A stretch of DNA of 64,000 bases, taken from contig NZ_JAQZAM010000009.1 of the NCBI RefSeq assembly GCF_028737215.1, forward strand, positions 124,001-188,000, in the 5' to 3' direction. Shown here one piece after another: positions 1 through 64,000 of the stretch; positions within the stretch are counted from its first letter, which is position 1, and every line of letters begins with the position of its first letter. The notes under the pieces were generated by a model that saw nothing but the letters and a program-made list of their open reading frames with translations, was not told where the DNA came from and did not search any database. The position numbers were made by a program, and so were the translations under genes. The stretch is from Actinomycetospora chibensis. Lineage in GTDB: Bacteria > Actinomycetota > Actinomycetes > Mycobacteriales > Pseudonocardiaceae.

Positions 1-141
1 GAGTTCTTCTACAACTGGGTGCAGATGGGCGACCCGGTCGAGATCGTCGGCTCCAGCCGCCCGCTGACCACCCGCGACGGCGACATCGCCGACTGGACCA
101 TCCCCTGGGAGGAGTACCGCCAGGGGTCGGCGCTGCCGTAG
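1..141 (+). CDS. L,D-transpeptidase, C-terminal end (partial)
   Basis: Only the last 46 codons are present, ending in TAG at 139-141. The visible end (residues FFYNWVQMGDPVEIVGSS, then a DWTIPWEEYR segment) matches the tail of actinobacterial YkuD-type L,D-transpeptidases such as mycobacterial LdtMt2. These make 3-3 peptidoglycan cross-links outside the membrane. The catalytic Cys/His segment lies to the left of the window, so activity cannot be judged. Family assignment rests on the tail alone. Confidence 0.75.
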   Translation, partial: EFFYNWVQMGDPVEIVGSSRPLTTRDGDIADWTIPWEEYRQGSALP

Positions 142-180
142 GCGCCCGGGCTCCGGGTCACCTACGGCTCCGCCCCGAGG

Positions 181-756
181 TCAGAACTCGACCCGCACGA
201 GCCCGAGGACCTCGGCGCGCCAGTCGGCGTAGGCCTTGCCGATGGCCTGGCGCTCGCCGGTCTGCTCGGCCTCGGACTCGCTCCCGCCGGCGCTGAGGAT
301 CTTCGCGGCGATGTCCGTCGCGGACCACTCGGGCCCGGCCGTGCGCACCCGCAGGTGGCTCGGGGCGCGCTCGGCGCGCAGTGCGTGGGCGAGCACCCGC
401 ATCAGCGCGGTCCGCGCCTCCTGGTCGTCGGGCGCGTCGGAGTCGACGTTCGTCTGACCACCCACGAGGAGCACGTTCGCCGACTCCGCCAGCGACGGCA
501 GTACCGTCTCGGCGGCCCGGAACCTGCTGAGCAGACCCTCGGAGAGGAACTGCTCCACGCGGGAGACGAGGCTGCCGCCGTGCCGCGGCGTCATCGCCAC
601 CGGCAGCTGCACGTACCCGTCGAACGTCTTCCCGCTGACCGCCTCGCCGAGGCGGTCCAGGGTGTCGACCACCGTGGTCTCCGCCCCGGCCGCCTCGATG
701 GCCTTCGCCACCTCTGCCAGTCGCTCGCCGCCACCGGTCACCAACACCGTCGTCAT
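181..756 (-). CDS. Rossmann-type (SDR-derived) hypothetical protein
   Basis: A 191-residue protein starting at ATG 754-756. The N-terminus MTTVLVTGGGERL carries a glycine-rich nucleotide-binding turn followed by alternating beta/alpha segments (VDTLDRL, then NVLLVGG), as in short-chain dehydrogenase relatives. No YxxxK active site is visible, so it may bind a nucleotide without being an oxidoreductase. It lies head-to-tail behind the WYL regulator (11-bp gap) and could be cotranscribed with it. The product is not recognised beyond this fold guess. Confidence 0.6.
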   Translation of the reverse strand: MTTVLVTGGGERLAEVAKAIEAAGAETTVVDTLDRLGEAVSGKTFDGYVQLPVAMTPRHGGSLVSRVEQFLSEGLLSRFRAAETVLPSLAESANVLLVGGQTNVDSDAPDDQEARTALMRVLAHALRAERAPSHLRVRTAGPEWSATDIAAKILSAGGSESEAEQTGERQAIGKAYADWRAEVLGLVRVEF

Positions 757-767
757 GGCGTGTGACC

Positions 768-1775
768 CTAATCGGCGCCCAGGACATTTCGCAGGGACGA
801 CTCCGGCACACTTGATCGCGTGTACATCGCCACCACCCGCGCCGCGGCGTCGGCCATCTCCTCGCGCAGCGCCGCCGGCTCGAGCACCTCGACCGCCTCG
901 CCGTAGCCCAGGAGGCCGGCCCGGGCGCCGATGAGCGACCGGAACGGGGCCACGAGGATCTCCCGCCCGCCGGGGTCGACGCCTTCGGTGCGCCACGGGC
1001 CGGCGAGCACGGCCAGGTGGACGCGACGCAGGGTCGGCGCCCACGCCGGATCGACGAGGAGCCGGACCTCGATCTCGGCGGTCGGCGTCTCGAGGCGCTC
1101 GCGCAGCTCGGTCCACACCTCGGCGAGGTCGCGCTCGTCCGGACGCCGCGCGGGCGTCCCGGTGGCGGCCACCGCACGCACCCGGCTGACGCGGTACATC
1201 TTGGGCCGACCACGGTGAGCCGCGACGAGATACCAGGTGCCGGCCTTGCTGACCAGGCCGTACGGGTCGACGGTGCGCCACGTGGCGTGCGCGGCGTCGC
1301 CCGTCGCGTACTGCAGCCGCACCCGCTCGTCGGCGACGAGCGCGGCGTCCAGCGCCGGCAGGGCGGGCAGGGCCTCGGGCGCGCGCCGCCACCCCTGGTG
1401 CTCGACGAGCAGGCGCCGCCGGGCGCGGTCGACCCCGGCGCGACGGGCCTCGGGCAGCGCGGCCAGCAGCTTGCGCGACGCCGATGCCAGTGACGACCCG
1501 AGCGCGCCCCCGTCGGCCGACGACCCGAGCGCCACCAGGGCGCGCAGCTCCTCGTCGGTCATGCCGGTGACGTCGGTGCGGTAGCCCTCGAGCAGGGCGA
1601 CGCCCCCGTTCCGCCCGCGCTCGCAGTAGACGGGCACCCCCGCCGCCGAGAGCGCCTCGACGTCGCGGGACACCGTGCGCCTCGAGACCTCCAGGCGCCG
1701 CGCGATCTCCGGCGCGGGCAGGCGTCCGTGGCTCTGCAGGAGCAGCAGCGTCGCGAGCAGACGGTCCGAGCGCAC
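768..1775 (-). CDS. WYL-domain transcriptional regulator (DeoR-type HTH)
   Basis: 335 residues from the GTG at 1773-1775. An in-frame ATG at 1839-1841 would add 22 residues with a less family-like start. Residues 5-50 form an N-terminal winged helix with recognition helix around SRRTVSRDVEAL. A WYL domain follows, with the defining WYL triplet at 181-183. WYL domains usually sense nucleic-acid or nucleotide ligands and control DNA repair or defence genes. The 5' end faces a DNA glycosylase gene read the other way, so the two probably share a control region. Confidence 0.85.
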   Translation of the reverse strand: MRSDRLLATLLLLQSHGRLPAPEIARRLEVSRRTVSRDVEALSAAGVPVYCERGRNGGVALLEGYRTDVTGMTDEELRALVALGSSADGGALGSSLASASRKLLAALPEARRAGVDRARRRLLVEHQGWRRAPEALPALPALDAALVADERVRLQYATGDAAHATWRTVDPYGLVSKAGTWYLVAAHRGRPKMYRVSRVRAVAATGTPARRPDERDLAEVWTELRERLETPTAEIEVRLLVDPAWAPTLRRVHLAVLAGPWRTEGVDPGGREILVAPFRSLIGARAGLLGYGEAVEVLEPAALREEMADAAARVVAMYTRSSVPESSLRNVLGAD

Positions 1776-1808
1776 GTTCTCGAGAATGCCCGAGAAACAG
1801 GACAGCAG

Positions 1809-2735
1809 GTGGCGTGTATCGCCGAGCAGCATGCTCCTCATGACCGCCGCCACCACCCCCACCGGCGCCACCGCCGCCGCCACACCCTCCGGCCGCTCGG
1901 GCCGTTCGACCTCGAGCGCACCCGCGACTTCGTCGGACGCTGGGACCCGATCACGCGGCACACGCCCGGACCCGACGAGCCGCTGCGCCTCACCGCCCCG
2001 CTCGACGGTGACCAGCGCCCCGTGGCCTTCGCCCTGCGGCAGGCCGGACCGGACGCCGACGTGCACGTCGAGATCGCCGGCGCGGAGGGCCTCGAGGACA
2101 GGGCGCTCGCCCAGATCGCGCGCCTGCTCTCCCTGGACCACGACGCCCGCGACCACCCCGAGGTCGGCCGGCAGGTCCCCGCCGTGGGCGCCCTGATGGA
2201 CGAGCACCGCGGCCTGCGGCCGACGCTCTTCGGCGCGCCCTACGAGGCTGCGGCGTGGGGAGTGATCTCGGCGCGGATCAGCAGGCGCCAGGCCGGCACG
2301 ATCTTCCGGCGGCTCTCGGTCGCGCACGGCGAGGTGCTCTCCGTCGGCGGCGCCGAGGTCGACGCGTTCCCCCGGCCCGAGGCCCTGCGCGCGCTGCAGG
2401 AGTTCCCGGGGCTCCCGCAGGAGAAGGTGCACCGCCTGCACGGGATCGCCGACGCCGCGCTGGCCGGCGACCTCGAGGTCGCGCGACTCCGCGCCCTCGG
2501 CCCGGACGGCGCCCGCGCGGCGCTGCGCCGGCTGCGCGGGATCGGCGAGTTCTGGGCCTCGGGCATCTGGCTGCGCGCGTGCGGCGTCGTCGACGAGTTC
2601 CCCGACGAGCCCCGCTGTCGCGCCGTGCTCGCCCGGATCCACGACCGCCACCCCGACGACCCGCTCGACGACCTGATCGAGCGCCTGCGCCCCTACCGCA
2701 CCTGGACCGCGCTGCTGCTGCGCGTGGCTGCCTGA
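1809..2735 (+). CDS. DNA-3-methyladenine glycosylase II-like (AlkA family)
   Basis: The core from about position 1890 on has the AlkA N-terminal motif LRPLGPFDLERT, then a helix-hairpin-helix (LRGIGEFWASGIWLRA) followed by VVDEFPDEP, where AlkA places its catalytic Asp. The family excises alkylated bases to start base-excision repair. The start is unsettled: GTG 1809 keeps the frame open. The natural-looking ATG at 1840 is in another frame, so a small frameshift near 1880 or a non-ATG start is possible. It is divergent from, and close to or overlapping, the WYL regulator, a likely regulatory partner. Confidence 0.75.
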   Translation: MACIAEQHAPHDRRHHPHRRHRRRHTLRPLGPFDLERTRDFVGRWDPITRHTPGPDEPLRLTAPLDGDQRPVAFALRQAGPDADVHVEIAGAEGLEDRALAQIARLLSLDHDARDHPEVGRQVPAVGALMDEHRGLRPTLFGAPYEAAAWGVISARISRRQAGTIFRRLSVAHGEVLSVGGAEVDAFPRPEALRALQEFPGLPQEKVHRLHGIADAALAGDLEVARLRALGPDGARAALRRLRGIGEFWASGIWLRACGVVDEFPDEPRCRAVLARIHDRHPDDPLDDLIERLRPYRTWTALLLRVAA

Positions 2736-2759
2736 GCCCACCACCAGAAGGAGATCGAC

Positions 2760-3377
2760 ATGTCTGCTCCCGACCCCCGCCCCCTGCTCACCCGCGCGCT
2801 CGACCAGGTCGGTGAGCTGGTCGCCGGCACGACGCCCGACGCCCTCGACCGCCCCACCCCGTGCGACGACTGGGACGTCCGCACCCTGCTCGACCACCTC
2901 GTCGGCGTGCACCGCCGCATCGCCCACGTCGGAGCCGGGGGCCTGTTCTCCGAGGTCGACTCCATGCCCGAGGTCGCCGCGGGCCGCCACCTCGCCGAGC
3001 TGACCGCCGCGCGCGCCGACGTCGACGCGTCGTGGGGTCTCGACGGCTCCGACGCCGCCGTGCTCGACCGCGTCCTCACGGTCCCCTGGGGCACGATGCC
3101 GGGCCGGTTCGTCGGGTTCGGCTACGTCCAGGAGCTCACCGTCCACGCGTGGGACCTCGCGGCGGCCACGGGTCGCACCGGAGGGCTCGACGAGGGCCTC
3201 GCCTCCGCGATCGAGGACACCGCGCGCCGGGTGCTGCCGGCCGAACCCCGCGGCGGGCCCGTCCCGTTCGGGCCGCCCGTCGCGGTCGCCGACGATGCCG
3301 GACCGACCCTCCGGTTGATCGCATGGCTGGGTCGCGACCCGGCATTCGCGACGAACGGGACCACCGCCGGGCGGTAG
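2760..3377 (+). CDS. TIGR03086 family metal-binding protein (DinB-like)
   Basis: 205 residues from ATG 2760, with a strong AGAAGGAGA ribosome site 7 bp upstream. The N-terminal four-helix pattern with TPCDDWDVRTLLDHL, and the later VQELTVHAWDLAAATG, is the signature of actinobacterial TIGR03086 proteins. These are relatives of mycothiol-dependent maleylpyruvate isomerase and DinB. His residues at the ends of helices (DHL, VHAWD) would bind a divalent metal. The substrate is unknown. It follows the AlkA-like gene by 24 bp and may share its transcript. Confidence 0.8.
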   Translation: MSAPDPRPLLTRALDQVGELVAGTTPDALDRPTPCDDWDVRTLLDHLVGVHRRIAHVGAGGLFSEVDSMPEVAAGRHLAELTAARADVDASWGLDGSDAAVLDRVLTVPWGTMPGRFVGFGYVQELTVHAWDLAAATGRTGGLDEGLASAIEDTARRVLPAEPRGGPVPFGPPVAVADDAGPTLRLIAWLGRDPAFATNGTTAGR

Positions 3378-3518
3378 GCGTCGGCCGGGGTGGGCGTCCT
3401 CGGGTGCCGGAGGGCGCGCGACGGGCGCGCTCCATCCGTTCCGGGCACGTACGATCGGGGCGGGTGCGGCGGACGGGGCCAGGGGGGCCATCGCCCGGCG
3501 GATGCGCCCGAGGACCGG

Positions 3519-4043
3519 ATGACGAGGTGGGCCGTGACCAGGTCGGCGCGCGCGAACGGCGGCCAGGGCGGTCCCCGGGGCCGGGTCCGGATGAGCCCAC
3601 CCCCGGACCTCGTGGCCGCCCCCGGGTACGGCGCGCGGCGCCTCTACCAGGCCTATCTCGCGGCCTGGAACCGTCACGTCGACGCCGTGCTCACCGGCCC
3701 GCAGTTCGCCGTGCTCTCGGCGATCCGGGCCCACCCCGACGCCGACCAGACCGCCCTGGCCGGCGCGGTCGCCCTCGACACCTCGACGATGGCCGACGTC
3801 TGCCGCCGCATGGAGCGCCGCGGGCTCATCACGCGCACCGCCGCGCCGCACGACGCGCGGGCGAAGGTCCTGACCCTCACCGAGGACGGCGCCGCGGCCC
3901 TCACCGAGACCAACCGCCGCGCCCGCGCCCTCGACGAAGCGCTGCTCGACGGCTGCCCTCCCGAGCAGCGTCCACAGCTCGCGTCCCTGCTCAACGACCT
4001 CGGGCAGCAGTGGGAGCGCGTCGCCGAGCGCGACACCCTCTGA
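3519..4043 (+). CDS. nicR: MarR-family repressor, NicR-like
   Basis: 174 residues if the ATG at 3519 is used (GAGGA 5 bp upstream). ATG 3591 is an alternative. A winged helix (LTGPQFAVLSAIRAH, DTSTMADVCRRMERRGLI) and the basic wing with D-AR-K-L are typical of MarR. It sits immediately before the nicotinate genes and reads the same way. In Pseudomonas putida the nic genes are repressed by the MarR protein NicR, released by 6-hydroxynicotinate, so the same role is inferred here. The shared 31-bp elements at 4144 and 14976 are its probable operators. Direct evidence of binding is lacking. Confidence 0.75.
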   Translation: MTRWAVTRSARANGGQGGPRGRVRMSPPPDLVAAPGYGARRLYQAYLAAWNRHVDAVLTGPQFAVLSAIRAHPDADQTALAGAVALDTSTMADVCRRMERRGLITRTAAPHDARAKVLTLTEDGAAALTETNRRARALDEALLDGCPPEQRPQLASLLNDLGQQWERVAERDTL

Positions 4044-4143
4044 GGGGTCCGCGCAGAGCAAGACCCCGGGCTCGCGGGACGGAACCGGCTCCTCCCGCCG
4101 GCCCCCGACTCCGTGACGGGTTCGTTTCGAGATGCTCCAGGTA

Positions 4144-4174
4144 TTGCGTCCTCGGATAGTACGTGCTCGGATTG
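4144..4174 (+). promoter_or_regulatory. Putative NicR operator upstream of nicC
   Basis: A 31-bp element ending 41 bp before the nicC start. Its core is CTCGGATAGTACGTGCTCGG. It contains two direct copies of an 11-bp unit (CGTcCTCGGAT and CGTGCTCGGAT) 15 bp apart. The same 31 bp, with a single difference, lies upstream of nicX on the opposite strand (14976-15006). No other copy was noticed. Two near-identical copies in front of exactly the two divergent pathway operons point to a common regulator. Confidence 0.75.
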
Positions 4175-4215
4175 AACTCGAGCGAACGTGAAGTGCGACA
4201 CCGGGAGGCGGCCAG

Positions 4216-5484
4216 ATGGCGAGCCAGTCGTTCGAGGTCACCATCGTCGGCGGAGGTCTGGGCGGGCTCTGCGCGGCGCTGTCCCTGCGCCAGCGCGGCC
4301 TGCGGGTCACGGTCGTGGAGGCCGCGCCGGAGCTGGGCGAGATCGGCGCCGGCATCCAGACCGCGCCCAACGCGAGCCGCATCCTGATCGGGCTGGGGCT
4401 GCGCGCCCAGCTCGAGGCGATCCGGACCCAGCCCGAGGACCAGGTCCGCCGGCGCTGGGCGGACGGCAGCATCATCGCCCAGCTGCCCCTGGGCCAGCGG
4501 GTCATCGACCAGTACGGCGCCCCGTACTGGCACTACCACCGCGCCGACCTGCACCGCGTGCTGCTCGACGCCTGCGCCGACCCCGAGCTCCCGGGTCCGA
4601 CGGTCGTCCTCGCCACCGGCGCGAAGGTCGTCGAGCTGGACCGCTCCGACCCGGCGCGGCCGGTCGCGGTCGCCGAGGACGGCCGCCGCTTCGCCGGCGA
4701 CGTGCTCGTCGGCGCCGACGGCATCCGGTCGGCGGTGCGCGACCTCGCCGGGTTCGACGACTCACTCGTGTTCTCCGGCGAGATGGCCTACCGCGCCCTG
4801 ATCCCCGGCGACCTGATCGCCGCCGACCCGGCCACCCGCTTCCTCGTCGACCGCTACCACTCCACGATCTGGTACGGGCCCGACAAGCACCTCGTGCACT
4901 ACATCATCCGCGGCGGGCAGTACCTCAACGTCGTCGCGATCGTGCCGTGCACCGACACCATCGAGCGCGACTGGAGCGGCCCGGCGACCCCCGAGCAGCT
5001 CGCGGCCGACTTCGCCGACTGGGACGACCGCGTCCCGGCGATGCTGTCGAAGGCCAAGCCCGAGGACGTCTCGGTGTGGGCGATGTACCGGCGGCGCCGC
5101 GACCCGGTGTGGGTCGACGGGCGGGTGGCACTGCTCGGGGACGCCTGCCACGCCATGCTCCCCTACCAGGCCCAGGGCGCGTCCCAGTCGATGGAGGACG
5201 CCGCCGTGCTGGCCGAGGAGCTCGGCCGGGTGACCCGCGACGGCATCGACGCCGCGCTCGTGCGCTACGTCGACCGTCGCGCCAAGCACGCCGGGATGGT
5301 GCAGGACGCCTCGCTGCAGAACATGGCCTTCTACCACCTGCCCGACGGCCCCGAGCAGCGCGAGCGCGACGAGAAGCTGCGCCGCTTCGACGGCGAGTCG
5401 GACCTGTCGTACGACTGGCTGTGGAACGGCAGCCCGTTGCACGACCCCGACACCGAGTCCATCCACTACCAGTTCGCCCGCTGA
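4216..5484 (+). CDS. nicC: 6-hydroxynicotinate 3-monooxygenase (FAD-dependent)
   Basis: 422 residues from ATG 4216, with GGGAGG upstream. This is a class A flavoprotein hydroxylase. The FAD dinucleotide motif GGGLGG is at residues 12-17, the DG motif (VLVGADGIRSAVR) at 164-176 and the GD motif (GDACHAMLP) at 308-316. The salicylate-hydroxylase-like family includes NicC, which decarboxylatively hydroxylates 6-hydroxynicotinate to 2,5-dihydroxypyridine with NADH and O2. The enzyme name comes from its place in a full nicotinate cluster. By sequence alone it could act on another aromatic acid. First gene behind the shared operator. Confidence 0.82.
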   Translation: MASQSFEVTIVGGGLGGLCAALSLRQRGLRVTVVEAAPELGEIGAGIQTAPNASRILIGLGLRAQLEAIRTQPEDQVRRRWADGSIIAQLPLGQRVIDQYGAPYWHYHRADLHRVLLDACADPELPGPTVVLATGAKVVELDRSDPARPVAVAEDGRRFAGDVLVGADGIRSAVRDLAGFDDSLVFSGEMAYRALIPGDLIAADPATRFLVDRYHSTIWYGPDKHLVHYIIRGGQYLNVVAIVPCTDTIERDWSGPATPEQLAADFADWDDRVPAMLSKAKPEDVSVWAMYRRRRDPVWVDGRVALLGDACHAMLPYQAQGASQSMEDAAVLAEELGRVTRDGIDAALVRYVDRRAKHAGMVQDASLQNMAFYHLPDGPEQRERDEKLRRFDGESDLSYDWLWNGSPLHDPDTESIHYQFAR

Positions 5485-5528
5485 CGCGCGGACCGATCAG
5501 CACACCACCCGCGACGGGAGCGACCGCA

Positions 5529-6926
5529 ATGCGCACCGGAGACCAGATCGTCCAGGACCTGCCCTGGCGCTGGGGAGTCCAAGGAAAGATCTTCCTCATC
5601 GGCGGCCTCGGCTACATGTTCGACGCCTGGGACGTCGCCCTCAACGGGTTCCTCACCCCGCTCGTCGGCACCGAGTTCGGCCTCACGGCGGGCCAGAAGG
5701 GCCTGGTCGCAACGGCGAACCTCATCGGCATGGCCGTCGGCGCCGTCGCCTGGGGCACGGTGGCCGACCGCATCGGGCGCAAGAAGGCCTTCAGCATCAC
5801 GCTGCTGATCTTCGCGCTGTTCTCGGTGCTCGGGGCACTCTCGCCGAACATCGAGCTGTTCCTGGCGCTGCGCTTCCTCGCCGGCGTCGGGCTCGGTGGC
5901 TGTATCCCGGTGGACTACGCGATCGTCAGCGAGTTCTCGCCGCGGAAGAGCCGGGGGCGCGTGCTGTCGGCGATGGACGGCTGGTGGCCGATCGGCGCCA
6001 CCCTGGCCGGCGTCTCGGCCACGCTGCTGGTGCCGGTCACCGGCAACTGGCGCTGGATGCTCGTGCTGATGATCCTGCCCGCGCTCCTGCTGTTCTGGGT
6101 CCGGCGCGGGGTGCCGGAGTCGCCGATCTACCTCTCGCGCATGGGGCGCGAGGCCGAAGCCCGCCGCGTGATCGACGACCTCGTCGCCCGCACCGGCAGC
6201 ACCCCCGAGCCGTACGTCATCCCGGCCGCCGTCGCCGAGGACAAGCGGGGCGGCGCCTGGGCCGCCGCCGTCGACCAGCTGCGCCGCGTCTGGGCGTTCA
6301 ACCCGAAGATCACGGGCGTCGCGTGGTCGCTGTTCATCGCCGTCATGCTCGTCTACTACGCCGCCCTGAGCTGGATGCCCTCGATCCTCAAGGCCCAGGG
6401 CTTCGGCGAGATCGCCGCGTTCGCCTCGACGACGTTGATGAACGCACTGGGCATCGTCGGTGTCGCGATCTCCGTGCTCGTCGTCGACCGCTACGGACGC
6501 AAGCGCGTCATCGCGATCGCCGGCCCCGTGGCCTCCGCGACCCTGGTCCTGTTCTCCCTGCTGCTCGGCACGCCGACGCTCGCCGTCGTCGCGATCGGCG
6601 CGTTCGGGATGTTCGCACTGATCGTCATCCCGGTCATGTACGCCTACGTCTCCGAGCTCTACCCGACCGAGCTGCGCGCCTCGGGCTTCGGCTGGGCGTC
6701 GTCCTCGAGCCGCGCCATCACGGGCTTCGCCCCGCTGCTCTTCGGCAGCGTGCTCTGGCCGGTGCTCGGCCTGCCGCTGACGTTCACGCTGCTCGGCGTG
6801 CTCGTCGTGGCCGCGGTGGTCTTCATGTGGGTCGCGGCGCCCGAGACCGCGGGCCGCGAGCTGGACCGGATCACGACCGACGTGCCGGACGAGCCCGCCG
6901 CCGACCAGGAGCCCACCCGCGCCTGA
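5529..6926 (+). CDS. MFS transporter, nicotinate importer (NicT-like)
   Basis: 465 residues from ATG 5529, 44 bp behind nicC. Twelve hydrophobic segments are arranged as in aromatic acid:H+ symporters. DAWDVALNGFLTPL lies in helix 1. The loop 2-3 signature GTVADRIGRKKAF is followed by its weaker repeat VVDRYGRKRV in the second half. It would bring nicotinate or 6-hydroxynicotinate across the cytoplasmic membrane. The substrate is inferred from the neighbours. A large perfect hairpin follows the stop (6943-6989). Confidence 0.8.
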   Translation: MRTGDQIVQDLPWRWGVQGKIFLIGGLGYMFDAWDVALNGFLTPLVGTEFGLTAGQKGLVATANLIGMAVGAVAWGTVADRIGRKKAFSITLLIFALFSVLGALSPNIELFLALRFLAGVGLGGCIPVDYAIVSEFSPRKSRGRVLSAMDGWWPIGATLAGVSATLLVPVTGNWRWMLVLMILPALLLFWVRRGVPESPIYLSRMGREAEARRVIDDLVARTGSTPEPYVIPAAVAEDKRGGAWAAAVDQLRRVWAFNPKITGVAWSLFIAVMLVYYAALSWMPSILKAQGFGEIAAFASTTLMNALGIVGVAISVLVVDRYGRKRVIAIAGPVASATLVLFSLLLGTPTLAVVAIGAFGMFALIVIPVMYAYVSELYPTELRASGFGWASSSSRAITGFAPLLFGSVLWPVLGLPLTFTLLGVLVVAAVVFMWVAAPETAGRELDRITTDVPDEPAADQEPTRA

Positions 6927-6942
6927 GCGCACCCCGTTCCGC

Positions 6943-6989
6943 GCGAAGGGCACCATCGGCCGACAAGAGCGGCCGATGGTGCCCTTCGC
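6943..6989. terminator. 20-bp perfect hairpin after nicT-like gene
   Basis: Left arm 6943-6962 and right arm 6970-6989 are perfect reverse complements of 20 bp around the 7-base loop ACAAGAG. No U-tract follows, as is usual for high-GC terminators. It lies 16 bp past the transporter stop and about 70 bp before the dehydrogenase operon, so it probably ends or attenuates the nicC-nicT transcript. Confidence 0.7.
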
Positions 6990-7058
6990 CAGAACGTCAC
7001 CCCGCACCCGACCAGCCCGTACCCGGACCAGCCCGCACCCGCACAGGAGGCCCGCGAC

Positions 7059-7934
7059 GTGAAGCCCGCCGCGTTCACCTACCACCGCGCGCACGACGTC
7101 ACCGACGCCGTCGGGCTGCTCTCCGACCTCGCCGCGGCGGGCGAGGACCCGAAGCTGATCGCCGGCGGACAGAGCCTCATGCCGATGATGAACTTCCGGC
7201 TCGCGCGCCCGTCGGCGCTGGTCGACCTCGGCCCGCTGCGCCGGCTGCCGTCGATGACCGCGCTCGACGCGGACGCTGGGACCCTGACCGTCGGCGCGCT
7301 CGTCACCCACCACGCCGTGGAGACCGCGACGCTCCCGGACGGCTTCGCGGTGCTCGCACGGGCCATGCGCTGGGTCGGGCACCTGCCGATCCGCAGCCGC
7401 GGCACGGTCGCCGGCAGCCTCGTGCACGGCGACGCCACCGCCGAGTGGTGCCTGCTCGCCCTGCTGCTCGACGCGGTGGTCGTCACCGAGGGCCCGTCGG
7501 GCCGGCGCGAGATCCCCGCGGACGAGCTCTTCCACGGCTTCTACGCGACGGCGGTCGAGCCCGACGAGGTCGTCGTCGAGGTGCGGTTCACCCGGCCCGC
7601 CCCGCACGCCGCGCTCAGCGAGTTCGCGCGTCGGCACGGGGACTTCGCGATCGTCGACGCGGCGGTCGCGCTGGACGTCTCCGGCGACCGGGTCGCCGGC
7701 GGGCGCGTCGTCCTCGGCGGCGTGGCGCCCGCCCCGGTGCGGGTGCCGGAGGCCGAGGCGGTCCTCGCGGCCGGCGGCGCGCCGGGCCCGGAGCTGTTCG
7801 CCGCGGTCGCCGACGCCGCGGCCGCCGCGATCGACCCGCCCGACGACCCGCAGGTCACCTCCGCCTACCGCCGCCGGCTCACCCGCACGCTCGTTGCCGA
7901 CGCCTGCGCCCAGGCCGCGGGAGGCCCCCGATGA
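7059..7934 (+). CDS. Molybdenum hydroxylase FAD subunit (CoxM/NdhF-like), nicotinate dehydrogenase
   Basis: 291 residues from GTG 7059, with AGGAGG about 8 bp upstream. The FAD-binding PCMH-type motif AGGQSLMPMMNFRLARP and the second FAD signature around RSRGTVAGSLVHGDATAEW identify the medium subunit of a xanthine-dehydrogenase/CO-dehydrogenase-type enzyme. It would pass electrons from the iron-sulphur subunit through FAD to an acceptor. First gene of an operon whose members overlap by 4 bp. The role in nicotinate hydroxylation is inferred from context. Confidence 0.85.
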   Translation: MKPAAFTYHRAHDVTDAVGLLSDLAAAGEDPKLIAGGQSLMPMMNFRLARPSALVDLGPLRRLPSMTALDADAGTLTVGALVTHHAVETATLPDGFAVLARAMRWVGHLPIRSRGTVAGSLVHGDATAEWCLLALLLDAVVVTEGPSGRREIPADELFHGFYATAVEPDEVVVEVRFTRPAPHAALSEFARRHGDFAIVDAAVALDVSGDRVAGGRVVLGGVAPAPVRVPEAEAVLAAGGAPGPELFAAVADAAAAAIDPPDDPQVTSAYRRRLTRTLVADACAQAAGGPR

Positions 7935-10380
7935 CCACCACCGACCTGCCAGGCATCCCGCCCGAGGTCGACCCCGACCAGCCCGAGCCCGATGAGCCCC
8001 GTGAGCACGGCGGACGCCCCGCCGGCGAGCCCCGCTTCGACGGCCGCCGGGGCCGCTGGGTCGGCGCCTCGATCCCCCGGCACGAGGACCCGCGCCTGCT
8101 GACCGGGTGCGGCCGCTTCATCGACGACATCGCCCTGTCCGGGATGCTGCACGCGGGCTTCGTGCGTGCCACGGTCGCGCACGCCGCGATCACGGAGCTG
8201 GACCTCGCCGCGACCCGCGAGGTCCACGGCGTCGTCGCGGCCTACGACGCCGCGGACCTGGCGCTCGGCGACATCGTCGCCGTCCTCGACCGCCCCGCCG
8301 AGGAGTTCACGCCCACCGCGATGCCGATCCTCGCCCGCGGCAAGGTGCGCTTCGTCGGCGAGCCGCTGGCGCTCGTCGTCGCCCGCGACCCCTACGCCGT
8401 GGAGGACGGCATCGAGGCCGCCCGCGTGTCCTACGACGCGCTCGACGCCGTCGTCTCGGAGGAGACCGCGCTCGCCCCCGGTGCGCCCGCCGTGCACGAC
8501 GAGGCCCCCGACAACGTGCTGCTCGACGTCTCGATGTTCGACACCCCGGGGGTGGACGAGGCGTTCGCGGACGCCGCCCTGACCGTCGACGTCACCACCC
8601 GCAGCGGCCGCCAGAACGCGCTGCCGCTGGAGACGCGGGGTGTCGTCGCGTCGTGGGACGCGCGGGACGACCAGCTGCTCGTGCAGACCTGCTCGCAGGT
8701 GCCCCACCAGGTCCGCACGATGCTCGCGCGCTCGCTGGGGATCGCGGAACGGACGGTGCGGGTGACCGTGCCGGACATGGGCGGCGGGTTCGGGCAGAAG
8801 TGCGTCGTCGGGCGCGAGGAGATCGCCGTCGCGGCCGCCGCGCAGCGTCTCGACCGTCCGGTGAAGTGGATCGAGGACCGGCGCGAGGCGCTCACCGCCG
8901 GGTTCCTGGCGCGCGAGCAGCGCTACCGCACCCGCGCGGCGTTCGACGCCGACGGGCGGATCACCGCGCTCGACGTCGACGTCGTCTGCGACATGGGCGC
9001 GTACTCCTGCTACCCCTTCACCGCGGGCATCGAGCCGCTGATGGCCTCGGCGGAGATGCCGAGCGTGTACCGGGTGCCCGCCTACCGGGTCCGGGGCCGC
9101 GCGATCACCAGCAACAAGGCCCCCACCGCGCCCTACCGCGGGGTGAGCCGCCCGCAGTACGTCATGGCGATCGAGCGCGTGATGGAGCGCGCGGCGCGCG
9201 AGCTGGGCCTGGACCCGGTCGAGGTCCGCCGTCGCAACGTCATCACCGAGTTCCCGTACACGGGCGTCAACGGCGTCACCTACGACCCCGGTACCTACCT
9301 CGAGTCGCTCGACCTCGCCGAGGCGACGATCCGCGACGAGGGCTGGTACGAGGCGCGGGAGGCCGGCGACCGGCACCTCGGGATCGGCTTCTGCTGCTTC
9401 TCCGAGCGCACCGGCTACGGGTCCGAGGCGTTCGCGAAGCGCAAGATGACCGTCGTCCCGGGGTTCGACCTCTCCGAGATCCGCATGGACACCACCGGCT
9501 CGGTCGTGGTCACCAGCGGCACGATGAACCACGGGCAGTCGCACGAGACGACGTTCGCGCAGATCGTCGCCGACCGGCTCGGCCTCGACGTGGCGCGCGT
9601 GAAGCTGCGCCAGGGCGACACCGAGCGCATCGCCTACGGCTGGGGCACCTTCGCCTCGCGGTCGGTGACGATCGGCGGCTCCGCCGTGGCGCTGGCCTCC
9701 GAGCGGCTCGGCGAGCTGCTGTGCCGGATCGCCGCGCACCTGCTGGAGACCCGCCCGGACAACGTCGCGCTGGACGGGGACGGCGGGGTGGTCCAGCTCG
9801 ACGACCCGGCGCGCCGGCTGCCGTTCGAGGACATCGCCGACGTCGCCCACCTGCGCTCGCACCTGCTGCCCAAGGACGTCGAGCCCGCGCTCACCGCGAC
9901 GGCGAGCTTCGACGTCCCCGGCGACGGGACGTTCTCCAACGCCTCCCACGCCGTCGTCGTCGAGGTCGACCCGGGCACCGGGGAGATCCGGATCCTGCGC
10001 TACGTCTGCGTGGAGGACTGCGGGGTCGTGATCAACCCGAAGGTCGTCGACGGGCAGTGCCGCGGCGGGATCGCGCAGGGCATCGCCGGTGCGTTGTTCG
10101 AGGAGGTCACCTACGACGGCCACGGCGAGCCGTCGGCGGCCTCGTTCATCGACTACCTGGTGCCGACGGCCACGGAGATCCCCGACGTCTCGATACAGCA
10201 CCTCGAGACCCCGTGCGCGTTCACCGCCAACGGCGCGAAGGGCGCCGGCGAGGGCGGCACGATCGGCGCCCCTGCCGCGGTGCTCAACGCCGTCAACGAT
10301 GCCCTGCGCCACACCGGCGTCGAGCTCGACACCACACCGATCCACCCCAGCACCGTGCTGGCCGCACTGGAGGGCGAGCT

Positions 10381-10384
<4 letters not shown>
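7931..10384 (+). CDS. Molybdenum hydroxylase large subunit (CoxL/XdhB-like), nicotinate dehydrogenase
   Basis: 817 residues from ATG 7931, overlapping the previous stop (ATGA). It carries the aldehyde-oxidase/xanthine-dehydrogenase a/b hammerhead domain and molybdopterin-cytosine-dinucleotide sites (QVPHQVRTMLA, DMGGGFGQK, and NGAKGAGEGGTIGAP at the end with the usual catalytic Glu). The loop that is AYxCSFR in true CO dehydrogenase reads APYRGVSRP here, so this is not a form I CODH. It likely hydroxylates nicotinate at C6. The first 45 residues form an acidic, Pro-rich extension not usual for the family. Confidence 0.85.
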
Positions 10385-10862
<478 letters not shown>

Positions 10863-10866
<4 letters not shown>

Positions 10867-11555
10867 TCCTCGAGAACAAGCTCGACGTGCCCGCCGACCC
10901 GGACGCGGTGTTCGCGCTGCTGGGCGACGTCGAGCGCGTCGCCGGGTGCCTGCCGGGCGCGACCCTGGAGGGCCGCGACGGCGAGGCGTACACGGGCCGC
11001 GTGAAGGTCAAGGTCGGCCCGATCAGCGCCGCCTACGCCGGGACCCTGCGCTTCACCGACGTCTCCCCCGACCAGCGGACCCTGCGCCTGTCGGCCCGCG
11101 CGTCCGACGCCCACGGCGCGGGCGACGCGGAGGCCGACGTGGTGCTGTCGGTGCTCGAGGCCCCCGGCGGCTCGACCCTCGACCTGCACACCGACCTCCT
11201 GGTGCGCGGCAAGATCGCCCAGTTCGGCAAGGGCGCGATCACCACCGTCTCCAGCCGCCTGCTCGACCAGTTCGCGCGCAACCTCGCCGGCGAGCTGCAC
11301 CAGGGATCGGGCACCTCCGGCGCCGGCGTGGGGGCCACGCTGACGTCGGACGTCAGGAAATCCCCCAGCTCGACGCCGTCGACCCCCGCGGACGAGGCCC
11401 TCGACGGCCTCGCGATGCTCCTGCCTCCGGGCACCGGGCGCTGGGCCGCGCTGGCGGGCGCGCTCGGCGTGGGCCTGGTCCAGGGCTACCTGCTCGGCCG
11501 CCTGCGCGGACAGAAGATGCTGATCGAGGAGCTGCGACGCCATGCCCGACGCTGA
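10863..11555 (+). CDS. CoxG-like SRPBCC protein with C-terminal membrane anchor
   Basis: 230 residues from GTG 10863 (GTGA overlap with the small-subunit stop). Residues 1-145 match the CoxG/SRPBCC fold (ILENKLDVPADPDAVFALL, CLPGATLEG, KVKVGPISAAY). A low-complexity Ser/Thr/Pro linker follows, then a hydrophobic C-terminal helix (WAALAGALGVGLVQGYLLG) with a basic tail. In CO-oxidising bacteria CoxG attaches the dehydrogenase to the membrane, so here it may recruit the nicotinate dehydrogenase to the respiratory chain. That role is by analogy. Confidence 0.8.
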
Positions 11556-12225
11556 GACCGACACGACCGGCCTGCACGGCTCGGCCACCGACGACGTCTA
11601 CGACCGCGCCGGCTTCGGGGCCACGGTCCCCCGCGGACCCCGGCCCGCGCTCGTGGTCGTCGACCTCACCCGCGGCTTCACCGAGCCCGGCTTCCCGCTC
11701 GGCGCCGACCTGACCGCCGAGGTCGCCGCGGCCGCGCAGCTCATCGAGGTCGCCCACCGGCGCGACGTCCCGGTGATCGCCACCGCCGTCTCGTTCACCG
11801 CCGCCGAGGCCGACGGCGACGCCGTCGCCTGGCTCCGCAAGGCCCCCGGCGTGCGCGCGCTCCGGGAGGGCAGCGACGCCGTCGCCCTCGACGACCGTCT
11901 CGGCCTCGCCCCCGACGACCACCGCATCCTCAAGAAGGGCGCCTCGGCGTTCCACGGCTCGTCCCTCGCCGCGCTGCTCGCCGGCCTGCGCATCGACACC
12001 GCCGTGGTCTGCGGCGCCACCACCTCCGGCTGCGTGCGCGCGACGGCCGTCGACGCCGTGCAGAGCGGTTTCGACACGCTCGTAGTCGCCGACGCGTGCG
12101 GCGACCGCGCACGCGGCCCGCACGACGCCGCCCTGTTCGACCTCCAGGCCAAGTACGCCGACGTCGTCACCCTCGACGACGCCGTGTCCTACCTCGACGA
12201 CCCCTTCCGGAAGGCCGATTCGTGA
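11542..12225 (+). CDS. nicF: Maleamate amidohydrolase (isochorismatase family)
   Basis: 227 residues from ATG 11542, overlapping the CoxG-like gene by 14 bp. The cysteine-hydrolase triad is visible: Asp41 in LVVVDLTRGF, Lys131 or Lys132 in ILKKGASAF, and Cys164 in TTSGCVRATA. The cis-peptide turn AT-TSGC matches the NicF/N-carbamoylsarcosine amidase branch. The reaction is maleamate + H2O to maleate + NH3, the fifth step of the pathway. Function is secure at family level and specific by cluster context. Confidence 0.87.
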   Translation: MPDAETDTTGLHGSATDDVYDRAGFGATVPRGPRPALVVVDLTRGFTEPGFPLGADLTAEVAAAAQLIEVAHRRDVPVIATAVSFTAAEADGDAVAWLRKAPGVRALREGSDAVALDDRLGLAPDDHRILKKGASAFHGSSLAALLAGLRIDTAVVCGATTSGCVRATAVDAVQSGFDTLVVADACGDRARGPHDAALFDLQAKYADVVTLDDAVSYLDDPFRKADS

Positions 12226-13082
12226 CCGGTACGTCCCTCGAGTCCCCCGACGCCCGCGTCCTCACCCAGCCGGCCCTGGCCGATCTCGCCGACGTTCCGG
12301 CGGTGAGCCGCTGGGTGCGCTCGGGGGACGTCCGCCTGCACCTCCTCGACTACGGCCCGGCCGACGGCGTCCCCCTGGTGATCGTCCCCGGCATCACGAG
12401 CCCCGCGATCGCCATGGACTTCGTCGCCCGCGAGCTCACCGACCTCGTGCGGCCGGTGGTTCTCGACGTCCGCGGTCGCGGCCTCTCCGACAGCGGGGAC
12501 GCCTGGGACCTCGACACCTACGCCGGCGACGTCGCCACGGTCGTCGACGGCCTCGAGCTGGGCCGCCCGCTCGTGCTCGGGCACTCCATGGGCGCGCGGA
12601 TCACCGCCGTCGCCGCCACCCGCCTCGACCTGCGCGCCACGGTGCTCGTCGACCCGCCGATGAGCGGCCCGGGGCGGGGGCCCTACCCCACCACGCTCGA
12701 GGCCTTCCTCGGCCAGCTCGACCAGGCACGCCGCGGCACGGACGCCGACGAGGTCGCCGCGTCCTGGCCCCGCTGGCCCCGCCGCGAGCAGGAGCTGCGC
12801 GCGCGCTGGATGGGCTCGATCTCGCGCGACGCGATCGTCGCCACGCACGCCGGCTTCGAGTCCGACGACTTCTTCGCCGTCTGGCCCGCGGTGCCCGCGC
12901 CGACCGTGCTGATCCACGGCGGCGACAGCCCGGTCGTCACGGCCGCCGGCGCCGAGGAGGCCGCGAAGGCGAACCCCGAGGCGTCGGTCGTCGAGGTCCC
13001 CGGCACCGGCCACATGGTCTTCTGGGACGAACCCGCCGCCGCCCGCACCACCGTCCGCGGCGCGCTGCACTCGCTGCTCTGA
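12222..13082 (+). CDS. nicD: N-formylmaleamate deformylase (alpha/beta hydrolase)
   Basis: 286 residues from GTG 12222 (GTGA overlap with nicF). An alpha/beta-hydrolase with nucleophile elbow LGHSMGAR, oxyanion region IVPGITSPA and a terminal catalytic His in GTGHMVFW. In the maleamate pathway NicD releases formate from N-formylmaleamate, the ring-opening product of NicX. Last gene of the plus-strand operon. It converges on nicE, with a bidirectional hairpin between them. Confidence 0.82.
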   Translation: MTGTSLESPDARVLTQPALADLADVPAVSRWVRSGDVRLHLLDYGPADGVPLVIVPGITSPAIAMDFVARELTDLVRPVVLDVRGRGLSDSGDAWDLDTYAGDVATVVDGLELGRPLVLGHSMGARITAVAATRLDLRATVLVDPPMSGPGRGPYPTTLEAFLGQLDQARRGTDADEVAASWPRWPRREQELRARWMGSISRDAIVATHAGFESDDFFAVWPAVPAPTVLIHGGDSPVVTAAGAEEAAKANPEASVVEVPGTGHMVFWDEPAAARTTVRGALHSLL

Positions 13083-13083
13083 C

Positions 13084-13142
13084 GCGACGGGCACGTCCCG
13101 CAGGCCCCGACGCCGGTCGGTCCTGCGGGACGTGCCCCTCGC
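13084..13142. terminator. Bidirectional hairpin between nicD and nicE
   Basis: Arms 13089-13104 and 13122-13137 are perfect 16-bp complements. After one mismatched pair, GCGA at 13084-13087 pairs with TCGC at 13139-13142. The loop is 17 bases. It fills the 62-bp gap between two convergent genes and would stop transcription from both sides. Confidence 0.75.
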
Positions 13143-13144
13143 GG

Positions 13145-13927
13145 TCAGGCGACGCGCGTGACCGCCCCCGGGTCGTGCACGCTCCCGGAGAGCAGCGCCC
13201 CCGCACCGGGGACGTGGGTGGAGAGGCCGAGCTCGGAGAGGATCCGGAACGTCGTCGCGGTGGCCGCCGAGAGCACGGGGATGCCCACCTCGTCCTGCAC
13301 GGCCTGGACCACGGGCAGCGAGGGCATCTGCACGCAGCACGAGAGCACGAGCGCGTCGGCCCCCGTCAGGTCGAGCTTCTTGTAGTGCTCCCGCAGGTCC
13401 GCCGGGTCGAGGCGGGCGACGGCGAGGTTGTCGGGCACCTCGAGCGACAGGGAATCGACGACCTCGATGCCGGCGTCCTCCAGGTAGGCCACCACGGCGG
13501 CGGTCAGCGGCTTCATGTACGGCGTCACGATCGCCACCCGCCGCGCGTCCAGCGCCGCGAGCCCCGAGAGCAGGGCGCCCGCCGACGAGATCACCGGGGC
13601 GTCGGCGCCCCCCGCGCGCAGGGCACCGGTGATGTCGTCCTCGGCGCTGCAGTGGAACCCCGGCCCCTGAGCCATGATCGCCACCAGGCAGGCGGTGGCC
13701 ACGACGTCGGGGCGGGCGTCCGCGAGCTCGGTGGCCGCGCGGACCGCCTGGGCGTTCATCGCCTGGAGCTGCTCCGGGGTCACGTGCTGCATGCGCGCCC
13801 GTGCGGCGTGGAAGACGAAACGGTCCTCCGGGATCGCCTGCTCCCGCGCCGCCAGCATCCGCGGCAGCTCGGTCTCCATCGTGAGGTTGGAGCTCGGGAC
13901 GATCATGCCGATGTGGTGGTCGGTCAT
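13145..13927 (-). CDS. nicE: Maleate cis-trans isomerase (Asp/Glu racemase family)
   Basis: 260 residues from ATG 13925-13927. The N-terminus GMIVPSSNLTMETELPRML is the classic maleate isomerase/arylmalonate decarboxylase start. The two active-site cysteines are Cys80 (VVATACLVAIMAQG) and Cys197 or Cys198 (LVLSCCVQMPS), at the spacing of Pseudomonas NicE (82 and 200). It converts maleate to fumarate, linking the pathway to the TCA cycle. Its start codon overlaps the nicX stop (ATGA), so nicX-nicE are one transcript. Confidence 0.9.
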   Translation of the reverse strand: MTDHHIGMIVPSSNLTMETELPRMLAAREQAIPEDRFVFHAARARMQHVTPEQLQAMNAQAVRAATELADARPDVVATACLVAIMAQGPGFHCSAEDDITGALRAGGADAPVISSAGALLSGLAALDARRVAIVTPYMKPLTAAVVAYLEDAGIEVVDSLSLEVPDNLAVARLDPADLREHYKKLDLTGADALVLSCCVQMPSLPVVQAVQDEVGIPVLSAATATTFRILSELGLSTHVPGAGALLSGSVHDPGAVTRVA

Positions 13928-14955
13928 CGGGCCCCCGTGGGACGCATCTCCGGAATCGTCAACCCACCCTTGTCCACGATCAGCTCGTCGTCCAGGTAGA
14001 GCGAGTTGCCGCGCATGGGGATGTCGAAGTGGCACGGGGTGTCGTTCGGGCCGCCGAGCTCGTTGTTCGGGCCGATCGAGAACATGACGTTGCCGTAGAA
14101 ACTGCGCAGCTCCATGCCCATGCCGCCGCCGAACTGCGTGAGCCCGTGCCAGTGGGCGCGCTCGTCGAGACCCCAGCCGACGTGGGACATGCCGTAGCCC
14201 CGCGGGTCGTCGAAGCTCTGGATGTAGGAGCTCAACAGGTCCGCGTCCAGGCCGCCCCGGATGTCCCGGATGAAGCCCTGCTCGATCGTCAGCGTCACCG
14301 GGGTCTGCACGTAGGTGTTGAACGGCAGCAGCACGTCGCCGGGCGAGAGCACGATCTGGCCGTCGACGCCGTCGTCGGCGCCGCCGGTGAACACGAACGC
14401 CGCCGGCCAGTGGTCCCAGCGCCCGGGGGTGTCGGTGTAGCCGTACTCGCTCATCGTGGGGTAGACGCCGAGCCGGTAGGTGACGTCGGTGCCGGCGGGG
14501 CTCGTGATCCGCATCGACGAGGCCTTGGCCAGCAGATCCGCGCCGTACTCGACGCGCTCGCGCAGCTCGGTGGTCGGCATCAGCCGGGCGAGCAGCTCGG
14601 GCGGCTCGACGGCGGTCAGGATGCGGGTGCCCGCGTCCTGGATCGCGAACTGCTCGGGGCTGAAGAGCAGGAAGGTGCAGTCGACGAGCATGTCGACCGA
14701 CTTCAGCGCCTCGACGGCCAGCGGGATGTCCCCGAGACCGGAGTCGCCGACGGCCCACGCGCCGGACGCGCTCGCGGGCGGGGGCAGGCGCAGGTGGAAG
14801 GTCGCCGCCCCGAGCTGCTGCGCCGCCCACAGGAACGCATCGGCGTACTCCCCGCGCTCGGCGCCCCGGGTCAGCACCGCCACGGTCTCGCCCTCGTGGA
14901 CCCCGGAGAGCCGCAGCTGCGCCAGGCAGATGTCGTTGAACAGGTTCTGGTCCAT
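13924..14955 (-). CDS. nicX: 2,5-dihydroxypyridine 5,6-dioxygenase
   Basis: 343 residues from ATG 14953-14955, with GGAGGTGG 8 bp upstream. The frame stays open upstream, but the shared operator and the SD fix the start here. This is an M29-aminopeptidase-like fold dioxygenase. Probable Fe(II) ligands are His258 (MSHVGWG), His309 and Asp311 (CHFDIP), at nearly the spacing of P. putida NicX (265, 318, 320). It opens the ring of 2,5-dihydroxypyridine to N-formylmaleamate. First gene of the minus-strand operon, 20 bp behind the operator copy. Confidence 0.88.
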   Translation of the reverse strand: MDQNLFNDICLAQLRLSGVHEGETVAVLTRGAERGEYADAFLWAAQQLGAATFHLRLPPPASASGAWAVGDSGLGDIPLAVEALKSVDMLVDCTFLLFSPEQFAIQDAGTRILTAVEPPELLARLMPTTELRERVEYGADLLAKASSMRITSPAGTDVTYRLGVYPTMSEYGYTDTPGRWDHWPAAFVFTGGADDGVDGQIVLSPGDVLLPFNTYVQTPVTLTIEQGFIRDIRGGLDADLLSSYIQSFDDPRGYGMSHVGWGLDERAHWHGLTQFGGGMGMELRSFYGNVMFSIGPNNELGGPNDTPCHFDIPMRGNSLYLDDELIVDKGGLTIPEMRPTGAR

Positions 14956-14975
14956 CGGTCGACCACCTCCGTCCA

Positions 14976-15006
14976 CAATCCGAGCACGTACTATCCGAGC
15001 ACGCAA
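14976..15006 (-). promoter_or_regulatory. Putative NicR operator upstream of nicX
   Basis: The reverse complement matches the element at 4144-4174 at 30 of 31 positions; the one change is C to G after TTGCGT. In this copy the two 11-bp direct units (CGTGCTCGGAT) are identical and 15 bp apart. It lies 20 bp from the nicX start codon, in a position to block the promoter. It also lies about 85 bp from the divergent NYN-domain gene. Confidence 0.75.
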
Positions 15007-15090
15007 GGACTGCAACGAGATCGTCATCGAGGTGGGGCCGCACGGCGGAGCCCACGCGTCCGTCCCGGGACCGCCGCCTAGGCTGCCCCG

Positions 15091-16191
15091 ATGCCCCCGG
15101 AGGACGAACGCATCGCCCTGTTCCTCGACTACGAGAACCTGGCCATCGGCGCCCGCGACGGGCTCGGGGTGAGCCCGTTCGACTTCGGGCCGGTCGCCGA
15201 CGCGCTGGCCGAGCGCGGCCGGGTGGTGACGCGGCGGGCGTACGCGGACTGGTCATCGTTCGACGAGGACCGCCGGCTGCTGGCCCGCGCGCAGGTCGAG
15301 CTCATCGAGATCCCGCAGCGCATCGGCGGCTCCCGCAAGAACGCCGCCGACATCAAGATGGCCGTCGACGCGATCGAGCTCGCCTTCGAGCGCGAGTTCG
15401 TGACGACGTTCGCCATCGGCACCGGAGACTCCGACTTCACCCCGCTGATGCACAAGCTGCGCGAGATGGACAAACGCGTCATCGGCATCGGCGTGCAGTC
15501 GTCGACCTCGAAGCTGCTCCCCGCCGCGTGCGACGAGTTCCTGTTCTACGACCGCCTGCCCGGTGTCGAGGGGCGTCCGGTCCCCCTGAAGACCTCGCGG
15601 CGACGGCCGGCCGCGGCGGCGGCCGCCCTCGCCGCCGAGCCGGTACCCGTCGAGCCGGAGCCGGTCGCGGCCCCCGTGCCCGAGGAGACCACGGCCGGCG
15701 GGTCCGACACCGACGTCACCGCGGTGGTGACCAGCACGCTCGCCGGCCTCGCGCGGGCCACCGACGGACCCGTCCGCGCATCGACGCTCAAGCGCGCGAT
15801 CCTCCGCAAGGACCCCACGTTCGACGAGGGCGACCAGGGGTTCCGCGGCTTCGGGGAGCTCCTGCGCTACCTCGAGGGCCGCGGCGTGCTGGCGCTCGCT
15901 CCGGGCACCGCCGCCGGCGACCCCGAGGTGTCGTTCCCCGAGGACACCTCGGCCGAGGACGAGGCGTTCGCGCTGTTCGCCACCACCGTGCGCGACCTGG
16001 AGGCCGCCGCCGGCGCGCCGCCCCAGCTCTCCGGTCTCAAGGACCAGATGCGCAAGCGCGATCCCGACTTCTCCGAGAAGCGCTACGGGTTCAACGGCTT
16101 CCTGTCCTTCGCCCGCGCCGCGCGCGCTCGCGACCTGGTGACGATGGACTGGGACGAGGGCCGCGGCGACTACCAGCTGTCGGTGTACTGA
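15091..16191 (+). CDS. NYN-domain (LabA/PIN-like) putative RNase with OST-HTH/LOTUS domains
   Basis: 366 residues from ATG 15091. Residues 8-160 form a NYN domain with the acidic metal-binding residues in LFLDYEN, KNAADIKMAVDA and IGTGDSDFTPL. A Pro/Ala linker follows (about 170-210). Then come two OST-HTH-like repeats (around RKDPTFDEGDQGFRGFGELL and KRDPDFSEKRYGFNGFLSF), which bind RNA in the LOTUS family. A cytoplasmic RNA-processing role is likely. It is divergent from nicX but looks unrelated to nicotinate use. Confidence 0.85.
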   Translation: MPPEDERIALFLDYENLAIGARDGLGVSPFDFGPVADALAERGRVVTRRAYADWSSFDEDRRLLARAQVELIEIPQRIGGSRKNAADIKMAVDAIELAFEREFVTTFAIGTGDSDFTPLMHKLREMDKRVIGIGVQSSTSKLLPAACDEFLFYDRLPGVEGRPVPLKTSRRRPAAAAAALAAEPVPVEPEPVAAPVPEETTAGGSDTDVTAVVTSTLAGLARATDGPVRASTLKRAILRKDPTFDEGDQGFRGFGELLRYLEGRGVLALAPGTAAGDPEVSFPEDTSAEDEAFALFATTVRDLEAAAGAPPQLSGLKDQMRKRDPDFSEKRYGFNGFLSFARAARARDLVTMDWDEGRGDYQLSVY

Positions 16192-16193
16192 GC

Positions 16194-16264
16194 GATGGCC
16201 TCCGGCCACGTGAGTGATCTGGGTCGTCCCGGTGACCCGAAGCACTCACGTGGCGGAGGCCATC
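16194..16264. terminator. Long bidirectional hairpin
   Basis: Arms 16194-16216 and 16243-16264 pair over 22 bp with one bulged base (GATGGCCTCCG, then CCACGTGAGTG, against CACTCACGTGG and GGAGGCCATC). The loop is 26 bases. It starts right after the NYN gene stop and ends at the stop of the convergent DsbA-like gene. Confidence 0.72.
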
Positions 16265-16265
16265 G

Positions 16266-16985
16266 TCAGCGGTGCTGGCGGCGGCGCCCGCCGTGCCAGT
16301 CCTCGGTGACGCCGACCTGGTCGGTCGAGACGCCGAACGACGGCAGCTGCGGCTGCTCGCGCAGGCTGCGCTTGAGCTCGGCGAAGCCCGGGAAGCGGGC
16401 CAGCCCGACGGCGTGGTCCCACAGCTCGCCGGCCTGCTCCTCGGTGGGCATCCGGCTGATCACCGGCCCGAAGAACGCGAGGCCGTCGGGCGGGTCGACC
16501 TGGATGATCGGGGTGCCGACGTCACGCCCGGTCAGTGCGAGGGCCTCGTCGGTCTCGGCCTGCACGACCCCGTCCCACACGGTGTCCTCGAGGGTCTCGG
16601 TGAGCGCGGCCGGCAGGCCTGCGGTGGCCAGCACGGCCGCGACGAACGCCTCGGAGCCCTGACGCTCGCGCGCATCCGCGGTGTCGGGTACCGGCTCCTG
16701 CTCGAAGACGTGCTGGCCGAACGCGTCCTGCAGCCGGTCGAGCGCCTCCGTGCCGTGCTCCTTGCGCACCCGTGCCGCGACCCGGAGCATCCGCAGGCCC
16801 GCCGTGTGTCCGGCCTCGTACTCCGGGGGGAACCGGGCGTCGTAGTCGACGCCGGCGTTGAGCAGCCGCAGCGAGATGAAGCGCCACTCGATCGCGAGGT
16901 CCCGCTGTGTGGCGGCCAGACGCAGCCACTTGCTGGTCATCCAGCAGAACGGGCAGACCGGGTCGAACCAGAGGCGGACGTCCAT
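16266..16985 (-). CDS. DsbA-family protein, mycothiol-dependent nitroreductase-like
   Basis: 239 residues from ATG 16983-16985. The redox motif CPFC lies at the N-terminus (LWFDPVCPFCWMTSKW), followed by the DsbA helical insertion and the cis-Pro loop (VGTPIIQVDPP). The pattern matches actinobacterial DsbA-like enzymes typified by M. tuberculosis Rv2466c, which has CPWC and uses mycothiol. There is no signal peptide, so it is cytoplasmic. The physiological substrate is unknown. Confidence 0.82.
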   Translation of the reverse strand: MDVRLWFDPVCPFCWMTSKWLRLAATQRDLAIEWRFISLRLLNAGVDYDARFPPEYEAGHTAGLRMLRVAARVRKEHGTEALDRLQDAFGQHVFEQEPVPDTADARERQGSEAFVAAVLATAGLPAALTETLEDTVWDGVVQAETDEALALTGRDVGTPIIQVDPPDGLAFFGPVISRMPTEEQAGELWDHAVGLARFPGFAELKRSLREQPQLPSFGVSTDQVGVTEDWHGGRRRQHR

Positions 16986-17002
16986 GAGGCGAGCCTAGAA
17001 CG

Positions 17003-17052
17003 GCCTCGTGCGCGATCTCCTGAGCCAGGGCTCAGAAGATCACGCACGAGGC
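17003..17052. terminator. Hairpin between DsbA-like and small secreted-domain gene
   Basis: The arms GCCTCGTGCG (17003-17012) and CGCACGAGGC (17043-17052) are perfect complements. The inside also pairs (GATCT and CTGAG with GCTCAG and AGATC) with single mismatches around a 4-base loop CAGG. It lies between the stop of the gene at 17059 (minus strand, transcribed toward this hairpin) and the start of the DsbA-like gene, so it should terminate the former. Confidence 0.65.
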
Positions 17053-17058
17053 GAGGGG

Positions 17059-17472
17059 TCAGCGCTTCGTCCAGGTGCAGTCCCCGGAGAACTCGATCCA
17101 CTCGTCGCTCGACTTGACACTCATGGAGCCCGGGCCCTCGGCGAACCCGTTCGCGTTGATCGAGCCGAGCTCGCCGTCGTTGGACGACAACCGCGACCAG
17201 TAGCAGTAGCCCGACCCGCTCGTCCGGTAGGTGCCGGGCTGGATGTCGGTGCCGACCTCGTAGGTCCCGGCCGAGAAGCTCGTCCCGGCGGAAGGCGTCG
17301 TCGCAGTGGAGGCGGGCGGCGAGGCCTGCACGGTCACCGTCGGGCCGGGGACGGTGACGGTCGGACCGGGAACGGTGACGGTCGGGCCCGGCACGGTGAC
17401 CGTGCGGGTGGTGACGATGGGCGCGGGCTGGGCCACCGGCTGGGCCTGCACCGTCGAGTTCGACGTGCCCAT
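17059..17472 (-). CDS. Membrane-anchored protein with C-terminal GTYxVG/CxW repeat domain
   Basis: 137 residues from ATG 17470-17472. A Thr/Val/Pro tandem repeat (VTVPGPT units, about residues 22-48) leads to a roughly 70-residue domain, GTYEVGTDIQPGTYRTSG to EFSGDCTWTKR. Two other proteins in this window share that domain (38259, 55929). The same frame continues 5' of this ATG with a convincing membrane segment (RVLAVIAGLFAAYFIGLAMG) and a Pro-rich tail, but without an ATG/GTG/TTG before the stop near 17600. The true start is therefore upstream, through a frameshift near the T-run at 17534 or a rare start. Confidence 0.65.
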   Translation of the reverse strand: MGTSNSTVQAQPVAQPAPIVTTRTVTVPGPTVTVPGPTVTVPGPTVTVQASPPASTATTPSAGTSFSAGTYEVGTDIQPGTYRTSGSGYCYWSRLSSNDGELGSINANGFAEGPGSMSVKSSDEWIEFSGDCTWTKR

Positions 17473-17846
17473 GGCGAGGCCGATGAAGTAGGCGGCGAAG
17501 AGCCCGGCGATGACCGCGAGGACGCGGCCTGCCTTTCTCGGCCTCCCCGGCTCCGGGGCCGGCTGGGCGAGCGGCCGGGGACTGGTCGAGACGTGAGGTC
17601 ACATCGACTCCGTCGGTCAGGGTTGCCCCGAGGGCAACCGAGCTTGCGTGGTTCGCAACCGACGGATCGACTCGATCACACAACGCGTGAGAGCATCCGG
17701 AGATGTTCACTCTGAAGAGTGACAGGGAGTGAGGGCGGCCCGGCGACGACGGAGTGCGAACCACGCGGCGCCGGGCCACCGAGGCCATCGTCGCAGATCA
17801 CGACGTCACGTCTGCACCGACACTCGGTGTCACGTTCGGTAACCGG

Positions 17847-18482
17847 TCAGCCTCGAACCGGACGACACCGACCCGCGAGGACGCCCAGACCCGGCCCCTC
17901 CAGCTCGTCGAGCGCATCGGGTCGCCCGGCTGCCGCCATGAGCAGCGCCTCGCCGGGCCCCTGGACCTCGGTGCCGCGTCCGGAGGACCAGTCGAGGTCG
18001 GTGGCGACGAGACGCAGGCCGCGGGTGCGCACGAAGGCCCGGACCGGCGGTGCGACCATCGCGAAGTCGAGGACCGCCCGCAGACGTTCGGGCGGGATCT
18101 CGCGCGGGAGGCCGAGCGGGCGGCGGATGTCCTGCTGGTGGATCGCCCCGTCGGTGAGCGCGATCCGGCCGCCGAAGCGCGACGGGAGACCCGCCGGCGT
18201 CTCGTACCGGCGCACCAGGTCGAGCAACCCCCACGGTTCGAGGTCGCGCAGGTCGTCGACCACGCGCTGGTTCGCGCGGTCCGGGGAGAGCCCCGCGCCC
18301 GCCATGGCCCGCACGAAGCCGGTCATGCCCTCGAGGTCGTAGCCGATGACGTGCGCGACGACGTCGCGGACCCGCCACGCGGTGCACAGCGTCGGGGCGT
18401 CCCACTGCTCGGGCGTGAGGGTCGCGAGGAACGCGGCGAACTCCGCCCGCTCCTCGCGGGCCAGAGCGCGGGTGTCGGCCAT
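17847..18482 (-). CDS. Maleylpyruvate isomerase-type mycothiol-dependent protein (TIGR03083 family)
   Basis: 211 residues from ATG 18480-18482. The N-terminal helix bundle (REERAEFAAFLATLTPEQW, TLCTAWRVRDVVAHVIGYD) and the later ALTDGAIHQQDIRRPLG carry the His residues that bind metal in the DinB/MDMPI superfamily. Such proteins use mycothiol or act as small-molecule isomerases or transferases. The substrate is unknown. It lies opposite a DUF1330 gene with a 45-bp gap, so the two may share a control region. Confidence 0.8.
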   Translation of the reverse strand: MADTRALAREERAEFAAFLATLTPEQWDAPTLCTAWRVRDVVAHVIGYDLEGMTGFVRAMAGAGLSPDRANQRVVDDLRDLEPWGLLDLVRRYETPAGLPSRFGGRIALTDGAIHQQDIRRPLGLPREIPPERLRAVLDFAMVAPPVRAFVRTRGLRLVATDLDWSSGRGTEVQGPGEALLMAAAGRPDALDELEGPGLGVLAGRCRPVRG

Positions 18483-18527
18483 GGCCTGGGATCGTCCCCT
18501 CCTGTCGCCCAGAAGAGGAGCCCCCGG

Positions 18528-18827
18528 ATGGCCGTCGCCTACTGGATCAACTACTTCACCGCCGTGCACGACCAGGAGAAGGTCGCGGCCTACGCCGCAC
18601 TCGCCGGGCCCGCGATCACGCAGGCCGGCGGGCGCTTCCTGGCGCGCGGCCCCGCGGCCGCCGTCTTCGAGGGCGCCGGGACGGTGCAGCGCACCACGCT
18701 CATCGCGTTCCCGGACGCCGACGCCGCGGTGGCCGCGTACCACTCCCCCGCCTACCAGGAGGCCCTGCGCGCCCTCGGCGACGGCGCGGAGCGGGAGATC
18801 CGGATCGTGGAGGGGCTCCCCGACTAA
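18528..18827 (+). CDS. DUF1330 family protein
   Basis: 99 residues from ATG 18528, with AGAAGAGGAG upstream. The sequence AYWINYFTAVHDQEKVAAY to EREIRIVEGLPD is the full single ferredoxin-like (dimeric alpha-beta barrel) DUF1330 domain. The family has no established reaction; members are small cytoplasmic dimers. Its stop overlaps the stop of the convergent SDR gene. Confidence 0.85.
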   Translation: MAVAYWINYFTAVHDQEKVAAYAALAGPAITQAGGRFLARGPAAAVFEGAGTVQRTTLIAFPDADAAVAAYHSPAYQEALRALGDGAEREIRIVEGLPD

Positions 18828-19587
18828 CCGCCGCCGACCGCCGACTGCAGCCGGCGCATCCCGGCGAGCCAGCGCTCGTAGTCCTCGCCCTTGCGCCGGA
18901 AGTAGGTGAGCACCTCGGGGTGCGGCAGGACGAGGAACTCCTCGCGTCCGATCCCCTCGACGACGGCCGCGGCGACGGCCTCGGGCGTGAGCACCTCGCC
19001 CGCCGCCTTCACCGTCCCCGTGGCCAATGCGCCCATGCCGTCCGGGTCGGTCTCGAGCATCGGCGTCGCCACGCCCATCGGGCAGACGGTGCTGACGCGG
19101 ACACCGCGCGAACCGTAGGTGACCGAGAGCCACTCGGCGAACGCCACCGCCGCGTGCTTGCTCACCGCGTAGGGCGCCGAGCCGATCTGGGTCAGCAGCC
19201 CGGCCGCCGACGCCGTCGAGACGAAGTAGCCCTCGCCGCGCTCCAGCCACCCGGGCAGGAGCAGTCTCGCGGCGGTGATGTGGGCGCGCAGGTTGACGTC
19301 GAGCACCGTGTCCCACACGGCATCGGGGGTCTCGACGGGGTCCGTGCCGGCGCCGACGCCCGCGTTCGCGAGGTAGACGTCGACCGGGCCCACCTCGTCC
19401 AGCAGCGCGGCGGTCGCGTCGGCGTCGGTGACGTCGAGGGCGCGGGACTCCGCGGCGCCCTCGACGTCCGGGGCGTCGCGGTCGGTGGCCACCACGCGGG
19501 CGCCGGCCTCGGCGAGCGCGGCGACGAGCGCCCGCCCGATCCCCCCGCCGGCCCCGGTGACGACGGCCGTGCGATCACGCAGCTCCA

Positions 19588-19588
<1 letters not shown>
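18824..19588 (-). CDS. Short-chain dehydrogenase/reductase
   Basis: 254 residues from GTG 19586-19588. Classical SDR: nucleotide site VTGAGGGIGRAL, NAG motif (YLANAGVGAG), catalytic Ser in FVSTASAAG, and Tyr/Lys in PYAVSKHAA. The acidic residue after beta-2 (VVATDRDAPDV) suggests NAD rather than NADP. Its start overlaps the stop of the upstream thiolase, so the pair is translationally coupled and may act in acyl-CoA or hydroxy-acid breakdown. The substrate is not identifiable. Confidence 0.88.
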
Positions 19589-20754
<1,166 letters not shown>

Positions 20755-20813
20755 GGGGGATCTGCTGACGCCCAGTGTCAGCGTGGCCCCAGGCCGACAC
20801 CAGAGGTCTCGCG

Positions 20814-21659
20814 TCACCCCGCGGCGCGGGCCTCGCGCACCAGGCGCCGGGCGCGGGCGATCTCCGGCGGGGCGGGGATGTCGGGGAGCAGGTCCGACGC
20901 GGTCCGGAGGGCCTTGAGGGCGAGGGTCACGCCGACGTCGGTCGTCGGCAGACCCGGGAGGCCGTACATCCGGCGCGCCCACCGGGGCAGGGTCGTGAAC
21001 GAGATCGCGGCGATGGAGGAGAGCGCGAGCGCGATCCCCGTCGGGGCGCTCGGCTGCGGCGTGAGCAGGCCGCCCACGCCACGACGCGCCTCGTCGGTGA
21101 GCGCCAGCTCGGGGCGCACGCGGTCGAAGTAGGTGGCGAGCTCGGCCCGCGACGCCGGCACGATCGCGGGGTCGAGGCCCACCACCTGGGCCGCGCGCAC
21201 GCTCTCCGCGACGTAGGTGTCCGCCTCGGCGTCGTCGACCACCCCGGCCCGGCGGGCCACGTCGACGTACGAGTCGATCTCGGCGTTGTGCACCCAGAGC
21301 AGGTTCTCCGGATCGTCGAGGGCGAACGACGTGCCGTCCGGCGCGCGGCCCTTCAAGGTCGCGTGCATCCGCCGCACCCGCGCTCCGGCGGCCTCGACGT
21401 CGTCGTGGGTGCCGAAGGTGCGGGTGCCGACGAAGCCGACCGTGCGCTGGAAGCGCGGCCAGGCCTTCTTCGGGTCGAACAGCGCGGAGTTCTGGAACGT
21501 CCCGCGCATCACCCGGGGGTGCAACGACTGCAGCAGCAGCGCCCGCATCCCCGCGACCCACAGCACGGGCTCCAGCTGGACCCGCCACGTCACCGACGAC
21601 GGGCCGAACAGGCCGTCGTCGATCTCGTCCGTGCCCGTGCTCACGACATCCACCGCCAT
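20814..21659 (-). CDS. DUF2236 (MpaB-like) oxygenase family protein
   Basis: 281 residues from ATG 21657-21659. An all-helical protein with the family pattern LQSLHPRVMRGTFQNS, then RTFGTHDDVEAAGARVRRMH and LLWVHNAEIDSY. The His and Asp residues here correspond to haem-contact positions of MpaB/latex-clearing-type oxygenases. In actinobacteria such genes are common near lipid metabolism genes. The exact reaction is unknown. It is transcribed in the same direction as the thiolase, 59 bp upstream of it. Confidence 0.8.
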   Translation of the reverse strand: MAVDVVSTGTDEIDDGLFGPSSVTWRVQLEPVLWVAGMRALLLQSLHPRVMRGTFQNSALFDPKKAWPRFQRTVGFVGTRTFGTHDDVEAAGARVRRMHATLKGRAPDGTSFALDDPENLLWVHNAEIDSYVDVARRAGVVDDAEADTYVAESVRAAQVVGLDPAIVPASRAELATYFDRVRPELALTDEARRGVGGLLTPQPSAPTGIALALSSIAAISFTTLPRWARRMYGLPGLPTTDVGVTLALKALRTASDLLPDIPAPPEIARARRLVREARAAG

Positions 21660-21728
21660 ACCGCTGGGGTCACCGATCCCGGTGGGTCCAACCTCGTTCG
21701 TGGCGCGTTCGACGCCGCGTCCCGCGGG

Positions 21729-22253
21729 TCAGTCCCGCGCGAGCCTCGCCGCCTTCTTCTCCACCTTCGCCTCCGCCTGCGCCGCGCGCTTCTCGGCCTT
21801 GCGCACCGCCTTCTCGGCGTTCTTCGCCGCCTTCTTCTCCGCGCGCCGGTGGCCGTTGCCCAGCACGAGTGCGACGCCGATGCCCAGCATCCAGATGTCC
21901 TTGGCGATGGGCGTGCCCTGCTGGGTCGGACGCAGGTTCCCGTCGTGCATCCCCGGCGTCCGCAGGTAGAGCCCGAGCATCCCCGCGGAGAAGCCGGTCA
22001 GCGCGGCGCCTGCGAGGCGGCCGGGAACGAACGGCGCGAGCAGGGTGGCGCCGACGGCCATCTCGCCCACGGAGAGGGCCTTGAGGAACGTGGGCGGGTC
22101 CATGTCCTTGAGGAACGGGTAGGTGCCCGACGCGAAGCCGTGCAGCCCGGCCGCGGTCTCCTCGTCGCCGGACCACTTCTGGAGGCCGGAGTTGAGGATG
22201 AAGGCACCGGTGGCGAGACGCTGCGGCACCTGGGCGAGGTCGACAGAGGTCAT
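21729..22253 (-). CDS. DoxX-like membrane protein with Ala/Lys-rich tail
   Basis: 174 residues from ATG 22251-22253. Four hydrophobic segments occupy residues 10-125. From about residue 130 there is a charged helix of KKA/KA repeats (HRRAEKKAAKNAEKAVRK), likely a coiled coil or nucleic-acid-contacting tail. The membrane part resembles DoxX/MauE-type proteins. No function can be assigned. It stands alone, read toward the DUF2236 gene. Confidence 0.65.
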   Translation of the reverse strand: MTSVDLAQVPQRLATGAFILNSGLQKWSGDEETAAGLHGFASGTYPFLKDMDPPTFLKALSVGEMAVGATLLAPFVPGRLAGAALTGFSAGMLGLYLRTPGMHDGNLRPTQQGTPIAKDIWMLGIGVALVLGNGHRRAEKKAAKNAEKAVRKAEKRAAQAEAKVEKKAARLARD

Positions 22254-22345
22254 GATGCGATCGTCCGCCCGTGGCTCCTCGCGCGCCAACAGGGGGTCGC
22301 TCCCGCTAGTCTCCCGCGCGTGTCCGCCGCGGACCCGGACCCCCG

Positions 22346-23116
22346 ATGACCATGCTGCCGATCTGGGTGCTGTTCGTCCTGCTCGTGGTCGTGGTCCCGC
22401 TGCTGGTCACCGGCATCCAGGTGCTCGTGCGCCGGCAGTGGCCCCACCTCGCCGAGGGCGAGCACAACGACGTCGCGGGCTATCTCATCGCGATCGTGGG
22501 CGTCATCTACGCCGTGCTCCTGGCGTTCGTCGTCGTCGTCACGTGGCAGCAGTTCAGCGCTGCGTCGAGCACCGTCGGGCAGGAGGCGAGCGCCCTGCGT
22601 GGGCTCTACCGCGAGACCGTCGCGTTCCCCCCGGAGGTCCGTGAGCGCGTCCAGGCCGACGTGCGCGACTACGCCGCGGCCGTGGTGGCGTACGAGTGGC
22701 CGGCGATGAGCCGGGGCGAACCCGGGTCCCCGGCGGTCGCGGCGGTGCTCGACCGCACCGCGGAGCACCTCGCCACCCTGCCGGCCGATACGGCCATCCA
22801 GCAGGCGTACGTCGCGGTCGAGGCCGACCGTTTCGCCGACGTCCTCTCGTTCCGCTCGCAGCGCCTCGACTTTGTCGGACAGGGGCTCCCCGGTGTCCTG
22901 TGGGTCGCGCTGGTCCTCGGCGGCGTGGTCACGATCAGCTTCGGGATGATCTTCGGCTTGCGCAGCACGGCCCTGCACCTGTTCATGACGGGCAGCCTCG
23001 CGGCGACGATCGGCGTGCTCCTGTTCGTCGCGATCGCGATCGACCAGCCGTTCCGCGGTGACGTCGCCGTGCAGCCCGCGCCCCTGGAGCGTGTGTTGTC
23101 CGACTTCTCGCGCTGA
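22346..23116 (+). CDS. DUF4239 (bestrophin-like) membrane protein
   Basis: 256 residues from ATG 22346. There are two N-terminal membrane helices (LFVLLVVVVPLLVTGIQVLV; a second at about 46-68), a soluble central helical region with EASALRGLYRET, and two C-terminal helices (about 180-235). This is the DUF4239 layout, distantly related to bestrophin channels. Ion conduction is not shown. The end is 4 bp from the stop of the convergent sirtuin. Confidence 0.8.
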   Translation: MTMLPIWVLFVLLVVVVPLLVTGIQVLVRRQWPHLAEGEHNDVAGYLIAIVGVIYAVLLAFVVVVTWQQFSAASSTVGQEASALRGLYRETVAFPPEVRERVQADVRDYAAAVVAYEWPAMSRGEPGSPAVAAVLDRTAEHLATLPADTAIQQAYVAVEADRFADVLSFRSQRLDFVGQGLPGVLWVALVLGGVVTISFGMIFGLRSTALHLFMTGSLAATIGVLLFVAIAIDQPFRGDVAVQPAPLERVLSDFSR

Positions 23117-23119
23117 CGA

Positions 23120-23902
23120 TCAGTCGGGCGGACCGGGTACCAGCCGCGGGAGGATCTCGCCGGCACCGCCGCGCAGCACCACGGTCGCGACGTCGTCGTA
23201 GGGCGTCGGCTCGGCGTTGACGATGACCACCGCGGCGCCGGCGGCCGCGGCGAGGTCGACGACCCCGGCCGCCGGGTGCACGCCCAGCGACGTCCCGACG
23301 GCGAGCAGAACGTCGGTGTCGACCGCGGCCCGCCGGGCCCGCATCAGCACGCCGGCGTCGAGCTCCTGGCCGAACGAGATGGTCGCCGATTTGAGGACGC
23401 CGCCGCAGTGCCGGCAGGGCGGGTCCTCCTCGCCGGCGGCGACGCGGGCGAGCGTGTCGGCCATCGGCGCGCGGGTACCGCAGGACAGGCACTCGGTGTA
23501 GTGCATCGTCCCGTGCAGCTCGACGACGAGCTCGGGCGACGACCCGGCCGCCTGGTGCAGCTCGTCGATGTTCTGGGTCAGCAGCGCGAGCAGCCGGCCG
23601 GAGCGCTCGAGGTCGACCAGCGCCGCGTGCGCGGGGCCGGGGCGCGCGGTCCAGACGGGGTGGGTGGCGCGCTGCCGCCAGGCCTCGCGCCGTACCTCGG
23701 GGTGGGAGACGTAGGCCTGGAGCGACGAGAGACGCTCGGCCGCGGGGTTGAGCGTCCACACGCCCTGCGGCCCGCGGAAGTCCGGGATGCCCGAGTCGGT
23801 GGACACCCCCGCGCCGCTGAGCACGGTCACGCGCCGGGCGCGGGCGACGAGCTCCGCCGCGTGCGCCACATCCCGGTCCGGAGAGTCGTCACGCATGCGC
23901 AC
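23120..23902 (-). CDS. Sir2-family NAD-dependent protein deacylase
   Basis: 260 residues from ATG 23900-23902; a second ATG two codons later is possible. Sirtuin hallmarks: GAGVSTDSGIPDFRG, TQNIDELHQAAG, and the catalytic His in ELHGTMHYTECLSC. Four zinc cysteines occur in two CxxC pairs (CLSC, CRHC). The end binds the NAD ribose (VGTSLGVHPAAG). It removes acyl groups from lysines in the cytoplasm. The Tyr/Arg pair of desuccinylases is not evident, so deacetylation is the first guess. Confidence 0.9.
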   Translation of the reverse strand: MRMRDDSPDRDVAHAAELVARARRVTVLSGAGVSTDSGIPDFRGPQGVWTLNPAAERLSSLQAYVSHPEVRREAWRQRATHPVWTARPGPAHAALVDLERSGRLLALLTQNIDELHQAAGSSPELVVELHGTMHYTECLSCGTRAPMADTLARVAAGEEDPPCRHCGGVLKSATISFGQELDAGVLMRARRAAVDTDVLLAVGTSLGVHPAAGVVDLAAAAGAAVVIVNAEPTPYDDVATVVLRGGAGEILPRLVPGPPD

Positions 23903-23995
23903 ACGGTCGCATGTTCGCTGGATCGGGTGACGTGTGTAACGCGCGCATGATTCACCCCGACCTCACCCGTGCGGCGTCGCGAGCACCTCCGGGTG

Positions 23996-24592
23996 ATGGA
24001 ACCCCCGGCTCCCGCCGCGGAGTGGAGGGGTGTCGTGGGGACCCACCGCAACACGTCGTCTCGAGTCATCGGTGTGCACAGCCTCCCGACGGCCGTCATC
24101 TCGCTGGTCCAGGAGCAGGCCGAGGTCCGCGGGCTCGTCCGCGACCCGCTGCCGGAGGTCACGCACGCGGTGCGCACCGACGACGTCGTCGAGTCCGGCC
24201 GGTGGTTCGGCCGCAGCCGCACGCGTCGGCGCACCGTCGAGCTGCTGCTCACCCCGGACGTCCTCGTGGTGACCGACCGCGACCCCGACCGGGAGGGCCC
24301 CGACCCCGACGCCCAGGTGACCTTCCACCGGGTGCACCAGCTCGAGGTGACCGCCGTGGACGTCCCGGAGCCGGGCCTGAGCCTGCTCAGCACGCCCGTC
24401 GGCTCGACGGAGCGCAGCTCCCGGCACGTGCCGTCGGACGGTGGCCCGGAGGTGGCCCGCTTCCACGGCGCCGTCCTCGAGGCCGCCGAGCGCTCGCGCC
24501 GCGTCGCCGAGGTGGCCCCGTCCGCCGTCCCGTCGTCGCGTGTGCCCTCGGACGCGGAGTCGGTGGGCTCGTACTCGCGCGAGCTGTTCTGA
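23996..24592 (+). CDS. Hypothetical protein (PH-like beta-rich)
   Basis: About 198 residues from ATG 23996; GTG 23969 would add nine. The middle (RRTVELLLTPDVLVVTDRDP, FHRVHQLEVTAVDVPE) alternates short beta strands, as in bacterial PH-like domains. The tail is Ser/Pro/Arg-rich and probably disordered. No signal peptide or membrane helix is seen. Not recognised. Codon use is normal for the chromosome. Confidence 0.55.
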   Translation: MEPPAPAAEWRGVVGTHRNTSSRVIGVHSLPTAVISLVQEQAEVRGLVRDPLPEVTHAVRTDDVVESGRWFGRSRTRRRTVELLLTPDVLVVTDRDPDREGPDPDAQVTFHRVHQLEVTAVDVPEPGLSLLSTPVGSTERSSRHVPSDGGPEVARFHGAVLEAAERSRRVAEVAPSAVPSSRVPSDAESVGSYSRELF

Positions 24593-24666
24593 CCCGTCGG
24601 GCCCCGTCGGGACGACACGAGGCGAGACGTCGCGTGAGCGGTGACGGCCCCGCCGGTGCTGTCTGC

Positions 24667-25089
24667 TCAACCCTCGGCGAGGCCGCCCCGACCGTCGGGC
24701 GTCGGCCGACGGCCGACGGGCATTTCCCGATCCGTCCCGGTGCCGAAACGGGTCGGGCGCCCACAGTCCCTGCGCTCGGCGACACCCAGGGCGTCGTCGA
24801 TCCGGAGCACGAGGCTCAGCGACCGCTCGGTGCCGATCTCGATGAGGTCGTCCCGCAGGCTCGACGCGTAGGAGCGGATCGAGGCGGACGGGGTGGGCGC
24901 GCCGTCGCCGAGGTCCACGAGGACCGCGGCCTCGTGGCGGATCCGGCCGACGCGCGCGACGTCCGGGTCGTCCGCGCCCCCTTCGTCGGTCCAGTGCAGG
25001 ACCGCGCGGGCGGCGCCCCGGAGGCGCGCGGTGGCCGATACGCCGGGCTCGGCGTTGACGTGGGGTTCGGCGTGCTGGGAGGTGCTCAT
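24667..25089 (-). CDS. Hypothetical protein, coupled to STAS gene
   Basis: 140 residues from ATG 25087-25089, overlapping the stop of the STAS gene (ATGA). The middle is an ordered, acidic segment (VGRIRHEAAVLVDLGDG, SIRSYASSLRDDLIEIGTE) and the end is a basic Gly/Pro/Arg tail. No known domain is recognised. Coupling to a STAS protein suggests a part in a partner-switch or regulatory complex, by position only. Confidence 0.55.
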   Translation of the reverse strand: MSTSQHAEPHVNAEPGVSATARLRGAARAVLHWTDEGGADDPDVARVGRIRHEAAVLVDLGDGAPTPSASIRSYASSLRDDLIEIGTERSLSLVLRIDDALGVAERRDCGRPTRFGTGTDREMPVGRRPTPDGRGGLAEG

Positions 25090-25478
25090 CGCTCACTTCC
25101 GGGGAAGGTGCCGGCCGCGATCTCCGGGTCGGCCGGTGCACAGCAGAGTGCACGCACGGAGTCGCCGAGGTCCTCGGCATCGGACGGCGCGGCCGTGCTC
25201 AGCAGGGCCGTGAACTGGCCGGGATGCGCCCCGGCCAGCGAGACCGCGAGACCGGTGGCCCCCGTGGAGAGGGCCTGAAGACCGTCGAGGGCGGCCCTGT
25301 GACACTCGGTCACGCCGGCCATGTCGATGTGGAGCCTGGTCTGCCCGCTCCCGTACAGCAGCCGGCAGTAGTCCAGGAGGCTGTTCGTCCCGGCCGCGTC
25401 GAGCGGGCCGGCGAGGACGAGCGTGCGCGGAGTGTGTGCGTACACGGAACGAGCCGGACCCCCTCGACGAGCGTTCAC
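25086..25478 (-). CDS. STAS-domain protein (anti-sigma factor antagonist-like)
   Basis: 130 residues. The domain LVLAGPLDAAGTNSLLDYCR to GLAVSLAGAHPGQF has the STAS beta-alpha order. The usual phosphorylated Ser region (normally D-x-S-G-L) reads HRAALDGLQAL here, so the Ser is missing and partner switching may be altered. It lies first in a two-gene unit with the gene at 24667. No anti-sigma kinase or sigma gene is adjacent. Confidence 0.65.
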   Translation of the reverse strand: MNARRGGPARSVYAHTPRTLVLAGPLDAAGTNSLLDYCRLLYGSGQTRLHIDMAGVTECHRAALDGLQALSTGATGLAVSLAGAHPGQFTALLSTAAPSDAEDLGDSVRALCCAPADPEIAAGTFPGSER

Positions 25479-25596
25479 CGCGCCCTGGGGCGCGCGTGTC
25501 GTGCCGTTCGGCGGGGTCCGAGCCGAGGTGTGTCCGGACAGCCTCGCGCAGCGCCGTGGATTGGTCCAGCCTTCGCAGGAGTGGCGGACACGCGGC

Positions 25597-26508
25597 TCAC
25601 CCGTCGTCGGCTCGACGCACGATCCGGTCGAGGACCAGGGCCAGTGCGGGCCAGCCGGCGCGTCCGCGGCGGGTCACCGCGTAGGCGCGCAACCGGACGC
25701 CGGGTCCGGTCAGCGCGAGGACCTCGACGCCGGGCCGGGGACGACGGTCGCGCGGCAGGAGACCGACGCCGAGCCCGGCGAGGATGAGGTCCTCGACGAG
25801 CTCGAGACTGTCCGCCTCGTGGGCGAGGCGCGGCGCCACGCCGGCCATCGAGGCGAGGGTGCGCAGCACCTGTTCGTCGGCCCGGTTGCGGGAGTTGCCG
25901 ATCCAGTCCCGGTGGGCGAACGCCGCGACCACCTCGAGGGCGTCGAGGGCGCCGGCGGCGGGCGGCACCTCCGCGCTCGGGACCGCGAGCCCCCAGTCCG
26001 CCGACCACAGCGGGATCGCGGTCAGATCGGGGTCGAGCGCGGTGGGAGCAAGGTCGTAGTCGTAGGTCAGGGCGAGGTCGATCTCGTCGGCGGCGAGCAT
26101 CGCGTGCGCCTCGGCCGGCTCGTACTCGCGGATCGTCAGCGCCACCTGCGGGTGGGTCACGGCCAGGGCTGTGACGGTCGGGACCACCCCCCGCCGGACC
26201 GCCGTCGCGAACCCGGCCACGCGGACGACGCCGTGGGGCTCGGCGTCCGGGTCGAGATCGAGCTCGGCGGTCTCGACCGCGGCGAGGATCGAGCGGGCGT
26301 GCTCGGCCAGACGGCGACCTTCCGGGGTGAGCCGAGACCGGCGTCCTGCCGGCTCCACCAGGGCCGCGCCGACCTCCCGCGCCAGCGCCGCGATCTGCTG
26401 CGAGACCACCGACGTGCTCGTGCCCAGCATCTCCGCCACCACCCGCATCGAGCCGTGCCGCGCGAACTCGACGAGGTAGGGCAGGCGGCGGGTGTCCACA
26501 TCCGCCAT
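25597..26508 (-). CDS. LysR-family transcriptional regulator
   Basis: 303 residues from ATG 26506-26508. N-terminal winged helix (PYLVEFARHGSMRVVAEMLG, SVVSQQIAALAREVG), then a periplasmic-binding-like effector domain (about 90-300). It is divergent from an EamA transporter, with an inverted repeat at 26532-26552 in the gap. This is the classic arrangement in which a LysR protein controls the neighbouring exporter in response to the exported compound. Confidence 0.88.
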   Translation of the reverse strand: MADVDTRRLPYLVEFARHGSMRVVAEMLGTSTSVVSQQIAALAREVGAALVEPAGRRSRLTPEGRRLAEHARSILAAVETAELDLDPDAEPHGVVRVAGFATAVRRGVVPTVTALAVTHPQVALTIREYEPAEAHAMLAADEIDLALTYDYDLAPTALDPDLTAIPLWSADWGLAVPSAEVPPAAGALDALEVVAAFAHRDWIGNSRNRADEQVLRTLASMAGVAPRLAHEADSLELVEDLILAGLGVGLLPRDRRPRPGVEVLALTGPGVRLRAYAVTRRGRAGWPALALVLDRIVRRADDG

Positions 26509-26531
26509 CGTCCGTGACCTGCGGACGTTGT

Positions 26532-26552
26532 GTCCACGATCCTCACGTGGAC
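26532..26552. promoter_or_regulatory. Inverted repeat in LysR/EamA intergenic region
   Basis: GTCCACG (26532-26538) and CGTGGAC (26546-26552) are perfect complements with a 7-base spacer. It lies 24 bp from the LysR start and 32 bp before the preferred EamA start. It fits a LysR autoregulatory/activation site, although the usual T-N11-A core is not obvious. Confidence 0.45.
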
Positions 26553-26583
26553 GCGAACGATCGACTCGCTTTCACTGGTCGTC

Positions 26584-27486
26584 GTGGCCGCCCCGACCTC
26601 TCCGCTCGTCCTCCCGTCCTCGCCCCGCACCGGCGCTCTCATGGCGACGGGCTCGATGCTGTGCGTCCAGGTCGGGCTCGCCGCCTCCGTCGGCCTCTTC
26701 GACCGGATCGGGTCGACGGGCACCGCCGCGCTGCGCCTGCTCTGGGCCGGGCTCCTGCTCGCCGTGATCGCGCGTCCTCGGCCGTCGGCGTTCACCCGGT
26801 CCGGGGTCGCGGCCGCCGCCGCGCTCGGCACCGTGACCGCCGGCCTGACGATCCTGTTCACCGAAGCGCTCGCCCGTATCCCGCTGGGCACGGCGGCGGC
26901 GCTGGAGTTCCTCGGCCCGCTCGGAGTGGCGCTGCTCCGCGGCCGCGGACGGGCGCGCGGCTGGGCCCTGCTCGCCGCGCTCGGCGTCCTCCTGCTGACC
27001 AACCCCTGGCAGAGCGGCCTCGACCCGGCCGGCGTCGCCTTCGCCCTCGCCGCCGCGGCCTGCTGGGCGGGCTACATCCTGCTGACCCGGCGCGTGGGCG
27101 ACCAGGTCGCCGGCCTGACGGGGCTCGGGGTGTCGATGCCGGTGGCCGGGTTGGTCGCCACCATCGTCGCCGGGCCGAGCCTGGTGGGTTCGATCGAGAC
27201 CGGAGCGCTGGACCTGTCCGTGCTGCTCGCGGGCCTCGGGATCGCCGTGATGCTCCCCGTCGTGCCCTTCAGCCTCGAGCTCCTGGCCCTGCGCCGGCTG
27301 ACCACCGCCGCCTTCGGCACGCTGATGTGCCTCGAGCCCGCCATCGCCCTCGGCGTCGGCGTGCTCTTCCTGAGCCAGACACCGTCACCGGCCGCGGCGG
27401 CCGGCGTCGCGGCCGTCGTCCTCGCGGGGATCGGCGCGGAACGGGCCGGGGCGCGGCGGGCTCAGTTCTCCACGAGTGCGTCGTAG
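26584..27486 (+). CDS. EamA/RhtA-type transporter (DMT superfamily)
   Basis: 300 residues from GTG 26584. GTG 26530 lies inside the operator-like repeat, and ATG 26641 would cut into helix 1. About ten hydrophobic helices in two EamA halves are visible, with ALEFLGPLGVALL and FGTLMCLEPAIALGVG at the ends, as in RhtA (threonine/homoserine exporter). It likely exports a small metabolite or amino acid. The start codon is uncertain. Confidence 0.82.
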   Translation: MAAPTSPLVLPSSPRTGALMATGSMLCVQVGLAASVGLFDRIGSTGTAALRLLWAGLLLAVIARPRPSAFTRSGVAAAAALGTVTAGLTILFTEALARIPLGTAAALEFLGPLGVALLRGRGRARGWALLAALGVLLLTNPWQSGLDPAGVAFALAAAACWAGYILLTRRVGDQVAGLTGLGVSMPVAGLVATIVAGPSLVGSIETGALDLSVLLAGLGIAVMLPVVPFSLELLALRRLTTAAFGTLMCLEPAIALGVGVLFLSQTPSPAAAAGVAAVVLAGIGAERAGARRAQFSTSAS

Positions 27487-27665
27487 CCGAGCACGCTCGC
27501 GGCGCCCTCGAGGTAGGCCTGCCGGTACGCCGGCGGGATCCACTCGGCGGTCCGGAAGACGGCGAGCGCGGCGCTGTCGTAGATGTCGTCGAGGTGCACC
27601 TGGGCGGGGGCGCCGCTGTCGTCCTGCTCGCCCGGAGGCTGGGCGCCGTTCGGTGAGTCGGCCAC
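27462..27665 (-). CDS. Small hypothetical protein
   Basis: 67 residues from ATG 27663-27665. An acidic, Pro/Gln-rich N-terminus (MADSPNGAQPPGEQDDSG) precedes a compact C-terminal helix pair (LAVFRTAEWIPPAYRQAYLE, SVLGYDALVEN). Its stop lies inside the end of the EamA gene on the other strand. Not recognised. Confidence 0.55.
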   Translation of the reverse strand: MADSPNGAQPPGEQDDSGAPAQVHLDDIYDSAALAVFRTAEWIPPAYRQAYLEGAASVLGYDALVEN

Positions 27666-27738
27666 GAGAGACCAGGGTGCACGTGTCCCGCCCTGGGATC
27701 CACCTCACTACCGGTGTGTGTCGCGGCCCGTCTGAGGC

Positions 27739-27752
27739 AGCAAGCGCTTGCT
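27739..27752. promoter_or_regulatory. 14-bp perfect palindrome
   Basis: AGCAAGCGCTTGCT is fully self-complementary. It lies in the 460-bp gap before the antiporter gene and looks like a LacI/TetR-type half-site pair. No adjacent regulator of that type is seen. Confidence 0.35.
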
Positions 27753-27867
27753 CGCGACATCTACGGCAGGGTGAGGACGACGACGCCGCTGCGCCGTCCG
27801 ACACCGGCACCCCACGGTGGGTGCCCCGGGCCGGCACCACCGGAGGTCCCCCTCGCCGAGGTGTCGC

Positions 27868-27990
27868 GTCCGCCCCACCTCGTCGCGGCGGACGTGCGCT
27901 CATCCCTCTCGGGTGAGGCACCCCGCTGCCCTCTCCTGCACGGTGGCGGGAGGTGCGCGACCCGGCCTGGTCGGCGAGAGGACTCGACGA
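27868..27990 (+). promoter_or_regulatory. Structured leader, riboswitch-like, upstream of antiporter
   Basis: In the untranslated stretch before the cation/proton antiporter. There is a hairpin GTCCGCC (27868-27874) with GGCGGAC (27887-27893). A domain closed by CCTCTCG (27905-27911) and CGAGAGG (27975-27981) follows; it encloses GGGTGAGGC and CCGCTGCCC (27911-27931). The GGTGAGGC/CGCTGCC pair recalls cation-sensing RNAs such as the nhaA-I (lithium) or M-box motifs, and the gene downstream is a cation antiporter. The resemblance is from memory of the consensus and needs a covariance-model search. Confidence 0.4.
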
Positions 27991-28129
27991 TGCTCGACGA
28001 CGCGCGATGTGCGGTATCGCCCGCGCCCGGAGGCACTCTGCGCCGCGGACGTGGGTCCGCTCCCGGTGCGTGGGCCGACGTGCCGCGCGTCGACCGCGCT
28101 CGCGGGAACGACGGTCGACCGCGGTGCCC

Positions 28130-29428
28130 GTGACCACCGCGATCCTGGTGGTCACCGCCACGATCTTCGCGTGGGGGCTCGTGTCCGCGCGCCTCCAGCG
28201 GGCGGACGTGACGGCCCCGATCGTCTTCGTCGCCATCGGCTCGATCATCGCCGTGCTGGGGCTGGTCGACCCGTTCACTGCTCCCGAGCGCCTCAAGCCT
28301 CTGGTCGAGCTCACTCTCGTCTGGGTGCTCTTCTGCGACGCGGCGCGGGTCCGGGTCTCCGACCTCCGTCGCGACATGGGCCGTGACGTGCGATTGCTCG
28401 GGATCGGCCTGCCGCTCTCGGTCGCCCTCGGGTGGGTGCTGGCGCTCTGGCTCGTTCCGGGGCTCGACGTGTGGCTCGCCCTGCTCGTCGCCGCGGCGCT
28501 CGCGCCCACCGACGCTGCGCTGGGCGTGCCGGTCGTGACGAACCGCGCGGTGCCGGCGCGCGTCCGCCGGCTCATCACGGTGGAGAGCGGCCTCAACGAC
28601 GGCATCGTGACCCCCCTCGTCGTGGCGGCGATCGCCGGGGCAGCGTCCGCCGAGGGACTCGCCGGGGCGGGCGGTGTGGGCATGGCGGTGGCGGAGCTGG
28701 CCATCGGCGTGGTCGTGGGCGTGGCTCTGGGGTTCGGCGGCGGCGCCCTGCTGAGGTGGGCGCGTCGCAGGGGATGGTCCGCCGAGGATTTCGCGGGTAT
28801 CGCCGTCCTCGCGCTCGCCATCGGCTGCTACCTGGGCGCCGTCGCCGTCGGCGGGAACGGGTTCGTCGCCGCCTTCTGCGGCGGGCTGGCCTTCGGCGCT
28901 GCGGCGGGCCGGCGGGAGCGCGCGGAGACCGTGTTCCTCGAGCAGGCCAGCGGCCTGGTGTCCCTGCTCGTGTGGATGGCGTTCGGCTTCATCGCGGTAC
29001 CCATCATGCTCAGAGGCCCGGATCTGATCGTCGTCGTGTACGCGGTACTCAGCCTCACCCTGGTGCGCATGCTGCCCGTCGCCCTCGCCTTGATCGGCAC
29101 CGGCCTCGATCGACGGACCGTGCTGTTCGTGGGCTGGTTCGGCCCCCGTGGCCTGGCGTCCCTGGTGTTCGCCCTGCTCGCCGTGGAGGAGCTCGGCCCG
29201 CGGGCGGACCCGGCCGTCCTGGCCATCGGGATGACCGTGCTCATCAGCGTGCTCGCGCACGGGATCAGTGCCGCACCCCCGGCCGTGCGCTACGGCAACG
29301 CCGTGAGCGCCCACGGCACCGAGCCCCAGGGCGCGATCCCCGACATCCCTGTTCGAGGACTGCCGCGGCGGCGCGAGACCGACGAGGTCCAGAAGACCGG
29401 CCCCACGCCCCCGCCCCCACCGGACTGA
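28130..29428 (+). CDS. Cation:proton antiporter (NhaP/CPA1 type)
   Basis: 432 residues from GTG 28130; GTG 28124 is an alternative, and no clear SD is seen for either. Twelve hydrophobic helices. The ion-site region APTDAALGVPVV and the conserved VESGLNDGIVTPLV are diagnostic of CPA1 Na+/H+ exchangers, with GWFGPRGLASLVFALL near the end. The Pro-rich C-terminus is cytoplasmic. It exchanges Na+, Li+ or K+ for protons at the cell membrane. A long structured 5' leader precedes it. Confidence 0.87.
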   Translation: MTTAILVVTATIFAWGLVSARLQRADVTAPIVFVAIGSIIAVLGLVDPFTAPERLKPLVELTLVWVLFCDAARVRVSDLRRDMGRDVRLLGIGLPLSVALGWVLALWLVPGLDVWLALLVAAALAPTDAALGVPVVTNRAVPARVRRLITVESGLNDGIVTPLVVAAIAGAASAEGLAGAGGVGMAVAELAIGVVVGVALGFGGGALLRWARRRGWSAEDFAGIAVLALAIGCYLGAVAVGGNGFVAAFCGGLAFGAAAGRRERAETVFLEQASGLVSLLVWMAFGFIAVPIMLRGPDLIVVVYAVLSLTLVRMLPVALALIGTGLDRRTVLFVGWFGPRGLASLVFALLAVEELGPRADPAVLAIGMTVLISVLAHGISAAPPAVRYGNAVSAHGTEPQGAIPDIPVRGLPRRRETDEVQKTGPTPPPPPD

Positions 29429-29649
29429 CAGCGTCGCTGGCGATCGCGTCCGGCGCGGACGTCACGGTCCTGCAGCTGATGCTCGTCCCGGAGACCGCGA
29501 CGATGACCCTGGACCTGGAAGGCCCCTGTTCCCGACGGGCGGGACGAGCTGTCCGACCGCTCCGACGACGCCGCGTGTGAACCAGGAGCACACCCGCGAC
29601 GCCGAGGAGGCGACCAGTGATCACGAACGTGCAGCTACGCTGCGTCCGG

Positions 29650-29722
29650 GCCCCCGTAGCTCAGGGGATAGAGCACCGCTCTCCTAAAGCGGGTGTCGCA
29701 GGTTCGAATCCTGCCGGGGGCG
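29650..29722 (+). tRNA. tRNA-Arg (anticodon CCT)
   Basis: A full cloverleaf of 73 bases. The acceptor stem GCCCCCG pairs with CGGGGGC (29715-29721), with G as discriminator. The D arm is GCTC...GAGC. The anticodon stem CCGCT-CTCCTAA-AGCGG exposes CCT. The T arm is GCAGG-TTCGAAT-CCTGC. No CCA is encoded. It is the likely integration target of the integrase that starts 92 bp downstream; its 3' half should be the attL core. Confidence 0.95.
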
Positions 29723-29814
29723 CCGGGCCTGACCTGCACGTTCACCGTTCGACCCCAACGCTCACCCCGTAATGGGAGGGACTCGGGGGATGAAATCGGC
29801 CTAACCTCCTTCCC

Positions 29815-31209
29815 GTGGGCGCCACCAAGAGCCGAAGCCGGGGGTACGTCGAGCAGCGTTCGAGCGGCTCCTACCGCGCGGTGATCTACGCCGGCCTCGA
29901 CCCACTCACCGGCAAGGAGCGCTACCTACGGGAGTCCGCTCCCACCCGCAAGGAGGCGCAAGCCGCTCTCGCGCGGCTCCAGACCAAGGTCGATGAGAAG
30001 CGCCACCCCCGGACGAACACCACCTTGGGCGCGCTCCTCGACCAGTGGATGGAGGTCTCCCACCACCACGAGAGCACCGCGGAGAGGTACGCGGAGCTGA
30101 TCCGCATCTACCTCCGCCCGACCTTCGGCACGATGCCCGCCGGGAAGCTCGACGCAGAGGTCCTCGAGCTCTTCTACGCGCGGCTTCGCAGGTGCCGCGA
30201 GTTGTGCTCGGGCAGAGCCAGGCCTGGCCACGTCTGCCGGCCGCTCGCGGCCAACACCGTGCGCAAGCTCCACTTCGTCGTGCGTGCAGCGCTCGGCCTC
30301 GGGGTCCGGTGGCGACACCTTGGCGTCAACGAGGCCGAAATCGCCCGCCCGCCGGCCTTCGAGCGGCACGATCCCGACCCTCCGTCGACCGAGGAGGCCG
30401 CGGCGTTGCTGAACGAGGCGGCGTCGGATCCCGAGTGGTGCCTGTTCCTCTGGCTGACCATGGTCACGGGCACGCGCCGCGGGGAGATGTGTGCGCTGCG
30501 GTGGTCGGACCTCGACCTGACGCGGAAGGTCCTCTCCGTCACGAGGGCCACCAACGGTCGACGGGAGAAGGACACCAAGACGCATCAGGGTCGACGGCTC
30601 GCGATCGATGAGAAGGCCGTCGAGATGCTTCGCGCACACCGGGAGCAGCGGGTCGAGCTCTGCGCGAAGCTCGGCGTGGAACTCCTCAACGACGGCTTCG
30701 TCTTCTCCCTGACACCAGATGGCTCGCGACCGTTGCGGCCGGCGACAGCGACCCAGCGCTACCGGCGTCTTGCCGAGCGGCTCCGTCTCCGCAGCACGCG
30801 GCTGCACTCCCTGCGCCATTACTCCGCCACTGAGCTAATCGCCGCCGGCGTCGACATCCGCACCGTCGCTGGCCGCTTGGGTCACGGGGACGGCGGCGCG
30901 ACGACGCTGAAGGTGTACGCCGCTTGGGTGGCCGAAGCGGACAAGCGAGCCGCCGCCGCCATGGGATCGATCGTCCCGCAGCCGCGGGCCTCAGCTCGAG
31001 GGCCTCGAGCGCCCTACGAAGAGGTAGCGGCAGCACTACGGAATCGGATACGCACTGGCGAACTCTCCAGCGGAAGCGAGTTGCCGCCCGTGGCAGATCT
31101 CGCCCTCTCCTCCGCCGTATCCGTCGGAACTGCTCAACGAGCCGTTGCGACGCTGAGCAGCGAAGGACTTGTCAGGACAGCGCCAGGTCGTCGAACCACC
31201 GTCGTCTGA
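29815..31209 (+). CDS. Tyrosine integrase with C-terminal GntR-like HTH
   Basis: 464 residues from GTG 29815, with no good SD. An arm-binding and core-binding N-terminus precedes the catalytic domain. Its active residues are Arg in VTGTRRGEMCALRW, HSLRHYSA (His-x-x-Arg), LGHGDGG and the nucleophile Tyr in LKVYAAW. After the catalytic Tyr, about residues 400-464 form a winged helix of GntR type (YEEVAAALRNRIRTGEL, SVSVGTAQRAVATLSSEGLV). It lies directly behind tRNA-Arg and integrates/excises the element. The fused HTH may let it repress its own gene or recognise arm sites. Confidence 0.9.
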   Translation: MGATKSRSRGYVEQRSSGSYRAVIYAGLDPLTGKERYLRESAPTRKEAQAALARLQTKVDEKRHPRTNTTLGALLDQWMEVSHHHESTAERYAELIRIYLRPTFGTMPAGKLDAEVLELFYARLRRCRELCSGRARPGHVCRPLAANTVRKLHFVVRAALGLGVRWRHLGVNEAEIARPPAFERHDPDPPSTEEAAALLNEAASDPEWCLFLWLTMVTGTRRGEMCALRWSDLDLTRKVLSVTRATNGRREKDTKTHQGRRLAIDEKAVEMLRAHREQRVELCAKLGVELLNDGFVFSLTPDGSRPLRPATATQRYRRLAERLRLRSTRLHSLRHYSATELIAAGVDIRTVAGRLGHGDGGATTLKVYAAWVAEADKRAAAAMGSIVPQPRASARGPRAPYEEVAAALRNRIRTGELSSGSELPPVADLALSSAVSVGTAQRAVATLSSEGLVRTAPGRRTTVV

Positions 31210-31483
31210 GCCGGCGCGGGTCGAACACCAACTTGAACAACGCCGAGGGGCGGACTCAGGCTCAGATCGCCTCCGCACACGACGACTCGAACACCAAGCT
31301 TCCCGGTGGCATGACCCGGCCGGAGTCTTGGGCCTGACGAGCATCGTCGGCGTGGCGGGAGCAGGAGAGGTCGTCACACCCAATCACGTAATCCTGCCCC
31401 AGGAGGGCGGAAGCTGCGGGCGCAGCTCCTCGGCGTCCTCCACGAAAACTTAGTGCACCCGCCGCTGATGACCTTGCCTGGCT

Positions 31484-31497
31484 ATGCTCTAGAGCAT
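31484..31497. promoter_or_regulatory. Palindromic operator copy 1
   Basis: ATGCTCTAGAGCAT is a perfect 14-bp palindrome, 55 bp before the small membrane-protein gene at 31553. A second copy with one change lies at 31753-31766. Paired copies suggest binding sites of an element-encoded repressor. Confidence 0.45.
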
Positions 31498-31552
31498 GTT
31501 TCCGCAGGTCAGCGACCCGCCGGACCACTGCGGCCGTGGTACGGTGACTGCC

Positions 31553-31786
31553 ATGCAGCGGCGGCGTGACGGGTGGCGAAGCACGGTGCGCTTCGTCGGC
31601 TTCCCGGTCGTCAACGCCGCCACGATGGTCGCGGGCTTCCATGAGCACCCCACGCACATACAGCTCACCGCCTACACGGTTGGCGTGGTGGCGTCGTTCG
31701 CGGTTGCCCTCGCGATGGACGACAAGCCGCCTCAAAAAAAACGCGCTTTCGCATGCTCTACAGCATTTGCGGCCACGACCCGCTAG
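31553..31786 (+). CDS. Small membrane protein
   Basis: 77 residues from ATG 31553. A basic N-terminus (MQRRRDGWRSTVRF) is followed by two short hydrophobic segments (VGFPVVNAATMVAG; LTAYTVGVVASFAVALAM) and a basic tail. Two copies of a 14-bp palindrome flank it. Not recognised. Codon use and lower GC fit the mobile element. Confidence 0.5.
   Translation: MQRRRDGWRSTVRFVGFPVVNAATMVAGFHEHPTHIQLTAYTVGVVASFAVALAMDDKPPQKKRAFACSTAFAATTR
31753..31766. promoter_or_regulatory. Palindromic operator copy 2
   Basis: ATGCTCTACAGCAT differs from the copy at 31484 by one base in the centre. It lies inside the end of the gene at 31553 and 17 bp past the stop of the convergent xis-like gene. Confidence 0.4.
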
Positions 31787-31980
31787 CTGTCGCCGTCCTC
31801 GCCGCGCCGCTGTAGCTCGTCGAGCTGCCGGCGAAGCTCGCCCAAGTCCCATCGACGGTGACCGGAGGGCAGCACTGTTGCCGGCACGAGCACCCCGTTG
31901 GCCGCGTACCGGGCGAGGGTCCGCGAGGACATGCCCACCTCACGGGCCGCCTGCGCGGTCGTCAGGTAGTTGGGCGCCAC
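31783..31980 (-). CDS. Excisionase-like MerR-type HTH protein
   Basis: 65 residues from ATG 31978-31980. The segment YLTTAQAAREVGMSSRTLAR with VPATVLPSGHRRWDLGELRR is the standard winged HTH of MerR/excisionase (Xis, BldC) small proteins. Near an integrase it is most likely the recombination directionality factor. It is convergent with the gene at 31553. Repeats just upstream (31995-32070) could be its binding sites. Confidence 0.75.
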   Translation of the reverse strand: MAPNYLTTAQAAREVGMSSRTLARYAANGVLVPATVLPSGHRRWDLGELRRQLDELQRRGEDGDS

Positions 31981-31994
31981 GCGGCGGACGGTAG

Positions 31995-32070
31995 TGGCTG
32001 AGTTGGCTCACTAGGCCGTGCGTGGCTGACCTGACAGCACTTGCCGATTTGGCTGAATTGACTGGCTTGA
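31995..32070. repeat. TGGCTGA direct repeats upstream of xis-like gene
   Basis: TGGCTGA starts at 31995, 32023 and 32050 (28 and 27 bp apart), with a variant TGGCTTGA at 32063. The spacing of nearly three helical turns puts the copies on one face of the DNA. They lie between the xis-like gene and the divergent gene at 32218 and could be Xis or repressor sites. Confidence 0.45.
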
Positions 32071-32217
32071 CCTAGTCTCGCTGGGTGTCCTCTACCTCTC
32101 TGCCGGCTCCGAGCCGGCACCGTCTCGGCCGCTCACCCGGTCAATGGACGATGCGCGGGGACACCCGCCGACGGGTCACGCTGATCGCCCGTCTCCGGCG
32201 TCTGTGGGGGCGGTGAG

Positions 32218-32475
32218 GTGGCGACCTATCACCTCCATGCCCGTCTGTTCGAGGGTTCGCTAGCCGCACCCACCCGCGACGAACTACAGACGCGGGAGAG
32301 CGACGACTACGCGGCTGCCGTGGCCCTCGCTGAGGAGTTGGCCGCACGAGGGTTCGCTGTTTGGGTCTACCGGCACGATCACCTCGCGCACGCCGGCCGG
32401 CCCGGTGACCCGGCCTCGTCCTCGCCGTATCGCGTTGTAGCGGAGTGGCGAGCCGATGGGTCACGCCTTCGCTAA
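32218..32475 (+). CDS. Small hypothetical protein, paralogue of the gene at 53179
   Basis: 85 residues from GTG 32218. The start YHLHARLFEGSLAAPTRDE and the middle AEELAARGFAVWVYRHDH clearly match the protein encoded at 53179-53418. It looks like a compact alpha/beta domain with no membrane part. Such small proteins recur in actinobacterial mobile regions, so a role in the element's regulation or transfer is possible. Not recognised. Confidence 0.6.
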   Translation: MATYHLHARLFEGSLAAPTRDELQTRESDDYAAAVALAEELAARGFAVWVYRHDHLAHAGRPGDPASSSPYRVVAEWRADGSRLR

Positions 32476-32485
32476 CCTCCCAACC

Positions 32486-33088
32486 ATGATCCCGCCGTGG
32501 CTGGTCGCACTCCTTCCATGGCTCGCGCTCCTCATCTCCCTTGTAAGTGTCAGCTTTGCGATCGCCGCCTACGTGCGTGCCGGCACCTGGCGCGAACAAG
32601 AGCGCAGAGAAGCCCAGCCCTATTTCGTCGTGACCGCCGAGCCGATCACGGATCTTCAACATCTCTTCAGCGACGACGAAGAAATACGCAAACAACCAGC
32701 GGAAACTGGCGAAGTGCTGGTAACCGTGGAGAATAGATCATCCGAAGCGGTGTCTTTGAATCACGCAGCCTTCGTGGAGGGAGGGAAGCGTGGCGGCGGG
32801 GGTACCAATGTCGCCGAGGATAAGTTCCCTACCCGCGTAGAGCCCAAAGGTGGCCAAGTCAGCTTCTCAATTCCAGGTTGGATGTTTGATCCACTCATGG
32901 AATACGCCGAGCCGATGGGAGACGGCCGAAGGCGGGAGAAGATCAGCGTCTTCGTGAGCATGGACCCGTGGACGAACAGGACCCGGGAGCGCGAGTGGCA
33001 CTCTCGCGTCTTCATGGTGGAGCGAATCTTCAGGCCAGAAGTTTTCAGTGACACCGATTTTGGAAACGTGGAGCCCCCAAAGGCGTGA
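32486..33088 (+). CDS. Membrane-anchored hypothetical protein
   Basis: 200 residues from ATG 32486, which follows the previous gene closely. One N-terminal membrane helix (PPWLVALLPWLALLISLVSV) precedes a charged linker and a soluble beta-rich domain (GEVLVTVENRSSEAVSLNHA). Topology suggests an extracytoplasmic or cytoplasmic domain tethered to the membrane. GC is clearly lower than in chromosomal genes. Not recognised. Confidence 0.6.
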   Translation: MIPPWLVALLPWLALLISLVSVSFAIAAYVRAGTWREQERREAQPYFVVTAEPITDLQHLFSDDEEIRKQPAETGEVLVTVENRSSEAVSLNHAAFVEGGKRGGGGTNVAEDKFPTRVEPKGGQVSFSIPGWMFDPLMEYAEPMGDGRRREKISVFVSMDPWTNRTREREWHSRVFMVERIFRPEVFSDTDFGNVEPPKA

Positions 33089-33569
33089 CGCTCTCTGATG
33101 AGCGGCACTCTGTCGCCCCGATGCCGGGCGTAGAGGTTCACCTAATCCACAACCTTGGACGTGGTTGAGGACTGGGGTCACGAGTGAGCGAGTGGGGCCA
33201 CGCCACGGCGAGAACAAGGTTCCGGTGAACGGAACTGCCATGGCCGCGAAAGGAACGCTAGCTCGTCTGACAGACGAAGCGCAGGAACGAAGTTCCAATT
33301 AGCATGTGTGTCGGAAAGCACTTAACTATTTTCGCACTAATGCTGACCAGCAACATTCGTGGGAGCGTTAGGCCGATTGAGCAAGCCGTAGATCAACAAG
33401 TGCCCTAAAATGGGTCCGCTTTCCCGGACCCCATGATATAATAGGCCCCTGCACGTATGTTGTTAGACGCGCTTAATATGAATCTTGAAGGTACCCGGCA
33501 CTCCGCCCTACGGCTATGGGCGGATGCCGACGTTGCGTAGACGTAGCCGCCACAGAGAGACATTGCCAA
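33089..33569 (+). promoter_or_regulatory. 480-bp control region before the Rep-like gene
   Basis: No convincing gene. The right half is AT-richer and contains a textbook -10 hexamer TATAAT at 33437-33442, rare in this DNA. It lies just below an imperfect hairpin (ATGGGTCCG 33410-33418 with CGGACCCCAT 33425-33434) in the place of the -35 region. This may be a promoter with an overlapping operator for the genes at 33570 onward. Confidence 0.45.
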
Positions 33570-34517
33570 ATGTACGATCGAATGATTGCCGTTCTGAACG
33601 GCACAATGCAGGGACCCGGCGAGAAGCCGGATCACAACTTCACTGTAGCCGTCGTGATCCTCCGGAACATGATCAAGCGTGGCCGGGGAGCGGTACTGAC
33701 CACGCGCGGCTACGTGGCTCGTGAGGCCGGCGTTTCTGAGCGCGGGGCGAGCACCGTGATTGACCGGCTCGTCGAGGCCGGTCACTTCGATGACGTCACC
33801 GACGATCCGACGGGTCGCTACACGCACGCATGGGCGCAGAAGAGCAACCTTCGGGAGACCGCAACCGTGCTCCGGCTCGGCGGCACACTAGTTACACCCC
33901 TACCCAAGTTTGCAGGCAAAGAGGCTGCCCCTACCCAAGCTTTACGGGGTGACGAGCTGCGTCACTCTTCCGGGGGACACCAAGTTTGCACACAGGGTAT
34001 CTATGACTATGTCATAGATAAGCCGGGGCCGAGTGATAAGCGACCCCTTGGGAGCAATGAACGAGGCACCGGCAATATCAACTACAAAGGTCTATCCGTG
34101 GGAGGCTCTGAAGCCTCCCCCGTCCAGCAACTAACCCTGTTGAAGGATTTCCTGTTTACCATCATGCCACCTATGTCACAGGACGAGGACGGACGTCCGG
34201 TCCGTCCTCCGTTGAATCCTAAGCAACTCCGTACCTATGCCTATGTCCTAGATTCAGGCCGGGTTTGCTACCCGGCTGATCTAGTCCGTGATCTAGGCAT
34301 GGGACTGAATAAGGCTCGCCGAGCCTTATCGACGCTCGGCGACAAGAGTGTCATTCAACGTCCCCCGGATGGCATGGGATGGGAAGCCGGCCCTCTGAGA
34401 CCGGCTGACCTCGTCGACTACTCCACGGCCGACGCTGCGCGTCAGCTTCAATGCATGTCCTGTGGAAAGCTGACGGATGACTTCCTTTGTGCGGAGTGTG
34501 AAGGTCCCATTACTTAG
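33570..34517 (+). CDS. Double winged-helix protein, candidate replication initiator
   Basis: 315 residues from ATG 33570. A first winged HTH (TTRGYVAREAGVSERGASTV) is followed by a low-complexity middle and a second winged HTH (LNPKQLRTYAYVL, DLVRDLGMGLNKARRALSTL). A C-terminal zinc ribbon follows (CMSCGKLTDDFLCAEC). Two WH domains are common in plasmid Rep proteins. The gene carries iteron-like repeats and a palindrome, and the small-gene run behind it ends in an iteron array. The role is inferred, and it could instead be a regulator. Low GC for the window. Confidence 0.55.
   Translation: MYDRMIAVLNGTMQGPGEKPDHNFTVAVVILRNMIKRGRGAVLTTRGYVAREAGVSERGASTVIDRLVEAGHFDDVTDDPTGRYTHAWAQKSNLRETATVLRLGGTLVTPLPKFAGKEAAPTQALRGDELRHSSGGHQVCTQGIYDYVIDKPGPSDKRPLGSNERGTGNINYKGLSVGGSEASPVQQLTLLKDFLFTIMPPMSQDEDGRPVRPPLNPKQLRTYAYVLDSGRVCYPADLVRDLGMGLNKARRALSTLGDKSVIQRPPDGMGWEAGPLRPADLVDYSTADAARQLQCMSCGKLTDDFLCAECEGPIT
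33897..33990. repeat. Iteron-like repeats inside the Rep-like gene
   Basis: CCCCTACCCAAGTTTGCA (33897-33914) and CCCCTACCCAAGCTTTAC (33928-33945) are 31 bp apart. A third partial unit, CACCAAGTTTGCA, is at 33978-33990. They encode the low-complexity middle of the protein and may also be binding sites. Confidence 0.45.
33998..34020. repeat. Perfect 10-bp inverted repeat inside the Rep-like gene
   Basis: TATCTATGAC (33998-34007) and GTCATAGATA (34011-34020) flank TAT. It immediately follows the iteron-like repeats, in unusually AT-rich coding DNA. It could be an operator or part of an intragenic origin. Confidence 0.4.
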
Positions 34518-34531
34518 TTTGGAACGAAAAG

Positions 34532-34849
34532 ATGTCCATGCTTGATGAAACCGTCTATGACGAAAACGGTTATCCGGCCCGGCTCGGCTACGGAGCCGGC
34601 CAGTCGGATGACTTCTACCTAGCGAACATGCCGTTTGCCGGCGAGGACTACGGGACCCGCGTCGTCTCCGCCACGGCTGCGGAGCGTGCCGGCCTCGCTC
34701 GACGAGGCCAGGTCTACTCGTGGCGCGCTCGTGGCCGGCTGCGCCCCGTCGTCTGGAATGCCGATCAGCGTCCGTGCTACCTCGTGACGGAGCTAGAGCG
34801 GCTTGCCGCTGAGGCTGCGACTGATCCTCGCTACGGACGTGCCGCATGA
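34532..34849 (+). CDS. Hypothetical small protein of the element
   Basis: 105 residues from ATG 34532. Acidic N-terminus, then RAGLARRGQVYSWRARGRLR PVVW, a short beta/basic segment. It is the first of a run of tiny genes (34532-36589) that overlap or nearly touch, as in phage/plasmid early regions. Not recognised. Confidence 0.55.
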   Translation: MSMLDETVYDENGYPARLGYGAGQSDDFYLANMPFAGEDYGTRVVSATAAERAGLARRGQVYSWRARGRLRPVVWNADQRPCYLVTELERLAAEAATDPRYGRAA

Positions 34850-35049
34850 CCTACGAGGTTATGACCGGCCTGGACTTCAGCTTTGAGTCTCAGCTTCCGC
34901 CGGCTGTCGTCCGCCAGGCCATCGAGCACGCCCGGCCTCCGATCGTCGCGTACGGCTCCGACGAGTCCGGCCCGATGCGGCCGGCCTACCGCTGGGATGA
35001 CCTCGTGCAGGCCGTGCATGACCTGGCCGCTAGCCGGCAGGCTGCGTGA
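34846..35049 (+). CDS. Hypothetical small protein
   Basis: 67 residues, ATG overlapping the previous stop (ATGA). Segments SQLPPAVVRQAIEHARPP and YRWDDLVQAVHDLAASR look helical and soluble. No known domain. Coupled translation ties it to its neighbours. Confidence 0.5.
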   Translation: MTYEVMTGLDFSFESQLPPAVVRQAIEHARPPIVAYGSDESGPMRPAYRWDDLVQAVHDLAASRQAA

Positions 35050-35321
35050 CCGGCTCCAACCCACCGCCGGAGCTGTCCTGCCCGTTCGACTCGCTAGAGG
35101 ACGAGGCACGAGCCCTACGCAGCTACGTCGAGCGCATGGAGCGCCGGCCTCTCCCGGAGCGAGCGCCGGCAACCGTCGGCTATGTCGACGAGGACGGAGC
35201 CGGGGCGTCCCGCGAGGACGCGCTAGTTGGCGTGTGGGGCACTCACGAGTTCAACGCCGGCCGCCGGCACTACCGCAATCCGTTCACGGGCACTGCGATC
35301 ACCGATCGGAAATCGGCCTGA
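35046..35321 (+). CDS. Hypothetical small acidic protein
   Basis: 91 residues from GTG 35046, overlapping the previous stop (GTGA). The helix SLEDEARALRSYVERMERRP is followed by acidic and Gly-rich sequence. No known domain. Third member of the coupled run. Confidence 0.5.
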   Translation: MTGSNPPPELSCPFDSLEDEARALRSYVERMERRPLPERAPATVGYVDEDGAGASREDALVGVWGTHEFNAGRRHYRNPFTGTAITDRKSA

Positions 35322-35414
35322 GTTGCCCTGAGAGCTTTTACCCTTACCGCCCTACCGGGTCGGCCCTGCGAGGCCGGCACCGTTGAACTCAGGGCCAGGA
35401 ATCTAGGAGTCGCC

Positions 35415-35588
35415 ATGAATCGTCTGTGCCGATATGAGGCTTGCGTTGAGCCGGTGCCCGATGGTGGCCGGCTCTGCCTTCGCTGTCGAGCTGAGACGCA
35501 TCGGCCGGATTTGCCTAAGGGCGTTCGCCGGCCAGGCGGTGACGTGAGTTCCGCTGACGACAACCGCGTGACTCCGTTCGACCGATAA
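35415..35588 (+). CDS. Small Cys-rich (zinc ribbon-like) protein
   Basis: 57 residues from ATG 35415, with AGGAG 8 bp upstream. Four cysteines occur as C-x4-C and C-x2-C (LCRYEACVEP, LCLRCRAE), likely one zinc site, then a disordered basic tail. Probably nucleic-acid-binding or regulatory. Not recognised. Confidence 0.55.
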   Translation: MNRLCRYEACVEPVPDGGRLCLRCRAETHRPDLPKGVRRPGGDVSSADDNRVTPFDR

Positions 35589-35803
35589 GACTTGACCCGG
35601 AGGGCTCGACGGTCGGTCGTCGGGCACTTCTTTATGTCACGATTCTGGGTGCTGAGCGCTTTGCTTCCTCTCCGTTGCGGTTGCGCTCGCTCTCCGGGTC
35701 ATCACATTTGCTCTCTAACAACATCAACAGCCTTCCCGGCCCCACCACACTAGGGAGGGCCGTTCGAGCCGGCTACGGCTCAATGAGGAAAACGGACAAC
35801 GCT

Positions 35804-36061
35804 ATGAACAGCAACGTTAGAAACATAGATTCTGCCCCGTCCCGCCGGCTCAGGCCGGCTGACCTTCCCACCCTGTCGAGCGTGGCCGATTTGACCGCAC
35901 TCGGCGTGCGCAACGCTGCCGATCGTGTGCGTCGGTGGGTTGCTGCCGGCGACCTCCACGAGGCAGGGACGTACTTCCCGCCGAGCGGTAAGCCACTGAC
36001 GCTGTATCAGACCGAGACGGCCCTAGCCCTCGCTGAGGGCCGGCCGGCTCTAGTCGCGTAA
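35804..36061 (+). CDS. Hypothetical HTH-like small protein
   Basis: 85 residues from ATG 35804; ATG 35783 would add seven. The segment TLSSVADLTALGVRNAADRV RRWVAAGDL resembles a winged-HTH/excisionase-type fold. YFPPSGKPLTLYQTETALAL forms the end. It may regulate the element. Not recognised beyond this. Confidence 0.5.
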   Translation: MNSNVRNIDSAPSRRLRPADLPTLSSVADLTALGVRNAADRVRRWVAAGDLHEAGTYFPPSGKPLTLYQTETALALAEGRPALVA

Positions 36062-36086
36062 CTCCATCAAAGAAGGGTTTAAACCT

Positions 36087-36428
36087 ATGGCAAAGACTCA
36101 GCAGACTATGACTGTCACTGAACTCGCTGACCACCTGAATTGTAAGCTCAATGACGTGCGCGCCTTCATTCGAGAGCGGCACATTGAGTCTGTCAGCACC
36201 GATGACCCGGAGCCGTTCGAGTTCCCCTATAACATTAGCGACCCGGTGAAGCGACAGAGTTACCTGATCGACTACTCGGATCGTGTGCGCAACTCCGAGC
36301 CGAACCGGCGTCGATACGCGCTCAGCGACTTTGCCGGCTTCATGCACCCATGGGAAGGCGACACGGCTACCCGTCTCGGCATGGGTCAGAGCCTCGTTGA
36401 GCAGAAGCGCGCTAAGGGGATGGGGTAA
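36087..36428 (+). CDS. Hypothetical HTH-like protein
   Basis: 113 residues from ATG 36087, with AAGAAGG upstream. The N-terminus MTVTELADHLNCKLNDVRAF is a short HTH-like helix pair; the rest is polar. Two bases separate its stop from the next gene. Not recognised. Confidence 0.5.
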   Translation: MAKTQQTMTVTELADHLNCKLNDVRAFIRERHIESVSTDDPEPFEFPYNISDPVKRQSYLIDYSDRVRNSEPNRRRYALSDFAGFMHPWEGDTATRLGMGQSLVEQKRAKGMG

Positions 36429-36430
36429 TC

Positions 36431-36589
36431 ATGACGGACACTCAGAATAGCGGTACGGACAGTACACAGAACGGCTCTACCTGGCAGCTCACCCGCGAGG
36501 ACTTGGCCGATAAGACTCCTGAGGACATCATGCGGGAGTTTGCGGAGGGTCGATACGATGACCTTCTGAAGCCTAAGCGCGATAGCTAG
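36431..36589 (+). CDS. Small hypothetical protein
   Basis: 52 residues from ATG 36431, directly behind the previous stop. A polar Thr/Asn/Ser N-terminus is followed by LTREDLADKTPEDIMREFAE, an amphipathic helix. Last gene of the small-gene run, ending just before the iteron region. Confidence 0.45.
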   Translation: MTDTQNSGTDSTQNGSTWQLTREDLADKTPEDIMREFAEGRYDDLLKPKRDS

Positions 36590-36795
36590 CCAATCACAGA
36601 CCACTCGTGCAAGGGCACGAGTACGGGCGTCAAGGTCACCGCCTCTATTGCCGGTGTGGCTAGAGGACAACGGAGCTACGGGTACGAACTGTGGGAATCC
36701 GAGCGGGATGATCCCTGCGCCCGGCGAGGGGACGAGGTAGGCGCATCGTATGAGGCTGTGCGCCTGCCTCTCTCTCCTAGCCCTTCCGCACGAGG

Positions 36796-36972
36796 TACCC
36801 CCTGCACATACCCCCTTGTGTGTGCTACCCCTTATCGCTACCCCTTGCACAGCACAGCTTTTGATGCAATGCACAACCCATACACGCACTAGCTAATGCA
36901 CTAATGGGTATGGCTATGGCATACACAAGGGCACACGCCTACCCCAATGCCCATACCCCCCTGCCATACCCC
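36796..36972. repeat. TACCCC iteron array, candidate replication origin
   Basis: TACCCC(C/T) begins at 36796, 36809, 36826, 36839, 36940, 36954 and 36967, with spacings of 13, 17, 13, then 14 and 13 bp. Several copies are followed by TGCAC/TTGCAC. Between the groups lie ATGC-rich short palindromes (TATGGCATA). The 647-bp gap 36590-37237 holds no convincing gene. With the T-rich tract beside it, this looks like a plasmid-type iteron origin. Confidence 0.55.
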
Positions 36973-37020
36973 GATGCCATGCCCTATGGCATGCACCATG
37001 CCAACGCACAACGATTGTCA

Positions 37021-37080
37021 ATCAATGTTCGTTTTCCTTTTCTCTCTCTTTCTTTACTTTTCTTTGTTTTCTTATCTCGT
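37021..37080. other. T-rich pyrimidine tract (possible duplex-unwinding element)
   Basis: About 60 bases on the plus strand that are almost all T and C with few purines, in DNA that is otherwise GC-rich. It directly follows the iteron array. Such easily melted tracts lie beside iterons in plasmid origins. This is a reading of composition and position only. Confidence 0.45.
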
Positions 37081-37237
37081 CGCTGACCTCGTCGAGCAAC
37101 GCCACCGACTCGCGCCGATCTAGCGACACCTACCCCCTGCCCTACGGGGGGTGCCCCACCGACCGGCACCGGGCGGGACCGCCGGGGAGGGCTCTCCGGG
37201 GTCTGTCAGGTTCAGAACTTCCAGTTCGTACCAAACG

Positions 37238-38176
37238 CTACTCGACCGAGGCCCATTCCCGACACTTACTACGAGCGAAAGTAATTGCCCAACCTAGCCT
37301 CTCGTAGCCCGCGACTCGGTATTGAATCGACCGTAAAGCTCGACAAGCCTCCTCGAATCGCACTCGGTCTGCGTCTCGGTGCTCCAACGAAAATTGTTCA
37401 TCGTCGGCGGCGTTGAGATACTGTTCAGACTCTTGAAATTCTAGAATCCAAGCCTCGACGTATCGAATGGCCCCGCCAGGCCGAAGGTGATCAAGTTCGG
37501 AGAAGCCCTCGCGTCCTGAGTCGAACCAGGCCGTTAAGGCGAAGATTAGCTTTGGATCAATTGGCTGGAAACCTTCAAGAGCAGCTTCGGGGACCAGCTC
37601 CTCTACGAGCAGCCTCCATGCAGCAGCGAGGGTTACCCAAGAATGCGACCTGAGGTAGGCAGGGCTTGCGAGGGTGTGTATAAGCGCCTCGACCAGAGAG
37701 TCAATGCAGTTCGCGCAGTCAGCGATAGTAGCTTTGCTTACCGTCGCGTTTTCAAAGATTGCCTGCGCGACCTGGCCGGCCCCATTCATCGAACGCCAGG
37801 CGTAGACATGCGCCCACCACGCTTGCTCGTCAGTCAGGTACGGCGACAATAGAAATGTCCTCTCATTGGCTAGCTCATCCAAGACGTAATTGAGTCGGCG
37901 CAGTAGTCTTCGCTTCTCGCGAATAGCGTCTTGGCCTCTGACGAGACGTTGCAAAACGAAGAAGGCTAGGGGCACGCCGAAACATGCGGCCGTAAAGCTG
38001 GAGGCGAGATTTATTGTGAATCCCTTGGTATCTAGCCATCCCGCGGGGTACCACTCCTGCCACCCGACAAGGGCAATCGCAACTCCGAGCAAGGGGAGTA
38101 GGCGGAGGACCCACGTGAGCAGCCGTGACACGACAAGTGACGGTAGCGAGCAGGGAGAGCGACGTGCTGCGGCCAT
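37238..38176 (-). CDS. Hypothetical membrane protein
   Basis: 312 residues from ATG 38174-38176. Two N-terminal membrane helices (LRLLPLLGVAIALVGW; LASSFTAACFGVPLAFFVLQ) precede a long soluble helical domain rich in Glu/Arg. No known family. Codon use is mixed and GC is low. Divergent from the gene at 38259. Confidence 0.6.
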   Translation of the reverse strand: MAAARRSPCSLPSLVVSRLLTWVLRLLPLLGVAIALVGWQEWYPAGWLDTKGFTINLASSFTAACFGVPLAFFVLQRLVRGQDAIREKRRLLRRLNYVLDELANERTFLLSPYLTDEQAWWAHVYAWRSMNGAGQVAQAIFENATVSKATIADCANCIDSLVEALIHTLASPAYLRSHSWVTLAAAWRLLVEELVPEAALEGFQPIDPKLIFALTAWFDSGREGFSELDHLRPGGAIRYVEAWILEFQESEQYLNAADDEQFSLEHRDADRVRFEEACRALRSIQYRVAGYERLGWAITFARSKCREWASVE

Positions 38177-38258
38177 CCGTGGGCTGTCGTAACGCCTGCC
38201 GCCTTCTGTCCGATACGGGCGATGGTGCCAAGATCCGTCGATCCGGGGGGACGCTTCG

Positions 38259-38921
38259 ATGACGCAGGACCCGCGCCAGCCGCCGCAGCCGCAGTGGGAC
38301 GCTCAGCAGGGGCAGTGGGTGCTCCCCGGACAGCCGCAGCCGCAGCCGCAGCCCACAGGTCAGGGACAGCCGTATGGTCAGACCGGCACCTACGGGTACG
38401 GACAGTCAAGCGGGCCGATGCCAAGTCAGCCGTACGGGCAGCCGTACGGGCAGCCGTACGGACAGGGTCCCCCGCAGCTCCCCCCGAAAAAGAGCCGCAA
38501 GTGGCCGTTCGTGGTCGGAGGCGTCTTCCTCCTGCTGGTGGTCATCGGGTCGGTCAACAAAGACGACAGGTCGTCCACGCAGACGTCTAGCCCGTCCCGG
38601 TACACCACGTCTGCGGCGCCCTACGCCTCGCCCTACCCGTCCTACAGCGCGGCCCCCACCACGACGACGCAGTCGGGTCCGCGTACCTCGTTTCCCGATG
38701 GGACCTACCTCGTAGGGTCGGAGATTCAGCCTGGCCGCTACCGCACGTCGGGCGCCTCGCCTGATGCGGTGTTCCAGTTCTGCATGGCGAGCCGACAGGA
38801 GGCGGACGGGCGAGGGATTGGATTCCCTGAGACCACGAACGATGGCCCGGCCTTCATCACGATCCGACCTAGTGACGCGCAGGTCGAGTTCTCCGGCCCT
38901 TGCGAGTGGGTCCGGTCCTAG
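38259..38921 (+). CDS. Single-pass membrane protein with GTYxVG/CxW repeat-family domain
   Basis: 220 residues from ATG 38259. Residues 1-85 are Gln/Pro/Gly/Tyr-rich and cytoplasmic (PYGQ repeats), followed by one helix (WPFVVGGVFLLLVVIGSV) and a Ser/Thr/Pro linker. A C-terminal domain, GTYLVGSEIQPGRYRTSG to EFSGPCEWVRS, completes it. The domain is shared with 17059 and 55929. Its function is unknown; the layout puts it outside the membrane. The PYGQ repeats show as tandem DNA repeats at 38431-38462. Confidence 0.65.
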   Translation: MTQDPRQPPQPQWDAQQGQWVLPGQPQPQPQPTGQGQPYGQTGTYGYGQSSGPMPSQPYGQPYGQPYGQGPPQLPPKKSRKWPFVVGGVFLLLVVIGSVNKDDRSSTQTSSPSRYTTSAAPYASPYPSYSAAPTTTTQSGPRTSFPDGTYLVGSEIQPGRYRTSGASPDAVFQFCMASRQEADGRGIGFPETTNDGPAFITIRPSDAQVEFSGPCEWVRS

Positions 38922-38993
38922 GAGGGACCGTGTCGCTCGTACCAAGGGTGTGGTTACGCTGCCCTCTTCACTATCGGTGGAGGTTTGCGCTCG

Positions 38994-39551
38994 GTGTGGG
39001 AACTCATCGTCGGTGCTCTTGGCGGCGTGCTCCAACTTCTTGGCGTCGTGATCGCTGGCCGTGGTGCGCTACAGACGTGGCGCACCTACCGTCCCAACGA
39101 GCCGCTGTTGGACCCTCACGAACACAAGCTCGACTACCTCGTGGTCCGCTTCCTCGCATACGCGCAGCGAAACCTCAAGCCTCCGCCACGTACCCGGCCG
39201 GTAGGCAGGGCGGGAGAAGCAGACACCGCACCGCCGGTAGCACCTGGAACCCAGTACCAGCCCATTGCTCACTCACCACGCTCAGAGGATTTCGCACTCG
39301 AACTTGACCGCCGGGTCCGGCTGACACGCAGTGATCTAAGCGACCTTGAAGCGAGGGTCAACGACTCGACCTTCTCGATCCGCGACGCAGTTCAGGATGC
39401 TCGACGCGAAGCAAAGTCAGAACTTGACGGCCAGCGCGAGGAGACAAAGAGACTAGTCACCGAGGGCGTCCGGGGCATCCTTCTCGGTCTATTCGTGACA
39501 GGAGCAGGGATCGTGACCCAAACCGCAGCGCTATTCTTTGGCTTGTCATAG
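38994..39551 (+). CDS. Hypothetical membrane protein
   Basis: 185 residues from GTG 38994 (GGAGGT 9 bp upstream); TTG 38985 is an alternative. An N-terminal helix (LIVGALGGVLQLLGVVIAG) and a C-terminal helix (GILLGLFVTGAGIVTQTAAL) flank a soluble coiled-coil-like region with ARREAKSELDGQREETKR. Not recognised. Confidence 0.55.
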   Translation: MWELIVGALGGVLQLLGVVIAGRGALQTWRTYRPNEPLLDPHEHKLDYLVVRFLAYAQRNLKPPPRTRPVGRAGEADTAPPVAPGTQYQPIAHSPRSEDFALELDRRVRLTRSDLSDLEARVNDSTFSIRDAVQDARREAKSELDGQREETKRLVTEGVRGILLGLFVTGAGIVTQTAALFFGLS

Positions 39552-39639
39552 GGAGCGGCTGCACGGATTGAGAGGCCGGCTTATACTGAACGTCGAGCGT
39601 CTTGGTACGGACCTGCGTGCGGGCCAGGGAAGGAGAAGC

Positions 39640-40062
39640 GTGGCGAACGGTGAGCTTCCGCTTCATCCGAGCAACGACCCTCGCTTTGCCGGAATTCCAT
39701 CGCAGTATCCCGGTGGCCAGGATGCCTACTGGCGCGATTATGGCGTGGCAGCCGTGTGGCACGGGCGTGAATCTACACGCATCGAGTTGGGGCTATCCGA
39801 GGAGGAGTATCAGCAGCGGCTGCGATACTTCGATCTAAAGAAGGAAGTCAACCGAATTGTCACCGCGCTAGAGACCTCGTCTGGCCTTGATGGGCGGACT
39901 ATTTCACGGTGGTTGGTATTCGAGCAAGGCTTCCCGTGGCGGAACGCCTGCACTTATGAGGACTTGCAGCGGCTAAAGGACTTCCTGACCGACCCTGGCA
40001 TTCTCAAGCTGCTCCCGTCGGAGCCTGTCCCTCCGCGACCGCCATCGCCGTACTTCCCATAG
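39640..40062 (+). CDS. Hypothetical protein
   Basis: 140 residues from GTG 39640, with AGGAG 5 bp upstream. Soluble, with aromatic-rich PGGQDAYWRDYGVAAVWHGR and a helical part (GLSEEEYQQRLRYFDLKKEV). It ends in a Pro-rich tail. Not recognised. Confidence 0.55.
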   Translation: MANGELPLHPSNDPRFAGIPSQYPGGQDAYWRDYGVAAVWHGRESTRIELGLSEEEYQQRLRYFDLKKEVNRIVTALETSSGLDGRTISRWLVFEQGFPWRNACTYEDLQRLKDFLTDPGILKLLPSEPVPPRPPSPYFP

Positions 40063-40107
40063 CAACAAAGCTCCGGTACCCATTGAGGGTGCCAGGGCTC
40101 TCTCGGG

Positions 40108-40575
40108 CTAGGAATCGCTAGGTGTGGCTAGTTCGAGGATGGCGTTGCAAGAGTTTTCTATGGCGAACTTGTATCCGACGCCCCGAGCGACATACCTAGC
40201 CTGGTCCTCCTCCGAGGCCATGCCAAGTTGTCGGGCGCTTGCCTCCAACCGCAGCGAATGGTTGACGTTAAGCTCGACGTCCTCCACGGCGCTACGCGCG
40301 CGTCCCCGGTCGGTGACGCACGTCGGTTCCTCCGCGATGATGGCACGCACTTTCGCTACGGCGTCATATGCGACCTCGTCACCGCTAGACGGATCCCAAA
40401 AGCGGAGCCGCTCTAGCTGAAGCAACAAACGAGACCGAGATTCCCTGATCACGTCGCTCGTCTTTGCTTCCCGATCACGGCGGAGCGTGTATCGAGCAAC
40501 GGCAAACGACGTTGCGGCCGAAATGATGATATTGGAGATGGCAATAATGACCATCCCGCCTGCGGTCCCCACCAT
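40108..40575 (-). CDS. Membrane-anchored hypothetical protein
   Basis: 155 residues from ATG 40573-40575; eight more are possible. One N-terminal helix (MVIIAISNIIISAATSFAVA) precedes a soluble helical domain (SRSRLLLQLERLRFWD). Not recognised. Confidence 0.5.
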   Translation of the reverse strand: MVGTAGGMVIIAISNIIISAATSFAVARYTLRRDREAKTSDVIRESRSRLLLQLERLRFWDPSSGDEVAYDAVAKVRAIIAEEPTCVTDRGRARSAVEDVELNVNHSLRLEASARQLGMASEEDQARYVARGVGYKFAIENSCNAILELATPSDS

Positions 40576-40608
40576 TCGGCAAGTGTGCCGCACGTGCATC
40601 CTGACGGC

Positions 40609-40866
40609 ATGCCTACCCGTCCGCCAGGGTTGTTAGAGGAGATACCCCCTGAGCGTTGCTCGCAGGGTCATGCCCTCGTGCACGGCAACGTCATCATCAG
40701 TTACACGCACTGCCAGTGCGCCGGCACGCGAGACGGCCGGCGAGGGCATCGCACGTATGACTGTCTGACGTGCTCTGAACTCGTGTACGTCGGTCACCAC
40801 TTCCCGCAGGACAGCCGGCCACACGAGTACCTAGCCGGCTTTACCTACGTTCCGGCGAAGCCGTAG
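40609..40866 (+). CDS. Small Cys/His-rich protein
   Basis: About 85 residues from ATG 40609; a GTG at 40585 is also open. Cys and His residues in ERCSQGHALVHG, YTHCQCAG and YDCLTCSELVYVGHH could bind two zinc ions. Likely nucleic-acid-related. Not recognised. Confidence 0.5.
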   Translation: MPTRPPGLLEEIPPERCSQGHALVHGNVIISYTHCQCAGTRDGRRGHRTYDCLTCSELVYVGHHFPQDSRPHEYLAGFTYVPAKP

Positions 40867-40922
40867 AGCACGAGTGCCCCGGTCTCCTCACCCTTCGGGA
40901 GGCGGGGCATTCGTGTCGGGAG

Positions 40923-42558
40923 CTACCCGCGCTTGTACCGTTCCATTGCTGCGGCGACTTCGGGGATCCCCCGCGGCTTGGCCGTTCCTGCCCTCACCCG
41001 TTCAAGCCACGCCCGTGTGGTCTCTCCAAGCTCCGGGTTCACGGCTTCGATCATCCCAAGCACGTCACCATAGTAAATTGTCCACGTTGGCTGCTCCCCT
41101 CGTTCGCGGGCCAACTCGACGCGCACGTGATTGTCCCGTAGGAAATCGTTTCGGCCGACCTCGTTTAGGCCATTCCAGAACGCAGCGAATGTTTGCCCGG
41201 ACCGGACGTGCTGCCACCCTGAGGCGACTTGCGGCTGCGCCATCAGCTCTCCCCGTCTGGCCGTCAGCGAGTCCACGTTGCTCATCATCGATTTCCAGGA
41301 TGGAGAGCCGGCAGGGAAACGGCCCACTGCTGCGGCATAGCTTTCCAGCTCAGCGTCAATTTCCGCGATTGTCGACCCGTTGTCAGTACCGTGGACGTAC
41401 TCACGTCTACCGTGGGGAAACTCCCCAAAGTTCTTCATCAAGTCATCGGCCACTACAGCATCGAGCGTGTCACAAGCAACGGTGCCATTGCCGCAATGCT
41501 TTCCGCTGTTACTACGGCAGTGATATAGGTTGCGCCGATCCTTCCGGACGTTGCGGTACATCTTCCCCCCGCACCTCCCGCAGAACAGAACACCAGTCAG
41601 TAGTGCCGCCGTGGTCGCGCGGCGGGTGCCGTTACTCCCGGTGTCTCGATCCTCCACGGCTTTCTTTGCCGCATGGAAAGCCGTCGGTGCAACCAAAGGC
41701 TCAGCTCGAATCAAAGGCTCGCCGTCTCTGAATACGACCCGCTCTTGCCCGTAGACTTTCCGGCCTTTGCCATCCTTCAGAAGTTGCCCGTTATTATCCG
41801 TCAGCGTCTCTCTATAGGTGGACTGTCCCATGATGGACGGGGAAAGCATGGTGCTTCGGAAGTTCGCCAACCGCCACGGCCGACCCTTAGGAGTCCGTCC
41901 GGCTAGCTGATCCTGTCGGTCCTTCGGAGTCGGGACGCCCCGTTCCGTCAGGTTGGCAACGATCGCAGAGGGACGCTCTCCTTCGGAGAGTCGCGTGATG
42001 ACCTCACGGATAACCGGCGCCAAACCCTCTTCGTCCGGGACTAATCGCCAGTCGCCGGAAGCATCCTTTACAGGCTTGTATCCGGCCGGGACCGTGCCAC
42101 CCCGATACGTGCCACGAGCGATGTTGTACTGAGCGGCGCTGTAGTTCCGGGCGGAGATACCCTCCAGTTCCAACTCTGCGAGCGTCGACATGATATAGAT
42201 GACCATTCGGCCCATGGCGCTACCGATGTTCAGCTCACCGTCGGCGGTGGCAAGTGCCTTGCCTGCGTCCAAGAGATAGTCCATAAGCCGGTGAATATGC
42301 CTTGCGTTGCGGCCTACCCGGTCCAGCTTGGAAGCGACGATAATGTCGAAGTCGTGAAGCCTGTTTCTCAACCAGGGACCCAACGCCGGGCGGTCGAGCG
42401 GGTCAACGCTGCCGGATACATCGGTGTCGCTGGCAACGTCCACCACAGTCAGCCCGTGCGCCTGGCAGTAACGCCGTGCGTCCTGCTCCTGCCTCTCCGG
42501 TGAGGTGGGTGGCGTCCGTCATACGCGACAGTCGTACGAGGATGAGTGCGCGGGTCAC
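40923..42558 (-). pseudogene. Large serine recombinase, frameshifted near its N-terminus
   Basis: The long part (from 42446 down) has the resolvase catalytic core (VASKLDRVGRNARHIHRLM, EGISARNYS), a recombinase domain and a zinc ribbon (LFCGRCGGKM, YHCRS with later Cys). The true N-terminus with the catalytic Ser (ALILVRLSR) starts at GTG 42556-42558 in another frame. The two frames must join between LSRMTDATHLT and PERQEQDARRYCQ, near 42500-42512. So the gene is broken by a one-base frameshift, or a programmed shift is used. It would excise or integrate an older insertion. Confidence 0.75.
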
Positions 42559-42582
42559 GGTGGCAGCCTCTCAGTAGGGGTG

Positions 42583-43009
42583 AAGTACGCATCCGTCGCG
42601 TCTGCGACGCACACGATCCGCTCGGTGGGTGCCACCTCGCCTGGCACTGGTGTAGCGGTCGGTGATGTGGCCCTGGTGGTCTATGAGCTGCTGTGCGAGC
42701 TGCAGCGCGAGTTCAAGCCGCTCGACACGATCGCGATCGTGCCTGGCGCTGGGGTGCGCATGCGCGACGCGGGAACTCGCACGCCGGACTTTCTGGTGAT
42801 CGGCAACGGCCGCGCCGTAGTGATCGAGGTTGACGGCGGGGCGCACCGCAGGACGACCCGCCATGCCGACGACGCGTCCCGGGACCGGCACTGGTCCCGC
42901 CGTGGTGTCAACACGGTCCGGATCCCTGACGAGCACACCGGCGAGCGGGCGCCCCTGGCCGAGCTGCTTCGGCGAGGAACTCAACCGACACCTGCGGCCG
43001 AGGCTCTGA
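42583..43009 (+). pseudogene. DUF559-like nuclease-domain protein, possibly frameshifted at its end
   Basis: From GTG 42583 (or GTG 42667) the frame encodes ELQREFKPLDTIAIVPGAGV, RTPDFLVIGN, then AVVIEVDGGAHR. The D, E-x-D and H residues are those of small restriction-like nuclease folds. Near 42960 the natural ending (EELNRHLRPRL then stop at about 43008) is in a different frame, so a one-base shift has probably disrupted it. The catalytic core is intact. Confidence 0.45.
42605..42641 (-). pseudogene. CpaF/VirB11-like ATPase scrap (copy A)
   Basis: On the minus strand this stretch reads GEVAPTERIVCVADATD, matching a conserved segment of secretion ATPases. The matching 37 bp (35 identical) lie in inverted orientation at 46229-46265. 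Only this short piece remains; the surroundings do not continue the gene. It sits just upstream of the broken serine recombinase. Confidence 0.45.
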
Positions 43010-43232
43010 TGCCGTCGTCCGGCGTCGCGCGCGCGAGAAGCTGCCACGCTTTCGCTCGACGCAGTCAGCGCGATCTTCGCCGCCTCGATCACCGCGCTGG
43101 TCGCCGTGCTCGTCGCGGTGCTGACGCCCTCGTTGTCGGCTCTGCGCATGCGCCCCCAATGGTGTCGCAGACGAGCGCGAGCGCGAGCGGCCACCTCGGG
43201 GTCGTCGTCAACCTCGGGGCCGCCGAGAGCGG

Positions 43233-43781
43233 CTACGGGACGCGGTCCCGCCGGTTCGCCCGCAGTCCGTCGTTCAGGGATCGCACCCGCCTGATCACCA
43301 TGAAGATGGTGAGCAGCATCTGGACGCCGAGGAAGATGATGAGCCAGGTGGTGACGGACCCGGCGGGCTTCGTCGTGTCGGTGAACATGACTAGGGCGCC
43401 GAGCAGTGCCGTGAGAGTAATGCCGACGAGTGCGCCGTAGCTGACGTTGGCGCGCACCTGGTCGGCGAGGTCGAGCAGGAGGGACTGCATTCCGTGGTCG
43501 TCGGCGTCGACCGCCCTGGCGCTAAGAGTGAACACGAGTGTGAACAGGCTGAACGACAGGCCGGTCAGAATGGACACGGCCGTCAGTACCTGCGGCAGGC
43601 CCTGCGCACGCGCATCGAACCAGGCTGCGACCCCGACAGCGGCCAGTGGAATTCCGAGATACGTCACGAAGTCGGAAACGCTCCACCGGCCGGTGCCGTG
43701 GTCTTTGAACGTGCGGTAGTGGTCAGCCGCGATCGCGAACGGCCAGAACTTCGAGCTACTCCGGCGCCTCGGGTGACTCAC
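43233..43781 (-). CDS. Hypothetical four-helix membrane protein
   Basis: 182 residues from GTG 43779-43781, with AAGGAGG 7 bp upstream, which decides the start. About four hydrophobic segments (YLGIPLAAVGVAAW; VLTAVSILTGLSFSLFTLVF; a third and fourth near 120-165) are visible, with charged ends. Not recognised. It lies 46 bp downstream of the pseudogene 43828. Confidence 0.6.
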   Translation of the reverse strand: MSHPRRRSSSKFWPFAIAADHYRTFKDHGTGRWSVSDFVTYLGIPLAAVGVAAWFDARAQGLPQVLTAVSILTGLSFSLFTLVFTLSARAVDADDHGMQSLLLDLADQVRANVSYGALVGITLTALLGALVMFTDTTKPAGSVTTWLIIFLGVQMLLTIFMVIRRVRSLNDGLRANRRDRVP

Positions 43782-43827
43782 GATGACCCTCCTTGGCCAC
43801 CGTCGGGATGACCCGGTCGGTCGCCTC

Positions 43828-44789
43828 CTATGACCACTCGCCATCCTGCCACTCGGGTCCGACAGTGATGCCGAGCGCCTTGGCCGTGTCCGGCACCATC
43901 GCGGTGACCTCGCGGTAGAACTGCTGGTCGTCAGGGCGGTTGCCGGAGATGTGGTACACGAACGTGGGCACGCGGTCGCCGGTCACGTTGAGCTGGACCT
44001 GTCGGTCGCCGACGTCCATGGAGACGTTCAATTCCTCGAACTCCATGCCGTGCACCGCGAGCAGCTTGCGGCGGCGGCCGTCGTCGCGGCGCAGCGAGTA
44101 GGCGAGGGCCTTGCGCACGGGGCCCATGGCGCCGGGGTCGATCCGCAGCTCCATCCGGCCGACCAGCTCGGACTGCGAGGCGTCCTCGTACACGGCGTTG
44201 GCGATGTCCTGCGAGATGCTGTTGCGCCGCAGCGTGATGTCCTTGACCTGCGCCTCGGCCAGGTACTTCTCCAGCGCCTTCTCGTCGACGAGCGGGTTGA
44301 AGTCCATGATCAGCCCGGACGTCTCGTTGTGCGCACGCAGGGTCGGCTTGAGCACGGCGGTCAGCTGGTCCTTGCCCGTGCTCCGGCCCTTGGCCTCCAG
44401 CACGAGCAGGCCGGTGGCGGCGCGTTCCGGCATGAACAGCAGCTCCCGCCGGGGGTCGTCGACCTCGATGTGCCGCCCGTCGCGCTCGAACACCGGAACG
44501 TCGTCGTCGGCGGCGTCCGGGTCGTGGAATCGGGACTGCTGGCCGCTGCTGCCCAGCTCCATCGCGAACCGGACGGTGCGACCGCGCGGGGTGACGGCCA
44601 GCGCGCGGATGTGCTTCTCCCTCTCGGTCGAGCGCTGCGCGCCGTCATGCCGTTGAGGATCGCGCCGACGATCGGGAGCGCGTCGACCGAGCCGCCGTCG
44701 TCGAACAGGTCGCCGAGTCGCATCGGGGTACTGACCTCGCGCGCCTTGTGCACCTGGAACTAGAACATGGAGTAGCCGTACTTCGGCAT
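43828..44789 (-). pseudogene. Hypothetical protein, disrupted by stop and frameshift
   Basis: The ATG at 44787-44789 starts MPKYGYSMF, then an in-frame TAG (44760-44762). Reading on gives FQVHKAREVSTPMRLGDLF, DALPIVGAILNGM. Near 44625-44640 the frame must shift to join KHIRALAVTPRGRTVRFAME and the rest (to the stop at 43828). About 320 residues originally, soluble. Two independent lesions mark it as a decayed gene. Family not recognised. Confidence 0.6.
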
Positions 44790-45022
44790 GTCTGCCTGCC
44801 ATTCTTCGCGGGGAGCGATTGCACGCCACGCTACACGCGGGAATGGGCCTTCATTCGTGGCCAGTGCCTTTCGGCGACCATTCGGACCGGACCGGCATCA
44901 AGAGTCCTGACAACCGTTAGTCCGTTCAGCAGGGGCTTGTCGAACGAGACGCCGGCGTGTGGGTGAGCATCTAAGGCTGTTCGGCCTAATCTCCGACAAA
45001 TGGAGCATCGGAAGAGTGAACT

Positions 45023-45271
45023 TCACCAGGGGCGACCGGGAAGGTTGCCGGAGTGCGCGTGAAGTACTCGACCACCGACTACAACCACTCGCCAGGCGCC
45101 CGGGGCGCGTTGGCCAGCTCGGCGGCGAAAAGGTGGCGGCTCGTGCTCCGGGGGATGTCGGCCGTCGCGCCAGCCGCGCCGGACCTCGGCGGCGAGCCAT
45201 CCGGCCGGGACGCCGACGGCGAGGCCGGCGAGGGCTCCGGCGGCGAGCAGGGCGGCACGGGTGGCGGGCAT
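45023..45271 (-). CDS. Small membrane-anchored protein
   Basis: 82 residues from ATG 45269-45271. A clear N-terminal helix (AALLAAGALAGLAVGVPAGW) precedes a basic, Pro/Arg-rich stretch. No SD is obvious. It could be the N-terminal end of a longer lost gene. Low certainty. Confidence 0.35.
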   Translation of the reverse strand: MPATRAALLAAGALAGLAVGVPAGWLAAEVRRGWRDGRHPPEHEPPPFRRRAGQRAPGAWRVVVVGGRVLHAHSGNLPGRPW

Positions 45272-45394
45272 CGACGTCGAGTGTCGTCAACGGTTCGCCG
45301 TCACGCGCGCCGGCCCGATCGTGGCCCCCCACCGAGCCGGGATCGGGGGATCATGGAGGTGTCCGGCGCCGAGGCGTCGCTGGGAGGGGGAGCC

Positions 45395-45667
45395 GTGACG
45401 GAGTTGCCGAGCGTGATCATCGACCGGTGCCGGGCGGGCGAGCTGACCCGCAAGCAGGCGGCCGAGGCGCTGGTCTCGGCGGCGTGGGACGACACCTACC
45501 GGCGTGCGTCGCACGCGAGCCCGGAGGACTACGACGGCGACCCGCTGCCCGAGGAAGGGCACGCCTTGCAGGTCTACAGCCGCACCCTCACCGGTCAGCT
45601 CGACGAGGACGACTACCGGGCGTTCTCGGCGGCGTTCGAGCGCTGGCGGTCGCCGCGGGTCAGCTGA
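45395..45667 (+). CDS. Small hypothetical protein
   Basis: 90 residues from GTG 45395, with GGGAGGGGGA upstream. It is helical and acidic (VIIDRCRAGELTRKQAAEAL, DEDDYRAFSAAFERW). Not recognised. It looks like an intact short gene in an otherwise decayed stretch. Confidence 0.5.
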   Translation: MTELPSVIIDRCRAGELTRKQAAEALVSAAWDDTYRRASHASPEDYDGDPLPEEGHALQVYSRTLTGQLDEDDYRAFSAAFERWRSPRVS

Positions 45668-45958
45668 CGCGTGCCATCGCGCGGCTGTCCCGTTCGGTGG
45701 CGGCCTCGGAGGGGTCGAGCGGGTCGGGTCCGCCGTCGGGCTGTCCGGCGCGCCACACGTCGTACGCCCGGGCCGGGACGGCGTCGCCTCGTCGGGCGGT
45801 CTCGGTGTGGTCGGCAGGGGCTGCCCGGGGGTGACCAGGTCGAGGCGCAGCGCGACCCGCAGGGAGAGGAGCTCGGCGTTGTCAGCGCGCTCGACGAGCT
45901 GGCGCACCAGGGCGCTGGTGGGGTCGTGCTCGGGCGTCGCGGCCCGCTCGGCGCTCAC
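45660..45958 (-). pseudogene. Remnant of small hypothetical gene with frameshift
   Basis: From GTG 45956-45958 the frame reads VSAERAATPEHDPTSALVRQ, LVERADNAELLSLRVALRLD. The natural ending (VWRAGQPDGGPDPLDPSE, ERDSRAMARVS, stop at 45660-45662) is in another frame. The switch lies near the five-G run at 45827-45831. About 97 residues originally. Confidence 0.35.
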
Positions 45959-46179
45959 CGCTGGCCGCCTCGGCGGGCGCGCCACCAGGCGGCGACGAAG
46001 CCGAGGACGTCGGCGAGACTGAGGCGTTCGAGACGGCGCCGGGGCCGCTCGGCGGCTCACCGGGATCGGCGGCGGCGTGGTGGTGGATGCGGGCAACGGT
46101 CGGGCCTCTCCCGATCGAGGCCCGGGCGCGTGGAGGTCAGTCGTGCGTCGGGGCCGCTGTCGCAGCGCCCGCTTCTGCG

Positions 46180-46333
46180 CGCGCATGCCCCGCCTCTCGT
46201 CAAGACGACGATGCTCTCGGCGCTGCTGGGCGAGGTCGCGCCCACCGAGCGGATCGTGTGCGTCGAGGACGCCAAGGAGCTGCGCCCAGCGGAGCCCTTG
46301 GAATGCGGCCTGATCGACCAGTTCCGCGTGTAG
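46180..46333 (+). pseudogene. CpaF/VirB11-like ATPase scrap (copy B)
   Basis: The frame reads LVKTTMLSALLGEVAPTERI, VCVEDAKELRPAEPLE, then a stop at 46331-46333. This covers the end of Walker A (KTT) and the Asp box of a type II/IV secretion ATPase. The rest of the gene, including the GxGKTT glycine and the C-terminal half, is gone. Its best-conserved 37 bp recur inverted at 42605-42641. This is the only mating-pore-type relic seen in the element. Confidence 0.6.
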
Positions 46334-46517
46334 GACGCGCTGGCCGAGGCGGTTCCCCGTCCCACCGTCACCGGCGGCGGGTCGACCTTCTTCCTCACCG
46401 TCGCGGTGCGAGTCGTTCCTACGGGTGCGGCGCCGGGCCGCGCGCTGCTCGCCCGCGCTGCTCGACCGCCCTGCTCGCGTCGATCACGCGCATTAGGCGG
46501 ACCGGTACCGTCGCGCC

Positions 46518-47072
46518 GTGCCAGACACGGCGGGCGGGTGGACGGTTTACGGCGAGCGGCCGGCGTACGACAACCCATGGGTCAGGGTGCAGCTCGTAGA
46601 CGTCGAAGCTCCGGACGGCAACCGGTTCGAGTACCACGTCGTCGAGCTCGCCCGGATCGCCGTTGCGTTGATCGTCAATGATCGCGACCAGGTCCTCCTA
46701 CTCCACAAGTACCGCTTCCCGACCGACCAATGGGGCTATGAGATGCCCGGGGGGATGGTCGACGACGGCGAGGAGTCTCCGATCTCCGCGGCGCGGGAGA
46801 CCGCCGAGGAGAGCGGCTGGCAGGTGCACGGCGAGCCCGAGCACCTGCTGTCGATCGAGCCCCTTCCCGGCCAGGTGCGGGCCCGCGTCGACGCCTACCT
46901 GTGGCGCGGGGCGGAGCACGTCGGCGACCCGACTGACCCGGAGGAGGTCGGCGACATCGAGTGGGTCGACATCGCGCGCATCCCCGAGCTCGTCGTCCAA
47001 GGCCAGGTCCTCGGAGCCGCGACCGCGGCGGTCCTCCTGTACTACTTCAGCACCCGGCACTCAGCCCGGTAA
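46518..47072 (+). CDS. NUDIX hydrolase
   Basis: 184 residues from GTG 46518. The Nudix box is complete: GGMVDDGEE, then RETAEESGW (G-x5-E-x7-REUxEExGU). The ADP-ribose/nucleotide-sugar pyrophosphatase-type fold is indicated by the N-terminal VVELARIAVALIVNDRDQV. It cleaves nucleoside diphosphate compounds in the cytoplasm. Its 3' end overlaps by 12 bp the convergent TPR-type XRE regulator, an arrangement mirrored at 53.6-55.6 kb. Confidence 0.88.
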   Translation: MPDTAGGWTVYGERPAYDNPWVRVQLVDVEAPDGNRFEYHVVELARIAVALIVNDRDQVLLLHKYRFPTDQWGYEMPGGMVDDGEESPISAARETAEESGWQVHGEPEHLLSIEPLPGQVRARVDAYLWRGAEHVGDPTDPEEVGDIEWVDIARIPELVVQGQVLGAATAAVLLYYFSTRHSAR

Positions 47073-48185
47073 GCGCAGCGCTCGCAGCCGGCGCAGCTGA
47101 CGGTCAGACGCCACCTGGTTCGCGACACGCCGCGCCTCGCGCGAGTAGGCCAGGGCTGCGTCCCGCTCCCCCGCCGCGGCGGACGCCACGGCGAGGTCGA
47201 CCAGCGTCGACGCCCGCGCTCGGACGAAGTCGCTCGGCAACCGCTGCAGGGCTTGCTCGAGCTGATCGATGGCGGTCGGTTCGCCGACGGACGCGAGCAC
47301 GTGCCCGCGCCACCGGTCGAGATGACCGTCCGCGAGGAAGAGGAACGGCAGGTCCGGCTCCCGTGGGTCCTCGGGCAGCAGCTCGTCGGCGTCGTCGAAG
47401 GAGCGTAGGGCTCCGTCTCGGTCGCCAGCGGCCGCGCGGATCTCTCCCTCCGCCGCTGCCAGCCACGACCGCAGGAGCCGCGACGACGCTCCGGCTCCCA
47501 CAGCGCGCGCCTCAGCCACGAGGTCGACGGCCAAGCTCGCTTCGCCGAGGTCGACGACCACCATCGCCTGCTGCGCCATCGCGTGGGCGAGCCGCGAGGC
47601 CGACCCGACTTCACGCGCGGTCGCGACCGCCGTCTCATGCAGGTCCCATGCCGAGCGAAGGGCGAGACGGTCGAGGGCCTCCCATCCGGCCAGGGTGGCC
47701 GCCTCGACGAGAGCGCCGGCGAGCGCGGCGCGCAGTGGCGCAGGCACGCCGTAGCGCAGCAGCCGCTCCACGTCCTCGATCTGACCTCTGAGCGCCGCGA
47801 GCTGGGTGAGGCCACCGAATCGGCGGTCCACCCGCCGCGCGCCCTCGATCTGGGCGTGGAACAGCTCGACAGTGGCCTCGTCGACGGAGCGGGCCACGTG
47901 CAGGCGTGCCCGGAGCTCGTCCGCGCCCTCGTTGAGCTCATCGTCCTCGACGAACCCCAGCTCCCTCGGCGTCCGCCCGTAGAGCTCGCAGAGCAACGAC
48001 CGGTAGTGGGCCTCCCCCACGGCCCGGTGCCCGTTCTCCCACCGGGAGAGCAGGGTCCGCATGCTCGACTCGGAGGCGATGGCGATTCCACGGGCACGAG
48101 CAAGCTGCCCGAGTCGCTGCAGAGTCTGAGCGACGGACCAGCCGAGCTGGCGGCGCGCCTTCTTCAGCGCAGTCTCTTCAGCCAT
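47061..48185 (-). CDS. XRE-family regulator with TPR-like C-terminal domain
   Basis: 374 residues from ATG 48183-48185 (GGGAGG 7 bp upstream). An N-terminal HTH (ALKKARRQLGWSVAQTLQRL, MRTLLSRWENGH) with the family-typical YRSLLCELYGRTPRELGF is followed by helical TPR-like repeats (about 90-374, for example ALRSFDDADELLPED). Such proteins usually sense a ligand or peptide through the repeats. An inverted repeat at 48232-48248 is its probable own operator. Same family as the gene at 53611. Confidence 0.8.
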   Translation of the reverse strand: MAEETALKKARRQLGWSVAQTLQRLGQLARARGIAIASESSMRTLLSRWENGHRAVGEAHYRSLLCELYGRTPRELGFVEDDELNEGADELRARLHVARSVDEATVELFHAQIEGARRVDRRFGGLTQLAALRGQIEDVERLLRYGVPAPLRAALAGALVEAATLAGWEALDRLALRSAWDLHETAVATAREVGSASRLAHAMAQQAMVVVDLGEASLAVDLVAEARAVGAGASSRLLRSWLAAAEGEIRAAAGDRDGALRSFDDADELLPEDPREPDLPFLFLADGHLDRWRGHVLASVGEPTAIDQLEQALQRLPSDFVRARASTLVDLAVASAAAGERDAALAYSREARRVANQVASDRQLRRLRALRLPG

Positions 48186-48231
48186 TTCGGACCCTCCCAA
48201 AGGGCCCGTGACCTGCGCAGATAACCGCACA

Positions 48232-48248
48232 TAACCAGGTGCTGGTTA
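48232..48248. promoter_or_regulatory. Operator-like inverted repeat before XRE-TPR gene
   Basis: TAACCAG (48232-48238), GTG, CTGGTTA (48242-48248): perfect 7-bp arms. An extra direct ATAACC copy lies just inside (48221-48226). It is 47 bp upstream of the regulator start, in a promoter-like position. Confidence 0.5.
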
Positions 48249-48352
48249 GGTGGCGCGACCTTCTGGAACTGCTGCCCAGCGAGTGGTCTGTAGCCATGAA
48301 GAACCCCCGCCAGCACCGCCCGCGGCGCGAACAGCGCCGAGCCCCCGCCGCG

Positions 48353-48745
48353 TCACCGGCCAGCATCCCGTTCACCGCGATCGGTGCGAAGAAGCTCGCC
48401 TACGTCATTGCTCAACTGCCGCAGCAACGAGTTCATCTCGTCGAGCCGGCTATCGACAGCGTCGAGGCGGTTGACCACAGCATCCAGCCCGACGCCGCCG
48501 ACCTCGGACGTCGGCGAACCCGTCAGCACGCTTTCCAGGTGACCCGGCGGCCACTCCAGGCCGGTTGAGACGTCGGAGAGCGTTCGCGAGGAGCGACGCC
48601 GCTGCTTCGAGTTGTATCGGAGCTCCCGCAGCGTCGACTCGGACACCTTGGACCGGCGAGCGAGCTCCCGGAGCTCGAGGCCCAACTCGAGCAGGCGCTG
48701 GTCGATGGCGGTCGCGACCGCCTTCCAGTCCTGCGTCACCGCCAC
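48353..48745 (-). CDS. XRE-type HTH protein
   Basis: 130 residues from GTG 48743-48745. The HTH ELRELARRSKVSESTLRELR is followed by a linker and a heptad-like helix (NRLDAVDSRLDEMNSLLRQL), a likely coiled coil for dimerisation. It probably regulates the adjacent transfer genes. Its start overlaps the end of the short reading frame at 48736. Confidence 0.65.
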   Translation of the reverse strand: MAVTQDWKAVATAIDQRLLELGLELRELARRSKVSESTLRELRYNSKQRRRSSRTLSDVSTGLEWPPGHLESVLTGSPTSEVGGVGLDAVVNRLDAVDSRLDEMNSLLRQLSNDVGELLRTDRGERDAGR

Positions 48746-48885
48746 ACCTCGCTCATGTCGAGCGCGGACGTTAATCGTCGCCCTCGAACCAGGCTTTCCA
48801 TTTCGCGCGAGTGGCGGCGCGCGGCGAACAAGTCGCCGAAATCAACGACGAGAACGTTGATTTCACTTCTCTGAAGGTGCTCCAT
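48736..48885 (-). CDS. Very short protein, start overlapping a divergent gene
   Basis: 49 residues from ATG 48883-48885. The piece INVLVVDFGDLFAARRHSRE looks protein-like, and its end couples to the XRE gene behind it. The start codon shares two bases with the ATG of the divergent gene at 48884. No good SD is seen, so it may be only leader sequence. Confidence 0.35.
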   Translation of the reverse strand: MEHLQRSEINVLVVDFGDLFAARRHSREMESLVRGRRLTSALDMSEVWR

Positions 48886-49186
48886 GACTGCCCACGACAG
48901 CTCTCCCCGCCTCTTCCTCACCGTCACCGAGACCGCGTCCGCACTCCGCGTCGACCCGGCCACGATCTACCGCGCCATCCGCGCCGGCACCTTTCCCGCC
49001 GTCCGCGTGCGTGGGCGCTACGTCGTCCCCGCCCGCGCCGTCGACGAGCTCGCCACCCGAGCCGTCGAGACCGGCGCCTGTGTCGACGTCACCGACGTCG
49101 CCCTGCCGCAGCCCGACGCGCGCGGCCGCACCGCCTTCCAGCCCCGCCCGGCCATCCCGGCGCCGACCTTCTTGAAGGAGTCCTAA
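48884..49186 (+). CDS. Helix-turn-helix (excisionase/MerR-type) DNA-binding protein
   Basis: 100 residues from ATG 48884 (AAGG upstream). LTVTETASALRVDPATIYRA with TFPAVRVRGRYVVPARAVDE is the small excisionase-type HTH. The Pro-rich tail is short. It heads the transfer-gene run and may regulate it. Its stop overlaps the next start (TAATG). Confidence 0.75.
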   Translation: MTAHDSSPRLFLTVTETASALRVDPATIYRAIRAGTFPAVRVRGRYVVPARAVDELATRAVETGACVDVTDVALPQPDARGRTAFQPRPAIPAPTFLKES

Positions 49187-49404
49187 TGGACGTCGTCTCC
49201 GCGCTCGTCGTGTTCTCTGCCCTGGCCGCCGTCATCTGCGCCCGGGCGCGTGCGGCCGGTCCCGCGCTCCTGTTCGGCGCGGTCGCCATCGCCCTCTTCG
49301 TCACCACCCCCCTCGGGGCCGGCGTCCCCGAAGCGACGGCGTCGGTCGCGGGCTGGGTCGGCGACACCGCCGGTCAGCTCCTCAATGCCGCGGACACCAG
49401 CTGA
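49186..49404 (+). CDS. Small two-helix membrane protein
   Basis: 72 residues from ATG 49186. Two hydrophobic segments (VVSALVVFSALAAVICARA; ALLFGAVAIALFVTTPL) are followed by a Gly/Ala-rich end. It lies between a HTH gene and the coupling protein and overlaps both neighbours. Such proteins accompany transfer genes in actinobacterial conjugative elements. Function unknown. Confidence 0.6.
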   Translation: MDVVSALVVFSALAAVICARARAAGPALLFGAVAIALFVTTPLGAGVPEATASVAGWVGDTAGQLLNAADTS

Positions 49405-49805
49405 TGGCGCCCGACGATCACCGCTGGCGGGGCGAGGGCTGGCGCTGCTGCTGCGGCGCGACCTACCCGCTCGGCACGCCGCGGTGTCCCCCGTGCGCCG
49501 AGGCACTCGCGCAGAAGGTGGCCGAGCTCCGCTCGCTGCGCACCGGCCTCCCGCCGCACCTGACCGCCTTCGGCCCGGGAGTACCGACCGGACCCACCTC
49601 GGAGCCCGGCGACGGCGCCTCACCCGACCCCACCGACGTCCCGCCGAGGGTCTCCCGTCTCGTCGCGCTCCTCCAGTCGGGCCAGGTCCTGACCGGCGAG
49701 ACCGTCAGCTCCCTCTTCGGCTGCTCCGACCGCACAGGCCGGCGGCTGCTCGTCGAGGCCCACCGAACGCTCACCACCTCGCTCGACCGACCAGGAGAGA
49801 CCTGA
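49404..49805 (+). CDS. Zinc-ribbon/HTH small protein
   Basis: 133 residues from ATG 49404 (the previous stop overlaps by one base). Cysteines in WRCCCGATYPLGTPRCPPC form a zinc ribbon. A C-terminal HTH-like part (LTGETVSSLFGCSDRTGRRL) could bind DNA. It directly precedes the coupling protein (TGATG overlap), so it may be part of the DNA-processing complex. Family not recognised. Confidence 0.6.
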   Translation: MAPDDHRWRGEGWRCCCGATYPLGTPRCPPCAEALAQKVAELRSLRTGLPPHLTAFGPGVPTGPTSEPGDGASPDPTDVPPRVSRLVALLQSGQVLTGETVSSLFGCSDRTGRRLLVEAHRTLTTSLDRPGET

Positions 49806-51544
49806 TGTTCACCGAGGACCGGAGGCGCACGCGCCATCGCCTCGCACGGCACCGCGTTGTGGGGTGGCCCTGGGCGCTCCCTACTGGCGCAGGTCTCGCG
49901 ATCGGGTGCCTCGTCACCGTGATCGCCCTGTCGATCGGGCTGTACGTGATCGCTCTTGCCGCTACCGCCGTCGCTGTCCTGGACGGAGCGCGGCTCATCT
50001 GGCCGAACACGCCACGCGGGCGCGTGCGCACCACCTACGGCCGCACCGGCTGGGCCACCGCGCGGGACCTCCGACGGTCGATGAGCGCGCACGCGATCCG
50101 CCGCCTCGCCTCCGTGGTCCGGCCGTCCGCCCTCACCCTTCCCGAGACGGTTCGCGCCGGGCTCGAGGACGTCGAGTTCGGTACCTACGTCGGACGATCC
50201 GTCGTCGGTCCGCTCCGGGGACGCGACCTCTACTGCTCCCACCGCGACGTCGCGCTCATCGTGGCTCCGCCCCAGACCGGGAAGACCGGCTGGTTGGCGG
50301 CCGCGGTCCGCGACTTCCCCGGCGCAGTCGTGTCGACCTCGACGAAGGCGGACGTGCTCTGGCACGTGGCGCGGGCTCGACGGGCGCGCGGTCCGGTGCT
50401 GGTGTTCAACCCTGAGCAAGTCGGCGGCATCCCGTCGACCTTCCGGTGGTCGCCCGTCGACGGGTGCCACGAGCCCTCGGTCGCCCAGGAGCGGGCGAGC
50501 GCGATGGTGACGGCCACGCAGACCGGCGAGAGCATGCGTGACGGCCAGTTCTTCACCGAGCAGGGCGCCGTCGTGCTGCGCGCCTACCTCCTCGCGGCGG
50601 CGCTCAGCGGCCGCGGCATGGACACCGTGGCCGGTTGGGTCAACGACCCGGATGACCAGACTGCGCTCAAGGAGCTGGCCCGGCATCGCGGCCATGTTCC
50701 GCCCGGTTGGGAGCGGGCCCTCGCTCAGGTGGCCCACACCAGAGCGGATCGCACCCGAGAGTCGATCTATCTGACCCTCGCCCTGGCGACAGCGTTCATG
50801 GGCGATCCCGAGGTCGCGCGGGTCGTGTGCCCGGCCGCGGCAGATCCCCGCTTCGACGTCGAGAGCTTCATCGCGTCCCGCGGCACGTTGTTCCTCATCG
50901 GCGCCGAGCGAGGCCACGGCTCCATCGCGCCCCTCCTCGCTGCCCTCACGGATCACGTCTTCGAGACGAGCAAGCGGCTGGCGGCGCGCCTCCCTCACGG
51001 TCGGCTCGATCCCGCCCTGATGCTCGCTCTCGACGAGGCCGCCCTCATCGCGCCGGTCCCGCTCGACCGCTGGACGGCCGACGCCGGCGGACGAGGCATC
51101 CACATCCTCACCGCCGTCCAATCGCCGTCACAGCTGGCGCAGCGCTGGGGTGAACGAGGCGCGGAGACGATCACCAACAACGCCAACCTGCGCCTGTACT
51201 ACGGCGGGCTTGGGGTCGAGCGTGATCTCGAGGCGATTTCGCGCCTGTGCGGCAGCCGGGACGAACCGGCGATCAGCGACTCGATCAACCAGGGCGGCGA
51301 CCGACGCTCGTCGATCAGCTACTCGACGCGCATCATTCCGGTCCTCCCGCCGGAGGGCATGCGCACCCTTCCCCCGTGGCACGTCCTCGTGCTCTACCGC
51401 TCGAGCCCGCCGACGATCGCGCGGGTCCGACTGGTTTGGTCGCGTCCGCGGATGTGGCCTACCGCGTGGACGACGTTCGCGCGGCGCACCGAGTACTGGG
51501 GCCGACGTCTCCAGCTGCTGGTCGACCGGAAGCTCGGCCGATGA
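49805..51544 (+). CDS. Type IV coupling protein (VirD4/TraG-like)
   Basis: 579 residues from ATG 49805. Two N-terminal membrane helices (about 25-70) are followed by a RecA-like ATPase. Walker A is APPQTGKTGW, Walker B is LMLALDEAALIAP, and the arginine/C-terminal part has SISYSTRIIPVLPPEGM. The ESMRDGQFFTEQGAVVLRAY segment is characteristic of TraG/TraD of actinobacterial elements. It links the relaxase-DNA complex to a conjugation channel at the inner membrane and pumps DNA with ATP. Confidence 0.88.
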   Translation: MFTEDRRRTRHRLARHRVVGWPWALPTGAGLAIGCLVTVIALSIGLYVIALAATAVAVLDGARLIWPNTPRGRVRTTYGRTGWATARDLRRSMSAHAIRRLASVVRPSALTLPETVRAGLEDVEFGTYVGRSVVGPLRGRDLYCSHRDVALIVAPPQTGKTGWLAAAVRDFPGAVVSTSTKADVLWHVARARRARGPVLVFNPEQVGGIPSTFRWSPVDGCHEPSVAQERASAMVTATQTGESMRDGQFFTEQGAVVLRAYLLAAALSGRGMDTVAGWVNDPDDQTALKELARHRGHVPPGWERALAQVAHTRADRTRESIYLTLALATAFMGDPEVARVVCPAAADPRFDVESFIASRGTLFLIGAERGHGSIAPLLAALTDHVFETSKRLAARLPHGRLDPALMLALDEAALIAPVPLDRWTADAGGRGIHILTAVQSPSQLAQRWGERGAETITNNANLRLYYGGLGVERDLEAISRLCGSRDEPAISDSINQGGDRRSSISYSTRIIPVLPPEGMRTLPPWHVLVLYRSSPPTIARVRLVWSRPRMWPTAWTTFARRTEYWGRRLQLLVDRKLGR

Positions 51545-52209
51545 CGCGGCCCGGGGCCGGCCTCGATGTGCTGGCGGCGCAGATCGACGACCTCCGGCGG
51601 GAGGTCGAGGGGCTGCGGCACACCGTCGACGCCGATATCAATGCCCTCGGTTCGCTGCTCGACGAGACGGTCGGGGACGAGGGCGCGCCAACCGGGGCGA
51701 TCCCCGCCCTGGCCTCGTGCCTCACCGACGTCCGATCGCACCTCGCCGCCCTCGCCGAGCAAATCGCGGTCCTGGTCGACGGACCGGAGACCTCGCCGCG
51801 CTTGCCATCGTGGACGGAGTTGCGGGCCGAAGAGGCTCGCACCGCCTGGACTCGACTCGCACGTTGGATGACGGCGGTCCTCTTTGCCCGCTACCCGCCG
51901 ACGACCGAGGTCATCAGAGATTGCTGGTACCGCCACCCCGAGCTCGTCGAGCACCTGTCGTGGCTCCACATCGCCTGGACGCTCACCTATCACAACCCGA
52001 GCGCTTCCATCAGCACTGCGGCGGAATGGCACAGCCGATGGCTGCCGACCGTTCTGACGAGGGCGCGAGAAATCCTCAAGCCGTGCTACATCGAGCACGT
52101 CGACGACAGCCGCGTTCCGCCGGAACGGCACCGCGGCTTCGATGCACGCTTCGAGGCCTTCGTGCGCGCCGACGTCACCCGCCGCCCCGAGACCGAGGGG
52201 CCACCATGA
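51541..52209 (+). CDS. DUF4913 family protein
   Basis: 222 residues from ATG 51541 (ATGA overlap with the coupling protein). An N-terminal coiled coil (AAQIDDLRREVEGLRHTVDA) precedes a DUF4913 domain with conserved Trp residues (WMTAVLFARYPPTTEVIRDC, HIAWTLTYHNPSASI). DUF4913 proteins are found next to TraG-type genes in actinobacterial mobile elements. A role in transfer is likely but undefined. Confidence 0.75.
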   Translation: MTRPGAGLDVLAAQIDDLRREVEGLRHTVDADINALGSLLDETVGDEGAPTGAIPALASCLTDVRSHLAALAEQIAVLVDGPETSPRLPSWTELRAEEARTAWTRLARWMTAVLFARYPPTTEVIRDCWYRHPELVEHLSWLHIAWTLTYHNPSASISTAAEWHSRWLPTVLTRAREILKPCYIEHVDDSRVPPERHRGFDARFEAFVRADVTRRPETEGPP

Positions 52210-52502
52210 CCATCACGATCTTCACGGCGGGCCACCGCTCGCCCCGCGGCACCTTCTACCCACACGCAGGCGCACCGGGAGTCGAGATGGACGCGCGTGA
52301 TGCCGCCTCGCTCTTGTGCATGCTCGGCATCGTCGACCGTCATCTCGAGTCGGACCCCGGCCACGCGGTGGTGGAGCCCGCACGCCTCGCCGAGTGGCTT
52401 GTCGACCCGGTGCCCGTGACCTTCCAGGTCGAGATCGACGCTCTCGTGCGCCTGTGCGACTTCGCCCACGAGAACGCGGTGAACGTAGCCTGGGGCTATT
52501 GA
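52206..52502 (+). CDS. Small hypothetical transfer-region protein
   Basis: 98 residues from ATG 52206 (ATGA overlap with DUF4913). Soluble, with a helical end (VEIDALVRLCDFAHENAV). No known domain. Coupled to the transfer genes. Confidence 0.5.
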   Translation: MTITIFTAGHRSPRGTFYPHAGAPGVEMDARDAASLLCMLGIVDRHLESDPGHAVVEPARLAEWLVDPVPVTFQVEIDALVRLCDFAHENAVNVAWGY

Positions 52503-52529
52503 CGCCGAGCCGCGGGCAGGAGTGGCGGG

Positions 52530-53063
52530 ATGACCCAGACGGAGAACGTCGCAGTCGACATCCTCCTCGAACCGGCCGCGTCTGTGTCGATCTACCTGCA
52601 GGCGCTGCTCTCGGCGGGCCGTCGCTACGAGGTGGGCGTGCTCCAGCAGAGGCATCGCCGTGCGTCCGAGGATGCCCGCAGCGCGCTGGAGCACGCCGGC
52701 GTGTGGTCCTCGGCCACGCAGGTCGGGGCGTTGGCGCCGTACCGGTACGACGACCAGCCAGCCGAGATCGATGTCGTCGAGCACGGGCCCGGCGAGGCGA
52801 AGCGCGAGCCGGGCCTGCACGCGCACCTCGTCGTCCGTCTGCTAGACGGGACGCACCTGGATCGGCCCGCGCTCGAGCGTTCGCTGCCCTTCGTCCGCGG
52901 CCGCTACGAGCGCTCGCTGACCGACGGGCTCGTCTCCGACCTCGGTCTGGCTGTCCGCGAGTTGGACGGGACGCTGCAGCTCGCGGGCATCCCCGACGAC
53001 CCCTTCGCCTCGTTCGCGCCCACAGCGTGCCGCGTGCAGGTCGGCGTGCGTCAGGTGAGGTGA
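52530..53063 (+). CDS. Hypothetical transfer-region protein
   Basis: 177 residues from ATG 52530, 27 bp behind the previous gene. Contains PASVSIYLQALLSAGRRYEV, then GLHAHLVVRLLDGTHLD with two His, and a helical end. It might be a relaxase accessory protein, but the HxH alone is too weak to name it. Not recognised. Confidence 0.5.
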   Translation: MTQTENVAVDILLEPAASVSIYLQALLSAGRRYEVGVLQQRHRRASEDARSALEHAGVWSSATQVGALAPYRYDDQPAEIDVVEHGPGEAKREPGLHAHLVVRLLDGTHLDRPALERSLPFVRGRYERSLTDGLVSDLGLAVRELDGTLQLAGIPDDPFASFAPTACRVQVGVRQVR

Positions 53064-53178
53064 CGAGGGGGCGTCGCGGCCCAACGCCACCAGTGAGCGC
53101 GGCGCGAGGTCTTGCGAATGTTCGTCGGCGAACGCATCGACCACGGCCGCCTCACCGCCCCGGGACGATGCCGGCCGC

Positions 53179-53418
53179 TCATCGGAGTCGGTACCGCTCG
53201 GGCGCCAGGCACTCCACAAGGCGGAGGTCGCTCCCCGTAGGGAAGGGATGCTGCGGGCCGTGCTCGTAGATCCACACGGTGAACCCGGTGTCCCGCAGCT
53301 CCTCGGCCTCGGTGAGCGCGGCGGGCCAGCTGTCGGTGGTTGAGGCTCGCGTCTCGTCGCGTGAGAAGGCCCCCAGCGATCCCTCGACCAGCCGCGCGTG
53401 CAGGTGGAACGTGCTCAC
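53179..53418 (-). CDS. Small hypothetical protein, paralogue of the gene at 32218
   Basis: 79 residues from GTG 53416-53418 (AGGAG 8 bp upstream decides the start over GTG 53427). FHLHARLVEGSLGAFSRDE and AEELRDTGFTVWIYEHG closely parallel the gene at 32218. The pair marks two parts of the window that share an origin, or a family spread by transfer. Function unknown. Confidence 0.6.
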   Translation of the reverse strand: MSTFHLHARLVEGSLGAFSRDETRASTTDSWPAALTEAEELRDTGFTVWIYEHGPQHPFPTGSDLRLVECLAPERYRLR

Positions 53419-53503
53419 AGGGATCACTCCTACGCACTCGGGGGCTCCCGCGACCAGGAACCTCGTTCGCTCCCGACCGTCGTCCCGGCGAGGTCCGCGC
53501 CCG

Positions 53504-53547
53504 TAGTCCCGACGGCGGTCCAGGCGTAGTCCGATGACTAGTCCCGA
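53504..53547. promoter_or_regulatory. TAGTCC(C)GA repeats before XRE-TPR gene
   Basis: TAGTCCCGA (53504-53512), TAGTCCGA (53527-53534) and TAGTCCCGA (53539-53547). The last two enclose the palindrome GACTAGTC. They lie 65-107 bp upstream of the regulator start at 53611 and are probably its binding sites. Confidence 0.45.
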
Positions 53548-53610
53548 GCCCCTCGACGCCTTGTCACGGCTACCGTCGAGCGGTCGTTACGACTCGAGAC
53601 AGGACCGCTG

Positions 53611-54933
53611 ATGGACGGGCAGCCGGCGCGGTTCCGCGCTTTCCGCGAGGAACGTGGGTGGACTCAGCGCGACGTCGCCGAGCACGTCCAGCGGCTCGCG
53701 TGGGCGAAGCACGGCGACCACGTGGGCGTTAACGCGGACATGATCGCGAAGTGGGAACGCGGCGCGAAGGGTGTCAGCGCCTACTACCGCGAGCTCCTGG
53801 CGCTCCTGTTCGGTGTCGAACCCCGCATGCTCGGGCTCCGCACCAACCCTCGCGGCCCGGAAGTCGCTGCAGCGGTCGACGACCTCAGCCGCGGCGCGTA
53901 CCAGCTGCTCGATCACCTCGGCCCGGGCGCTGAGGTGATCCGGACACGTGTCGTGCAGGTCGTCGAGGACCAGGTCGCACGGCGACGCACGCTGCTTACC
54001 GTGATGGGATTGCTGTCGATGAGTGCCGAAGACTCCGGAGACGCGACGGCTGCGACCAGTGGGACGTTCGACGACCTCAGCGACCGTTATCAGGAGCGAT
54101 ATCACTCGTCGGACCCCGTCGCGCTGTTCACCGTCGCGCTCGCCCATCTCGATGCCGTTTCCGCAGCCGCGAGGCGGACGTCGGGACGAGAGCAGATGCG
54201 GTTGATCGCCAACCAGGCGCGCAGCGCGACCCTGGTCGGACGGCTCAGCTTCTTCGACCTCGACGACTCGATGGCCGCGCGAGGTCACTACACCCTCGCC
54301 GCCGAAGCGGCCCACGAGGCGGGGGACGCTCAGCAGGAAGCTGCAGCCCTCGCCCACCTCGCGTTCGTCCCAGCCTCCGCGGGCGCGTCAACGGCGGCCC
54401 TCGACCACCTCGCCGCAGCGCGGGTCGCGCTCGCCAGTCAGCCCCACCCGTTGATCAGCTCCTGGGTCGATGCGATCGAGTCCGAGGTGCTGGCCAACGC
54501 CGGGGAGCACATGGCCGCCCTGTCCGCGATCAATCGGGCGCGAGAGGCGCTGTCGTCGGGAGCGGTTGATGACGACGGGCCGCGGTGGTTCGACTACTAC
54601 GACGCGACGCGGCTCGCGGGCTTCGCCGGCTACGCCAACCTGCTCGCAGGGCGCTACGACGCGGCTCGGGCCGAGCTCGAGGAGGCGCTGAACCTCCCCT
54701 TGGCTGCTGCGAAGCAGCGCTCGGTGCTGCTATCCGATCTCGCGACGGTCCACTACCGGGACGGCGAGCTCGACGAGGCCTGCCGCATCGCGATCTCAGC
54801 GGTCGACGAGCTCGCGCAGGCGGGCTACGCAACAGGATCGGATCGAGTGCGCTCGTTCCTCCGCCTCGTCCACTCCCACGCCTCGTCGCCCGCGGTCCGC
54901 ACGCTCAACGAGCGCGTGTCCTCCCTCAACTGA
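53611..54933 (+). CDS. XRE-family regulator with TPR-like repeats
   Basis: 440 residues from ATG 53611 (AGGA 7 bp upstream). N-terminal HTH (FRAFREERGWTQRDVAEHVQ, MIAKWERGAKG) and the family segment YYRELLALLFGVEPRMLGLR, as in the regulator at 47061. Helical repeats follow (about 160-440), with TPR-like units such as AGRYDAARAELEEALNLP. Ligand-sensing regulator. It is followed 11 bp later by a HAD hydrolase, probably in one transcript. Confidence 0.82.
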   Translation: MDGQPARFRAFREERGWTQRDVAEHVQRLAWAKHGDHVGVNADMIAKWERGAKGVSAYYRELLALLFGVEPRMLGLRTNPRGPEVAAAVDDLSRGAYQLLDHLGPGAEVIRTRVVQVVEDQVARRRTLLTVMGLLSMSAEDSGDATAATSGTFDDLSDRYQERYHSSDPVALFTVALAHLDAVSAAARRTSGREQMRLIANQARSATLVGRLSFFDLDDSMAARGHYTLAAEAAHEAGDAQQEAAALAHLAFVPASAGASTAALDHLAAARVALASQPHPLISSWVDAIESEVLANAGEHMAALSAINRAREALSSGAVDDDGPRWFDYYDATRLAGFAGYANLLAGRYDAARAELEEALNLPLAAAKQRSVLLSDLATVHYRDGELDEACRIAISAVDELAQAGYATGSDRVRSFLRLVHSHASSPAVRTLNERVSSLN

Positions 54934-54944
54934 CCGGAGCCTGC

Positions 54945-55595
54945 ATGACCATCCGCGCCGTGTGGTTCGACGTCGGCGAGGTCCTCATCGACGAGACCCG
55001 CGAGTACGGCGCCTGGGCCGACTGGCTCGGCGTCCCCCGGCACACCTTCTCCGCCGTCTTCGGCGCAGTCATCGCTCGAGGCGGCGACTATCGCGAGGTC
55101 TTCGAACACTTCCGACCAGGCTTCGACCTTGCTGCCGAGCGCGAGGCACGCGTCCGGGTCGGGCTCGGCGAGTACCTCAACGCGCACGACCTCTACCCCG
55201 ACGTCCGGACATGTCTGCAGGCACTCCGCGACCGAGGGTTGTTCGTGGGCGTAGCCGGCAATCAGACCGTGAGAGCGGGTGCATTCCTTCGCGAGCTTCA
55301 CCTGCCGGTCGATGCACTCGCCACGTCGGACGACTGGGGCGTCGCCAAGCCCGACGTCGCCTTCTTCCACAAGCTCGTCGCCGTCTCCGGCCACCCGCCC
55401 AACGAGATCGCCTACGTCGGCGACCGGCTCGACAACGACATCGCGCCGGCGGCCGAAGCCGGACTACGGACCGTTCAGCTGCGTCGAGGACCCTGGGCGC
55501 ACGTCGTTCAGCGCGGTCTCGTAGGGCCGTCAGCAACAACAACGTCGCTGGACGATCTTCCCGCCCTCACGATGACGTCAGCACTCGCGTACTGA
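54945..55595 (+). CDS. HAD-superfamily hydrolase
   Basis: 216 residues from ATG 54945. Motif I is present as VWFDVGEVLIDE; the usual second Asp (DxD) is Gly-Glu here (D-V-G-E). Motif II is GVAGNQT, motif III has the Lys in WGVAKPDVAFF, and motif IV is YVGDRLDNDI. The change of the second acidic residue is common in non-phosphatase or dehalogenase-like HAD enzymes. Cytoplasmic; substrate unknown. Follows the XRE-TPR gene. Confidence 0.85.
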   Translation: MTIRAVWFDVGEVLIDETREYGAWADWLGVPRHTFSAVFGAVIARGGDYREVFEHFRPGFDLAAEREARVRVGLGEYLNAHDLYPDVRTCLQALRDRGLFVGVAGNQTVRAGAFLRELHLPVDALATSDDWGVAKPDVAFFHKLVAVSGHPPNEIAYVGDRLDNDIAPAAEAGLRTVQLRRGPWAHVVQRGLVGPSATTTSLDDLPALTMTSALAY

Positions 55596-55928
55596 GCCGC
55601 GAGCCCGACAGCCGGACCTGGCTCCGCTCCGTCGAGTCTGACGACGTCGCCGGTCGGTCACGCTCGGCCTGTCGAGTGGACCGTGCTCGAACACGGGTCG
55701 GTAGCGCGCCATTGCGGGCACGAGCTGGTTGATCCTGATCGCGCCGGCACGAGTTCGAGCGGCATGCCGCCCGGCGCGCCACAAGCCCTCAAGGCGCGTC
55801 GCCATGCCCCCCGCGCCGCGGTGACCGACTCGTGACCTGAGCGCGGTAACGCAGCGTGCCCGGCACGCGAGATCCTTTCCGAGCGCACTCGAGCCGTCGG
55901 GGCCGCGCCACGTCTCGGGGGGACCTCC
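55596..55928. other. 333-bp gap, no gene seen
   Basis: High-GC DNA between the HAD gene and the DUF4190-type protein gene. No convincing reading frame, repeat or terminator was found on either strand. The end should contain the promoter of the gene at 55929. Confidence 0.4.
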
Positions 55929-56576
55929 ATGACCCAGCAGTACGTGCCGCCGCCCGGCCACCAGCCCTACTACCCGCCGCCCACGGCGTCGCAGCGCACG
56001 AACGGCATGGCGACCGCCGGATTCGTCGTCGCGCTCTGCGGCGCGGTCCTCTCGATCATCCCGTTCCTCGGGATCGTGGCCTGGATCGTCGCACCGGTCG
56101 GCATCGTGCTCTCCATCATCGGGCTGACACGCGTGGGCCAGCTCGGCGGCCGCGGCATGGCCGTCAGCGGAGTCATCCTCGGCGCGGCGGGCCTCCTCAT
56201 CTGCATGCTGTGGCTGATCGGGCTCGCCGCCGCCACCACGCCGCCGAGCGGCTCGACGTACACGACGCCGCGGTCATACTCCGCACCGTCCTACTCGGCG
56301 CCAGCGCGCTCGACAGCGCCCACCACGCAGGCGATGCCCTCGGTGAACGGGCCGTTCGAGGACGGCACCTACCTCGTGGGCTCGGAGCTGACCGCGGGTA
56401 CCTACCGCACCGACGGGTCCGGCGGCTCCTGCTACTGGGAGCGGCTGCGCGACACCTCAGGCGAGTTCGGCGCAATCATCTCGAACCAAGCGGTCTCCGG
56501 CCCGAGCACGATGACGGTGCAGTCGTCGGACAACGCGGTGCGCTTCTCCGGCGGATGTACCTGGACGCGCCGCTAA
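55929..56576 (+). CDS. DUF4190-like membrane protein with GTYxVG/CxW repeat-family domain
   Basis: 215 residues from ATG 55929. A short Pro/Tyr-rich N-terminus is followed by the DUF4190-type pair of helices (GMATAGFVVALCGAVLSIIP; GIVAWIVAPVGIVLSIIGL) with RVGQLGGRGMAVSG, and a third hydrophobic helix (ILGAAGLLICMLWLIG). A Ser/Thr linker and the C-terminal domain (GTYLVGSELTAGTYRTDG to RFSGGCTWTRR) complete it. Third copy of this domain in the window, most similar to 17059. Function unknown. Confidence 0.7.
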   Translation: MTQQYVPPPGHQPYYPPPTASQRTNGMATAGFVVALCGAVLSIIPFLGIVAWIVAPVGIVLSIIGLTRVGQLGGRGMAVSGVILGAAGLLICMLWLIGLAAATTPPSGSTYTTPRSYSAPSYSAPARSTAPTTQAMPSVNGPFEDGTYLVGSELTAGTYRTDGSGGSCYWERLRDTSGEFGAIISNQAVSGPSTMTVQSSDNAVRFSGGCTWTRR

Positions 56577-56592
56577 CCGGCCGTTGAACCTC

Positions 56593-56620
56593 CGCCCCAC
56601 CCGCCCTCGCGGGTGGGGCG
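56593..56620. terminator. Strong hairpin terminator
   Basis: CGCCCCACCCGC (56593-56604) and GCGGGTGGGGCG (56609-56620) pair perfectly over 12 bp around the loop CCTC, 16 bp past the stop of the gene at 55929. Likely terminates it; the relaxase converges from the right. Confidence 0.8.
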
Positions 56621-56712
56621 CTATCTGCTCTGGTCGCGCCCGCAGCCCCTCCCAGGGCCCTAGCGAAAGAGGGCCGCCGACCGTCGGCTTGCTGCGTGCT
56701 CACGACAGCAGA

Positions 56713-59700
56713 TCAAGCGCGATCAGGCTCCCGGTCCGGCTCCGGCTCAGCGACCGATGGGGCACGCTCCTCAACAGCCGCGTGCGATGCGCCTCGTCGC
56801 TGGAGGAGCTCGAGCGCCTCGCGGGCCCGGGCGACCGCGCCGTCCAAGTCGTCCTCGTGAGGTGCGGGCTCACCTGAAGGACCTGGTTCAGGGCGCCGCT
56901 CCTCCTCGGCCGCGTTCACAGGCTCGGGTTGGGGCTCCCGCTCGACCCACTCGGGCTCACATGGTGGGTCGGTGCGCGCAACGGGCGGGGCCTCGCCCTG
57001 ATCCGCTTCGAGCGGGACCTCGCGCTCGTGCAGCTCTCGTCGGGCACGAGAGGCCTTCTCGCGAGACTCGGCCGTCTCGTCGTGCCACCGCGCGCGGGCA
57101 TCGTGGATCAGTTCCAACTTCTCGGCGCGGTCTGCCTGCCATTGCACGAAGGCTCGATGGCTTTCAGCACGTTGGAGAAGTGCGGACCGCTCCTCGTCAC
57201 CTGGCGCGACGGCGGCTTCAGCCTGGGCAAGCTCGGCCCGCGTCGTGTAGTCGGCGACGCGCTGACGTGTCTCGCGGAGGACGTCGGCGACGTGCAGCGG
57301 CGCCCACGTCTCCTCGCGCTCGTACGCCGCGACCAGCGCCTTGAGCTCCTCGTCCGTCGCCGCGCTGTAGTCGCGCAGCGCCTCAGGTGCGCCAAGGGCC
57401 TCGTAGGCGCGGACCCACGCAGCGCGCGCCTCCGGGTTCTCCCGCGATGGCGCCGGACCGAGGCCGTCCCGCTGAGGTGCGTAGAGCTCGTGGTACGCCG
57501 CGACCGCGCCGGCGCGACCGGACCACTCGGCACGGGCGAGCGGGTCGTCCGGCACCTCGCCGAGGTGCTGCTGCGCCCAGGGCGGCGGCTCGGCGGCCGC
57601 GAGTTCGCCGAGTCGCTCCTGGCGGCGGTCCATCTCGGCGGCCACGCCGGCGAGGTAGCCCGCGATCTTGTCGTCGCCCCGCGGCGTCCTGTCCGCCCAC
57701 GTCGAACCTCGCGGTTCGGCGACCCGTTCCTCCGCGGCCTGCCGCAGGCGCCAGCGCAAGACATGGGACATCGACCGCGCCGAGCTCAGCTCGCTGCGGC
57801 CGACGGCCTCGTCCAATAGATCGTCGGGGTCGTGCCCGTCGATCTCGATCTCGTGCATCGCCCGGAGGAGCCTCCCGAACCCCGGCTCGTCGACGAGCGC
57901 CTCGGTGGCTTCCGGGCCGACGTGGTTGAGCAGTCGGTCGGTGTTGATGTCCCGCCGGTACTCCGCGCCGACGCCGGACCACACGACGCCGAGCGCGAGG
58001 AGGGACTCGCTGTGGTCGGTCTCGTCGGCGAGGACCTCGGTGGCCGTGCGGTCATCCCGCTCGCGCTCGAGGACGTCGGTGAGGACTTCCATGTAGTCGG
58101 CGCGCAGCGGCTCGACGTACTGGTCGTCGTCGACCTCGGCCGCGGTCGTGACCCAGGCGGTGTTGGAGCGGGCGCCCCGCGTCATCGCGACGTAGAACGC
58201 GTCCCGCGTCGTTGCCGAGTCGACCAGTGTGTGCGCGGTATCGACCGTGCGGCCCTGCGCGGAGTGCACGGTCCCCGCGTAGGCCAGGGTGAGGTGGGCG
58301 CCGACGTACTCGGGGTCGAGGACGACGCGGGGGCCGTCGCGCCCGTCGGCGGGATCGACGACGAGAGAGCCGTCCGCGAGCCGGCGTTCCACCCGCCAGA
58401 CCTCGCGGTTGACGACGGGCCGGGCCGGGCCGGCCATCTGATCGGGGACCCACATGTTGCGCCGCGTCTGGACGAGGTCCCCACGGCTGGCCGTGTTGCC
58501 GTCCCGCAGAACCGCCGGGTCGGCGTCGGGCTCGACGTGGCCGAGTCGAATGAGCTGGGTCCGGATCTGTCCGGCGATGTCCGCCGCCTGGCCGTTGGTG
58601 GCCGTGATGAGGAGCGATCGTTGGCCGGCGAGCGTGTCGGCGAGATAGGCCGAGGTGGCCTTCTCGACGACGGTGTCGGCATGGCCGGCGCGGACCCGCC
58701 CGTGGTCGTCGTAGGTCTGGAGGGCCGCGACGTCGCCCCGGCGGAGGCCCAGCGACGCTTCCCCCTCCCAGCTCTCACGGAAGCGCCTCGGCTCGGCGAG
58801 ACGGAACACGGGCCCGCCAGGAGCGGGCACGTCTTCGGGATGCGCGCGAGCGAGGTGGGCGAGGACGCCACCAGCGCCGACGGGACCGAGCTGCTTGTCG
58901 TCGCCGGTCAGGACGATCTTGCCGTGGGCGGCTTCCATCAGGGCTCGCACGCGGTCGAGCTGGTCGGTCGCCGACATCCCGGCCTCGTCGACGATGAGGA
59001 GACACCCGTACGGCAGGGGTTCCGCTGCCCGACCGTCCGGCCGTGGCTCGTGCCGTTGCAGGAAGCGGGCGACGTTGACCGCCGCGACCCCGTCGTCGGC
59101 GAGTACGTCGGCGGCGGCCTGCGATGTGGCCACGCCAATGGCCGGTGTGCCGTGGCTCTCGGCCCAGGCGGCGGTCAGCGCCGCCATCGTGAGGGACTTG
59201 CCCGTGCCAGCGGGTCCGATCAGTGCGTCGGCCCGTCGCGAGGACCCGAGGATGCCGATGACGGCGGCTCGCTGGTGCGGGTCGAGTCCGAGAGCGTCGA
59301 GCTCCGCGTCGAGCGCGCCGAGGGTCTCGTCGATCAGCATGGGTGCGCCGCCGGTGCGGGTGAGCCCCAACAGCCGCTCCTCGGCGTCGAGCTGGTCGAG
59401 GGTCGCGAAGCGCTCGTCACGGTGCGGCCGAAAACGTGGGCGGCCGTCGGAGTCTCGTCGCAGGGCCGCAGGAGTGGGGACGACCTCGCCCGGGGTCAGC
59501 GCGACGACGCCGGCGCCGAGGCCCTCGCCATCGGTCGCGAGGGACTCCAGCAGCTCGTGGTGCTCGGCGGGCTCCAGACCGAGCCCGGCCGGGAGCTCAG
59601 CGTTGAGAGCAGCCAACAGGTCGTAGTGCGTCCAGGTCGCTCGGGCGCTCTGGACGCGGTGGACCGCTGCGGCGATGACCCTGTCGCGGTTCCACCTCGG

Positions 59701-60918
59701 CAGGTCTTGGTGCTCGGGCGCCTCCCGTGCGGCGTCGACACCGTCGAGGACGCCCTCGAGCCGAAGCGACCAGGACCGCTCGAGATCCTCGGCCGGGACG
59801 TCCTGCTTCAGCTGACGCGTGGAGCGGGCGGCGTGCTGCGCGGCGACTGTGACGTCGTACGGGCTCGGCGGCCGGCCGTGGCGTTCCGTGTAGTCGGCGA
59901 TGAAGTCGCCGACCGCCGCCACCACCTCGCTGCGGCGCTGGGAGAAGGCGTCGCGCACCTCCGGCGGGATGGCGTGGATCTCGCGGGCCTTTCCGTCCGG
60001 CCGCATGGCGAACTCGACGCTGAGAGCGCGGTTCAGCGCCTCCTCGTACGTTCGCTCGTAGGCCGCACCGGCAGCGGCACGTGCGCGGTAGAGCCCTCGA
60101 CTGTCGACCGTGCGCCACTCCGCGTCGCCCTCGCACCGCACGCGGTTGAGGACGGCGACGTGGGTGTGGAGCTGAGGGTCGCCCGCCCGCGAGGTGCTGT
60201 GGTCGAACTCCACCGCCGTCCATGTCCGTGCCGCGACGTACTCCCCCACGGAGCGGCCGTCCTTCGCACGTCCGTGGTAGCCGGCGCGCGAGTAGCCGGC
60301 CTCCTCCTGCAGGTACTTCATCGCCGCATCGACGCCGGCCCGGTGCGCGGCCCCCACCTGCTCCGCCTCCTCGCGCCGGCCCGCCACGCTCAGCGCGGCG
60401 TAGAGCACCGAGACCGACTTGGCCGGCGAGAAGGTGAGGTCGTAGTAGCCGACGGCCTTGCGCTGGCTCCCGCGCACCCGCCACTCGATCTCCGTCCGTC
60501 GCTCCGGCGTGGCGTCGGGTTCGGCGGCGAGCGCCCGCTCGATCCGCTCCTCGGCGCTGAGGTAGCGCCGGGGCGGCGATCCGAGGGGCTCGCCGGTCGA
60601 CGCGTGCTCCAAGCGCCCGAAGACCGCACGGACCTCGTCGTCACGCGGTGCCGCGGAGCGATCGACGCCGACGTCGTCGGTGCCGCTACCCCACCACCTC
60701 ACGCTGCCGTCGGCCTCACGCGAGCGGAGCAGGTAGTCGGCGCCGGACTCAGCCGGTCCAGCGCTGCCTTCGGCCCCTAACTCGCGCTCCTCGTTCTCGG
60801 GGTCCGACGGCTCGGGGTGTCGTTCCTCCGTGCTCCGCTCGCCCTCGCGGCAGCCCGACTGGCGAAGGAGGTAATCGACACCCGCCGCGCCCGCCGAGAT
60901 CGGGGTGATGCTGAGCAC
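56713..60918 (-). CDS. MobF-type relaxase-helicase (TrwC/TraI-like)
   Basis: 1401 residues from ATG 60916-60918. The relaxase domain (about 1-400) has YLL tyrosine segments and the histidine triad region DPQLHTHVAVLN. The helicase domain carries Walker A (LIGPAGTGKSLTMAALTAAW), Walker B (CLLIVDEAGM) and RecD-like motifs (LTGDDKQLGP, AYAGTVHSAQGRTVD, FYVAMTRGARSNTAW). A charged coiled C-terminus follows (about 1130-1401). It nicks oriT and unwinds the strand for transfer. The N-terminus is odd: two similar YLLR units (residues 16-19 and 62-65) are separated by an acidic insert. Confidence 0.92.
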   Translation of the reverse strand: MLSITPISAGAAGVDYLLRQSGCREGERSTEERHPEPSDPENEERELGAEGSAGPAESGADYLLRSREADGSVRWWGSGTDDVGVDRSAAPRDDEVRAVFGRLEHASTGEPLGSPPRRYLSAEERIERALAAEPDATPERRTEIEWRVRGSQRKAVGYYDLTFSPAKSVSVLYAALSVAGRREEAEQVGAAHRAGVDAAMKYLQEEAGYSRAGYHGRAKDGRSVGEYVAARTWTAVEFDHSTSRAGDPQLHTHVAVLNRVRCEGDAEWRTVDSRGLYRARAAAGAAYERTYEEALNRALSVEFAMRPDGKAREIHAIPPEVRDAFSQRRSEVVAAVGDFIADYTERHGRPPSPYDVTVAAQHAARSTRQLKQDVPAEDLERSWSLRLEGVLDGVDAAREAPEHQDLPRWNRDRVIAAAVHRVQSARATWTHYDLLAALNAELPAGLGLEPAEHHELLESLATDGEGLGAGVVALTPGEVVPTPAALRRDSDGRPRFRPHRDERFATLDQLDAEERLLGLTRTGGAPMLIDETLGALDAELDALGLDPHQRAAVIGILGSSRRADALIGPAGTGKSLTMAALTAAWAESHGTPAIGVATSQAAADVLADDGVAAVNVARFLQRHEPRPDGRAAEPLPYGCLLIVDEAGMSATDQLDRVRALMEAAHGKIVLTGDDKQLGPVGAGGVLAHLARAHPEDVPAPGGPVFRLAEPRRFRESWEGEASLGLRRGDVAALQTYDDHGRVRAGHADTVVEKATSAYLADTLAGQRSLLITATNGQAADIAGQIRTQLIRLGHVEPDADPAVLRDGNTASRGDLVQTRRNMWVPDQMAGPARPVVNREVWRVERRLADGSLVVDPADGRDGPRVVLDPEYVGAHLTLAYAGTVHSAQGRTVDTAHTLVDSATTRDAFYVAMTRGARSNTAWVTTAAEVDDDQYVEPLRADYMEVLTDVLERERDDRTATEVLADETDHSESLLALGVVWSGVGAEYRRDINTDRLLNHVGPEATEALVDEPGFGRLLRAMHEIEIDGHDPDDLLDEAVGRSELSSARSMSHVLRWRLRQAAEERVAEPRGSTWADRTPRGDDKIAGYLAGVAAEMDRRQERLGELAAAEPPPWAQQHLGEVPDDPLARAEWSGRAGAVAAYHELYAPQRDGLGPAPSRENPEARAAWVRAYEALGAPEALRDYSAATDEELKALVAAYEREETWAPLHVADVLRETRQRVADYTTRAELAQAEAAVAPGDEERSALLQRAESHRAFVQWQADRAEKLELIHDARARWHDETAESREKASRARRELHEREVPLEADQGEAPPVARTDPPCEPEWVEREPQPEPVNAAEEERRPEPGPSGEPAPHEDDLDGAVARAREALELLQRRGASHAAVEERAPSVAEPEPDREPDRA

Positions 60919-60929
60919 TCATCGAAATT

Positions 60930-60956
60930 ACCAAGATCATTAGCTAATGCCTTGGT
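60930..60956. other. Nested palindrome upstream of relaxase, oriT candidate
   Basis: ACCAAG (60930-60935) and CTTGGT (60951-60956) enclose the perfect palindrome ATTAGCTAAT (60939-60948). The surrounding 100 bp (60919-61020) are markedly AT-richer than both neighbours. It lies 12 bp upstream of the MobF relaxase start, where oriT sites of this class are often found. The nick site cannot be read from sequence alone. Confidence 0.5.
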
Positions 60957-61049
60957 GTATCTCTTCTTTCAGTCAGAGGTCACCAGCATCAGGCACAGGG
61001 GGTATCGCCGGCTATCTTGACATTGCAAGACTCTGCTTGCAGAAGATGC

Positions 61050-61439
61050 TCAGAGCGACGCTTGATCGCACTGACGAGGAATGCGCGCGGACCCATTCGC
61101 GCGCCGAGCTCGAAGGTCGGTGGCGACGCGGCGCCAGTCCGTAGCGCCGGAAATCGCGTAAGACGCCTCGACATGGGCGCGGGCGGCCGCGTCGGCGCGC
61201 GACCACTGCTCGGCCCACCAGGCGAGTGCAGCCCGCACGGCCGCCTGCGTCTTGGTCCGGCCGTCGTCGAGGGCGCACCACTCGGGCGACCCGAAGACCG
61301 GGAGCGGACCGGCGGTCATCGCCTCAGAGCACCAGCGGTGTACCTCCTCGAGGGCCTCCGGCCACTCCATCGCGGACGGGACCGCCGCCGGGCACCAGGC
61401 CGGGGCGTCGATGGCCACGGCCTGCTCCGCCACGCTCAC
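61050..61439 (-). CDS. Hypothetical protein coupled to ECF sigma factor
   Basis: 129 residues from GTG 61437-61439 (GTGA overlap with the sigma gene stop). Trp-rich and helical (MEWPEALEEVHRWCSEAM, WAEQWSRADAAARAHVEASY); no membrane segment. Coupling suggests it acts with the sigma factor, for example as a cytoplasmic anti-sigma or partner, but it lacks a recognisable zinc HxxxCxxC motif. Not recognised. Confidence 0.55.
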   Translation of the reverse strand: MSVAEQAVAIDAPAWCPAAVPSAMEWPEALEEVHRWCSEAMTAGPLPVFGSPEWCALDDGRTKTQAAVRAALAWWAEQWSRADAAARAHVEASYAISGATDWRRVATDLRARRANGSARIPRQCDQASL

Positions 61440-62008
61440 CGCTCGAGCTTGCGCGCGAGCGTCTGCAGGGCACGGAACCGGCGCGACTTCACCGTGCCCA
61501 CCGGCAGCCTGAGGATGTCGGCCACCTGCTGCTGGTCGAGGTCGAGGAGATCGACCATGACGACGATGCGGCGGGCTTCCTCGGGCAGCCCCGCGAGCAG
61601 GTCCTCGATGACGGAGCGGTCGGCGGCGACGGCCGCGACGTCGACGGTGCTGAGCGGGTGGCGCTCGTCGTTGTCCAGCCACGGGACGGAGGGACGAGCA
61701 GCCCGACGACGGTAGACGTCCAGTGCCGCGTTGTAGGTGATGGTCGACAACCACGTCCGGAAGGCCGCGCGCCGGTCGAAGGTCGGCGCGCCTCGCAGCA
61801 TCGAGGCCAGCGCGGACTGAACGACGTCCTCGACGTCCTGGCCATCGTGGAGCACACGCCGCGCGATGAACCCCATGAGCCGCAGGTACCGCCGCGTCAA
61901 CACGACGAAGGCGTCCGGGTCCCCGGCCAGGTGCGCGTCCAGAAGGTCCAGGTCGTCTCGGTCCTCCAGCCGACGGTCGTCGGGACGGATGTTGTCGGAA
62001 GCGGGCAC
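61436..62008 (-). CDS. ECF-type RNA polymerase sigma factor
   Basis: 190 residues from GTG 62006-62008 (GGGGAGG upstream). Region 2: DAFVVLTRRYLRLMGFIARR, DVEDVVQSALASM, RTWLSTITYNAALDVYRRR. Region 4: LAGLPEEARRIVVMVDLLDL, QQQVADILRLPVGTVKSRRF. Standard two-domain ECF length. It redirects RNA polymerase to a small gene set, perhaps of the element. No canonical anti-sigma gene follows; the overlapping gene at 61050 is the only partner candidate. Confidence 0.85.
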   Translation of the reverse strand: MPASDNIRPDDRRLEDRDDLDLLDAHLAGDPDAFVVLTRRYLRLMGFIARRVLHDGQDVEDVVQSALASMLRGAPTFDRRAAFRTWLSTITYNAALDVYRRRAARPSVPWLDNDERHPLSTVDVAAVAADRSVIEDLLAGLPEEARRIVVMVDLLDLDQQQVADILRLPVGTVKSRRFRALQTLARKLER

Positions 62009-62378
62009 GCGGCCTCCCCGGGTCGATCGGGGCGCTGGGCCCCGAGGGCGATTGGTGGAGGCGCTCTCTGCCTCCACCGCCCGAAGGGCGCCGACCCGGC
62101 CGCCGAGGCTCGCGATCCATGGGGAGAGGACGAGAAGTTCTTGGGCGCGCCTGACCAGTGGTCGGGAGCGCACGTCGGCAACCGCGCGACGAAGAAGTTC
62201 TCGGACGACCCCTTGATCGTGAGAGCGGCCGGGTCAAGCTCCGCGGGGCCCAGCGGTCCGACCGCCGGAGGCGGTTCCGTCGTTCTTCTCGGCCCGCGCG
62301 GCCTTGAGCGCGAACCCGCGCCGGGCGGCGGCTGCATCGACGACGACCAGGGGCGAACCACCTCGCCTGCGTGGGCGA
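62009..62378. other. 370-bp gap with one hairpin
   Basis: Non-coding by appearance. It contains a perfect 9-bp hairpin, GGTGGAGGC (62054-62062) with GCCTCCACC (62070-62078) and a 7-base loop, about 50 bp before the sigma gene. The hairpin may be a terminator for the gene at 62379 or a leader structure of the sigma mRNA. Nothing else was seen. Confidence 0.4.
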
Positions 62379-62642
62379 CTACGAGCCGGCCAGCTCCCGC
62401 CGGACTGCCGCGACGAGTCGCGCCTCGCAACCGGGCGGCAGGCCCGGCAGGCGGCCCTGTCGCTGTGCTGTGTCGGCCTCGACAGCTATGAGGACCTCGA
62501 GGGCAATCGCGGCGAGGGCTTCGCCCAGGGCCACGTCGACCAGGTCCTGTAGGGCCGTAGGGCTGCCGGCCAGCGCATCGAGAAAGAGGTCGGCCACCAG
62601 CGGGGCGCCGTCGAGGAGGTCAGGCGGGAGCAAGGGAGTCAC
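62379..62642 (-). CDS. Small helical hypothetical protein
   Basis: 87 residues from GTG 62640-62642. A single amphipathic helical run, Leu/Ala-rich (LVADLFLDALAGSPTALQDL, VDVALGEALAAIALEVLIAV), not clearly membrane-spanning because acidic residues are spread through it. Not recognised. Confidence 0.4.
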   Translation of the reverse strand: MTPLLPPDLLDGAPLVADLFLDALAGSPTALQDLVDVALGEALAAIALEVLIAVEADTAQRQGRLPGLPPGCEARLVAAVRRELAGS

Positions 62643-62926
62643 GGCGACATCGACGCAGCCACGTCTGTCCGGGTTCCCAGCAGCGTCGATAGGCCTGACC
62701 GCGTCGGACCTGCAGTGGTGTCCCTCCTCCGGCGCACCGACCTCCCGAGATGTCGTGCATCTTCGGCACAAGATACCTCGAAACGCAGAGTTGTCTTGCT
62801 CGACGTGCGGTTGCGCATTGAACCAGGTGCCACAAGGTCAATCCGCCGGACGTGGCGCTACGCAACCGCTTATACCAGCTCGGTAATTCGGGTGCGAGAG
62901 AGTCGGGTCCGGGCGATGCTCATTTT

Positions 62927-63223
62927 ATGACTGACCGTATTCGACGCCTGGGGAGGTTCTCTGCCGGGTTCGTACCGGCCCTGTCCACCATTTTCTCGCT
63001 GACCGATGTCGCGGCTGCTTCCACGGCGACTTCTGCCCGTCCGGCCCTGTCGTCCACGTCGATCGCACCGGTTTTCCATCGCATTCCAGGGCTCGGAGCA
63101 CGGTTCGGCGAGAATCAGCGAGTACAACTTCTCCTACTGCCTGCCGCGCGAGGACTCGGTCCGGGTGCTGGTCCGCACCTGTGCGCGACGGCGACGGGCG
63201 GGCCTGGCGTCGGGTCGCACTAG
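62927..63223 (+). CDS. Putative secreted protein, possibly frameshifted
   Basis: 98 residues from ATG 62927. MTDRIRRLGRFSAGFVPALS to LTDVAAAS looks like a signal peptide with AAA-S cleavage. After about 63070 another frame gives more protein-like sequence (SEYNFSYCLPREDSVRVLVR), and a third continues (DGDGRAWRRVALDGTTTAV). So the gene may be a decayed secreted protein of about 120 residues. Confidence 0.35.
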   Translation: MTDRIRRLGRFSAGFVPALSTIFSLTDVAAASTATSARPALSSTSIAPVFHRIPGLGARFGENQRVQLLLLPAARGLGPGAGPHLCATATGGPGVGSH

Positions 63224-63436
63224 ACGGGACCACTACGGCCGTCGCGCCAAATGGGTCCCTGAGGACTACCTCGCGCGGGGCGACCTTTAGGCGGGCGCAC
63301 GGGTGTCGGCGGGCACCGGACAGTAGGACGTTCGGACGGAGAGGGTCCCGTCGGCAGACATAGCCAGCGGGAACGCCGCTCGTCGGACCGGCCAGTGCCG
63401 AGACGAGTCGGAACCGCTAGCGCCCCCGGCGCCCGC

Positions 63437-63598
63437 GGCTGGCAGAAGCTGCGCGCTCGCTACACCGCCGAGGCCATCATCCGCGGGGTCTTCGGCACCC
63501 TCGCCGATCACGAGCCCTTCGTCCTCGGCCGCTACGATCATGAGAGGCCGAGGCTGGTGCGTCCGACACCGATCGCGAGGAGTCGGGCCGACGACATC
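63437..63598 (+). pseudogene. ATP-dependent DNA ligase-like C-terminal fragment
   Basis: The frame reads GWQKLRARYTAEAIIRGVFG, then PFVLGRYDHERPRLV and PIARSRADDI. This follows the OB-fold C-terminus of actinobacterial ATP-dependent DNA ligases or related adenylation proteins. No ATP-binding KxDG part is present. It is a short remnant next to the element's right end. Confidence 0.45.
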
Positions 63599-63683
63599 CC
63601 GCCGAGCGGCTCAGTGACGTACTGCTGGAGAGCCAGGGCGCAGGCGGCGTCCCGCGACGTCACCGATCGGTCCGATCCTCGTA

Positions 63684-64000
63684 TCAGGCCCGGCTCCGAC
63701 GAGCGATGTCGCGACCGACGATCTCCTTCATGATCTCTGTGCTGCCACCCCAGATCGTCTGTCCGCGGCTGTCGACGAACGCCCGCGCCACCGGGTACTC
63801 GAGCATGTACCCGTAGCCGCCGTGCAGTTGCACGCACCGGTCGATCAACCGTTTCTGCAGTTCCGAGACGTACCACTTGCCCTTCGCCGCCTCCACGGGT
63901 GTGAGCTCCCCGTCGTTGAACGCGCGGACACAGCGGTCGTGGTAAGCCTCCACGATGTCGAGCTCGGTCTCCATCTCGGCGAGCACGAACCGCGAGTTCT
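63684..64000 (-). CDS. Acyl-CoA dehydrogenase, C-terminal part (runs off window)
   Basis: The gene ends at 63684 and is open to the right edge. The visible end has QLHGGYGYMLEYPVARAFVD and RGQTIWGGSTEIMKEIVGRD, the C-terminal signature of acyl-CoA dehydrogenases, where the FAD-contacting loop and GGxxEI motif lie. It oxidises acyl-CoA thioesters. Composition is like the left chromosomal part, so it probably marks the end of the mobile region. Confidence 0.88.
   Translation of the reverse strand, partial: NSRFVLAEMETELDIVEAYHDRCVRAFNDGELTPVEAAKGKWYVSELQKRLIDRCVQLHGGYGYMLEYPVARAFVDSRGQTIWGGSTEIMKEIVGRDIARRSRA

What the first reader, a model, noticed from the sequence alone, without database searches (positions are those of the whole stretch)
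4144..15006. Near-identical 31-bp operators before nicC and nicX
4144-4174 (+) and 14976-15006 (-) match at 30 of 31 bases and contain two 11-bp direct units 15 bp apart. They lie 41 and 20 bp from the two start codons, far apart and on opposite strands, so chance or local duplication is unlikely. Direct (not inverted) half-sites would be unusual for a MarR protein, which normally binds palindromes.
Basis: seen in the sequence. Interest (0 to 1): 0.75.

Follow-up and report, generated by a model that had tools for sequence, protein, structure and literature searches.

The report
MarR repressor sites of nicotinate operons

Summary
In detail: the 31-bp elements match at 30 of 31 bases, and their tandem unit occurs only twice in the 6.2-Mb genome. 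Comparison with 80 named nicX loci shows they are most likely operators of the neighbouring MarR protein (3519-4043). Sites and MarR gene go together: of 59 loci with sites, MarR was seen for 58 and could not be tested for one; 14 of the 21 site-less loci lie in genomes without a MarR match. A single copy also precedes the MarR gene itself, here at 3437-3454 (-), which implies autoregulation. The 'direct repeat' reading is only partly right. Across relatives each unit is half of an 18-bp inverted repeat (TARTCCG-N4-CGGAYTA, perfect in several genera) with the layout of the PcaV operator. The window carries two such sites overlapping by 3 bp, 15 bp apart, with decayed left arms. This doubling marks one MarR clade (62 of 68 sites against 1 of 40). 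Best model: repression by promoter occlusion, relieved by a nicotinate-pathway acid, probably 6-hydroxynicotinate, as in Pseudomonas NicR and Bordetella BpsR but with a PcaV-like protein. Binding and inducer are inferred; no experiment was run.

The parts
4144..4174 (+). 31-bp operator element before nicC (right 18-bp site 4157-4174 plus overlapping left 18-bp site 4142-4159, offset 15 bp)
14976..15006 (-). 31-bp operator element before nicX-nicE (right 18-bp site 14976-14993, left 14991-15008)
3437..3454 (-). third, single, diverged copy (TCGTACGTGCCCGGAACG), 64 bp before the MarR start used here (GTG 3519); presumed autoregulatory site
   Evidence: corresponding site before 32 of 33 clade-I MarR rows with enough upstream sequence (31 of 32 distinct genes)
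4155..4160 (+). GATAGT, -10-like hexamer overlapped by the operator (inferred promoter)
14990..14995 (-). GATAGT, -10-like hexamer overlapped by the operator (inferred promoter)
3519..4043 (+). MarR-family regulator, PcaV-like; presumed repressor
   Evidence: PF01047 1.5e-12; PcaV 4fht 2.3e-20; model and PDB fold match
4216..5484 (+). NicC-like FAD monooxygenase (6-hydroxynicotinate 3-monooxygenase by context)
   Evidence: PF01494
5484..6926 (+). MFS aromatic-acid transporter
7059..10866 (+). molybdenum hydroxylase subunits: FAD (7059-7934), Mo (about 7934-10384), 2Fe-2S (about 10396-10866); presumed nicotinate hydroxylase
11542..12225 (+). NicF-like isochorismatase-fold amidohydrolase
12222..13082 (+). 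NicD-like alpha/beta hydrolase
13924..14955 (-).
13145..13930 (-). NicE-like maleate isomerase, same direction and overlapping nicX (name by recall)

Best explanation
The elements are operators of the MarR-family protein encoded at 3519-4043, a PcaV-like repressor of nicotinate breakdown. A MarR dimer reads an 18-bp inverted repeat of the form TARTCCG-N4-CGGAYTA. [quoted passage not shown] They cover the -10-like GATAGT and block RNA polymerase at both convergent operons (nicC-transporter-hydroxylase-nicF-nicD and nicX-nicE). A single weaker site before the MarR gene gives autoregulation. A pathway acid, most likely 6-hydroxynicotinate, binds the pocket around Arg40 and releases the protein. 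Shown by computation: the elements, their conservation, symmetry in relatives, co-occurrence with the gene, the third site, and the PcaV-like fold and operator layout. Inferred: binding, two-dimer occupancy, occlusion and inducer.
For: Presence: of 80 named nicX loci, 59 hold an 18-bp site; the MarR gene was found in the locus or genome for 58 of these, and L106 was not held. Of the 21 site-less loci, 14 lie in genomes with no MarR match at E<=1e-15. In an order-wide sample (overlapping the named set), 18 of 25 nicX genomes have both, and 7 have neither a site near nicX nor a MarR match above 69 bits. Autoregulation: a site 83-203 bp before MarR codon 34 in 32 of 33 clade-I rows (31 of 32 distinct genes), 0 of 6 paralogues, and 0 matches in 270,537 bases of 13 site-less nic loci. 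Symmetry: (and 42, circular). PcaV: closest solved relative by sequence and fold; 36 of 37 distinct operator words align to the PcaV probe in one register; mean identity is reached by 0 of 2000 plain shuffles of the probe and 4 of 2000 that keep its palindromic form. Pocket: R40 and W50 (PcaV R15, number recalled, and W25) in every nic MarR row that has a residue there. Promoter: GATAGT/GATAAT spans bases -2 to +3 in 61 of 68 clade-I sites. Two-dimer precedent: Rv2887 (PMC5526998, passages).
Against: In the window the inverted arms pair at only 3-4 of 7 positions, and at 3 of 7 in the third site. L086's genome has a MarR match of 139 bits without an operator, though not beside nic genes. G448 (L101) has a MarR gene in its nic locus but no match to the strict pattern. 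In clade II only 5 of 26 rows have a site at <=1 mismatch in the 330 bp before MarR codon 34, and L080 has none. No good -35 was found for clade I. Both BpsR histidines and PcaV H9, H21 and Y38 are replaced, so the inducer is uncertain. MarR absence rests on a first look whose candidates were not all scored in some genomes, for example G406 and G410. No binding data.
Confidence: 0.88

Rival explanations
1. The elements are truly read as direct repeats: clade-I MarR dimers, or another regulator with direct-repeat sites (for example of the IclR family), contact mainly the two CGGAT half-sites, and the left arms do not matter.
For: In the window the direct units match 10-11 of 11 while inverted arms pair 3-4 of 7. 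17 of 21 distinct clade-I site words have A where symmetry wants C. The 15-bp offset is the only repeat offset above the reporting cut-off.
Against: Perfect inverted repeats at the same place in L044, L047, L050 (nicX) and L066, L067, L072, L074, L079, L080 (nicC). L087 and L104 carry the nicX site in the opposite orientation. Blind symmetry test. PcaV-type layout. Apart from MarR and a LOTUS domain at 15091, no DNA-binding family was found among the ORFs scanned in and beside the cluster.
Confidence: 0.12
2. The elements are core promoters (shared -35/-10 or a special sigma factor site) rather than operators.
For: They sit 20-41 bp before start codons and contain GATAGT/GATAAT; TTG occurs 13 bases before the right site in 58 of 68 clade-I sites.
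Against: They are absent from nic loci of genomes without the MarR, the tandem unit occurs only twice in the genome, and a copy recurs before the MarR gene at varying distance. In clade II a separate TTGACA-like hexamer (4 or more of 6) stands 17 bp before the -10-like hexamer in 11 of 40.
Confidence: 0.05
3. Recent duplication or gene conversion of one upstream region, with no regulatory meaning.
For: 30 of 31 identity between two places 10.8 kb apart.
Against: Identity stops at the element edges, while the same element is kept in other genera whose flanks differ; 74 of 108 site contexts remain after removing those 70% or more identical.
Confidence: 0.01

Closest known systems
PcaV of Streptomyces coelicolor and its operator
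   Same: Closest solved relative by sequence (2.3e-20) and fold. The operator probe in PMC6882365 (passages) contains TACTCAG-TGCC-CTGACTA, the same 7+4+7 inverted repeat; one clade-II site (L095) matches it at 16 of 18. W25 kept, and R15 (number recalled).
   Different: Controls protocatechuate (pca) genes; half-site TCAG rather than TCCG; pocket residues H9, H21, Y38 differ; no tandem overlap mentioned in the passages read.
NicR of Pseudomonas putida
   Same: MarR repressor of the nicC and nicX operons (PMC10269826, passages): the same two target promoters.
   Different: Proteobacterial; PMC6837509 (passages) says NicR lacks the BpsR inducer residues. Its operator was not available here, so sites could not be compared.
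BpsR of Bordetella
   Same: MarR repressor of nic genes that binds 6-hydroxynicotinate (PMC6837509, passages); solved relative at 3e-12; Arg26 equals R40.
   Different: His23 and His32 are Tyr37 and Tyr46 here.
Rv2887 of Mycobacterium tuberculosis
   Same: Two MarR dimers on a 30-bp DNA, each covering 15 bp, on nearly opposite faces (PMC5526998, passages): a precedent for a 15-bp tandem.
   Different: Different sequence, target and ligand; recognition there is described as indirect.

Membership tests
MarR family regulator (protein 3519-4043) | MarR winged-helix domain | tested here: met
   PF01047 47.7 bits against cut-off 24.6; predicted fold matches MarR structures, PcaV first
MarR-type operator | inverted repeat read by a dimer | tested here: met
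   inverted repeat met across relatives, blind mean 4.41 of 7 against 2.27 background, perfect cases; weak in the window copies, 3-4 of 7. Reading by a dimer not tested
MarR-type operator | site in the promoter of the marR gene itself (common, not universal) | tested here: met
   32 of 33 clade-I rows (31 of 32 distinct genes), but only 5 of 26 clade-II rows at <=1 mismatch
MarR-type operator | protein binds and is released by a ligand | not testable with these tools
   needs gel shift
PcaV-type operator | TA-N-TCAG-N4-CTGA-N-TA layout | tested here: met
   same register for 36 of 37 words; 0 of 2000 plain and 4 of 2000 palindrome-keeping shuffles as good; one base per half-site differs
NicR/BpsR nicotinate repressor | MarR gene linked to nic genes, sites before nicC and nicX | tested here: met
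NicR/BpsR nicotinate repressor | 6-hydroxynicotinate pocket (BpsR Tyr15, His23, Arg26, His32) | tested here: not met
   of the three positions that could be compared only Arg26 is kept; Tyr15 lies outside the aligned stretch. Not filed as a BpsR orthologue; works like one

The most novel reading that the evidence does not exclude
In one MarR clade (Thr at the start of the recognition helix, residue 88) the operator changed from a single palindrome to two overlapping sites 15 bp apart, whose left arms then drifted away from symmetry in step. The repressor of Actinomycetospora may thus read a direct repeat of CGGAT half-sites cooperatively: a MarR protein moving from palindrome to direct-repeat recognition, with intermediate stages preserved in living relatives.
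Probability: 0.25. Interest if true: 0.6.

Novelty: new member of a known kind. Interest (0 to 1): 0.42.

Why it matters
It assigns a probable regulator, an operator code and a three-promoter regulon to nicotinate breakdown in actinomycetes, where none came up in the open-licence papers searched. The set of relatives, from perfect palindromes to near-direct repeats, paired with a Thr/Arg difference at the start of the recognition helix, makes operator and protein co-evolution directly testable. Operator and repressor could also serve as a sensor for a nicotinate-pathway acid.

Tried and rejected
The longer ORF 13924-15027 would place the nicX element inside coding sequence, where it reads RARIVRARIV. 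Rejected: the MDQN start preceded by a GGAGG-like stretch is kept in close relatives.

A 31-mer search finds no good site in many relatives; the shorter 18-bp site was needed.

The symmetry test is circular, because sites were chosen with a palindromic pattern; one search repeats it blind to the left arm (5 of its 54 nearest sites pair at 0 of 7). One search's T88/R88 counts are partly by definition, because the clade-I list was made by the motif DTSTMAD; the independent part is that those rows form one side of a branch (36 rows, 100/98). L138 also has T88 but is not in that group. In one search some loci whose MarR lies off the locus were put in a clade by hand from their kin. The plain probe shuffle destroys the palindrome; one search repeats it keeping the palindrome (4 of 2000 as good).

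The degenerate 18-bp pattern is not exclusive to nic genes: 111 of 397 genomes of the order match somewhere (88 of them among the 372 without nicX, counted by hand from the table), and two of the four matches in the own genome lie elsewhere. Of 11 MarR-less genomes, 8 have no match and three (G419, G427, G429) one each, outside the fetched nic loci. Ten stray places were fetched; their genes were not identified and none was recognised as a nic promoter.

In one search the rows L031, L032, L033, L035, L036 and L072 are artefacts of truncated loci and were dropped; L066, L074 and L076 were too short; L044 and L125 are the same gene. In one search a Fisher test was run on hand-tallied counts; I do not use it, as the loci are related. 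The PcaV paper itself is not held; the operator comes from an EMSA probe in PMC6882365. The clade-I -35 could not be identified.

Full report
Observation. The two elements are real and as described. Allowing 3 mismatches, the 31-mer is found twice in the window and never in 100 dinucleotide shuffles; the 26-bp tandem unit occurs twice in the whole genome of 6.18 Mb. The window comes from a relative of Actinomycetospora (the ten nearest named loci are 93-97% identical in NicX).

Setting. Pfam and NCBIfam place a MarR regulator at 3519-4043, then a (+) gene row: NicC-like FAD monooxygenase, MFS transporter, three molybdenum hydroxylase subunits, a CoxG-like protein, a NicF-like amidohydrolase and a NicD-like hydrolase. 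A convergent (-) pair holds nicX and nicE. Each row starts with one element. NicX and NicE names rest on gene order and recall, not on a family match (NicX had none).

Co-occurrence. In 80 named nicX loci, 59 hold at least one 18-bp site at up to 2 mismatches from TWRTCCGNNNNCGGAYWA. For 40 of these a MarR homologue lies in the fetched locus and for 18 more in the same genome; the last, L106, could not be searched. Of the 21 loci without such a site, 14 lie in genomes without a MarR match at E<=1e-15 (in a few of these genomes not all first-look candidates were scored). Four (L057, L058, L097, L105) are second nicX copies, of another gene order, in genomes that also carry a MarR-type cluster. 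L083 has MarR and a site elsewhere in its genome. L071's genome has only a 73-bit match. L086's genome has a 139-bit match that is not beside nic genes and has no site.

An order-wide sample of 397 genomes, overlapping the named set, gives 25 with nicX. 18 have both a site on the nicX contig and a MarR match of 132 bits or more; 7 have neither a site near nicX nor a MarR match above 69 bits (for G068 and G143 the place of the pattern match was not listed, but none lies in the 4-kb nicX locus). Of 8 nicX-less genomes also searched for MarR, six had no match, one 71 bits, and one, the same-genus G267, a paralogue-level match (147 bits, 52%).

A third site. At 3437-3454 (-), 64 bp before the MarR start, lies TCGTACGTGCCCGGAACG, one mismatch from the directional pattern TNRTMMGTRYYCGGAYNR. 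The corresponding stretch, 83-203 bp before codon 34, holds a site in 32 of 33 clade-I MarR rows with enough upstream sequence (31 of 32 distinct genes; L080 lacks it), in the same orientation each time, and in 0 of 6 Actinomycetospora-type paralogues; in clade II only 5 of 26 rows have one at this threshold. The same pattern at <=1 mismatch occurs 0 times in 270,537 bases of 13 site-less nic loci. MarR proteins are frequently autoregulatory (PMC5487221, passages), so this ties the sites to this protein.

Symmetry. In Saccharopolyspora nicX (L044, L047, L050) the right-hand site is the perfect inverted repeat TAATCCG-TGCT-CGGATTA; in L066, L067, L072, L074, L079 and L080 the nicC site is TAATCCG-TGTT-CGGATTA. 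Two nicX promoters (L087, L104) carry the site turned round. Choosing sites by the spacer and first five bases of the right arm only, nearest-to-start sites before nicX (54 of 61 upstream regions had one) pair at 4.41 of 7 positions on average, against 2.27 for 1805 matches over the 80 loci, true sites included. A test with palindrome-chosen sites gives 4.90 at the true centre and at most 2.90 at the twelve other centres tested (circular, shown for completeness). The window copies pair at only 3-4 of 7, the third site at 3.

Doubling. A second half-site CGGAT lies exactly 15 bp upstream in 62 of 68 clade-I sites and 1 of 40 clade-II sites; TTGCG, its partner arm, in 53 of 68 against 7 of 40. 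The two 18-bp sites share 3 bp (for example CGGATAATCCG in L066). Clade-I MarR proteins form one side of a branch (36 rows, support 100/98) and have Thr88; clade-II proteins have Arg88 (see the caveat in Tried and rejected). In the model (mean pLDDT 85.3) residue 88 is the first of helix 88-100, taken as the recognition helix by comparison with MarR folds. Two MarR dimers on a 30-bp DNA, each covering 15 bp on nearly opposite faces, have been seen for Rv2887 (PMC5526998, passages).

Likeness to PcaV. PcaV is the nearest solved structure by sequence (2.3e-20) and by fold (2.4e-11); HosA and BpsR follow. The PcaV EMSA probe (PMC6882365, passages) contains TACTCAG-TGCC-CTGACTA. 36 of 37 distinct nic words align with it in the same register on one strand or the other; mean identity is 11.57 of 18, reached by 0 of 2000 plain shuffles and 4 of 2000 shuffles that keep the palindrome. 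Pocket positions: R40 (BpsR R26; PcaV R15, number recalled) and W50 (PcaV W25) are present in every nic MarR row that has a residue there; PcaV H9, H21, Y38 (named in PMC6882365) are A34, Y46, F63; BpsR His23 and His32 are Tyr37 and Tyr46 (one clade-I row has Phe at 37). A carboxylate-binding arginine fits an aromatic acid such as 6-hydroxynicotinate, but the exact inducer is not fixed by this.

Promoter. GATAGT or GATAAT spans bases -2 to +3 of 61 of 68 clade-I sites; GATCGT of 22 of 40 clade-II sites, where 11 of 40 have a TTGACA-like hexamer (4 or more of 6) exactly 17 bp upstream of that hexamer. The site therefore likely covers the -10, which suits a repressor; in clade I no -35 was found.

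Known context. P. [quoted passage not shown] The regulon logic here is the same; the protein and operator are PcaV-like. No paper describing this actinomycete operator came up in searches of the open-licence library; that does not cover subscription journals.

Verdict. Most likely a real operator set of a MarR repressor of nicotinate catabolism, ordinary in principle, with an unusual overlapping double form. The direct-repeat claim holds only as a surface description of the diverged Actinomycetospora copies.

Noticed in passing
G000:C24:12463-12912 (L146) and L141-L144, L155: A second PcaV-like MarR gene, about 50-55% identical to the nic one, in six genomes (own and five Actinomycetospora); it groups apart from the nic clade (100/100) and has no nic-type operator beside it. 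Its own upstream region shows another repeat (TGACACAAC-like, seen by eye in two).
   Followed up: partly
L057, L058, L059, L061, L070, L081, L090, L096, L097, L105, L107, L110: A different nicotinate cluster order (NicF, FAD subunit, NicD, NicX, Mo subunit, NicE in one direction; NicE before NicD in L105, L107, L110; Mo and FAD subunits 35-44% identical) with no operator and no MarR gene in the locus; its regulator is unknown.
   Followed up: no
L104:9936-9983: Three overlapping 18-bp sites in a row at 15-bp steps before nicX in a Nocardiopsaceae genome, the middle one the most symmetric: a longer train of the same arrangement.
   Followed up: partly
L062: In Pseudonocardia sp. CNS-004 the hydroxylase and MarR genes match in several broken pieces, possibly sequencing errors in the draft.
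   Followed up: no
G306:C1:6125130 and G055:C11:39483 (L159, L160): TGGTCCGTATTCGGATGG, a weak match kept in Amycolatopsis-type genomes near the start of a predicted gene (the same word also occurs in G090 and G438); possibly chance or another regulator's site.
   Followed up: partly
15091-16191 (+): A NYN-domain protein with a possible LOTUS domain starts 84 bp beyond the nicX element, divergent to nicX, so the two genes share this short upstream region.
   Followed up: no
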